In this document: positions 1-29,606 of the stretch, piece after piece | Position numbering within the stretch: position 1 is the stretch's first letter | How the letters are laid out: every line of letters starts with the position of its first letter | Source of the DNA: a virus | Strand: one strand, 5' to 3' | Virus record (IMG/VR): IMGVR_UViG_3300032294_001180 | Span: 1-29,606 of that record | DNA: 29,606 nt | Notes under the pieces: model-generated | Databases searched by the model: none | Told to the model about the DNA's origin: nothing | What the model saw: only the letters and a program-made list of their open reading frames with translations | Made by a program: the position numbers and the translations under genes

Positions 1-254
1 AGAGCCCCAGCATCCATCACCGCCACGGAGAACGTGGACAGATAATCAGAAGGAAGCGTCAGATAGGGAAAGCCATCCGTTACATTGCCAGTGACATTTT
101 TACGAAACGCAGGGAGCTGGACCGTGTTGTTGACCAGCCTTTCGGTATCCTGAACAAAGTTCGGAATGTTATCGACGAACGAAGTTTCATTCACCTCGGT
201 GAATGCCTGAATCGCCTCTACCAGCCCCGCGTATGTCGTAATGTCGTAAGCCAT
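1..254 (-). CDS. Head-tail adaptor-like virion protein (3' end outside window)
   Basis: The reading frame starts at the ATG at 254 and stays open through the left edge, so only the first 84 residues are seen. The start lies 2 nt past the stop of the upstream gene. Residues about 1-75 have the pattern of phage adaptor/connector proteins: an acidic helical N-terminus (VEAIQAFTEVNETSFVDNIP), then a line ending in LPSDYL, like the 'YDLPADxL' segment of such proteins. A similar 'YDLPADCVDL' segment occurs in the 235-aa protein at 1866-2573. The family assignment is by pattern memory only; it could equally be another tail or neck component. It is the last gene of the leftward virion operon in this window. 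Confidence 0.6.
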   Translation of the reverse strand, partial: MAYDITTYAGLVEAIQAFTEVNETSFVDNIPNFVQDTERLVNNTVQLPAFRKNVTGNVTDGFPYLTLPSDYLSTFSVAVMDAGA

Positions 255-256
255 GA

Positions 257-481
257 TTAGCCCATCGGTCCACGGCACTTGGTGCCTTTGGTAGCCGCGC
301 CAACACCACGCATATCGATCTCACCATGCCGATTCTTCGGAGGGAAATTACCTTTGTTGATACCGCTGATACCGATGTTCAAGTTGGTCAGGGCCTTAGC
401 ACCGGACTCAATTTCGGTATCAGGCTTCAACCCCTGCTTGTAATAGGCAGATGCGGGTTTGTTTTCCTTTGCCTTAGCCAT
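257..481 (-). CDS. Small basic phage protein of unknown function
   Basis: A 74-residue protein rich in Lys, Gly and Asn. It starts MAKAKENKP and ends with the motif RGVGAATKGTKCRGPMG. I have seen this type of ending (RGxGAATxGxKxRGPM) in small proteins of environmental podovirus-like phages, where the function is unknown. The start ATG overlaps the stop of the upstream ORF as TAATG, so it is probably translationally coupled. With the other basic mini-proteins of this arm (481-687, 3372-3632, 3632-3787, 4371-4670) it may be a minor virion or DNA-binding component. That role is inference from composition and position. Confidence 0.7.
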   Translation of the reverse strand: MAKAKENKPASAYYKQGLKPDTEIESGAKALTNLNIGISGINKGNFPPKNRHGEIDMRGVGAATKGTKCRGPMG

Positions 482-687
482 TAGCGCCCCCGACCAGACT
501 TCTGGTTCATAGCACGGCTCAGATTCTTGCCGAACTTCTTGCGGTCCATAGAGGTAGGACCCCCTTTCTTCAGACCTTTGAGATCGGTCTTCTTGCCGCC
601 GTGAAGCTGCTTATCGTGCATACCGATAGCCTTCTTCATCATCTTCTTGTCTTCTTTGATATCTTCATGCTTCATAGTGTGCCTCAT
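481..687 (-). CDS. Small Lys-rich phage protein of unknown function
   Basis: A 68-residue, highly basic protein with runs such as EDKKMMKKAIGMHDKQLHGG and a C-terminus RAMNQKSGRGR. The first ATG (687) overlaps the upstream stop as ATGA. A second ATG at 675 has a better ribosome site (GAGG, six bases upstream) and would give 64 residues, so the start is uncertain. No domain is recognised. Composition suggests a nucleic-acid-associated or structural mini-protein; this is inference. It sits between the Zn-ribbon protein and the 74-aa basic protein in one tightly packed operon. Confidence 0.65.
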   Translation of the reverse strand: MRHTMKHEDIKEDKKMMKKAIGMHDKQLHGGKKTDLKGLKKGGPTSMDRKKFGKNLSRAMNQKSGRGR

Positions 688-1067
688 AAAATGGCATTGC
701 CCGGAAGCGGAGGAACTATCACGACACCGGGGGTTACGGAAGTGAACGCTGTAATTCTAACATTGTTCAGGTAGGTATTAACGGTCTGGGTAGCCACAGG
801 AGCAAAAGCGAAGTCCGAGCAGCTATCATTCCGATTCGTGTCAGGACGAGGCTCACGCAGAGCCTGCGGGTCATTATTCAGTTTAGGCGGTGTAAGAATC
901 GGGATGAAATTTTGCGGGTGATCCGGGTCCCAACACTCGGGGCAACGCTTAGTGTTAATAAGTTTACCCATAATATAAATCTTTTTCATGACTTTCAGGT
1001 CATACCGCTCTCCACAAAGATCGCAGAAGCCATAGGCCCGTTTATAACTGGCAAATCTAGTCGCCAT
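684..1067 (-). CDS. Zn-ribbon virion-cluster protein of unknown function
   Basis: A 127-residue protein with two CxxC pairs (FCDLC near residue 15 and RCPEC near residue 43) that should form a zinc ribbon. It is followed by WDPDHPQN and then QALREPRPDTN. This combination of ribbon, 'DPDHPQ' and 'LREPRPD' recurs in proteins next to the structural genes of environmental phages; its function is unknown. The C-terminal half is Val/Thr/Pro-rich. The ribosome site is GGATAGGT before ATG. The first 11 bases overlap the 3' end of the homing endonuclease gene, which looks inserted directly in front of it. Confidence 0.75.
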   Translation of the reverse strand: MATRFASYKRAYGFCDLCGERYDLKVMKKIYIMGKLINTKRCPECWDPDHPQNFIPILTPPKLNNDPQALREPRPDTNRNDSCSDFAFAPVATQTVNTYLNNVRITAFTSVTPGVVIVPPLPGNAIL

Positions 1068-1866
1068 TTTTACCTATCCATGTGACAACCCACCCGTCTC
1101 TACGAGTTCTTTCTCCGCGTAGATATCGCATAACATTAACACGGGAAGTGCCTAAGTACTCCGCGCATTCCGTTGGATTGTTAAAGATGAGCGAATCATC
1201 ACCCCGCTGCGCCTCGACAGCGTAGTTTATCTCTTTGGCTGCTCCTATTTTAGCCCGCGTCTCTTCGCTGCGCACTGTGCCCTTAATAGCCAAAGATATT
1301 TGTTGCTTACGCGCTTCAGACAATTTAAGTCCTTTGCAATACGTGTTGCCCCGCATTCTCTGCGCCATTTTAGTCTTAGTGGTTTCCGTATGCGTATGCC
1401 CAATATGAGCCCTAGACATATTCTGTCTAGCTTCCGCAGTATGCTTTTTGCCTACCCATGCCGCTGCAACTTTGGCGGCGTGTTCTGGTGACTTTTTCTT
1501 GCCTCTTAACGCCGCGGCCACCTTACCTTTATGTTCTTCTGAAAGAGTTGTTCCATAAGTAGGATGGTCTGTGCCCGAACCAAACCCTTCGCCACCAACA
1601 CAGATGTTGTAACCTATCCTACGGGTACCATGCGCTTCGATGAGTTTGATCTCAACCATATCCGCATAGGCTTTATCGGGGCACCAACACAGGACTTTAA
1701 ACTCGAAGTTCTCCCTGCCGTGCTTTTGAACCGCCGTGCGTAGCGCCGTGCATCCTGACTTAGGCCAGTTATGCTGGTGCCTTCTCTTCTGCGGATTTAC
1801 AGATTGCCCAATATACATCTTGCCGTTTAAGATGTTTGTGACTGTGTATATAGCCACCGGGCGCAT
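1057..1866 (-). CDS. GIY-YIG homing endonuclease with NUMOD3 repeats (free-standing)
   Basis: A 269-residue protein. The start is taken as the ATG at 1866, behind GAGGAGG, rather than the TTG two codons upstream. An N-terminal GIY-YIG nuclease core is visible (AIYTVTNILNGKMYIGQS, then an Arg/His-rich helix and a conserved E in ADMVEIKLIE). Next come several NUMOD3-type repeats (LSEEHKGKVAAALRGKKKSPEH and relatives, about residues 105-205). The C-terminal segment (NNPTECAEYLGTSRVNVMRYL) looks like the small helical DNA-binding module of such enzymes. These are selfish DNA elements that cut intron-less or intergenic sites and home by repair. It overlaps the upstream gene by TGATG and the downstream gene by 11 bases, so it is an intron-free insertion within the virion operon. 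Confidence 0.9.
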   Translation of the reverse strand: MRPVAIYTVTNILNGKMYIGQSVNPQKRRHQHNWPKSGCTALRTAVQKHGRENFEFKVLCWCPDKAYADMVEIKLIEAHGTRRIGYNICVGGEGFGSGTDHPTYGTTLSEEHKGKVAAALRGKKKSPEHAAKVAAAWVGKKHTAEARQNMSRAHIGHTHTETTKTKMAQRMRGNTYCKGLKLSEARKQQISLAIKGTVRSEETRAKIGAAKEINYAVEAQRGDDSLIFNNPTECAEYLGTSRVNVMRYLRGERTRRDGWVVTWIGKNGD

Positions 1867-2573
1867 CACCAACCTCCTCGGCCTATATGCCCAACCATAG
1901 GAACGAAGCGTACAGGACTTTTATCTCTGTCCTCATCCATTGCCAACTGTAATGCTTCGTCATACGCAGCCTTAAGCATCTGGAGCCTGTTCATATCCAA
2001 GTCCGGCTGTTTTCTAGCCAAATGATACGAGAGACCCGAGGTTAATGCTTCGTAGAAGCGGAAAGGTACATCCTGTGTCGTTGTGCCCGACTGCCCAGCG
2101 TCTTGAACGCGGCGCAGATACCAATAGTGGAAAGAATACCCAGACTGATTAGGCACTTGCCACAGGTAAATTTGCGGAATAGGTGACTGCCTATTGACCC
2201 ATACCTGTACTGGGCGTCCTTGCGCTAGCTTGTTCGGGATCGCGTCATAAGTCGGCAGGGCTATACGTGGGATAACCAAATCGGTCTGATTGTATTGGCT
2301 ACCCGGATTCTGTCGAATGACTTGATCAACAAGGTCTACGCAATCCGCGGGAAGATCGTAAATGTACTGTCCTTGGATAAGCGGAATGTCCGCTTCTTCA
2401 TACGTCCAAAGATTCAACCCGTGGTTAGCGAGCTCAGTTATGAGATAGTTAAGACTCCGCCGCGCCGTGCGCGCCTGATAACCCGTGCGAATCTCAAGAC
2501 CGACGCGCTCATAGGCTTCCTCGATGATTTCATCAAGTTGCGGGTTCCAGTTAGCTGTGCCGGAGGTGCTCAT
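1866..2573 (-). CDS. Head-tail adaptor / tail-connector-like protein
   Basis: A 235-residue protein starting MSTSGTANWNPQLDEIIEEA. The helical N-terminus (DEIIEEAYERVGLEIRTGYQ, then ARRSLNYLITELANHGLNLW), a 'GQYIYDLPADCVDLVD' strand region and a C-terminal helix ending in repeated Asp/Glu are typical of the adaptor or head-completion proteins found in podovirus-like genomes. They bind under the portal and bridge to the tail. The function is inferred from this pattern and the gene's place among virion genes. It starts as TAATG overlapping the upstream gene and runs straight into the homing endonuclease. Confidence 0.7.
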   Translation of the reverse strand: MSTSGTANWNPQLDEIIEEAYERVGLEIRTGYQARTARRSLNYLITELANHGLNLWTYEEADIPLIQGQYIYDLPADCVDLVDQVIRQNPGSQYNQTDLVIPRIALPTYDAIPNKLAQGRPVQVWVNRQSPIPQIYLWQVPNQSGYSFHYWYLRRVQDAGQSGTTTQDVPFRFYEALTSGLSYHLARKQPDLDMNRLQMLKAAYDEALQLAMDEDRDKSPVRFVPMVGHIGRGGW

Positions 2574-3361
2574 TACGCCTGTCCGTCATTCTTGATCAGC
2601 AAGATATTAAAGTACGAACTAACTGCGTTGTTTGATGCGGCCCCTATTGCCACGGCTCCAACACAATTTTTTTCTGGGACTACATAAGGAATCTCGAACA
2701 CAAAGTCTGCCGCGCTGTTGTTTACCGTTGTTACAGCACCGACGCGAAGAATGCCATCAGGCCCATGCTGCTTTAAAAACCCAGTAACCGCGGTAGACCC
2801 AGTCGCTTGCCCTGCAGAAAACAGCCCCTGCATCATGTACCCTGTGTACCCTGCTGGAACGCAATAGTGCCCCGTAGTGCGGTTGTTATACCCCGCTGCA
2901 ATCATGTCATACAGAACTGCCGGAACGCCCAAGGTGACAGTTCCTGTGCCCGCATTGATATTACCCGCATTAGCGCCACCAGAGCCAACAGCCGTTACAT
3001 AAAATTGGTTTACGTAGAGATAGTTCTTGGTCGTATTTACCGCAGTCTGCCCGTTCAGAGTTACCGTTTCGCTGATCTGGTTGTAGTCGCCATCAAGACC
3101 GCCAATTGTTACAGTCCTTGCTCCCGTACCTGCAGAGGTATCGTTTGCATCTGATGAACTAATTTTGAGTACCGATGCCGCAGTTGGATGTGGAACCGTC
3201 CCACCATTAGGCCAAACAGTTTCTTCAGCGGTATCTACGTCTGGGTTGTACCCAAAAATAATAATTGAGGAGTGCATCGTGATCTGACCACGCGCAACCT
3301 GAAGCTCGAAGGGTTCAAATTTACCTGTTCGAGTGATGGAGGAGACAACGCTTCCAGTCAT
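2573..3361 (-). CDS. Virion structural protein (fibre or decoration type)
   Basis: A 262-residue protein, rich in Gly, Thr, Asn and Val with few charged residues, as expected of beta-rich virion proteins. The first 45 residues (ITRTGKFEPFELQVARGQI... then IIIFGYNPDVD) are followed by an alternating beta domain with GGLDGDYNQISETVTLNGQT. The ribosome site is GAGGAATAAATT before ATG. Similar proteins are common in environmental phages and are detected as virion proteins. The exact part (neck, baseplate or capsid fibre) cannot be told from the sequence. It lies directly upstream of the adaptor-like gene. Confidence 0.65.
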   Translation of the reverse strand: MTGSVVSSITRTGKFEPFELQVARGQITMHSSIIIFGYNPDVDTAEETVWPNGGTVPHPTAASVLKISSSDANDTSAGTGARTVTIGGLDGDYNQISETVTLNGQTAVNTTKNYLYVNQFYVTAVGSGGANAGNINAGTGTVTLGVPAVLYDMIAAGYNNRTTGHYCVPAGYTGYMMQGLFSAGQATGSTAVTGFLKQHGPDGILRVGAVTTVNNSAADFVFEIPYVVPEKNCVGAVAIGAASNNAVSSYFNILLIKNDGQA

Positions 3362-3371
3362 AATTTATTCC

Positions 3372-3632
3372 TCAACAATTCCAAGCGCGCAACGATTTAT
3401 TGATGCGACTGTTAGGGTCATTAGCAGTTTTGCTGCTGGTTAATTTCTTTTTCATCCCAGACATCCGGGCACAGAATGAGGCTTTTCTTCCTGCATCCGC
3501 CTTGGTCTTAGGCTTCGGGGCCGGAGGTTTCAGGTTCATGCCCTGCGCTTTCGCGCTGGCGCGGCCTTTGGCGTTCAAACCACCTTTCTCAGACTTACCT
3601 TCTTTACGCTGCCATGCGGGTGACTTAGCCAT
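3372..3632 (-). CDS. Basic mini-protein, DUF6321-like
   Basis: An 86-residue very basic protein with the pattern AWQRKEGKSEKGGLNAKGRA near the N-terminus, then KASFCARMSGMKK and a final KSLRAWNC. This matches my memory of the small 'DUF6321' phage family (AWQRxEGKNxxGGLNxKGR ... SFxxRMxGM ... LxxW). The function is unknown. The start overlaps the stop of the 51-aa ORF as TAATG. It may be a DNA-binding or virion-associated protein, but this is inference from charge and position only. Confidence 0.8.
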   Translation of the reverse strand: MAKSPAWQRKEGKSEKGGLNAKGRASAKAQGMNLKPPAPKPKTKADAGRKASFCARMSGMKKKLTSSKTANDPNSRINKSLRAWNC

Positions 3633-3787
3633 TACTTCTTCCTCGCTGCTCGCAAGTTATCGACGAGATTCGGGTAGGGGCGTCCTGCCTTCTTGGCCGC
3701 TGCCTTAGCTGCGGTCTTCTTCGCTGAACTCAGCTTCTTAGGCTTTGCGAGACCTTTCGGTCGGGGTTTATCCCATACTTCTTTCAT
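3632..3787 (-). CDS. 51-aa Lys/Ala-rich mini-protein
   Basis: ATG at 3787 to TAA at 3632-3634 encodes 51 residues, starting MKEVWDKPRPKGLAKPKK. A K/A-rich helix (SSAKKTAAKAAAKKA) is followed by GRPYPNLVDNLRAARKK. The 'GRPYPNLVDN' ending recurs in small proteins of environmental phages. It joins both neighbours by coupled overlaps (ATGA with the gene upstream, TAATG with the gene downstream), which is strong evidence that it is translated. The alternating Lys/Ala tract resembles histone H1-tail or condensin-like peptides. A DNA-binding role is inference. Confidence 0.75.
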   Translation of the reverse strand: MKEVWDKPRPKGLAKPKKLSSAKKTAAKAAAKKAGRPYPNLVDNLRAARKK

Positions 3788-4371
3788 CGCTGCTGCGGCC
3801 TCTGCACTACTTGAGATGTAGGATTACCCTGAATCTGCAAACCCTGCGGCTGTTGAAACTGTGCGAACCCGAGAGGCTTGTTACCCTGAGCCTGCGGAAG
3901 ACCTGAAGTCATTCCAGAAGGAGGAGAGCCCAGAGGAGTCTGCATCGGAGCAGGTTGTCCACCTACACCACCATCACTACCGCTACCATCGAAGCCCATG
4001 TTGGCAGGGGCATAATCAGCACCTGAGTCAGGACCGCCGTTGTACTGCGTTGAAGTCAACTGCGGTTGTGGGGGTTGATTAAGCTGGCCTTGCTGTGGGT
4101 ATTGCATAAAATTCTGTGCCGAAGTTGCGTAATTACTCATCGGGTTCTGTAACAAACCACCATCTGCAAAGCCCTGCAAATTAGCACTGGTAGGAGCTTG
4201 TGAAGGCGTGCTTACGCTATTTACTCCCAGCCCGCGCCCATACATATTGAGCCATTGTGCAGCCGTATCTGATCCGCCTGTACCCGTAGAACCCCCCGCG
4301 ATATCCGTTTTATAGATCCACGGGGTGCTCTGAGCCGGAGGCGTGTAATTACTCGCTCCGCCGCCGGACAT
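3784..4371 (-). CDS. Low-complexity Gly/Gln/Pro-rich protein
   Basis: A 195-residue protein of low complexity, starting MSGGGASNYTPPAQSTPW. It is rich in Gly, Ser, Gln, Pro and Asn, nearly free of Lys, and ends SQVVQRPQQR. No domain is recognised. Its overlaps with both neighbours (TAATG upstream, ATGA downstream) and the lack of stop codons over 588 nt support it as real. Such sequences in a virion arm are often flexible linkers or minor structural proteins; this is inference. It is strikingly different from the basic mini-proteins on either side. Confidence 0.65.
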   Translation of the reverse strand: MSGGGASNYTPPAQSTPWIYKTDIAGGSTGTGGSDTAAQWLNMYGRGLGVNSVSTPSQAPTSANLQGFADGGLLQNPMSNYATSAQNFMQYPQQGQLNQPPQPQLTSTQYNGGPDSGADYAPANMGFDGSGSDGGVGGQPAPMQTPLGSPPSGMTSGLPQAQGNKPLGFAQFQQPQGLQIQGNPTSQVVQRPQQR

Positions 4372-4670
4372 TAGCAGATTTTCCCTTTGGTATGGCCCTT
4401 CTTGGCAATACCGTCAATGGCGCCGCCCTTGGCATAGCCCTTACAAGAGCCGCCGGACTTCATACCCATAGCGCCCATCGGACCCGCGCCCATGGCGCCA
4501 AAAGCAGGTCCGCGCTTGGATACGCGCATAGACGCTTTATCAACAGGAGCAGCCGCCTTATCAGCAGCCTTCTTACGCGGGTCCTTGAACCCTTCAGGCA
4601 TTTTCTTAGCCATTTTATTACCTCTAGCCTTTTTCTGAATGGGGGAAATTCCCCGTGAAGCCCTTGTCAT
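4371..4670 (-). CDS. Small basic protein with GYAKGGAIDGIAKKGHTKGK ending
   Basis: A 99-residue protein. The ATG at 4670 overlaps the upstream stop as ATGA. An alternative ATG at 4613 (starting MAKKMPEG) has a GAGGT site and would give 80 residues. The middle is Met/Gly/Ala-rich (GAMGAGPMGAMGMKSGG). The C-terminus carries KGGAIDGIAKKGHTKGK, a motif I recognise from the ends of many short phage proteins (KGGxxDGxAxxGxTKGK). Its function is unknown. It probably belongs with the other basic mini-proteins of this arm. Confidence 0.7.
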   Translation of the reverse strand: MTRASRGISPIQKKARGNKMAKKMPEGFKDPRKKAADKAAAPVDKASMRVSKRGPAFGAMGAGPMGAMGMKSGGSCKGYAKGGAIDGIAKKGHTKGKIC

Positions 4671-4900
4671 TTATCTACCTTACCGTCTAGCTTGTCCATT
4701 ATCCGATTGAACATGTTTTCAATCTTAGCCATTTCGGCGCGGTAGTCATCCTTACGCACGTACTGCTCATGAATCACTCGATTGGTGTCTTTCAAGTCGT
4801 CTTTGAGTTCACGAATCGCGTCCCAGACAATCTTGAAAAGCCAACCAAACAGCGCCCCTACGAGAGCGATTACACCGTCAACGATGTATTGCAAATCCAT
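4667..4900 (-). CDS. Small membrane-anchored coiled-coil protein
   Basis: A 77-residue protein. Residues about 5-27 form one hydrophobic membrane segment (VDGVIALVGALFGWLFKIVW), followed by a charged helix with heptad-like spacing (IRELKDDLKDTNRVIHEQ, then AKIENMFNRIMDKLDGK). The ribosome site is GGGGAG. The layout (short N-tail, one membrane span, coiled coil) resembles small phage proteins near the lysis or tail genes, but no holin or spanin family can be named. A role at the membrane during DNA entry or lysis is inference. Confidence 0.7.
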   Translation of the reverse strand: MDLQYIVDGVIALVGALFGWLFKIVWDAIRELKDDLKDTNRVIHEQYVRKDDYRAEMAKIENMFNRIMDKLDGKVDK

Positions 4901-4912
4901 TGCACTCCCCGA

Positions 4913-5383
4913 TTAAGCGGAAGCTGGAGCTGAAGCGCCGTTTGATGCCTTCTGTACGTAGGTGACGGTAATCGTCGCCGCGCCCGTTGCTGCAGAACCT
5001 GCGGTGGTTGCAGTAACCAGAACATCAGAAGTGCCGATGTTGTTGATTTCGGTGGTGACAATCGTCGGAGAAGCTGCCAGCGCGGTGCTGATCAAACCAA
5101 CAGACGTAATCGTCGTGGTGGTGACAAACTTATTTGCAGTAGTGCCATCGCCAACAACCAGCGTAGTCGCTGAGTTGAACACAGTGGTGGTGTTAACCTG
5201 AATGTCGAGAATCTGAGATCCCGCAGGAAGAACTGCTACAACGGTAGCGCCAGCCGCGGCGGGTACAGCGGTAGACTGAGAAAGAACCATGAGGCCCATA
5301 TTTGCAACGGTGCCCGGAGTGGTTCCAGTGGTGTCCTTAACGGTTCCGGTGCGCCATACACCGAGATGAGATGCGAAGCCCAT
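4913..5383 (-). CDS. Virion structural protein, Ala/Thr/Val-rich
   Basis: A 156-residue protein with almost no charged residues after the first 20. It has alternating small and beta-branched residues (GSQILDIQVNTTTVFN, then LVVGDGTTANKF) that predict a beta-sandwich. This is the composition of capsid decoration, head fibre or neck proteins. It is the first gene after the capsid terminator and is preceded by its own promoter (5473-5501), which suggests its level is set separately from the capsid gene. The ribosome site is AAGGTAAC before ATG. The precise place in the virion is unknown. Confidence 0.65.
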   Translation of the reverse strand: MGFASHLGVWRTGTVKDTTGTTPGTVANMGLMVLSQSTAVPAAAGATVVAVLPAGSQILDIQVNTTTVFNSATTLVVGDGTTANKFVTTTTITSVGLISTALAASPTIVTTEINNIGTSDVLVTATTAGSAATGAATITVTYVQKASNGASAPASA

Positions 5384-5472
5384 AATTGTTACCTTGCACT
5401 TGCGCCTGTCGTCGTGTGCGAGTCTGCTAGGGCAGTCGATCAGGCAATTAGAAAATCCCTAGATTTGAGGTC

Positions 5473-5501
5473 TTTGTATCCCACTTAATTAAGCATGTCA
5501 A
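5473..5501 (-). promoter_or_regulatory. Sigma70-type promoter after the capsid terminator
   Basis: On the minus strand, TTGACA (5501-5496) is followed after 17 bases by TACAAA (5478-5473), four of six matches to the -10 consensus. The -35 box begins right after the U-tract of the capsid terminator. Transcription would start near 5466 and run into the gene at 5383. The exact -35 and ideal spacing make this a good candidate. Confidence 0.65.
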
Positions 5502-5503
5502 GG

Positions 5504-5530
5504 CAAAAGAAAAGGGGCCCGAAGGCCCCT
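5504..5530 (-). terminator. Intrinsic terminator of the capsid operon
   Basis: On the minus strand, AGGGGCC-TTCG-GGCCCCT (5530-5513) is a perfect 7-bp GC-rich stem with a UUCG tetraloop. It is followed by TTTCTTTTGC, a U-rich tail. It lies 33 nt after the capsid stop codon and before the promoter at 5501. It would end the TerS-to-capsid transcript or reduce read-through. Confidence 0.9.
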
Positions 5531-5563
5531 CGTCTCGACCGGGAAACTCCCAATCCTTCAACC

Positions 5564-6478
5564 TTAGTTAGATCCGGCAGAACCGAACACACCAAGGAAG
5601 TCTGACCAGCCGAAGCTGTAACGCTCACGAGCCTTGTAGCGAGCATTGCCAGTGTCGAAGTCTGCATCCATTGACGTAGACAGCGGGGTACGGACGAAAT
5701 GCTTGAGGCCGTTCGGTACATCAGTGGTCAGGAACCAAGCGTTGGTATCCGTCAGCCAGTGGTTAACAGTGTAACCGCCGGGGATAGAACCGTTGTTCTT
5801 GATTGCATTGATGTCGTTGTCGGTGGTGCCAACGCGGAGCTCAGTTTCGAGGAGGCGGGTCGCCACGAACTGCAGTGCAGACGGGATGATCAGCTTCTTC
5901 GGCTTAGCTGCGATGAGCAGGCCACGTTCGTCGGTCCACAGAGAGATCTGGATAACCGCATTTTCAAGTGAGGTTTCGTTCAGATCCGCCGGGGTAGACG
6001 GGATGTTGGAAATGGTTCCACCGTAGGTCAGCGGGTGAGATGCAGAGAACAAAGGCTGACCGTCGCCACCAACGTAGCTAGAGTTGAAACCGTTGTTCAG
6101 GATGTTTGCACCCTTAACTTCCTTGGTGTACGCCATAGCACGAGCCAGCGCCTTGGTATAACGAGCAGACAGTGAGTCATACAGGTTATCTTCGATTGCT
6201 TCCTCAGTGAGGGAGAAACCGAGAGCGATGGTTTCATGGGTATAGCGGGTAGACCATGCTTCCTGAGCAGCGTCATACGCGATGGCGCTACCTTCGTTCT
6301 TGACAGGAGCTGCGCCGAAACCGGAGAGCTTCTGTTCTTCTTCAAAGGAACGCTCAGAGCTTTCGATCTCGAAGAGCTCCTTGTATTCCTCACCATACCG
6401 CTCATATTCCAGACCGAACAGAGCGTTCAGGCCGGGGAGCAGCTCTTTAAGTAATTGCGCGCGTGAAATAGCAGCCAT
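5564..6478 (-). CDS. Major capsid protein (HK97-fold, Mu gpT-like type)
   Basis: A 304-residue protein starting MAAISRAQLLKELLPGLNAL. The pattern of an N-terminal helix, 'EYKELFEIESSERSFEEEQKLSG', 'ETIALGFSLTEEAIEDN' and a C-terminal 'ARERYSFGWSDFLGVFGS' matches the gpT-like group of HK97-fold capsid proteins. It builds the icosahedral shell by assembly around the scaffold encoded upstream. The length is typical. The ribosome site AAGGAG has wide spacing. It lies after scaffold, unknown and decoration-like genes, as usual, and is followed by a strong terminator, consistent with high expression at the end of the transcript. Confidence 0.9.
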   Translation of the reverse strand: MAAISRAQLLKELLPGLNALFGLEYERYGEEYKELFEIESSERSFEEEQKLSGFGAAPVKNEGSAIAYDAAQEAWSTRYTHETIALGFSLTEEAIEDNLYDSLSARYTKALARAMAYTKEVKGANILNNGFNSSYVGGDGQPLFSASHPLTYGGTISNIPSTPADLNETSLENAVIQISLWTDERGLLIAAKPKKLIIPSALQFVATRLLETELRVGTTDNDINAIKNNGSIPGGYTVNHWLTDTNAWFLTTDVPNGLKHFVRTPLSTSMDADFDTGNARYKARERYSFGWSDFLGVFGSAGSN

Positions 6479-6491
6479 GTGACTTTACTCC

Positions 6492-7205
6492 TTATACACC
6501 AACGGGGTTACGGTAGGCATGGCCACCAGTAACGGTTACAGCAGAGACGGTGTACGGAGAAGTCGTAGCCTGAGTTACAGCCATTGAAGGCGGCGTGTAA
6601 GCAACAACGATTTCTTGGAAAGTACCGTCAGTCAGTGCGGTCAGCGTAACCACATCAACAACGCGGAACGGCAGGGTAGCCGTCGTCGCCTTAGAAGCGA
6701 GGTTAGCAGAGATAACACTGTTGCCAGTCGCGGTGTTAACCAGAGCAGTGCCGCTAGTGCCGCCTGCCTGATAGTAGCCGAGGTTTGCGCCAACGTCAGC
6801 AGCGGTAGCACCACTAGCGGTGTAAGCAACACCAGAACCATTGGTTACGAGAACCTTGAACAGTGCGTTCGGATCGTCACAGATAACTGCATACGCATCA
6901 GAAGCAGTGGTGCTCGCGGTCCAAGACTGTGACCACAGCGGATAACGCAGGCCAGAAGCCTGAGTAAAGCTGCAGCCGAGGAAGATACCGATAACCGGGG
7001 TGGCGAAAGCCGCCTTTGCGCCAGTTGAAGTATCGAGACGGGCGATGGTGCCATCAGCCTGAAGGATCACGAGATCCCCATAACCAATGTTCTGTGCGTA
7101 GCCAGATGCAATCGGAAGTTTCCGAGTAGCACCAGCGAACACACGACCACCCTCCAAATTGTACGGCGCGAAGCCGTAGGGGCCGAGGCCAGCAGGATAT
7201 GCCAT
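6492..7205 (-). CDS. Putative capsid decoration / virion protein
   Basis: A 237-residue protein starting MAYPAGLGPYGFAPYNL. The 'ATRKLPIASGYAQNIGYGDLV' region is characteristic of a protein found just upstream of the capsid gene in many environmental phages. The rest is Thr/Ala/Val-rich and beta-strand-like (TASDAYAVICDDPNALFKV), with very few Lys. The position next to the capsid gene and the composition point to a head-decoration or stabilisation protein; the exact role is inference. The ribosome site is AGGAG, seven bases before ATG. Confidence 0.7.
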   Translation of the reverse strand: MAYPAGLGPYGFAPYNLEGGRVFAGATRKLPIASGYAQNIGYGDLVILQADGTIARLDTSTGAKAAFATPVIGIFLGCSFTQASGLRYPLWSQSWTASTTASDAYAVICDDPNALFKVLVTNGSGVAYTASGATAADVGANLGYYQAGGTSGTALVNTATGNSVISANLASKATTATLPFRVVDVVTLTALTDGTFQEIVVAYTPPSMAVTQATTSPYTVSAVTVTGGHAYRNPVGV

Positions 7206-7242
7206 ATAGAACTCCTAAAAGTTTACAACGGCCCCTAATTTC

Positions 7243-7707
7243 TTAGGAACCGCTACCAAATGAGATTTTGGATTTCCCTTCACGGAAAAGGGGCATCCGA
7301 GGGTCATTATCGCGCATAAAGTTGTTATCAACCGACTGCGCCTGTTTCTGCGTGAAATCCGCGAAGTATGCTTCACGAGCTCTGATCATTTCAATGGGGG
7401 CCTTGCACAAAACAAGTCCGCCGATTTCAATCAAATCTGAGTTCGGAGCCAACCCAAAAACAGCAAAATCTTGGCTGATTTCAGGATGATCTGCTGCCTT
7501 ACAGGGTACCCAACCTTCGCGTCTGGCTTTCGCCATATTTGCAGGATCAGGAATGCCCATCATGGCTACGCGAATCCAACGAAAACCGTAACCGTCAATC
7601 GGTTCAGGTACAGGAAGATCGTATGCGGGTTTCCAAGACACTTGTCGTACTTCTTTTTCCCGAGTTTCTTCGGTGCGACGTGTTCTGTCGATCTGTACAT
7701 TAGCCAT
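7243..7707 (-). CDS. Conserved head-cluster protein of unknown function
   Basis: A 154-residue protein. The N-terminus is highly charged (DRTRRTEETREKEVRQ), then comes a compact domain (GYGFRWIRVAMMGIPDPAN, ARREGWVPCKAADHPE, then EIGGLVLCKAPIEMIRAREAYF). I recognise this pattern from unannotated proteins between scaffold and capsid genes in environmental phages. No enzymatic motif is seen. Its place between scaffold and decoration genes suggests a morphogenesis or minor capsid role. The ribosome site is AAGGAG. The ORF overlaps the end of the scaffold gene by 8 nt. Confidence 0.75.
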   Translation of the reverse strand: MANVQIDRTRRTEETREKEVRQVSWKPAYDLPVPEPIDGYGFRWIRVAMMGIPDPANMAKARREGWVPCKAADHPEISQDFAVFGLAPNSDLIEIGGLVLCKAPIEMIRAREAYFADFTQKQAQSVDNNFMRDNDPRMPLFREGKSKISFGSGS

Positions 7708-8641
7708 TGAGGTTTACTCCTTTAACTTTTGAGCGCCAGTACTGCTCGTTCGTCAGACCGAGTCTCCTAGCGATGTTGGCTTCTGAAGCCGTTAACGTAA
7801 CTTTCTTACTTGCGGGGGACCTACCCACCGAGGCTACAGGCGAGCTGTTTTGGCTGCGCGTAAGGCCAAATTTGTCGGGAAACACTTCCCTCATGCGCGC
7901 GTCAATTTTTTTGTAATACTCATCGGAACTGGGCGGTATGCCCTGATCCACAAGTTCTTCGTGCAGTCCGTAAGCCAACGAGGTCATCTGCTTGTCCTTT
8001 TGGAACCATTGATTGCGGGCATGCCATTCTTCGGCTTTAACGTCCCGTGCAGGTGCCTGTGCTACTTGAGGAGCTGTATTTGCTTGGTTATATACAGGCT
8101 GTTGTTGCGTTTGTAAAGGGGGCTGCATATTAAGCAGTCGGTCTTTTTTAAACGCCAATGCGCTCAGCTCCTTCTGAGCTGCCAACATAGCATCCGTATC
8201 GCCCGTATCCGCCGCGCGTCGGTACTTGTCTTCAGCCAGCTTTTCCTGAGTTTCAATGCTGGTCTGCGCTTCCCTAGCGTATTCCTGATAACCCATATTG
8301 AGGGTCTGCATGAGACGCTCATTTTCTAACCTAACGCTTTCTGCATACTGGATTGCTGCTTCACGTTCGCGCGCGGCCTGTTCCTTGGCGCGGCGTTCAT
8401 CGTGATATTTGTGGCTCATCTGGTTGATGCGCTTTTGCACGTTTTTGGAGACGTTTTCTAACTCCTCTTCGTGCTCATCATTCCCTTCTTCTAACTCTTC
8501 AGTCTGCAGGGGTCTGCGGTTACGGTCTTCGGGAGGAGTATCATCGACAATTTCGACTTCTACTTCATTGCCCGTCTCTTCCTGCTGCAGGTGTGCAGGA
8601 AGTTCAAATTCTTCGTTGATAATCGTATCTTTAGGAGGCAT
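7700..8641 (-). CDS. Scaffolding protein
   Basis: A 313-residue protein with scaffold features. The N-terminus is acidic (EEETGNEVEVEIVDDTPPED), a long central coiled coil spans about residues 60-175 (RINQMSHKYHDERRAKEQAA onward), then a Gln/Pro linker, and then a C-terminal helical domain (VTLTASEANIARRLGLTNEQ). The 'TASEANIARRLGLTxEQY' ending is common in phage scaffold proteins. The protein should guide capsid assembly and leave before packaging. Gene order (portal, small ORF, GroES, scaffold, capsid) supports the call. The ribosome site is GAGGAC. Confidence 0.85.
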   Translation of the reverse strand: MPPKDTIINEEFELPAHLQQEETGNEVEVEIVDDTPPEDRNRRPLQTEELEEGNDEHEEELENVSKNVQKRINQMSHKYHDERRAKEQAAREREAAIQYAESVRLENERLMQTLNMGYQEYAREAQTSIETQEKLAEDKYRRAADTGDTDAMLAAQKELSALAFKKDRLLNMQPPLQTQQQPVYNQANTAPQVAQAPARDVKAEEWHARNQWFQKDKQMTSLAYGLHEELVDQGIPPSSDEYYKKIDARMREVFPDKFGLTRSQNSSPVASVGRSPASKKVTLTASEANIARRLGLTNEQYWRSKVKGVNLNG

Positions 8642-8651
8642 GGTTCAGTCC

Positions 8652-9041
8652 TCAATAAGCGCGGCCAATGCCGCGGGGGTCTTCGACAGTTCCTTCAATC
8701 TGGTCGTCGTTCAGGATAATGAATTCCTTCCCATCGACACTGAAGCGGGAGCCGGAGTAAGCGCGCACAAGTACGAAGTCACCTTCCTTGCACCACGGAC
8801 CTGTAGGAAATTTTTCCTTGTCCATGTAGCACATCGGGCCATGCTTGAGCACGAGGGCCACCGTAGCGCCCTGTTCTTCCTTCTTTCGAGTCTCGTTGGC
8901 GTAGACGATACCGCCTTCCGACTTTTCCTCGATTTCAGGTTTTACCGCCAGCATCTTGTAGCCAACGGGATCAGGCAAGCGCTGAGCAAGTTCAGCGGCA
9001 GTTGCTTGGGTCTTTTCAGCATCAATAGCTGTTGCAGACAT
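8652..9041 (-). CDS. GroES-like co-chaperonin
   Basis: A 129-residue protein. After a 20-residue lead, residues about 23-125 match the Cpn10/GroES fold: LPDPVGYKMLAVKPEIEEKS, then GGIVYANETRKKEEQGATVA, GDFVLVRAYSGSRFSVDGKE and EFIILNDDQIEG. GroES forms the lid of the GroEL folding chamber. Phage versions (like T4 gp31) let the host GroEL fold the large capsid protein. Its location directly before the scaffold and capsid genes fits this role. The host partner GroEL is assumed, as no large chaperonin is encoded here. The ribosome site is GAGGAA. Confidence 0.88.
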   Translation of the reverse strand: MSATAIDAEKTQATAAELAQRLPDPVGYKMLAVKPEIEEKSEGGIVYANETRKKEEQGATVALVLKHGPMCYMDKEKFPTGPWCKEGDFVLVRAYSGSRFSVDGKEFIILNDDQIEGTVEDPRGIGRAY

Positions 9042-9229
9042 TAGTCTTCCTCATAGTGGTCTTTAAGCAGGTCTTTCATTAAATCTCGAGCCAGACACAG
9101 ACCTGTATTCTGTCCAGCCAAATGCTTGTACTGAGCGTAGTCTTCGACTTGCCCAAGTCCAATCACATCCATACGAGCGTCGATCATCTCCTGTACACGA
9201 AGCAGGAATAGATCCGTCACATCTCTCAT
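9041..9229 (-). CDS. 62-aa conserved helical protein between portal and GroES
   Basis: A 62-residue acidic helical protein (MRDVTDLFLLRVQEMIDARM to LMKDLLKDHYEED). It overlaps the portal stop as ATGA and ends one base into the start of the GroES gene, so it is coupled to both. No domain is recognised. Its place in the head operon suggests an assembly or portal-associated accessory, but nothing in the sequence proves it. Confidence 0.7.
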   Translation of the reverse strand: MRDVTDLFLLRVQEMIDARMDVIGLGQVEDYAQYKHLAGQNTGLCLARDLMKDLLKDHYEED

Positions 9230-11733
9230 TGGTTAACTCCCTGAGGTGGTACTGGCGCAGCAGGGGGCTGCGGAGTTATACCCGGAGCAGCTCCGGGTGC
9301 AGGAGGTATAGCTCCGGGTATAGGAGGCATAGCTCCGGGTATAGGCGCGGGCGCCTGTTGTTGTGCAGCGAGGTCCATGGCCATGTCGATGCCCTTGAAT
9401 ACCCCGACCTGTTGTTGTTTCTCGGCCTCGAGCAGAAGGGCCTGTTCGCCCTTGAGTGCGGCCAGATCATAGTCCTTCTTGATCTTCTTGAGCTCGATCT
9501 CTTTCTTGTCGGCGAGCTCTTGCTGCTTGAGCTGCATCTCCTGCTGCTGAAGCTGGACCAGCGGGTCCTGTGCTTGCTGCTGTGCTTGCTGCTGTGCAGC
9601 TTCACCTTGCTGTTTCTGAAGAAGCTGTTGTGCTGCCTGCTGAAGCGCCGGGCTGATAGCGGCCTCGACTTCCGGCGGATAATGCTGTTCTGGATCGGGA
9701 AGCGCCATACCCAACTGCTCCTCCATGCCCTTGCGGTACTGGAAGCCCAAGTGCTCCATCAAATGTGCGTGATAAGCCTGATTGATAATCTGAGCGTTGG
9801 GGTTGTTCTGCAAGAGCTGCTGGAATTTGGGACTCTGGAAAGCATTCTGATGAACAGCAATATGCGCCTCATGATCCTGATTCAAGAATGCCTTGATAGG
9901 CGCATTCGTCAAGAGGCGCATATTCTCTGTGACGGGGTCCATAGGAACCGCGTCCTCTTCAACGGGTACGATCTTGTCGGCGTTTTTGACCCCCATAACC
10001 TCGAGCATGCTGCGATGAAGCAGCGGAAGATTGTAGATTTGTGGGTTCTGCTGCGACATCTGAATAGCAGCCTGATACTGAATGATCCGCTGCGCCATGG
10101 TTGAGGCGTTGGGATCAGAGACCGGGATGATGTCGGTCTTCGCGTAATCTTCTTTCTTTGCCGCGGGCGGTGCGTTCCCTTCCGGCTGGTACTCATATTC
10201 AGGCGCCGTGAAGTCACGGATAAGCTCGGCAATGAGCTTGAACTCCTGCGCCATCGACGTATGGACACGCGCCTGAACAGCCGACATCACCTTGAGCGTG
10301 CGCTCGAGAATGGCCAGCGTGGTGCCTACCGGCGCCTCACTGTTCTGCGTACCGAAGTCCACGTCCGCTACCGCGGCCAGCCGCCGGGCTTCCTCGACCA
10401 CATTCTGCATCAACTGGAACAGCGTGGCAGACGGTTCTTTGTATGGCAGGGGGAGAATATTGTCTCGGATTGACGTGCCGGGCACGTCCACATCCCTCCA
10501 TTCGCCGGGCATGATGGGGGTGTCGTCACCCTTGATACGGAGACCCCTAGACTTGAGACCGCCCGGAAGATTGCTCAGGGTACCTGCATCCACCAACTGG
10601 CGCAGAATAGACGTACCTGACTTGGCAAACCCGCCGATAAGGTGGATCAAGCCGAAGCCATAGAACCCGAAGCCCGGGATGTAGCAATAGTGCACAAAGT
10701 GCTGGCGCGGTTTGTAGAAGGGGTCTTCCTCCTTCCAGTTGCGCCGAATAGCCAGTACCTCTCCGGTACCGCGGTCAATGGAAATAACGTAAGGAAGCGC
10801 GATGCCCGTGGGTTCGCCATCATCACCTACGTCTTCAAATCCGGGGAGGTCGTACTCGACCAACATCTCAAGAATCTGGTAGCGGTTATCGTAGATCCCG
10901 CTGTAGCCTTCGCTCTCATCCTTGCGCTTCTGTACGTCATCCGTCAGCTTGGTCGGTTCACCAAGGTCAATATCCCGATAAAAGCCCGCATACTGGAGCT
11001 TCTTGATGTCGTTCTTGGTCTTCCGCATGATGTGAGTCACACGCGGAGCGGACATGATGTCCGAGGCGCCATAAGGCACGACGAGGTCTTCCGCCGGAAC
11101 AAACATCGATGTCTGACGGTTCAATGACGGATCAAAATAGACTTTCTTGAACGCAGAGCCTGCGAGAGACAGGGACCACAGCATGCGCTCATGCTCCGGC
11201 CTGAACTCAGGCATGGTGACCGTCAACTGATAATTCATGTCGTCCACGACACGCTGGGCGGCGTCCTCGATCTCTTTCGGCTGTTTGCCGATGATCCGCG
11301 CCTTGACAGGGCCCTGCGCCGGGAAAGTTTCGGAAATCATTTCCGACTGGAACCGAATCGCTGCTTCCGTCAGCATGGGGTGATAGACCCCGCAGGCGCC
11401 GTCCCACGGCTCACTGCGCTCCTCGATCTTCAGACCCAGCAGGTCAAGTCCATCGACGTAGGTCTTTTCCCATTCTTTCCGTGCCTGCTTGTCGTTGTCG
11501 AAGTCCGACAGGAGTTCTGAAGAGAGTTGAGTCAGTACAGACTCATCGACGTAGTCCGCAAGATTGGCGTTGAACCCGGGCTCCTTGTCCATCTCAATGT
11601 CGATGGACTCTTCTTCCGGTGCATCAGGATCGCCAACAACGACCTCGATGGGTTGCTCCTGTTCGTCAGACGACAGAAACGGGCTCTCAAAGGGTGAGAG
11701 AGGTTTGCCAATACCGGAAGGAGGAAGAGCCAT
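9226..11733 (-). CDS. Portal protein
   Basis: An 835-residue protein. The core (about residues 60-520) has typical portal content: a helical crown/wing region with 'ERSEPWDGACGVYHPMLTEA', 'RPEHERMLWSLSLAGSAFKK', 'VPAEDLVVPYGASDI' and a 'HFVHYCYIPGFGFYGFGLIH' loop region. The C-terminus is a long Gln/Lys coiled tail (about 690-760) ending in Pro-Gly-Ala repeats. Portals are dodecameric rings that pass DNA in and out of the head and dock terminase. The length fits the long portals of podovirus-like phages. The start ATG is 10 nt after GGAG, which overlaps the stop of the DUF3310 gene. The Pro-Gly-Ala tail is encoded by 21-bp tandem repeats. Confidence 0.93.
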   Translation of the reverse strand: MALPPSGIGKPLSPFESPFLSSDEQEQPIEVVVGDPDAPEEESIDIEMDKEPGFNANLADYVDESVLTQLSSELLSDFDNDKQARKEWEKTYVDGLDLLGLKIEERSEPWDGACGVYHPMLTEAAIRFQSEMISETFPAQGPVKARIIGKQPKEIEDAAQRVVDDMNYQLTVTMPEFRPEHERMLWSLSLAGSAFKKVYFDPSLNRQTSMFVPAEDLVVPYGASDIMSAPRVTHIMRKTKNDIKKLQYAGFYRDIDLGEPTKLTDDVQKRKDESEGYSGIYDNRYQILEMLVEYDLPGFEDVGDDGEPTGIALPYVISIDRGTGEVLAIRRNWKEEDPFYKPRQHFVHYCYIPGFGFYGFGLIHLIGGFAKSGTSILRQLVDAGTLSNLPGGLKSRGLRIKGDDTPIMPGEWRDVDVPGTSIRDNILPLPYKEPSATLFQLMQNVVEEARRLAAVADVDFGTQNSEAPVGTTLAILERTLKVMSAVQARVHTSMAQEFKLIAELIRDFTAPEYEYQPEGNAPPAAKKEDYAKTDIIPVSDPNASTMAQRIIQYQAAIQMSQQNPQIYNLPLLHRSMLEVMGVKNADKIVPVEEDAVPMDPVTENMRLLTNAPIKAFLNQDHEAHIAVHQNAFQSPKFQQLLQNNPNAQIINQAYHAHLMEHLGFQYRKGMEEQLGMALPDPEQHYPPEVEAAISPALQQAAQQLLQKQQGEAAQQQAQQQAQDPLVQLQQQEMQLKQQELADKKEIELKKIKKDYDLAALKGEQALLLEAEKQQQVGVFKGIDMAMDLAAQQQAPAPIPGAMPPIPGAIPPAPGAAPGITPQPPAAPVPPQGVNQ
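9289..9351. repeat. Three 21-bp tandem repeats in the portal gene tail
   Basis: Unit AGCTCCGGGTATAGGAGGCA plus one base is repeated at 9289-9309, 9310-9330 and 9331-9351; the second and third are near identical and the first and last drift. On the minus strand they code for a 7-residue Pro-Gly-Ala-x-Pro-Pro-x repeat in the portal C-terminus. Slippage here would change tail length in frame. Confidence 0.85.
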
Positions 11734-11736
11734 GGG

Positions 11737-12087
11737 TTACTCCAGAATTTCGAGAAGCTTTTCGAGATAGTGCTGCGCCTTGGCAATATCTTGCTTGAAG
11801 GGGTCTTTCTCCCCTGCGCGCATAATGTACTTGAGCGCATTGTACCTGTAAAACCCAATGGCTTGCTGCTTGGGCCCGTGATCTATGACATCCCACGGCT
11901 GGATGTCCATTCTGCGATAGTGATCTCCGCCAACCTGTCGGTTGCTCGCAATGCCTGCAATCATCTGCTTCACGTTCTCGACACCCAGCTCCTCTTTGAA
12001 TTTCTGCTGCTCCACAGGATCAGCGTAGTAGCGGGTGTAGTCTCTATCCGTCATGTCCTCGGTCTCACACAGTTTCTCTTGCTTCAT
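11737..12087 (-). CDS. DUF3310 protein (T7 gp1.7-like family)
   Basis: A 116-residue protein. Residues about 48-114 are the DUF3310 domain: NRQVGGDHYRRMDIQPWDVI, then AIGFYRYNALKYIMRAGEK and DIAKAQHYLEKLLEI. DUF3310 occurs in T7 gp1.7, a nucleotide kinase, and in many phage proteins of unsure activity. The first 45 residues are a charged extension. The start ATG follows AGGAGG, which begins inside the stop of the terminase gene, so the two are coupled. It is odd to find it between TerL and portal rather than among nucleotide genes. Confidence 0.85.
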   Translation of the reverse strand: MKQEKLCETEDMTDRDYTRYYADPVEQQKFKEELGVENVKQMIAGIASNRQVGGDHYRRMDIQPWDVIDHGPKQQAIGFYRYNALKYIMRAGEKDPFKQDIAKAQHYLEKLLEILE

Positions 12088-12095
12088 ACCGCCTC

Positions 12096-13610
12096 CTAGT
12101 AGTAGTTCGCCTTGCGCCGCACACTGAGATACCCCGGCTCGTTGTCCCGGTCACTGGATGTGCCGATGAACCCGCCGGATCTGAACCGCATCAGCGCCAG
12201 CGTCACGGCATCCACGTAGTCGTCATGCTTCCCTGACGGGAATGACGCGACCTCATCAATGACCTCTTCCGCCCACCGCTTTCTGGGTGCGTACACCTTG
12301 CCCGATGCGAAGATATCAGCAACCGCGTTAAGGCGGCTGATCTTGTCCTGACCGCGCGAAGGCGTGTACTCCTGTACCGGGACCCCCATTCTCCGCAATT
12401 CGTAGATCAGTGGAGCTCCTGAGGCTTTCTTCTCCACAATGATCCCGTCAGGCTCCCATTCTTGGTACAGCTCGAGAGTCCGGGCTTTCAAATCAGGGAA
12501 CTCCAGTCGCTCCCGCACGGCTTCAATCAGGATCACGTTGGGTTGATCCCCGTCTTCCGGGTTGGTGAAGACGCCAAAGAACACGATAGCCGTGTAGTCC
12601 GAGCGATTCTTGGCTTCAAACGCCGTATCCATGGCCATAATCAGAAAATCCAGCGGAGGAGGGTCCTTATGGGTCCAATCCTTCCACCATTCGCGCTTCA
12701 CGATAGCATTGGTCTCCGATGTCGGCTGTTGCTGGTATTGAGCCTGCCATTTGGACGGTGGAATTTCGCGTCTTACGGCATCAAGTTCAGCAAGGGACCA
12801 GAATTCCGGCCAAAGCGGCTTGCCAGAGGGCAAAATCGCGGGAAATTCGACCACTTCCCACTTGTCACCGCCGTTTGCCGCTGACGCCTCGAGCACCTGC
12901 CCCGTCAAATCACGGAGTGACCACCGCGTCATAACGATAATGATCGCTGCACCCGGCTGTAAACGCTGCCGAGGCCCGGATGTGTACCACGAATAGACCT
13001 TGTCGTAGACCTCTGGGTTGAATTCCGCTTGAACGGCGTCGTTTTCCGAGTGCGGGTCGTCAATAATCAGGAGATCCGCGCCTTTACCGGTCAGCGTACC
13101 GCCGCAGCCCGCAGCGTAATATTCGCCATTCTTGTTGGTGTTCCAGCGCCCCGCCGCCTTGGAGTCCGTTCGAAGCTCTACATCGGGGAAAATGCGCTGA
13201 TAGTCCTCAGAATCCACCAGATTTCGCACCTTTCGTCCAAACCCTTCAGCCAACTCCGCGGTGTTTGACACCTGCATGACCTTCTTCTTGGGGTATTGGC
13301 CGATGAACCATGCCGGGAGCAGGTAGCTGGCAAATTCAGATTTTGTATGGCGCGGGCCGAGGTTAATAATCACCCGCTTTTTCTCGCCGCGGGCTACCGC
13401 TTCAAAGATCTTGGCAATTCTCCGGTGATGAGCACCGGAGATGAAATCCGGCCAGACCTGCTCCACGAAGTAAATGAAGTCGCGTTGGGCTCTAGCACGG
13501 TCTTTCCGCGTGTTCAGCTCGTCGATAATACCCAGAAGCTTGGCTTTCTCCTCTTTGGGCGCCGCTTTCAGCAACGCCTCGATGTCTTCCGGGTTGAGAT
13601 CATCAAACAC
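12096..13610 (-). CDS. terL: Terminase large subunit
   Basis: A 504-residue protein starting with GTG. The ATPase domain has a Walker A variant (GPRHTKSE, 85-92), Walker B (LLIIDDPH, 180-187) and coupling motif VMTRW (226-230). The nuclease domain has the RNase H-like acidic residues (MDTAF, D328) and HDDYVDA (462-468). TerL cuts and pumps DNA into the head through the portal. The variant Walker A, with an Arg and no Gly-Lys-Ser triplet, is usual in this phage group. It overlaps TerS by 8 nt; only a weak GAAGGGACGG site is seen. It ends 8 nt before the DUF3310 gene. Confidence 0.95.
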   Translation of the reverse strand: MFDDLNPEDIEALLKAAPKEEKAKLLGIIDELNTRKDRARAQRDFIYFVEQVWPDFISGAHHRRIAKIFEAVARGEKKRVIINLGPRHTKSEFASYLLPAWFIGQYPKKKVMQVSNTAELAEGFGRKVRNLVDSEDYQRIFPDVELRTDSKAAGRWNTNKNGEYYAAGCGGTLTGKGADLLIIDDPHSENDAVQAEFNPEVYDKVYSWYTSGPRQRLQPGAAIIIVMTRWSLRDLTGQVLEASAANGGDKWEVVEFPAILPSGKPLWPEFWSLAELDAVRREIPPSKWQAQYQQQPTSETNAIVKREWWKDWTHKDPPPLDFLIMAMDTAFEAKNRSDYTAIVFFGVFTNPEDGDQPNVILIEAVRERLEFPDLKARTLELYQEWEPDGIIVEKKASGAPLIYELRRMGVPVQEYTPSRGQDKISRLNAVADIFASGKVYAPRKRWAEEVIDEVASFPSGKHDDYVDAVTLALMRFRSGGFIGTSSDRDNEPGYLSVRRKANYY

Positions 13611-14136
13611 GAGAGCCCGTCCCTTCGATTACTTTTTCGCTATTGTGCCGCACGTATTTGTCCATGGCTGATTTCAGCAGGTGGTTGAGCTCTTCTGACG
13701 TTCGATGCGTGATATTGACCTCTGTCCGCTCCACCATAAGCCCAACCACCGAAGTTTTGGCAAGGGAATCCAAAGCCGCTTTTGAGACTTTCGTATCGGG
13801 GTCGTTAGCTTGTTGGAACAGCTTGGTCAGAACGAAGTTCTGCCATTGAGTCTGAGTGACCGGAAGGTCAAAGTTGTAGTGCGATAAGTTGTCTTCAAGA
13901 TACCGCTGGGCCGCAAGGGAAGGCGGCGCCGAAGGTTTATGCCCCGCAACGCGGGTCTGTTCGACCCATGCAACGTCCTCTGCCGTGAGCGGAGGGATCT
14001 CTTCAGCAGGGGTGTTTACCTTGAGGAATTCGACAGATGCAAATACCCGAGCAGGGTCCGCAGTGGGTTCTCCTGTAGGAATCAGGAAGTCGTCATCATC
14101 TACTGGCGATGGAGATGCAGGTTGTTTTCGCGCCAT
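13603..14136 (-). CDS. Probable terminase small subunit
   Basis: A 177-residue protein starting at ATG 14136 (MARKQPASPS). The longer frame beginning at TTG 14196 is rejected because that codon lies in a -35 box. The N-terminal third is Pro/Asp-rich and likely disordered. The C-terminal part, with 'QANDPDTKVSKAALDSLAKT' and 'ERTEVNITHRTSEELNHLL', resembles the helical core and C-terminal helix of small terminases. TerS recognises DNA and feeds it to TerL. It is called by position (first gene of the arm, overlapping TerL by 8 nt) and by this resemblance. Confidence 0.7.
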   Translation of the reverse strand: MARKQPASPSPVDDDDFLIPTGEPTADPARVFASVEFLKVNTPAEEIPPLTAEDVAWVEQTRVAGHKPSAPPSLAAQRYLEDNLSHYNFDLPVTQTQWQNFVLTKLFQQANDPDTKVSKAALDSLAKTSVVGLMVERTEVNITHRTSEELNHLLKSAMDKYVRHNSEKVIEGTGSRV

Positions 14137-14157
14137 ATTTCTGCAGGGTGGAGGCCC

Positions 14158-14169
14158 AGATGGGACCCA
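14158..14169. repeat. Direct repeat AGATGGGACCCA, copy 1
   Basis: AGATGGGACCCA contains the partial dyad TGGG-A-CCCA. The identical copy is at 14254-14265. The two flank the leftward promoter and the AT-rich inverted repeat, an arrangement suited to a looping regulator; function unproven. Confidence 0.6.
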
Positions 14170-14196
14170 GAGTAGCGGTTTTTTGAAAAGTGTCAA
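14169..14196 (-). promoter_or_regulatory. Candidate promoter for the virion operon
   Basis: On the minus strand, TTGACA (14196-14191) is followed after 16 bases by TACTCT (14174-14169). The -35 is perfect and the -10 weak (three of six), so it may need an activator or be late-regulated. The start site near 14162 gives a short leader to the TerS ATG at 14136. The -35 lies one base from the inverted repeat at 14198. Confidence 0.45.
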
Positions 14197-14197
14197 G

Positions 14198-14217
14198 TAT
14201 ATAGCTGCTGCTATATA
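14198..14217. promoter_or_regulatory. Perfect AT-rich inverted repeat (operator candidate)
   Basis: TATATAGC-TGCT-GCTATATA is a perfect 8-bp dyad with a 4-nt centre. It is placed directly upstream of the leftward -35 box, where an activator or repressor would sit. It has no U-tract in the sense of either neighbouring gene. The regulatory role is inference from position. Confidence 0.55.
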
Positions 14218-14253
14218 TTAAGTTTCAAAATTTTGCGAAAAATTTTTTCAGGG

Positions 14254-14265
14254 AGATGGGACCCA
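14254..14265. repeat. Direct repeat AGATGGGACCCA, copy 2
   Basis: Identical to 14158-14169. It sits on the far side of the promoter and inverted repeat, downstream of the A/T-rich tract at 14221-14250. Confidence 0.6.
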
Positions 14266-14458
14266 AAACTCTCCTAAGCAATTTGCCCCCGCGGGGCGAT
14301 TTCAAAGATTTTTGGTCATTGAACGAGCGAAACACTGTGTAGAGCGGAGTGGGACTCCGAAGCCCCCAAGGGGGGCTCCCCCCGGCCAGACACCCCCCTA
14401 TAGAATAATGTACCTGTTCCTTATATTTCATCGACCTACCGATTTAATTTGTCGGAAT

Positions 14459-14494
14459 TTGACAAAGCTTGACAACCGATTCGATTTTGATAAT
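14459..14494 (+). promoter_or_regulatory. Possible promoter for the first rightward operon
   Basis: Two overlapping -35-like TTGACA boxes occur at 14459-14464 and 14469-14474, with a TGATAAT -10-like element at 14488-14494. Spacings (24 and 14 to GATAAT) are not ideal, so the call is tentative. The position, 80 nt before the first rightward gene, is where a promoter is expected. Confidence 0.35.
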
Positions 14495-14532
14495 CTGGAG
14501 CTGTCCTCGGTTGACACCGGCGACACCCGAAA

Positions 14533-14552
14533 CCCCCGCGGTTCTTCGGGGG
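14533..14552 (+). terminator. Leader hairpin / attenuator candidate
   Basis: CCCCCG-CGGTTCTT-CGGGGG forms a 6-bp GC stem with an 8-nt loop, then CTCTTTAAAAA. It lies 21 nt before the ATG at 14574 and just past the possible promoter. It could be a weak terminator or attenuator in the leader. The U-tract is short, so termination is uncertain. Confidence 0.4.
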
Positions 14553-14573
14553 CTCTTTAAAAATGAGGTTGAT

Positions 14574-15251
14574 ATGGCAAGCAAGCCAAAGTTCGATGAG
14601 GCAGCAAGCGCGAAGCGTGCAGCCGAGGCCTTGTTCCATGCAGAGGGCGCAGAGCGCACGGCTGCTGAGTTCAAGCTGGCCTTCACAAAAGAAATCGCCA
14701 GCGCCAAGCGCGCCGGGATTGATAAGTGGGGCGGTGCACGCTACCCGGGTTCGTATGGGCACGGGTTCTTTCAGGACCTGACCGCTTGTCTCTGGCCTAA
14801 GAAAGACGGCGTCGTTCTTTCGAATGAGCAAATCGGCGACGATACGCTCAAGGCCTTAGTCAAGCGCCGGGAAAACCTGATGGGTGTGGCAGTGATTTGC
14901 TTCGAAAAAGAAATCATGCTGACTCATCTGCACGCCAAGCGCTTGAAAGAGGATACCCAGCTCGATCTCTTCACCGGGAGCGTCAAGGGGTCCGACGCCA
15001 AGTCGAACGAAGAGCCCAAAACGAAGGGCGCTCAGGCCACCAAGACTGAAAAACATCTTGGCTACGCTTTGGCTACCCTTCTGACCCACTCTGAGGCGAC
15101 GAAATTCTTCGCTTCGCTCAGTGTGGAATTACGGAAGCTCAAACCTGAGGTTCTTGATGGGGTCCAGCTTCAGAAGTCAATCATCAAGATTGGCATCGAG
15201 CAGAAGCTCATCATGGACAAGGGCGGTGAGATCCGCAAAACCGGGAAGTAA
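14574..15251 (+). CDS. Unknown 225-aa protein, first rightward gene
   Basis: The start is taken at ATG 14574 (MASKPKFDEAAS), with GAGG about six bases upstream. The frame is open further upstream only through non-ATG codons inside the leader. The protein has an Ala/Lys-rich N-terminal helix, a central region with 'KWGGARYPGSYGHGFFQDLT', a Thr/Lys-rich linker (about 140-165) and a C-terminal helical part (KLKPEVLDGVQLQKSIIKI). No family is recognised. It leads a short operon of otherwise tiny genes that ends at the terminator at 15950. A replication or host-takeover role would be a guess. Confidence 0.8.
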   Translation: MASKPKFDEAASAKRAAEALFHAEGAERTAAEFKLAFTKEIASAKRAGIDKWGGARYPGSYGHGFFQDLTACLWPKKDGVVLSNEQIGDDTLKALVKRRENLMGVAVICFEKEIMLTHLHAKRLKEDTQLDLFTGSVKGSDAKSNEEPKTKGAQATKTEKHLGYALATLLTHSEATKFFASLSVELRKLKPEVLDGVQLQKSIIKIGIEQKLIMDKGGEIRKTGK

Positions 15252-15257
15252 CATCAC

Positions 15258-15275
15258 GGCGCCAAGGATGGCGCC
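15258..15275 (+). other. Intergenic hairpin
   Basis: GGCGCCA-AGGA-TGGCGCC is a perfect 7-bp stem with a GNRA-class-like AGGA loop. It lies 6 nt after the stop of the 225-aa gene and 20 nt before the next ATG. No U-tract follows (ACCTTTCC), so RNA processing or stability is more likely than termination. Confidence 0.6.
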
Positions 15276-15294
15276 ACCTTTCCAAGGTGATCGA

Positions 15295-15351
15295 ATGATT
15301 CGCTACTTGATGATGGTTCTCTTGATTTTAATCACACTACTACTGAGGTAA
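15295..15351 (+). CDS. 18-aa hydrophobic peptide
   Basis: ATG 15295 to TAA 15351 encodes MIRYLMMVLLILITLLLR. The peptide is essentially one membrane span with a positive N-terminus. AAGGTG lies about five bases upstream. It is followed within 6 nt by a second small membrane ORF. The size makes it uncertain, but the ribosome site and neighbours support translation. No function is assigned. Confidence 0.45.
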   Translation: MIRYLMMVLLILITLLLR

Positions 15352-15357
15352 CTAGCA

Positions 15358-15456
15358 ATGACCAAGATTCTTGAATGGCTACTCTTCAGCGATGAGCGCA
15401 AGCTCATCGCCCTCCTGATCCTTTTCCTTGTCTTCTCTCACTTTGTGGAGGGTTGA
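15358..15456 (+). CDS. 32-aa membrane peptide
   Basis: ATG 15358 encodes MTKILEWLLFSDERKLIALL followed by ILFLVFSHFVEG. It has one membrane span (about residues 16-28) after an amphipathic lead. The ribosome site GAGGT overlaps the stop of the previous ORF. The next gene starts 2 nt after its stop, using a GGAGGG site within its last codons. Tiny membrane proteins like this are common in phage early regions; no function is known. Confidence 0.6.
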   Translation: MTKILEWLLFSDERKLIALLILFLVFSHFVEG

Positions 15457-15458
15457 GC

Positions 15459-15602
15459 ATGGCTATCGAATACGCACCTGTCATGTTCTTCATCCTTCGC
15501 GACGAAGAGGTCAAGCCTGAGGGTGAGGCCATCGAGTACAACACTGTACTGGACGACGAAGACGCAGAGATACTGATTCGCATGCTCGAGGATTTCGAGT
15601 AA
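15459..15602 (+). CDS. 47-aa acidic protein of unknown function
   Basis: ATG 15459 encodes 47 residues with a C-terminal acidic helix (LDDEDAEILIRMLEDFE). GGAGGG lies inside the preceding gene. The acidic, compact character is typical of phage host-takeover or DNA-mimic proteins, but this is only a compositional hint. It is followed by a hairpin with a GCAA tetraloop and then the 97-aa gene. Confidence 0.6.
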   Translation: MAIEYAPVMFFILRDEEVKPEGEAIEYNTVLDDEDAEILIRMLEDFE

Positions 15603-15609
15603 ACCACCC

Positions 15610-15629
15610 GGGGCCGAGCAATCGGCCCC
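15610..15629 (+). other. Intergenic hairpin with GCAA tetraloop
   Basis: GGGGCCGA-GCAA-TCGGCCCC is a perfect 8-bp stem closed by a GNRA tetraloop. It is followed by ACCTACCTGAGG and not by a U-run, so it is more likely an RNA-stabilising or processing element than a terminator. It sits between two genes of one operon. Confidence 0.7.
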
Positions 15630-15649
15630 ACCTACCTGAGGATATAGCA

Positions 15650-15943
15650 ATGGGTTACACCATCCGATACGAAGGCACGAAGGCTGAGATGATGACCAAG
15701 GGCCTTGATGATGCTTATGACTGGTATGGGCACGATAGATACCACCGCATCATGGCCACCATGACCAATGAGACCCGCGAGAAAGGGCTAAGATGGTTGG
15801 TTCGAGCATACCCCATGCTACTAGGCATCTCGGGTATTAGCGGGATTCCTGCTAGGGCTATCGCACTCGAGATAACCAAACGGCTTAACAGGCAGCGTAA
15901 GACTAAGCTGAGGTTGAAAGCTGAAGGCCTATGGGCTGAGTGA
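15650..15943 (+). CDS. Unknown 97-aa protein
   Basis: A 97-residue protein with an N-terminal mixed segment (GYTIRYEGTKAEMMTKGLDD), then helices and a short hydrophobic stretch around residues 52-70 (RAYPMLLGISGISGIPARAI). The C-terminus is basic (LNRQRKTKLRLKAEG). No family is recognised. TGAGG lies upstream of the start. It is the last gene of the 14574-15943 operon and is followed within 7 nt by an intrinsic terminator. Confidence 0.75.
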   Translation: MGYTIRYEGTKAEMMTKGLDDAYDWYGHDRYHRIMATMTNETREKGLRWLVRAYPMLLGISGISGIPARAIALEITKRLNRQRKTKLRLKAEGLWAE

Positions 15944-15949
15944 TGACAC

Positions 15950-15980
15950 GGGGAGGGGCTGATGCCTCTCCCCTTTTTTT
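15950..15980 (+). terminator. Intrinsic terminator of the first rightward operon
   Basis: GGGGAGGGGC-TGAT-GCCTCTCCCC is a 10-bp stem with one G-U wobble, followed by seven T. It starts seven bases after the stop of the 97-aa gene. This is a classic Rho-independent terminator on the plus strand. Confidence 0.95.
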
Positions 15981-16005
15981 GCGCCCCTCGAAACCAGTTC
16001 TCGTT

Positions 16006-16033
16006 TACGTGTGCGCGCGTGCGCGTGCGCGCG
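16006..16033. other. 28-nt alternating purine-pyrimidine tract
   Basis: From 16006 every base alternates pyrimidine and purine to 16033, mostly CG and TG steps. Such tracts can adopt left-handed Z-DNA under supercoiling. No coding is seen across it. Confidence 0.75.
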
Positions 16034-16087
16034 GTTCCTTTTTACCCGGCTCCGGCGAGCCGGGCCTGCTCCGCAGGCGGGGAGGCG

Positions 16088-16112
16088 CTGAACCCTGACC
16101 GTCAGGGTTCAG
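16088..16112. repeat. Palindromic repeat copy 1 (central C)
   Basis: The AACCCTGACCGTCAGGGTT core extends to 12-bp arms here (16088-16112), the longest of the seven copies. It is followed by the companion repeat at 16119-16133. The central C makes it the reverse complement of the copies from 17550 on. Confidence 0.95.
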
Positions 16113-16118
16113 ATCCCT

Positions 16119-16133
16119 AGGAACGGGTTTCCT
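16119..16133. repeat. Companion repeat AGGAACGGGTTTCCT, copy 1
   Basis: This 15-mer lies 6 nt after palindrome copy 1. Copy 2 at 17573-17587 differs at one base (AGGAACGGGTATCCT) and follows palindrome copy 3 by 2 nt. Both can fold: AGGAA/TTCCT here, GCAGGA/TCCTGC there. Confidence 0.75.
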
Positions 16134-16153
16134 CTGCGCCGATGCACGCGCGG

Positions 16154-16176
16154 TGAACCCTGACCGTCAGGGTTCA
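16154..16176. repeat. Palindromic repeat copy 2 (central C)
   Basis: AACCCTGACCGTCAGGGTT with 11-bp arms (16154-16176), 41 nt from copy 1. It is followed by ATTTTTGTTTTTTA, so on the plus strand the hairpin plus T-run could also act as a terminator. Confidence 0.95.
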
Positions 16177-16294
16177 ATTTTTGTTTTTTAACCCGAGCCC
16201 TTGCAGGACGTGAGGGCCATTTGTAGCAGGCATACCCCAGTTGGGGGGCAAAACGCTTGAAGTCCCGCAGGGTCTGGGTTCTGGGTTCTTCTCT

Positions 16295-16327
16295 TATATA
16301 TATTATTTATTTCAACAAATATATATA
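16295..16327. repeat. AT-rich inverted repeat
   Basis: TATATATATT (16295-16304) and AATATATATA (16318-16327) are perfect 10-bp arms around a 13-nt AT-rich loop. This is the easiest-melting segment near the palindromes, as expected of a DNA-unwinding element; the role is inferred. Confidence 0.7.
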
Positions 16328-16421
16328 CCTCTAGCAAAAATTTACTTTTCTCCCCTCCCCCCTTTCTAAATTTCTTTATTTCTACTAATGCACTTTTTTC
16401 CGTTGAAACAAAAATTATGCG

Positions 16422-16450
16422 TTGTCGCTCGACCCGCTTTCATGTACACT
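16422..16450 (+). promoter_or_regulatory. Candidate promoter for the 333-aa gene
   Basis: TTGTCG (16422-16427), 17 bases, TACACT (16445-16450): four of six matches in each box with ideal spacing. The start near 16457 would give a 93-nt leader to ATG 16550. It lies inside the upstream open frame, which argues for the later start codon. Confidence 0.4.
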
Positions 16451-16549
16451 GTGACTTCCAAACGATCTCGCCGTAGAATTTATATGGCTGATATAAATGG
16501 ACCCCGCGCCATACAAGGGCTCGGGACACAAAACAAAACGAGGCTAACC

Positions 16550-17551
16550 ATGACCGAAAATTCCACCTTACAAATTGCTTTTCCTCAGCATCCACGGGAC
16601 TTCCTAACAGAATTCCCTACCCATTTGTTAACAATTCCCTCATGGGCCCATGCGTCCTCCACTGTGCAACCCTCCTATCAAATGCCGTCAAACCCTGTAT
16701 ACCTGAGGCATGAGCACGACATTGACAAGCTCTACATCGCTAGATCTTTCTTTACACTTAACCATGCTTTACCAATTCTGAGTGCTCTCCAGAAGTTCAC
16801 GACCTATGTCGGCTCCACTCAAATACGTCTCTGCAAGGGTACAAAACAACTTAGCGAGGAGGCTACGCAGAGATGCTATGTCTTCGACCTGAGTAAACCC
16901 CATGTGCTACGCGAGACGCAGACAAAGGCCAAGCGAGGCGAATACCGTGCAAAAGAGATGCTGATTGATATGCGTCAGCACAAGTTGTCAGCCAACGCAG
17001 AATTTAACAAACTCATGCAGGAACTACCTGACAAATATTTCAGGACGCGATTCAGCCAGATTGCCCGCATCATCATGCGAGAGTCCGAGAAGGCCATCAA
17101 GCTACATGAAGAGATCATCAACGCCGTGCAACGCAGACGGGTACAGGCTAAATATAGGGTTGATAAAAAGGCCGAGCCTGCCCGTGAACGTGTGCATATG
17201 CAGGAGCTGGACGAGCTCATCAAGACCTATGCCCCGGGGTTCATCAAGAAGATCGACGCTTATCGCATGGTGAACGGTGAGATGGTGCATAAGAAAGCTG
17301 AGACCTTGCCGTTCGAGATCAGGGACAAGTGGGATGCAATGAAGATCTCAGGCCTCTATGAGGAGACCTCGCACTCTGATGGGACGGGATACCGCAAGAC
17401 TCTGTGGCTCGCACTCCATGCGGTACGTGATGCCGTGAAGAACGGCAAGCTGCCTAAGAACTACATGGATGACAAGCGTGCAGTAGTGAAAGAGAACAAG
17501 TACCTCGGGAAGACTACTGTGCGATGCCTGAAGCTGGACATGAGAAGGTGA
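16550..17551 (+). CDS. Unknown 333-aa protein next to the repeat-rich region
   Basis: The start is taken at ATG 16550 (MTENSTLQIAF), with GAGG seven bases upstream. The frame is open back to ATG 16388 (387 aa), but that start has no ribosome site and lies before a promoter-like sequence. An N-terminal domain (to about 130) is followed by a long basic helical region (about 140-225: QTKAKRGEYRAKEMLID, FSQIARIIMRESEKAIKLHE) and a C-terminal part with 'YRKTLWLALHAVRDAVKNG'. No family is recognised. The high charge and the location beside an origin-like region raise the possibility of a replication initiator; this is a guess. Its stop codon begins palindrome copy 3. Confidence 0.75.
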   Translation: MTENSTLQIAFPQHPRDFLTEFPTHLLTIPSWAHASSTVQPSYQMPSNPVYLRHEHDIDKLYIARSFFTLNHALPILSALQKFTTYVGSTQIRLCKGTKQLSEEATQRCYVFDLSKPHVLRETQTKAKRGEYRAKEMLIDMRQHKLSANAEFNKLMQELPDKYFRTRFSQIARIIMRESEKAIKLHEEIINAVQRRRVQAKYRVDKKAEPARERVHMQELDELIKTYAPGFIKKIDAYRMVNGEMVHKKAETLPFEIRDKWDAMKISGLYEETSHSDGTGYRKTLWLALHAVRDAVKNGKLPKNYMDDKRAVVKENKYLGKTTVRCLKLDMRR

Positions 17552-17570
17552 ACCCTGACGGTCAGGGTTC
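17550..17570. repeat. Palindromic repeat copy 3 (central G)
   Basis: AACCCTGACGGTCAGGGTT with 10-bp arms. The stop codon TGA (17549-17551) of the 333-aa gene overlaps its left arm. It is followed 2 nt later by companion repeat copy 2 and a GC hairpin-like stretch (GCCCTCCGGGGCAGGGC). Confidence 0.95.
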
Positions 17571-17572
17571 GC

Positions 17573-17587
17573 AGGAACGGGTATCCT
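17573..17587. repeat. Companion repeat AGGAACGGGTATCCT, copy 2
   Basis: Same 15-mer as 16119-16133 with one change. The flanking bases extend a GCAGGA/TCCTGC stem (17571-17589). Confidence 0.75.
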
Positions 17588-17635
17588 GCCCTCCGGGGCA
17601 GGGCCTGTAAGTGGTTGAAAAACAAGGCAAAAAGC

Positions 17636-17664
17636 TTGACATAGGCCCCGAGATAGTGTAGAAT
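17636..17664 (+). promoter_or_regulatory. Strong sigma70-type promoter
   Basis: TTGACA (17636-17641), 17 bases, TAGAAT (17659-17664): a perfect -35, five of six in the -10 and ideal spacing. The start is expected near 17671. It drives the genes from 17755 on. The transcript opens with the hairpin at 17675-17690 and then palindrome copy 4. Confidence 0.85.
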
Positions 17665-17674
17665 ATGTCTTCCA

Positions 17675-17690
17675 GTGGGGGAAACCCCAC
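17675..17690 (+). other. 5' leader hairpin with GAAA tetraloop
   Basis: GTGGGG-GAAA-CCCCAC is a perfect 6-bp stem with a GNRA loop, four bases after the predicted transcript start. It probably protects the RNA 5' end. A hairpin in the same place follows the promoter at 21032. Confidence 0.75.
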
Positions 17691-17724
17691 ACGGTTCGGC
17701 TGACCGCTTCAGCCTGTAATGTTG

Positions 17725-17743
17725 AACCCTGACGGTCAGGGTT
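17725..17743. repeat. Palindromic repeat copy 4 (central G)
   Basis: AACCCTGACGGTCAGGGTT, 9-bp arms, between the promoter at 17636 and ATG 17755. The ribosome site GAGAGGT follows directly. The 41 nt at 17722-17762 are identical to 18117-18157. Confidence 0.95.
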
Positions 17744-17754
17744 GAGAGGTAAAT

Positions 17755-18120
17755 ATGAGCATGTACGAAGTAAACGGTTGGTATAAGTATGGTGAGCAGG
17801 ACCACTTGGAAACGGGGTGTGATCCCGATAGGTACGTCAGCTTCAGTGGGACTGATCAATTCAGTGCCGACACGCTCCCTGACCTTCTCATCAAGTTGCG
17901 CTCTTTCGTAGGTGTAGACGATGACTATGACATTGAACTCGATGCCTGTGATGAAGATGGGCGCGTGGATATTCAAGTAATGGAGACTGCCGACAGCTAT
18001 ATTGCTAATGAGTGGCAGGTTGAGGAGTGGAGGCGAGGCGAGATCCCTCTGTGGTATTCCACGTATACGTTTCATGTAGCAGAAGTTACGCGCAAGGGTG
18101 TGCGTTTGTCAGACGTTTGA
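17755..18120 (+). CDS. Unknown 121-aa acidic protein
   Basis: A 121-residue acidic protein (VDDDYDIELDACDEDGRVDI, then a Trp-rich WQVEEWRRGEIPLWY segment). The ribosome site GAGAGGT lies in the repeat. The start could also be the second ATG, two codons later. No family is recognised. It is the first gene from the promoter at 17636. Its stop codon lies at the left edge of palindrome copy 5. Acidic early proteins of this size are often inhibitors of host nucleases or DNA-binding proteins, but nothing here shows that. Confidence 0.75.
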   Translation: MSMYEVNGWYKYGEQDHLETGCDPDRYVSFSGTDQFSADTLPDLLIKLRSFVGVDDDYDIELDACDEDGRVDIQVMETADSYIANEWQVEEWRRGEIPLWYSTYTFHVAEVTRKGVRLSDV

Positions 18121-18138
18121 ACCCTGACGGTCAGGGTT
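18120..18138. repeat. Palindromic repeat copy 5 (central G)
   Basis: AACCCTGACGGTCAGGGTT; it shares the base at 18120 with the TGA stop of the upstream gene. The next ATG (18150) follows GAGAGGTAAAT. Part of the 41-nt exact repeat with copy 4. Confidence 0.95.
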
Positions 18139-18149
18139 GAGAGGTAAAT

Positions 18150-18518
18150 ATGAGCATTAAGATCACCAAGCATCGCCGGATGGTTGAAGAGAAGTCCTAC
18201 ACGCTGTCCTATGATCGCATCGACATGCCCGGGGCAGGGTTCGCATTTCCGTGCGATGAGCATGGCGTGTTGGCCCCCATGCTTCCTATGGCGCAGAGCA
18301 GTTACGAGGAGTGCCAATCAAGCGGGGAGTACAACCCGCCGTATATCCAGACGTTTGTGCGCAGGTACAGCGAGCCTGCAGAAGCTATCTGTCATTGTGG
18401 GCGCACTGTATATCTGGAAGACCCGATGGACAATGAGTGCGACTGCGGTCGCTGTTTCAATATGAGCGGGCGGGAGGTACTCCCTATGTCCGCCTGCCGT
18501 GACCACGACGATTATTAA
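18150..18518 (+). CDS. Zn-ribbon protein of unknown function
   Basis: A 122-residue protein whose C-terminal part has two Cys pairs (CHCG near residue 81, CDCGRC near residue 96), likely a zinc ribbon. The N-terminal 70 residues (KITKHRRMVEEKSYTLSYDR) have no recognised fold. It may bind nucleic acid or protein. The start uses the repeat-encoded ribosome site GAGAGGT. It is followed 12 nt later by a gene with a T7-like AAGGAGATATAAAC site. Confidence 0.75.
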   Translation: MSIKITKHRRMVEEKSYTLSYDRIDMPGAGFAFPCDEHGVLAPMLPMAQSSYEECQSSGEYNPPYIQTFVRRYSEPAEAICHCGRTVYLEDPMDNECDCGRCFNMSGREVLPMSACRDHDDY

Positions 18519-18530
18519 GGAGATATAAAC

Positions 18531-18830
18531 ATGAGCAAGATCAAGACCTATACCTATTTCACCGATCCCGGCCATGGTTGGTTGCGCGTTAAGAAGAGCG
18601 AGCTCGACGCGCTCGGGATTGCCAATCAAATTTCACCCTATTCGTACATGCGGGGTGACCATGCCTATCTTGAAGAGGACTGCGACATGGCCAAGTTCAT
18701 GAAGGCTAAAGGTTGGTTGCAGAATGATGGGCGTGTGATCGACAACTTTTGGGAGACCGACATAATCAAGCACCGCAATTGCAGGATTCGCTACAGCGCG
18801 ATCCGTTCGTATGAACGCTATTGGTGTTGA
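18531..18830 (+). CDS. Conserved phage protein of unknown function, 99 aa
   Basis: A 99-residue protein starting MSKIKTYTYFTDPGHGWLRV. 'TYFTDPGHGWLxV' proteins occur in many phages and some plasmids, without known function. Further on are KSELDALGIANQISPYSYMR and 'NFWETDIIKHRNCRIRY'. The ribosome site AAGGAG is optimally spaced. Its stop TGA is provided by palindrome copy 6. Confidence 0.8.
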   Translation: MSKIKTYTYFTDPGHGWLRVKKSELDALGIANQISPYSYMRGDHAYLEEDCDMAKFMKAKGWLQNDGRVIDNFWETDIIKHRNCRIRYSAIRSYERYWC

Positions 18831-18848
18831 ACCCTGACGGTCAGGGTT
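18830..18848. repeat. Palindromic repeat copy 6 (central G)
   Basis: AACCCTGACGGTCAGGGTT sharing base 18830 with the TGA stop of the upstream gene, followed by TGAGAGTGAGAGGT and ATG 18869. Confidence 0.95.
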
Positions 18849-18868
18849 GAGAGTGAGAGGTAAAAGCA

Positions 18869-19507
18869 ATGTTAAGCAGAACACAAAAGCTGGATGGTAT
18901 TTATTCATGGTCACTCCTTGCGAGTACCCACTGCCCGGGCAGGATCAACTTGATAACCCAAAAGGTTGCCGAGGTATGCGAGGGATGCTACGCCATGGAT
19001 GGCAACTACAGGTTCCCCAACGTGCGGGCTGTACGCATACAGAATGCCGAGGACTGGCAGAGTGAGGACTGGGTGGACCGCATGGTGGCTGACCTGCAAG
19101 GTCAGGAGTACTTCCGTTGGTTCGACTCTGGTGATGCCTATTCCCTGACGCTAGCGCGCAAGATCCTGCGAGTGATGGAGCGTACACCTAACACCAAGCA
19201 CTGGTTGGCTACGCGCATGGGCAAGTTCGACAAGTTCAGGCCTGTGCTCGACGCAATGCGTAGGCTACCTAACGTGGCCGTGAGGTTCAGTGCAGATGAC
19301 ATCGGCGTGTTTGGTTCTGAGCATTCATGCATGGTGTTCGACCCGTCAGGTCCCGTGCCCGAGGGAGTGAAGGCATGCAATGCCTATGTTGCAGAGGGTG
19401 ACAAGGTAGCCAAGTGCCATGGGTGCCGTGACTGTTGGGACAAGACTATCCCAGTGATTGGGTACAAGGCACATGGTCGCCGGATGATTAAACTTTTGGA
19501 GGTGTGA
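18869..19507 (+). CDS. GP88-like cysteine-rich protein
   Basis: A 212-residue protein matching the phage 'GP88' family (named for a mycobacteriophage gene product) by pattern: CPG at 22-24, CEGCYA (37-42), 'GNYRFPNVRAV', 'YFRWFDSGDAYSLTLARKIL' (81-100) and 'NVAVRFSADDIG' near 135-146. The C-terminus has four Cys (170, 183, 186, 189), with another at 154. Eight Cys suggest an Fe-S cluster or zinc. The spacing (CxxC plus distal Cys, 'RWFDSGD') is reminiscent of radical-SAM-like or ribonuclease-related folds, but the activity is unknown. It follows palindrome copy 6. Confidence 0.8.
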   Translation: MLSRTQKLDGIYSWSLLASTHCPGRINLITQKVAEVCEGCYAMDGNYRFPNVRAVRIQNAEDWQSEDWVDRMVADLQGQEYFRWFDSGDAYSLTLARKILRVMERTPNTKHWLATRMGKFDKFRPVLDAMRRLPNVAVRFSADDIGVFGSEHSCMVFDPSGPVPEGVKACNAYVAEGDKVAKCHGCRDCWDKTIPVIGYKAHGRRMIKLLEV

Positions 19508-19508
19508 G

Positions 19509-19691
19509 ATGTACAGTGATCTGGATGAAGTGATGGAGGACTACTTGCTGACCCTTGACCACACTGTGGATGAGGACAGGCACTACGATTCTGAGGATTA
19601 CTCTGAGCGTGAGGAGGCACGCGCCGAGCTTGAGCGGTTCGTGCGTTGGTTGAACTATGACAAAAGACTACGCATTGCGTACACACGATAG
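19509..19691 (+). CDS. Small acidic protein, 60 aa
   Basis: A 60-residue strongly acidic protein (EVMEDYLLTLDHTVDEDRHY, then YSEREEARAELERFVRWLNY). It starts 1 nt after the stop of the GP88-like gene behind GGAGGTG. No family is recognised. The charge pattern resembles DNA-mimic proteins, but this is only suggestive. Confidence 0.65.
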   Translation: MYSDLDEVMEDYLLTLDHTVDEDRHYDSEDYSEREEARAELERFVRWLNYDKRLRIAYTR

Positions 19692-19699
19692 GAGGAGTG

Positions 19700-19996
19700 A
19701 TGAAAAACTACGAGTTGAACGCTGTGGAGGCGTACCTTGCGCTGACCGCCCTGCGCTTTACCGCTGAGCAGGGGTACACCTATGAGATTGAGCATGGAGG
19801 GGATCTTACGGATTACCACGGGATGAAAGCCCTGATCGAAAGGCTCGACCCCAAGCCGGTGAAGAAGAGCGCATGGATGGTGATATACCCCGATGAGTCT
19901 AGGTCTAGGCTCTTTGACTACGAGGCAGATGCCCGACAGTGGGCGGGTTATGCACCGGAGAGATGTAAGGTAGTTCAAGTTACATGGGATGAGTGA
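19700..19996 (+). CDS. Unknown 98-aa protein
   Basis: The start is ATG 19700 behind AGGAGG. The GTG three bases before is less likely. The protein has a helical N-terminus (LNAVEAYLALTALRFTAEQG) and a beta-rich C-terminus (VKKSAWMVIYPDESRSRLFD). No family is recognised. It overlaps the next ORF. Confidence 0.7.
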   Translation: MKNYELNAVEAYLALTALRFTAEQGYTYEIEHGGDLTDYHGMKALIERLDPKPVKKSAWMVIYPDESRSRLFDYEADARQWAGYAPERCKVVQVTWDE

Positions 19997-20237
19997 GATG
20001 TATACAGATGACAGCAGTTTGTGGAACGACCTCGAGCATGAGTTCGCAGGGTTTATGACAACGCTCAATCGCGGGCCTGCCAATACCGAGGAGACGGAGG
20101 CAACGGAGTACCTCGAGGAGTATTACATGTGGGTGCTGGAGTATGGCCGTGGGCTGGAGCAGGAGGACTATGTTGAGCTGGTGCGGGTATACGCGCCGGA
20201 GCTGTTGAAGATGGTGGAGGTGAGTGATGAAGCCTGA
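19989..20237 (+). CDS. Small acidic helical protein, 82 aa
   Basis: An 82-residue Glu/Tyr-rich protein (EETEATEYLEEYYMWVLEYG). The ATG at 19989 overlaps the previous gene by 8 nt; ATG 19998, two bases past that stop, is an alternative. No family is recognised. It overlaps the 57-aa ORF at its end by 11 nt. Confidence 0.65.
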   Translation: MSEMYTDDSSLWNDLEHEFAGFMTTLNRGPANTEETEATEYLEEYYMWVLEYGRGLEQEDYVELVRVYAPELLKMVEVSDEA

Positions 20238-20400
20238 GTGGAAACAAGTGATAGATGCTATGCGTGAGGCAGGGTATGCCGTGTGGTGGTTCGGGCCTCA
20301 TGAACTTGAGAGGTATGACATAGATGCAGGTCTGGCCGAGGACTGGATGGCCGATGCTCTGGTGGATATCCAACAGCACTATAAGAATAGAGGTGATTGA
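20227..20400 (+). CDS. Small protein, 57 aa
   Basis: ATG 20227, behind GGAGGTG, to TGA 20400 encodes MKPEWKQVIDAMREAGYAVW and continues as WFGPHELERYDIDAGLAEDW. The helical start and Trp pairs suggest a folded small protein. It overlaps both neighbours (11 nt upstream, TGATG downstream). No family is recognised. Confidence 0.65.
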   Translation: MKPEWKQVIDAMREAGYAVWWFGPHELERYDIDAGLAEDWMADALVDIQQHYKNRGD

Positions 20401-20840
20401 TGAATATCTTTGTACTTGACGATAACCCGTGGTGCGCTGCGTTTGCACACTGCGATAAGCATGTGCCGAAGATGATCCTCGAGAGCGCGCAGATGCTCTC
20501 GACTGTACTGGGTGGGCCGTACAAACCCACGCACAAGAACCATCCATGCACACTATGGGTTGCCGAGTCACGCACAAATGCTCAGTGGTTGTGGTCACTG
20601 GCGGATGGGCTCAATTGCGAGTACAAAGATCGGTTCAATCATGAGCGCAACCACAAGTCATGGGATGTAGTCGAGCCCCTGTGGCGTGCTATCAATACGC
20701 TACCTGAACGGGGCTTGACCCCGTTCGCTCAGGCTATGCCTGACGAATATAGAAATGAGGATGCAGTCGAGGCCTACCGTGCTTATTATAGAAGCAAGGC
20801 TTTCGCGGAGTGGCGCAACGGCGCACCCGCATGGTGGTGA
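20400..20840 (+). CDS. Phage protein of the CDKHVPKMILESAQML type
   Basis: A 146-residue protein starting at ATG 20400. Motifs: MNIFVLDDNPWCAAFAHCDK, HVPKMILESAQMLSTVLGG, then HKNHPCTLWVAESRTNAQWL and EYKDRFNHERNHKS. These recur in a broad family of small phage proteins (CDKHVxKMxLExAQML... HPCxxWVxxS). I recall no proven function. The conserved His, Cys, Asp and Glu residues look like an active or metal site, and the end (YYRSKAFAEWRNGAPAWW) recalls T4 endonuclease V-like ends. A DNA glycosylase link is only a weak possibility. It is the last gene before a 340-nt gap. Confidence 0.75.
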   Translation: MNIFVLDDNPWCAAFAHCDKHVPKMILESAQMLSTVLGGPYKPTHKNHPCTLWVAESRTNAQWLWSLADGLNCEYKDRFNHERNHKSWDVVEPLWRAINTLPERGLTPFAQAMPDEYRNEDAVEAYRAYYRSKAFAEWRNGAPAWW

Positions 20841-20853
20841 TGATTTTCTGGTG

Positions 20854-20872
20854 AGAGGGTTCGAGTCCCTCT
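20854..20872 (+). other. tRNA T-arm-like stem-loop
   Basis: AGAGGG-TTCGAGT-CCCTCT pairs perfectly (6 bp) around a 7-nt loop with the TTCGA core of tRNA T-loops. It is followed by ACGGGGTGTAA, like an acceptor 3' strand. No matching 5' acceptor strand or anticodon arm is seen upstream, so it is not a complete tRNA gene. It may be a tRNA remnant or an old attachment site. Confidence 0.5.
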
Positions 20873-21031
20873 ACGGGGTGTAAGCCATGAGTATCCCCGC
20901 TTGCGTAATAACCGTGGCTGTTATCGATAGTGCCGGATCGCGTTAATCGAAGGAGCTTTGCTCCCTTGTTTCAGGCGCGCGCCTCTCACACTAGGCGATG
21001 ACCCTTGGGGTGGTGGTCAACCCCGCTTTAC

Positions 21032-21059
21032 TTGACTTACATGGTCAAGCGTATATAAT
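21032..21059 (+). promoter_or_regulatory. Strong sigma70-type promoter for the MoxR/VWA block
   Basis: TTGACT (21032-21037), 16 bases, TATAAT (21054-21059): five of six in the -35 and a perfect -10. The transcript should begin near 21066 and open with a hairpin at 21069-21085. It drives the genes from 21183. The arrangement copies the promoter at 17636. Confidence 0.85.
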
Positions 21060-21068
21060 GGTATCTCC

Positions 21069-21085
21069 AGTCGGGAGTCCCGGCT
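21069..21085 (+). other. 5' leader hairpin
   Basis: AGTCGGG-AGT-CCCGGCT forms a 7-bp stem with one U-G wobble at the very start of the predicted transcript. A second hairpin, CATGGG-TTTGG-CCCATG, follows at 21109-21125. They parallel the leader hairpin at 17675. Confidence 0.65.
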
Positions 21086-21142
21086 TGTATATATAGAGCG
21101 TCTAGCATCATGGGTTTGGCCCATGCTGGTGGGTGTTCCGCC

Positions 21143-21162
21143 AACCCTGACGGTCAGGGTTC
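21143..21162. repeat. Palindromic repeat copy 7 (central G)
   Basis: AACCCTGACGGTCAGGGTT (21143-21161) plus C, in the leader between the promoter at 21032 and ATG 21183. It is the last copy seen in the window. Confidence 0.95.
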
Positions 21163-21182
21163 ACTTAATTGAGGATGTAAGC

Positions 21183-22115
21183 ATGAACGCACTTTCTTCT
21201 GTTGTTTCTTCTGCTGTTGACACTGCAGTTTCTTCTGTCAACTTCGATGCTGCCACGATGGCAGCTAACCTGATGCTGGTCAACGTGTCCTTCACTGGGT
21301 GGGATGCGTCTCTCACTGACAAGTCTACGGCGCGTGAGGTCGAGGCCAACAAGGGCGCTAGCGGTAAGGCATGCAGTGTGCGCAAGTACCTGCTGGGTGA
21401 TACCAAAGAGCTGACGGCTATCCGCTCGCATCAAGGGTCTATCGGTGCATGGTTCCGCAGTCAGTCTGCATCATGGCTCGAGGGTTCCTATCGTGCGGTA
21501 CCTATCCGTACTTATGAGCGCATCCTCGAGCGCCTCGCCGAGTTCAAGGAGGAGCGGGCTGTACTTGTGGAGAACCTGATCTCTGTGTATTCGACAGCGA
21601 TTCAGAAGCAGGCCTTTGCCATGGGTGCATTGTTTGATCGCAATGACTACCCGAGCGAGGACGAGCTGCGTGCTCGGTTCACCATGACGGTCAGCACCAT
21701 CCCGTTCCGCGCAGATCCCAACGACTTCCGTTGTGCTCTGCCTCAGGCCCAGCTCGACAAGATCAAGAATGACTACAAGGCGCAGATCACTGGCGCTGTC
21801 GAGATGGCCATGCGTGAAGCATGGGATCAGTTGTATGCAACCATCAAGACTCTCGCTACTCAGCTACGGGTCAAGGGGTTGGACGGTGCAGATAAGACGG
21901 GCCGTGTGCATGAGTCTACGCTGCAGGCTTTGTTCGATACGCTCGACGTGATGGATGGGCTCAACCTGACCAGCGACCCGGCCATGACTGAGCGACTGCG
22001 TGAGCTTCGCAAGATCATCAACGGGCAGGACGTGGAGACCCTGCGTAAGGATGAGGCTACACGCATCGCAGTGAAGCAGGACCTCGACGCGCTGCTTTCC
22101 AAGTTCGACTACTAA
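21183..22115 (+). CDS. DUF3150-like protein, partner of the MoxR/VWA pair
   Basis: A 310-residue protein starting at ATG 21183 behind GAGG; the frame open back to 21123 runs through palindrome copy 7. It has an N-terminal 'LMLVNVSFTGWDASLTDKST' strand, then 'CSVRKYLLGDTKELTAIRSH', a long helical middle (about 105-160) and a C-terminal coiled region (VMDGLNLTSDPAMTERLREL). This order fits DUF3150 proteins, found in phages and plasmids beside a MoxR AAA+ gene. The role is unknown; it probably binds or delivers substrates to the ATPase. It is the first gene of the promoter-21032 transcript and is followed after 27 nt by the AAA+ gene. Confidence 0.75.
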   Translation: MNALSSVVSSAVDTAVSSVNFDAATMAANLMLVNVSFTGWDASLTDKSTAREVEANKGASGKACSVRKYLLGDTKELTAIRSHQGSIGAWFRSQSASWLEGSYRAVPIRTYERILERLAEFKEERAVLVENLISVYSTAIQKQAFAMGALFDRNDYPSEDELRARFTMTVSTIPFRADPNDFRCALPQAQLDKIKNDYKAQITGAVEMAMREAWDQLYATIKTLATQLRVKGLDGADKTGRVHESTLQALFDTLDVMDGLNLTSDPAMTERLRELRKIINGQDVETLRKDEATRIAVKQDLDALLSKFDY

Positions 22116-22142
22116 TAACCAGACATAGACAGGAGTAATTCA

Positions 22143-23231
22143 ATGGCTACTATTCGCAACAACTATTCGGCTCTCGGCTTCAACGAGATGGTTGACCTCA
22201 TCCTTGCGGTGGGTCTGGCAGGCAACTCGATCCATGTCGAGGGGCATATGGGCTCGGGCAAGTCTTCGCTCCATACCGCTGTGGTCGAGCGTCTGGGTGG
22301 TACGCACATCGGCGTGGCTCTCGATGCGACACAGCTTGTGGATCAGGGTGACCTCATGATGATGAAGTTCAAGTCCATCAACGGCCATGACGTGGTGGGC
22401 CCGGTACCGCAGGAGCGCCTCGGTATTCACTTCGATAAACCTGTGGTGCTGTTTATTGACGAGGTGACCAAGAACCGTGCGCTGATCCCGTCACTGCTTC
22501 AGATCATGAACGAGCACACGCTGTGTGGCATGCGACTGCCTGAGGGTAGCATCGTGATGTCGGCAGGTAACCTTGGCGAGGAGGGTGTGGGTGATGTGTT
22601 CCCTGCTCATGCATGTAATCGTGTAGTGATTGCCGAGCTGCGTAACCCGACAGCCATGGAGTGGATCGAGCAGTATGCGATACCGCATAACCTGCATGCT
22701 GCCATCATTGCGACTGCCCATCAGTTCCCGATGATGTTCGATTCGTTCCGCGATGTCGAGGACCCCAAGCTCAACCCTTACATCATGCATCCCAAGACCA
22801 AGCGCCGTAGCTTTGTGACTGCCCGGTCTCTGGCTCGGGCATCGTCAGTGCTGTATGCGACTGAGCATCTTCCCGCTCATGTTCGGATGCACGCCCTGTG
22901 CGGTACGGTGGGTGAGGCTGCTGCTGCCGACATCATGACAGTGGTTCGCCTTGATGAGCAGATGCCTGTGTGGGAACGCATCGTGGCTGATCCTCTGACT
23001 GCGCAGATCCCTGACTCTGCGGTGGCGCAATGTGTGCTGGTCATGCGTGCTGTCAAGATGGTCAAGCACACGACGATGGATGCGTGGATGTCCTACCTCA
23101 CCCGTATGGGTAAGGAGACGCAGGCTCTGTTCGCCCGGTCCATGCTCAAGTCCTCACGGTCAGCAGAGGCTACGGTCAATGCGACATTCAAGGACTGGCT
23201 GGCAGCTAATCAATATCTGTTCGGAGGTTAA
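22143..23231 (+). CDS. MoxR-type AAA+ ATPase
   Basis: A 362-residue protein. Walker A is GHMGSGKS (34-41), Walker B is VVLFIDE (101-107), sensor 1 is MSAGN (139-143) and a likely arginine finger is R160 (HACNR). The 'VVLFIDEVTKNRALIPSLLQ' and 'NEHTLCGMRLPEGSIVM' segments are typical of MoxR/CbbQ ATPases. These hexamers remodel or activate partner proteins, usually one with a VWA domain, and such a partner is encoded downstream. The C-terminal 190 residues are helical, with no recognised added domain. The ribosome site is AGGAG. It sits between the DUF3150-like gene and a small unknown gene. Confidence 0.92.
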   Translation: MATIRNNYSALGFNEMVDLILAVGLAGNSIHVEGHMGSGKSSLHTAVVERLGGTHIGVALDATQLVDQGDLMMMKFKSINGHDVVGPVPQERLGIHFDKPVVLFIDEVTKNRALIPSLLQIMNEHTLCGMRLPEGSIVMSAGNLGEEGVGDVFPAHACNRVVIAELRNPTAMEWIEQYAIPHNLHAAIIATAHQFPMMFDSFRDVEDPKLNPYIMHPKTKRRSFVTARSLARASSVLYATEHLPAHVRMHALCGTVGEAAAADIMTVVRLDEQMPVWERIVADPLTAQIPDSAVAQCVLVMRAVKMVKHTTMDAWMSYLTRMGKETQALFARSMLKSSRSAEATVNATFKDWLAANQYLFGG

Positions 23232-23232
23232 T

Positions 23233-23556
23233 ATGTCAAAGCGTGATGTCTACGGTATGTTCAATGTCTACGGGTCCTACGCGCTACCCCTTGAGGTAGC
23301 GCAGAAGATACAGGGGCTCCTTGCGGAGTATGGGTTCCGGCATGAATATATTCACAACGAGGGTAGGACTGTTCAAGCCAAGCGCGAGATCGACGTGCCT
23401 GAGCTGCGGGTGATCAAGGGTAATCTGCTCGACGCAACCACACTGACGGATAACGAATTCGACGAGTGGCAGCGCAACATCAAGGATGCCCGGGCTATTA
23501 ATAAAGACTGCGAGGTCATGGACCCCGTGCAATTCAAAATGGTAAGAGGTGACTGA
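23233..23556 (+). CDS. Small unknown protein in the MoxR/VWA block
   Basis: The start is ATG 23233 behind GGAGG, 1 nt after the ATPase stop (TAATATG). The longer open frame from 23032 lies inside the ATPase gene and is rejected. It encodes 107 residues (MSKRDVYGMFNVYGSYALPL). An N-terminal mixed region (EVAQKIQGLLAEYGFRHEYI) is followed by a charged helical part (TLTDNEFDEWQRNIKDARAI). No family is recognised. Conserved placement between the ATPase and VWA genes suggests it may be an accessory of that system; this is inference. Confidence 0.75.
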   Translation: MSKRDVYGMFNVYGSYALPLEVAQKIQGLLAEYGFRHEYIHNEGRTVQAKREIDVPELRVIKGNLLDATTLTDNEFDEWQRNIKDARAINKDCEVMDPVQFKMVRGD

Positions 23557-23557
23557 T

Positions 23558-24694
23558 ATGCAAGCAGAACAAAAGATTGAACGTGCTCATGTGATTATCA
23601 TGGGCAACCCCGAGCTGAGCCTGTTCAGCAGGCTCATCATGATGGGTACTACGCGAGTCGATGACAGCGTACCCACTGCCTATACTGACGGACTTAATAA
23701 AGTCTATGGCCGTGCATTTGTTGACAAGTGCACCATGCCTGAGCTTGTCGGTACGATCATCCATGAGGCCAGCCATATCCTATTCAGCCATGCATGGCTG
23801 TGGATTCACCTCTGGAAGCAGGACGCACAGCGTGCCAACAAGGCGGCTGACTATGTCATCAACCTGATGATTGACGATCTGGCCAAGCGCATCAACATTG
23901 GTAAGGAGATCATGGTGCTGCCCGCTGGTGCGCTGCTCGACAATATGTACCGGGGCATGGACACGCAGGAGGTGTTCGCTCTGTTGGGTAAGCAGGACAA
24001 CAACCCTGACAAGAGCAACTTCGACCAGCATGACTTCAAGGATGACATCACTCCGCAAGAGGTCGAGGAGATGCAGCAAGAGGTAGAGGCTGCTGTGCGT
24101 GAGGGTAAGCTGCACATGGGTCGCATGGGTGGTAGCGGTCACCGTGCCATTGACGGTATGCTCGAGCCCAAGGTTCGGTGGGAGGACATCATGCGTAACT
24201 TCGCATATGAGCAGGCCAAGGGTAACGAGCTCAACAACTGGACGCGCCCTAACCGCCGTCACCTGCAGCATGACATCATCATGCCATCTAAGCGCAGCGA
24301 GCGACTGCGTGCTGTGGCTGTCATCACCGACACATCAGGTTCTGTTGACGAGGAACTGGTCTCGTTCTTCCTCGGCAATGTCGGTCGCATCTGCGACACG
24401 CTCGAGCCAAGCGCCCTGCACTTCATCTGCTGGGACGCCAAGCTTCAGTCGCATGATGTCTACACTCGCGGGTCATATGATGAGCTGCTCAATCGCCGTC
24501 AGTTCAAGGGCGGTGGCGGTACGGACATGGCCAAGGCTGTGCAGTATGTCGAGGACAACATCGACGCGGATCTGGTTCTGGTTCTGACCGACGGCTACAC
24601 GCCGTGGCCGTCCGAGGTGAAGCGCCCTACGTTCTGGGGTATCACTACTAAGGGTAAGACAGCACCTGTCGGGGTATCCGTCCATGTCTGTTAG
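23558..24694 (+). CDS. Metallopeptidase-VWA fusion protein (DUF2201-like)
   Basis: A 378-residue protein; ATG 23558 follows AGAGGTGA. The N-terminal domain has the zinc-peptidase signature HEASH (69-73) inside 'ELVGTIIHEASHILFSHAWL'. The middle is an acidic linker (about 145-185). The C-terminal VWA domain has MIDAS residues D258-x-S260-x-S262 (DTSGS), T322 (GGGGTD) and D345 (LTDG). The layout fits the DUF2201 putative metallopeptidase plus VWA family, the classic partner of MoxR ATPases. VWA domains bind metal through MIDAS and dock to the ATPase. Whether the HExxH acts as a protease is unknown. It ends the block and overlaps the next ORF by 11 nt. Confidence 0.9.
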   Translation: MQAEQKIERAHVIIMGNPELSLFSRLIMMGTTRVDDSVPTAYTDGLNKVYGRAFVDKCTMPELVGTIIHEASHILFSHAWLWIHLWKQDAQRANKAADYVINLMIDDLAKRINIGKEIMVLPAGALLDNMYRGMDTQEVFALLGKQDNNPDKSNFDQHDFKDDITPQEVEEMQQEVEAAVREGKLHMGRMGGSGHRAIDGMLEPKVRWEDIMRNFAYEQAKGNELNNWTRPNRRHLQHDIIMPSKRSERLRAVAVITDTSGSVDEELVSFFLGNVGRICDTLEPSALHFICWDAKLQSHDVYTRGSYDELLNRRQFKGGGGTDMAKAVQYVEDNIDADLVLVLTDGYTPWPSEVKRPTFWGITTKGKTAPVGVSVHVC

Positions 24695-25028
24695 AGAGGA
24701 GATTTCGGAAGAAGAAACGGAAGAGCAGACACGATGGATCAATGAGCTCATCATTGAGTTACAGGAAGAAGATGTGATGAAGAAAAATGGTGTTTGGGCC
24801 GAAGGAGGTATGGTGAGAGTAGAGATTCGAGAAGATGGTTCGTACTATTACACTAACGGCAACTATGCCAGCGTGCGGTATTCGGAAGAGGACTTGCCTG
24901 ACTGGATACGCGAGAGCATTAACATCCTGATGGTGCTTGACCATCAGGACACGGTCCCGGGGATAGGTACGCGCTATAATGACAACGTCTTCTATTTAGA
25001 CAGACAGGAGAATGTGGATGGTGGATAA
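24684..25028 (+). CDS. Unknown 114-aa acidic protein
   Basis: The frame opens at ATG 24684, overlapping the VWA gene by 11 nt, and reads an acidic N-terminus (REEISEEETEEQTRWINELI) followed by a beta-like part (VRVEIREDGSYYYTNGNYAS). The start has no good ribosome site. ATG 24777 behind AGGAAG is an alternative, giving 83 residues. No family is recognised. Confidence 0.6.
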   Translation: MSVREEISEEETEEQTRWINELIIELQEEDVMKKNGVWAEGGMVRVEIREDGSYYYTNGNYASVRYSEEDLPDWIRESINILMVLDHQDTVPGIGTRYNDNVFYLDRQENVDGG

Positions 25029-25275
25029 AGACGATGTGATACAGGCTGCGCTCATGGCAGCTCAGGCAGCATACGACTTCGATGCGACAGACCACGAGAC
25101 GGACGAGGAGGCCAACGCGATGTATCATCACATGATCTCGCAGATTTCCAAGATCCCTGTCCTTGCGGTGGCTGAGTGGCGAGAGCGTAACCCTGAGTCA
25201 AGCATGAGCCCTGCTGAGGTGCTGGAGGTACTGTACAACCAGCGTATTAAATCTCCCTACCTGAGGGTTCACTAA
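25018..25275 (+). CDS. Unknown 85-aa protein
   Basis: ATG 25018 follows AGGAG by seven bases and is preferred to ATG 25012. The protein has a helical, Ala-rich start (MVDKDDVIQAALMAAQAAYD), an acidic middle and a C-terminal helix (SPAEVLEVLYNQRIKSPYL). No family is recognised. It ends TAATG into the next ORF. Confidence 0.65.
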   Translation: MVDKDDVIQAALMAAQAAYDFDATDHETDEEANAMYHHMISQISKIPVLAVAEWRERNPESSMSPAEVLEVLYNQRIKSPYLRVH

Positions 25276-25427
25276 TGGCCAGAGACAAAGCGCGGCAGCT
25301 TGTGAATGAGCTGCTTGATGACACACTGGAGACGCTGTACTACCAGCTCACCATGGACACCGACTTGGACATGGAAGATATCAGGGAACTAATTAAAGAA
25401 GAGCTGAAGGTGCTGGGTTATGAGTGA
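25275..25427 (+). CDS. 50-aa helical acidic protein
   Basis: ATG 25275 overlaps the upstream stop (TAATG) and ends at TGA 25427, encoding MARDKARQLVNELLDDTLET and a C-terminal helix DMEDIRELIKEELKVLGYE. Coupling on both sides supports translation. No family is recognised. Confidence 0.6.
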   Translation: MARDKARQLVNELLDDTLETLYYQLTMDTDLDMEDIRELIKEELKVLGYE

Positions 25428-25602
25428 GACAACGATCTGCAAAAAGTGCGGTGAGGAGCACCGTGTCGAAGGCTACAGGACGTTGAAGTATTACTACTGC
25501 CCCAAGGTGAACCGCGTGATGCTCCTCAGTGATGAGGTCAACAAGGATGTCGAGCAGCAGGCTGCGCCGTGGCAACTTGTGCTTAGTATGGAGGACCGAT
25601 GA
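25420..25602 (+). CDS. Small Zn-ribbon-like protein, 60 aa
   Basis: A 60-residue protein with CKKCG at residues 7-11 and a lone Cys near 27 (YYYCPKVNRVM). It looks like half of a zinc ribbon with a single distal Cys, so metal binding is uncertain. It overlaps the 50-aa ORF by 8 nt and ends in the start of a tiny membrane ORF. Confidence 0.6.
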   Translation: MSETTICKKCGEEHRVEGYRTLKYYYCPKVNRVMLLSDEVNKDVEQQAAPWQLVLSMEDR

Positions 25603-25682
25603 TCTTTTGGCAGGCATTGTTCTGGTCCCTGTATTTCGTATGCGTATTCGTACTGGGGCTATTGCTGTACCAATTCTTTTAA
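25599..25682 (+). CDS. 27-aa membrane peptide
   Basis: ATG 25599 with GGAGG upstream, ending TAA 25682, encodes MIFWQALFWSLYFVCVFVLG and LLLYQFF, essentially one membrane span. It overlaps the previous stop. Phage single-span peptides of this size are often of unknown function; the good ribosome site supports it. Confidence 0.5.
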   Translation: MIFWQALFWSLYFVCVFVLGLLLYQFF

Positions 25683-25695
25683 CGTAGCATTACAT

Positions 25696-25746
25696 GTGGG
25701 CGGGCAATCATTTTAACCGATGACTGTAAGGAGTACTCCCGCCCAC
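25696..25746 (+). other. Long-range inverted repeat before the HPD-motif gene
   Basis: GTGGGCGGG (25696-25704) and CCCGCCCAC (25738-25746) are perfect 9-bp arms separated by 33 nt containing AAGGAG. In RNA this would sequester an AAGGAG motif in its loop. A small stem GCGCA-CCTTTC-TGCGC lies at 25757-25772. No gene is seen in this 100-nt gap; a leader-regulatory role is inference. Confidence 0.6.
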
Positions 25747-25784
25747 TAACAGGACTGCGCACCTTTCTGCGCATGGAGAAAACG

Positions 25785-26126
25785 ATGGCTAGTTGCGCAA
25801 GGTGCGGGACCCATTTCTATCGTGACGATGTGGCAGAGCCGTGGAAGAAGGTATGCATATCATGCTGGAAAGCTGAGCGTGGGATTGAGGATAAACCGAA
25901 ACCCAAGAAGTCCCGCAATGACACGATAGCGGAGATTGAGATCCTCAGAGCTAGAGTCTCGATACTGGAGACGGAGCTGCGCAGGGAGCGTGCCCGTGCA
26001 CCTGCTTCAGGAGGTGTAGACAAGGCGATGTTGAAGAAGATACGGATGCTATGCCATCCCGACAAGCACAACAATAGTGTTGTGGCAACTGAGGTAACTC
26101 AGTACATAAACAATATATTGAAATGA
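25785..26126 (+). CDS. Zn-ribbon plus HPD-motif (J-domain-like) protein
   Basis: A 113-residue protein; ATG 25785 lies seven bases behind GGAG, which is inside the longer frame starting at 25773. The N-terminus has CARCG and CISC, a zinc ribbon. Then comes a basic linker, a coiled helix (ILRARVSILETELRRERARA) and 'LKKIRMLCHPDKHNNSVVAT', containing the HPD tripeptide of DnaJ J-domains. Phage proteins of this design are known but their partners are not. An HPD loop usually stimulates Hsp70 (DnaK). Only part of a J-domain is evident, so recruitment of host DnaK is a hypothesis. Confidence 0.75.
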   Translation: MASCARCGTHFYRDDVAEPWKKVCISCWKAERGIEDKPKPKKSRNDTIAEIEILRARVSILETELRRERARAPASGGVDKAMLKKIRMLCHPDKHNNSVVATEVTQYINNILK

Positions 26127-26138
26127 CAGGAGTTTGAT

Positions 26139-26342
26139 ATGAAGAAGATTGCAAGTTTTGGTGCGTTTGTTCTTGATACGTGGCCGCTCTGGGTAACTGT
26201 GTTTGGTGGAGCCTTGTGGGCGCTTTGGATCTATAGCCTTCCCCCTACGGTGGTGCTCGATGCCAAGCATTGGAGCTGTACTATGGCCGTGCCAGACGGC
26301 ATTGGGTCTCGGTGCATCGAGTACGTAGCCAAGGGGAAGTGA
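26139..26342 (+). CDS. Small membrane protein, 67 aa
   Basis: A 67-residue protein with one hydrophobic segment (about 7-33: GAFVLDTWPLWVTVFGGALW) and a polar C-terminal part with two Cys (HWSCTMAVPDGIGSRCIEY) that could be disulfide-linked outside the membrane. AGGAG precedes the start. It overlaps the next gene by TGATG. Function unknown. Confidence 0.6.
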   Translation: MKKIASFGAFVLDTWPLWVTVFGGALWALWIYSLPPTVVLDAKHWSCTMAVPDGIGSRCIEYVAKGK

Positions 26343-26611
26343 TGAGTTACACAAAAGTTCAATCGTCTTGGGATCGGCGCAAGGATGCGCTGGTTCCCTT
26401 CTGGTTAGCCCCGCACGGCATCCTGCAGGAAGTGGACCGGACAAAGAAACCTACCGAGGGATATCACCCCCTCGCGTGGGCAGACAGGCCCATAGCAAAG
26501 GAAAGGTTGAAGGAGTTGTGGATTCAGAGTGAAGGCAAACCGCTGGCATTTGCCCGGCTCATCGAGCTGGAGCATGGGATCAAGGAGTGGGAGGTAGAAG
26601 ATGAACAATAA
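26342..26611 (+). CDS. Unknown 89-aa protein
   Basis: ATG 26342 follows AAGGGGAAGTG and shares its first base with the previous stop. The protein (MSYTKVQSSWDRRKDALVPF) has 'PHGILQEVDRTKKPTEGYHP' and a helical end. No family is recognised. The longer open frame from 26270 lies inside the previous gene and is rejected. Confidence 0.65.
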   Translation: MSYTKVQSSWDRRKDALVPFWLAPHGILQEVDRTKKPTEGYHPLAWADRPIAKERLKELWIQSEGKPLAFARLIELEHGIKEWEVEDEQ

Positions 26612-26831
26612 CAAGTTCAAAGGCCGTCCCTTCAGGGACGATGATATCAGGACGATTGCTGAGGAAGTGGTGTATCTCATGGAGAATGGCTATCGCGCCA
26701 AGGATAAGGCGCAGGTACTCGAAGGATTGGAGGTGGCCCTTGATGGGTCGGACAGGGACGAGTGGAAACGATGGACAGGGATGCAGTTGCGTAGCGTGAT
26801 AGATGATCTCTTTTATTTGGGGACACCGTGA
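26601..26831 (+). CDS. Unknown 76-aa protein
   Basis: A 76-residue helical protein (RDDDIRTIAEEVVYLMENGY) with GAGGTAGAAG before the start. It overlaps both neighbours by short coupled junctions. No family is recognised. Confidence 0.65.
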   Translation: MNNNKFKGRPFRDDDIRTIAEEVVYLMENGYRAKDKAQVLEGLEVALDGSDRDEWKRWTGMQLRSVIDDLFYLGTP

Positions 26832-27058
26832 TGAGTAAGAACAATGGAGGCCCGGCGTTTCCGTCTTCAATAGTAGATGACTCCTTGCATGTGCCGGGTA
26901 TGACCCTCCGCGATTACTTCGCGGCCAAGGCGATGCAGGGGATGCTAGAGATGGCTGAATACAGAGACTTGACCTCTGAAGAATATGCGCGAGGGGCATA
27001 TAGAGTAGCAGATGCCATGCTCGCTGAACGGGAGAAGGATAATGAAGTACAGAATTGA
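26831..27058 (+). CDS. Phage protein of the GGPAFP family
   Basis: A 75-residue protein starting MSKNNGGPAFPSSIVDD, then GMTLRDYFAAKAMQGMLEM, and ending ADAMLAEREK. The 'GGPAFP ... GMTLRDYFAAKAMQ' pattern marks a widespread small phage family with no known function. The ATG at 26831 is preferred to the GTG three bases before. The 3' end overlaps the next gene. Confidence 0.8.
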   Translation: MSKNNGGPAFPSSIVDDSLHVPGMTLRDYFAAKAMQGMLEMAEYRDLTSEEYARGAYRVADAMLAEREKDNEVQN

Positions 27059-27218
27059 TGTTGAAGTGAAAGGCTACATGACTATAGAAGTTGAAGCCGA
27101 ATCTATGGCTGAAGCGGAAGATAAAGCTGGCGCAGTGTTTGCTGAGAGACACTTTAAAGACCCCATAGGACACCTGCAGTACAAATCTACTTGCTGTTCC
27201 GGTTTGGAGGATGAGTGA
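27042..27218 (+). CDS. Unknown 58-aa protein
   Basis: ATG 27042 behind AAGGATA starts a beta-helix type protein (MKYRIDVEVKGYMTIEVEAE, then SMAEAEDKAGAVFAERHFKD) with two adjacent Cys near the end. The pattern recalls short phage proteins in which a 'V.V.A.....A...A' unit recurs. Function unknown. The longer frame from 27012 is less likely because it begins inside the previous gene. Confidence 0.65.
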   Translation: MKYRIDVEVKGYMTIEVEAESMAEAEDKAGAVFAERHFKDPIGHLQYKSTCCSGLEDE

Positions 27219-27448
27219 TGAATAGCTTTGAAGCGAAGATGTTTTTGGTGTTTGTGGTAACCACTGTACTCATCATCGGTGGTGGGTTGTACCTCGCGGG
27301 GTTGAGCGCCGAGTATGAAGGGATCTGGGCGGCGAAGTGTGAGCAAGCCGGAGGCGTACCGAGTAAGTACCACACGATGGTAGGCAAGACTTCCCACAGC
27401 GAACGCCTGTGCATTAAGAAAGAGAATGTTGTGGAGGTGGTGGAATGA
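27218..27448 (+). CDS. Small membrane protein, 76 aa
   Basis: ATG 27218 behind GGAGG. Residues about 8-28 form one membrane span (FLVFVVTTVLIIGGGLYLAG). The following polar region has two Cys (one near residue 41, another near 65) that may form a disulfide if it faces the periplasm. No family is recognised. It ends ATGA into the next ORF. Confidence 0.65.
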   Translation: MNSFEAKMFLVFVVTTVLIIGGGLYLAGLSAEYEGIWAAKCEQAGGVPSKYHTMVGKTSHSERLCIKKENVVEVVE

Positions 27449-27546
27449 AAGATCTATTGGGCTGTGTATTTGTAGGTGCTTGTGTCGGAGCCATAACAGG
27501 TTCTGCCTACATGGTGTTTATGTTTTTTGTGTGGATAGTGTCATGA
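27445..27546 (+). CDS. 33-aa membrane peptide
   Basis: ATG 27445, overlapping the stop of the previous gene as ATGA and behind GGAGG, encodes MKDLLGCVFVGACVGAITGS and a second hydrophobic half. It is one or two short membrane helices rich in Gly and Ala. The next start (27543) overlaps its stop as ATGA, so translation is likely. Function unknown. Confidence 0.6.
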   Translation: MKDLLGCVFVGACVGAITGSAYMVFMFFVWIVS

Positions 27547-27839
27547 GCGAAACAAAATTCACGCCGGGGCCTTGGAAGGTGACTGTTTCTGAGAATGGCA
27601 TTGATGTGGGCGTTGACGGACTAGATGGAGAGACAATAACCGGATGGATTGAACCATACGATGCCCATCTAATCGCCGCCGCGCCTGATATGTACGCTGA
27701 ACTTGAAGCGGCTATGAACGTGTTCAGGTTTTACCAAGGACACCATGCGGCCAAGGGTCACTCAGATAAAGAGCAGACTAATAAGCAGCACGCAGACAGG
27801 ATTGCTAAGGTCTTAGCCAAAGCCAGAGGTGAATCGTGA
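27543..27839 (+). CDS. Phage protein of the TPGPW / AHLIAAAP family
   Basis: ATG 27543 gives 98 residues. Near the N-terminus is KFTPGPWKV and further on DAHLIAAAPDMYAELEAAM, the two hallmarks of a family widespread in phages and prophages and still without known function. A C-terminal helix ends in a KVLAKARGES tail. The frame open from 27426 is rejected because it lies in the preceding membrane ORFs. It ends in the GTG start of the next gene. Confidence 0.8.
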   Translation: MSETKFTPGPWKVTVSENGIDVGVDGLDGETITGWIEPYDAHLIAAAPDMYAELEAAMNVFRFYQGHHAAKGHSDKEQTNKQHADRIAKVLAKARGES

Positions 27840-28240
27840 GTACCGCAACCGAACTTTTGAGCCGGGCGCTTGATGCCTTGGTGGAAGAAGCCCAATACCA
27901 CAATGACATTATGTTGCGTTGGCATGATGTGTTCTTGGACATTCGCACTTTCCTCGCCGCCGAGCCAGAAGCGGAGCCTGTAGGCCAGCGAAAAGTGTTT
28001 ATCTGCACAAATTGCGACTGTGTTTATGAGGTTCCAGTTTCTGAATGTGATTGTGCCTGCGGGGCCAACCAATTTACTGAGGCATTCATTGTTACCAGAC
28101 CCGAGCCAGCAAGAAAGCCGATGACGGAGGAGGAAATGCGAAAAGGAAGCGGTGAGTGGGCGCACTTACATAACATTTTTGAAGAAGGCATCCGCTACGC
28201 AGAAAAGCACCACGGGATAGGAGGGGATGACAATGGGTAA
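27836..28240 (+). CDS. Zn-ribbon phage protein with GTG start
   Basis: A 134-residue protein starting at GTG 27836 behind AGAGGTGA. An N-terminal helix (LLSRALDALVEEAQYHNDIM) is followed by the phage-typical 'FLAAEPEAEPVGQ' and a Cys-rich segment (ICTNCDCVYEVPVSECDCAC) with five Cys, probably a zinc knuckle or ribbon. The last third is acidic and helical. The overall plan recalls Ea22-like accessory proteins, but the family is not certain. It overlaps the next gene by 8 nt. Confidence 0.65.
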   Translation: MSTATELLSRALDALVEEAQYHNDIMLRWHDVFLDIRTFLAAEPEAEPVGQRKVFICTNCDCVYEVPVSECDCACGANQFTEAFIVTRPEPARKPMTEEEMRKGSGEWAHLHNIFEEGIRYAEKHHGIGGDDNG

Positions 28241-28583
28241 CTACGCATACAAGCATGAGGAGGACAAGATCATCAAGGAGTGGTATCCCAAGGAGGGACT
28301 TCCCGGTGCTGTGTTGAGACTTCAACTGGCGGGGTATAAACGGACGAACGGATCGGTGAGGCAGAGGGCACACCTGCTGAAGCTCAAGTCACCTTACTGC
28401 ATGAGGAACATTGGACCGACCCTACCCCCGACCATAAGCAAATGGAACCCCAAGTGGGACGCGCCCTACGCTAAAGCCCAAGATCTTATCAGTCAGGGAG
28501 TCACGGTATCCAACGCCTGTCGCATGGCAGGGATAGAGCGGAGTTTGTATTACACAATTCGGAAAGCGAAGGAGGGGAAATGA
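28233..28583 (+). CDS. DNA-binding protein with two helix-turn-helix-like regions
   Basis: A 116-residue protein; ATG 28233 lies seven bases behind GGAGG and is preferred to ATG 28227. The N-terminal 55 residues (HEEDKIIKEWYPKEGLPGAV and RTNGSVRQRAHLLKL) resemble SANT/GcrA-like helices. The C-terminal part (LISQGVTVSNACRMAGIERS, LYYTIRKAK) is a good helix-turn-helix with the 'G...AC..AGI.....Y...' pattern. It is the only clear DNA-binding candidate in the window besides TerS and the endonuclease, and hence a candidate transcriptional regulator. It is followed by an ORF overlapping its stop. Confidence 0.7.
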   Translation: MGNYAYKHEEDKIIKEWYPKEGLPGAVLRLQLAGYKRTNGSVRQRAHLLKLKSPYCMRNIGPTLPPTISKWNPKWDAPYAKAQDLISQGVTVSNACRMAGIERSLYYTIRKAKEGK

Positions 28584-28807
28584 GCGAAGCACCGAAGAAG
28601 ATTTGGTATAGCTTTGAGTACGAGAAAAGAATCATTGCAGGAGCAAATGAAGAAGATACCCAATACATCCGCGCAGACCTTGTTGATGGGTTGGTTGACC
28701 TTCTTGTCGAATGGCAAAACGTCACATCGGCAAATAAGGATTGGGATGACTACGAAATGCGTATTGAGTTTGCCCTTGCCGCGCTGAAAGCGTTGGAGGA
28801 AGAATGA
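28580..28807 (+). CDS. Small phage protein with YIRADLVD motif, 75 aa
   Basis: A 75-residue acidic protein (DTQYIRADLVDGLVDLLVEW). 'YIRADL' followed by an acidic helix occurs in many small phage proteins of unknown function. GGAGG precedes the start, which overlaps the previous stop as ATGA. It ends ATGA into the next ORF. Confidence 0.7.
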   Translation: MSEAPKKIWYSFEYEKRIIAGANEEDTQYIRADLVDGLVDLLVEWQNVTSANKDWDDYEMRIEFALAALKALEEE

Positions 28808-28992
28808 GCGAAGTAAAACCCCGCAGGTTGCGCGTATCGCACGAAGATATGGAACGTATCAACAGGTCGCTAGAAGTAGCGCGAAGGGTCGGTATGACAG
28901 AACGTGAAGCCCATGAACTGCGCAATGATCTGATTAAGATTTACGGAGAGGAGGTATCGAGTGTACGAGAGACCCGTACTGACAGCCGATGA
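28804..28992 (+). CDS. Small basic helical protein, 62 aa
   Basis: A 62-residue protein (MSEVKPRRLRVSHEDMERIN) with a helical body (REAHELRNDLIKIYGEEVSS). No family is recognised. GGAGG lies upstream. It overlaps the next gene by 32 nt, which is longer than usual here, so its C-terminus or the next start may be misassigned. Confidence 0.6.
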   Translation: MSEVKPRRLRVSHEDMERINRSLEVARRVGMTEREAHELRNDLIKIYGEEVSSVRETRTDSR

Positions 28993-29176
28993 GCCGAAGC
29001 TGAAGCTCGTCATGGACGAGAAGCCCCCGATGGGTACGAAGATCTACATGGTGAGTGAGTATGGCAATGGCATCATTGGTGACTTCCATCCCGAGCTCGG
29101 GATCGTAGCGTGGGCAGAACTACCGAAGCTCAGCAAAGAGCAGAGGAAACGCGTACAGGAGAAGAAAGATGATTAA
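28961..29176 (+). CDS. Unknown 71-aa protein with GTG start
   Basis: GTG 28961 follows GGAGG by seven bases. The protein (MYERPVLTADEPKLKLVMDE) has 'PPMGTKIYMVSEYGNGIIGD' and a basic tail (KLSKEQRKRVQEKKDD). No family is recognised. It is coupled to the next gene by an 8-nt overlap. Confidence 0.65.
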   Translation: MYERPVLTADEPKLKLVMDEKPPMGTKIYMVSEYGNGIIGDFHPELGIVAWAELPKLSKEQRKRVQEKKDD

Positions 29177-29579
29177 AGAATTTGTAGATCGGTTTATGGA
29201 GAACAAGGACGCTCTTCGAGCAAAGTTTGAAGCGGATTTTCCCGGCACATACAAAGATATCGTCAAGGCGGTGGCGGAGATCATCACATCTGAAGAGTAC
29301 GCCACCCATGATATTGACCCAGAGCGTATCCACGAGATCGATGACGGGGATTACCAAGGCACATTGGTCTATGTGATCGCAGAGAAAGGCTATCAGCCCT
29401 CCGACTATTACTACGTCAAAGTCGATTATGGTTCTTGTTCTGGGTGTGACACGCTGCAGCATATCGAATCCCAGCATTACTTTGCGGATGACAAAAAAGA
29501 ATCTATCGATGACCTGATGACACTAGCCCTGCACATCGTGCAAGGACTCAAGATGTTGGGAGAAGAAGATGGGAACTAA
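29169..29579 (+). CDS. Conserved phage protein with YGSCSGCDTLQ motif
   Basis: A 136-residue protein. The motif 'YGSCSGCDTLQHIES' (two Cys) follows 'TLVYVIAEKGYQPSDYYYVK'; I recognise this from phage and plasmid proteins of unknown function. The N-terminus is helical (VDRFMENKDALRAKFEADF). The two Cys could bind metal or be redox-active. GAGAAG lies before ATG. It overlaps the following ORF by 11 nt. Confidence 0.75.
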   Translation: MIKEFVDRFMENKDALRAKFEADFPGTYKDIVKAVAEIITSEEYATHDIDPERIHEIDDGDYQGTLVYVIAEKGYQPSDYYYVKVDYGSCSGCDTLQHIESQHYFADDKKESIDDLMTLALHIVQGLKMLGEEDGN

Positions 29580-29606
29580 ACACAAACACTACGATGTGAT
29601 CGTCGC
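29569..29606 (+). CDS. Partial CDS at the right edge
   Basis: ATG 29569 with GGAG upstream reads MGTKHKHYDVIV before the window ends. Short phage proteins with KHxxxIxAWA starts are common, but too little is seen to name it. It overlaps the previous gene by 11 nt. Confidence 0.5.
   Translation, partial: MGTKHKHYDVIV

Follow-up and report, generated by a model that had tools for sequence, protein, structure and literature searches.

Organization of the locus

The window analysed here is a virus record from IMG/VR, 29,606 bases long. Genes for head and packaging functions (portal, terminase, major head protein) lie on the minus strand of its left half, and mainly small genes on the plus strand of its right half. 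In this right half lies a block of four genes, which the initial annotation had placed at 21183-24694. All four open reading frames were found there, on one shared strand, each with a purine-rich Shine-Dalgarno-like stretch on its 5' side (Table 1).

The block had also been credited with a promoter of its own, and a sigma70-type site of high quality is indeed present: a promoter this good arose in 2 of 3000 simulated 342-bp gaps of equal composition, and the window holds two near-consensus sites, this one included, for an expectation of 0.22 per strand. A 23-bp palindrome occurs in seven copies in the window, every one within 16.0-21.2 kb (14 strand matches, against 0.03 expected). The copy nearest to the block is possibly an operator or a leader hairpin; the strength of a hairpin at this place was not above that of shuffled sequences.

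Table 1. Features of the four-gene block and its borders
Feature	Position	Strand	Evidence or remark
Sigma70-type promoter, TTGACT-N16-TATAAT	21032..21059	+	11/12 consensus match
Copy 7 of 23-bp palindrome TGAACCCTGACsGTCAGGGTTCA	21137..21163	.	~20 bp 5' of first start codon
DUF3150-like protein P0001, 310 aa	21183..22115	+	relatives match PF11348; fold match; pRA1 profile match
MoxR-like AAA+ ATPase P0002, 362 aa, N4 gp24 type	22143..23231	+	phrog_1297, 1.6e-38
107-aa protein P0003, optional	23233..23556	+	one clear relative (L020), 6e-11
DUF2201_N metallopeptidase - DUF2201 VWA fusion P0004, 378 aa, N4 gp25 type	23558..24694	+	Pfam above cut-off
114-aa gene overlapping the end of P0004	24684..25028	+	cluster-3 profile, E 1.5e-15

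The ATPase and the metallopeptidase-VWA protein

In P0002, Walker A (GHMGSGKS, residues 34-41), Walker B (D106/E107), N143, R160 and R228 show little or no variation across 52 relatives, in agreement with the intact Walker motifs and R160 reported at first. Its description as a MoxR ATPase holds in part: the Walker motifs, the arginine finger and the adjacent VWA gene fit, whereas the bpMoxR Pfam model reaches 14.1 bits for a cut-off of 27. As MoxR-type Pfam models remain under their cut-off, we call this protein MoxR-like only. Its nearest solved relatives by sequence in the PDB are midasin rings (1.6e-14).

P0004 contains two Pfam domains in one protein, DUF2201_N (2.1e-16; 60.8 bits, cut-off 23.2) and DUF2201 (6.8e-14; 52.5 bits, cut-off 26.4), and the fusion of an HExxH motif with a MIDAS that had been read from its sequence is confirmed, both motifs being intact (HEASH at H69/E70/H73; D258/S260/S262, T322 and D345). 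All 164 homologues keep H69, H73 and, in the MIDAS, D258/S260/S262/D345; H78 is present in 163 of them and E70 in 159. Conservation figures for N94, A96, D98 and N102 are biased, since these residues belonged to the search pattern, and later alignments of this family are without the L012 row, for which alignment A2 contained the wrong gene. Our guess is that H78 or D98 provides the third metal ligand of the predicted zinc site. The VWA domain is similar to that of ViaA, and its model matches the MIDAS of MDN1 in a search of solved structures, in which no metallopeptidase was among the best matches to the P0004 model.

The five homologues that have lost E70 are all bacterial, so that catalysis is not universally needed. 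Four of them are without a DUF3150-like gene. Counted by locus, 4 of 21 without this gene have lost E70, against 1 of the 49 that carry it (Fisher p 0.026, relatedness ignored), a hint, from phylogenetically dependent data, that the two losses are coupled.

The functional pairing of an AAA+ ATPase with a VWA protein, put forward from general knowledge of bacteria, is supported. In phages, gp24/gp25 of N4 and the pair of jumbo phage group 2.2 are homologous AAA+ and metallopeptidase-VWA proteins, encoded by genes that are adjacent or close together. In N4-like phages, both gp24 and gp25 belong to the core gene set, recorded as unknown and as a vWFA domain (PMC4193335). Their homologues are often mislabelled as HNH endonuclease.

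A DUF3150-like third partner

P0001 by itself gave no PF11348 match at E values up to 10, and no direct PHROG or NCBIfam match; for want of a direct Pfam match, we name it DUF3150-like and not a member of the Pfam family. The DUF3150-like label of the initial annotation fails on this threshold and stands by three other routes. First, PF11348 (DUF3150) is matched by 53 of 67 relatives of P0001 (best 5.7e-8), and plasmid homologues, part of them annotated DUF3150, are found at E values around 1e-15. Second, the AlphaFold model of P0001 (pLDDT 87.6), a helical protein, has a phage DUF3150 protein as its top match among predicted viral structures (BFVD, E 2.5e-15); solved structures gave nothing below E 0.3. 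Third, the DUF3150 gene of the IncA plasmid pRA1 was picked up by both models, including the profile of the P0001 family. Profiles and predicted fold together support homology of the P0001 family to DUF3150 (PF11348), a family whose alignments are too divergent to serve for pattern scans.

Among the papers searched, none had the term DUF3150, which constrains novelty without proving it. Since the AAA+/peptidase-VWA pair was known before, what the block adds is its DUF3150-like gene.

Recurrence in phages, plasmids and bacterial genomes

Scans of viral contigs with P0001, P0003 or P0004 as single proteins found no relatives. A profile-based scan with the peptidase-VWA family yielded 80 viral loci, the open reading frames of which were then searched with three profiles (E-values are relative to these candidates). 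All three genes were present at 63 of the 80, counts that include many fragments and are of non-independent events. Writing A for the ATPase, V for the peptidase-VWA and D for the DUF3150-like gene, the order was A-V-D in 34 loci, D-A-V in 28 and A-D-V in one. Where flanks were long, the DUF3150-like gene was found in 29 of 34 loci. The neighbourhood thus recurs in other phages, as anticipated, and does so far above chance.

In bacterial genomes, the DUF3150-like gene was present in 54 of 80 loci, with A-D-V predominating, and these loci span Acidobacteria, Bacteroidota, Cloacimonadota, Chloroflexi, Proteobacteria and others. Several of the acidobacterial ones have a Siphovirus Gp157 gene after the trio and, in many cases, an RNase H-like gene as well, an arrangement that points to mobile elements. 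A-D-V operons also occur on plasmids of Burkholderiales and Rhodovastum. That of Burkholderiales (for example Cupriavidus pMTS2, pBVIE02) is compact and made of the same three families as the window, from which it differs by its order (A-D-V instead of D-A-V), by proteins about 18-31% identical, and by the lack of the 107-aa gene. A more remote case is pRA1, in which a CbbQ/NorQ-type AAA+ gene lies upstream, bet and exo lie inside the cluster, and DUF3150 and a CobT-like VWA gene follow them; here too DUF3150 stands beside AAA+ and VWA genes, although the DUF3150 parts are weakly homologous to ours and the CobT-like protein has no metallopeptidase domain, which makes the comparison remote.

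Among isolated phages, the DUF3150-like gene is carried by Synechococcus phage MinM2 and by two Planktothrix phages. In MinM2, the depositors had themselves annotated MoxR ATPase, DUF3150 and VWA-like genes, grouped in the order A-D-V with other small genes interposed. Unlike the window, all 11 isolates chosen for their AAA+/VWA pair (N4-like and others) lack the DUF3150-like gene genome-wide, and Tunturi_3 has this gene without the peptidase-VWA; the trio is therefore not obligate. HTVC027P and DSL-LC04, which are among the nearest isolates by terminase, have neither gene, so that phages of the wider group can do without the module. Still, the presence of the three genes together in so many phages, plasmids and bacterial genomes argues for a real molecular machine of mobile DNA.

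Mapped onto a tree built from 83 peptidase-VWA proteins, the occurrence of the DUF3150-like gene takes 14 changes, as compared to 24 in shuffles (none of 500 as low), part of the 'absent' labels stemming from truncated contigs. The gene is thus clustered on the tree, yet was lost or gained repeatedly. Pairwise distances of the trio proteins correlate mutually (0.66-0.70), and less so with those of the neighbouring VRR-NUC gene (0.10-0.34). However, an unrelated neighbour family that has no copy in the window (cluster 4) correlates with the trio equally well (0.62-0.70), so that these values reflect shared inheritance and do not prove contact within the trio.

The 107-aa gene had been proposed as a fourth component, a proposal that we abandon. 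Across the 80 neighbour loci, P0003 has a clear counterpart in just one, L020, where it occupies the same place, and weak counterparts close to the trio in four (L021, L025, L056, L091), which rules out a conserved fourth subunit. The 114-aa gene at the other end matches the C-terminal part of cluster 3 and is a short relative of that family, which lies beside the trio in 58 of the 80 viral loci.

Genomic context

A common order was found in the relatives of the window: terminase on one strand and, on the opposite strand, small genes, the trio, cluster 3, Hjc/VRR-NUC and a family-A DNA polymerase (identified by its own sequence and by how relatives are annotated). The trio lies in the early/replication arm. 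Gene position is the one line of evidence that would link it to replication or DNA metabolism. In ICE SXT, which is related to pRA1, s067 and s068 are presumably the DUF3150 and VWA equivalents, judging from their position. Deletion of bet, exo, s067, s068 and s070 in SXT cut transfer tenfold at most (PMC2791158).

Possible functions of the trio

The reading we prefer, to which we grant about an even chance, is that of a three-subunit complex which uses ATP to remodel, and perhaps to cut, proteins in the service of the DNA metabolism of mobile elements. The AAA+ protein would form a ring motor, as is usual in its family. The peptidase-VWA protein would dock on this ring and hold a target by the metal site of its MIDAS, in the manner of midasin/Rea1, NorQ/NorD and RavA/ViaA. 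RavA-ViaA and midasin/Rea1 resemble the present pair in combining an AAA+ ring with a MIDAS/VWA partner, and differ from it in having no peptidase domain; nor does the locus belong to the RavA-ViaA systems, as the VWA domains are alike but the DUF3150-like protein is unlike ViaA. The idea that P0001 is the detached N-terminal domain of ViaA was likewise discarded, no similarity between the two being found. A zinc ion is probably bound by the HExxH domain, which may cleave whatever the ring pulls out. The DUF3150-like protein, whose association with the pair is documented above, could be a dedicated third subunit, an adaptor or the first substrate. Given the position of the trio among early/replication genes, the likeliest target would be a replication or recombination protein of the element itself, or a host protein that obstructs it; this is the weakest step of the scheme.

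A bolder version, which we hold as tentative and on balance doubtful, sees in the trio an undescribed AAA+ protease-like machine of phages, plasmids and bacterial mobile elements, made of a motor, a zinc-peptidase-MIDAS adaptor and a DUF3150 subunit. It would remodel or cut proteins at the apparatus of replication or recombination, with DUF3150 as specific substrate or as gatekeeper of the peptidase.

Three other scenarios are considered: virion assembly, conflict between mobile elements, and cobalamin synthesis.

The complex might be a virion assembly chaperone that also processes structural proteins. Such a role has been proposed for the MoxR/metallopeptidase-VWA pair of jumbo phages, by analogy with p618/p892 of Acidianus two-tailed virus (Iyer et al. 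2021, PMC7824862), and in N4-like roseophages a second structural module lies near the gp24/gp25 homologues (PMC4193335). In the same study, however, N4 gp24/gp25 are middle genes, and in the relatives of the window the trio is in the early/replication arm, on the strand opposite to terminase. The main argument against an exclusive role in virion assembly is the occurrence of the same trio on plasmids, which have no virions, sometimes beside type IV secretion genes. Together, position and plasmids speak against a purely virion-related role, and we consider this scenario unlikely.

Superinfection exclusion, or an anti-phage conflict system with a logic like that of the MoxR-vWA ternary systems, would fit the movement of the trio among phages, plasmids and bacterial genomes, and pairs of the MoxR-vWA type form the core of conflict systems (PMC7159879). 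Against this, a PADLOC search gave no notable family match, so that kinship with known defence proteins is not supported; no toxin-like effector domain was found; and in this phage group the trio is a stable core together with replication genes rather than part of a variable island. Such a role seems to us quite improbable.

A viral cobaltochelatase helper (CobS/CobT), which would use the host CobN to raise cobalamin supply, has been put forward in print for viral AAA+/VWA clusters (PMC8651126) and finds an echo in the CobT-like VWA beside DUF3150 on pRA1, but we regard it as very improbable, as no CobS/CobT match was obtained with NCBIfam, the partner is DUF3150, no CobN-like gene was found among the recurrent neighbours, and the HExxH histidines are invariant, a motif outside the description of CobT. 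The peptidase label on cyanophage cobT was called a mistake in that study (PMC8651126); the homologues examined here, which do not include the cyanophage cobT genes, have the Pfam metallopeptidase domain and a kept HExxH.

The pair was already described in phages; that the trio is common to plasmids and bacterial loci changes its functional reading. With DUF3150 as third partner of the pair in environmental phages, plasmids and bacteria, two unknowns become one testable complex. DUF3150 itself gains a context, and the function is narrowed to something that phages and plasmids have in common and that a virion-only role does not explain.

Families that accompany the trio

Two protein families, clusters 3 and 4, recur beside the trio in the 80 related viral loci (L020-L099), the former in 58 of them and the latter in 49; Pfam gives no match for either. 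Cluster 4 co-varies with the trio as strongly as the trio's own three proteins do with one another.

The DUF3150-like gene is solitary in the complete genome of Tunturiibacter phage Tunturi_3 (gp96), where no peptidase-VWA gene was found. Four bacterial loci (L156, L160, L179 and L180) hold AAA+/VWA pairs without a DUF3150-like gene, and in their HExxH motif the catalytic glutamate is missing and the histidines are kept; these peptidase-VWA proteins may be pseudo-peptidases.

The metallopeptidase-VWA family is named HNH endonuclease in PHROGs (phrog_1314), as are its members in many RefSeq phage records, including N4-like ones. Tunturi_3 gp96 bears the same label, which looks wrong.

Features of the window outside the trio

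Other window genes have family matches (table). The GIY-YIG homing endonuclease gene is flanked by structural genes; the glycosylase-like gene has a counterpart (4.8e-49) in L020, the trio's closest relative. At 20850-20890, GAGGGTTCGAGTCCCTC followed by TACGGGGT resembles part of a tRNA (T-arm plus 3' acceptor strand), but neither ARAGORN nor Rfam reports a tRNA there.

Coordinates of features discussed
Feature	Sequence	Position	Strand	Match
GIY-YIG homing endonuclease	window	1057-1872	-	phrog_314, 1.4e-41
GP88 family	window	18869-19507		PF17338, 2.1e-27
Pyrimidine dimer DNA glycosylase-like	window	20397-20840		PF03013, slightly under cut-off
Palindrome copies (starts)	window	16085, 16150, 17545, 17719, 18114, 18824, 21137
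DUF3150-like gene gp96	L002 (Tunturi_3)	7803-8762
Cluster 3/4 examples	L028; L073	10710-11519; 4884-5834

A palindrome upstream of the trio

A 23-bp palindrome, TGAACCCTGACsGTCAGGGTTCA, occurs seven times in the window, always within 16085-21163. None occurs in the 185 other loci compared; L001, a duplicate of part of the window, does not extend to this region. Four copies have a start codon 10-20 bp downstream, and two lie about 55-80 bp downstream of a sigma70-type promoter; these promoters, at 17636 and 21032, are the best two in the window. The palindrome may serve an early regulon, as an operator or as a leader element.
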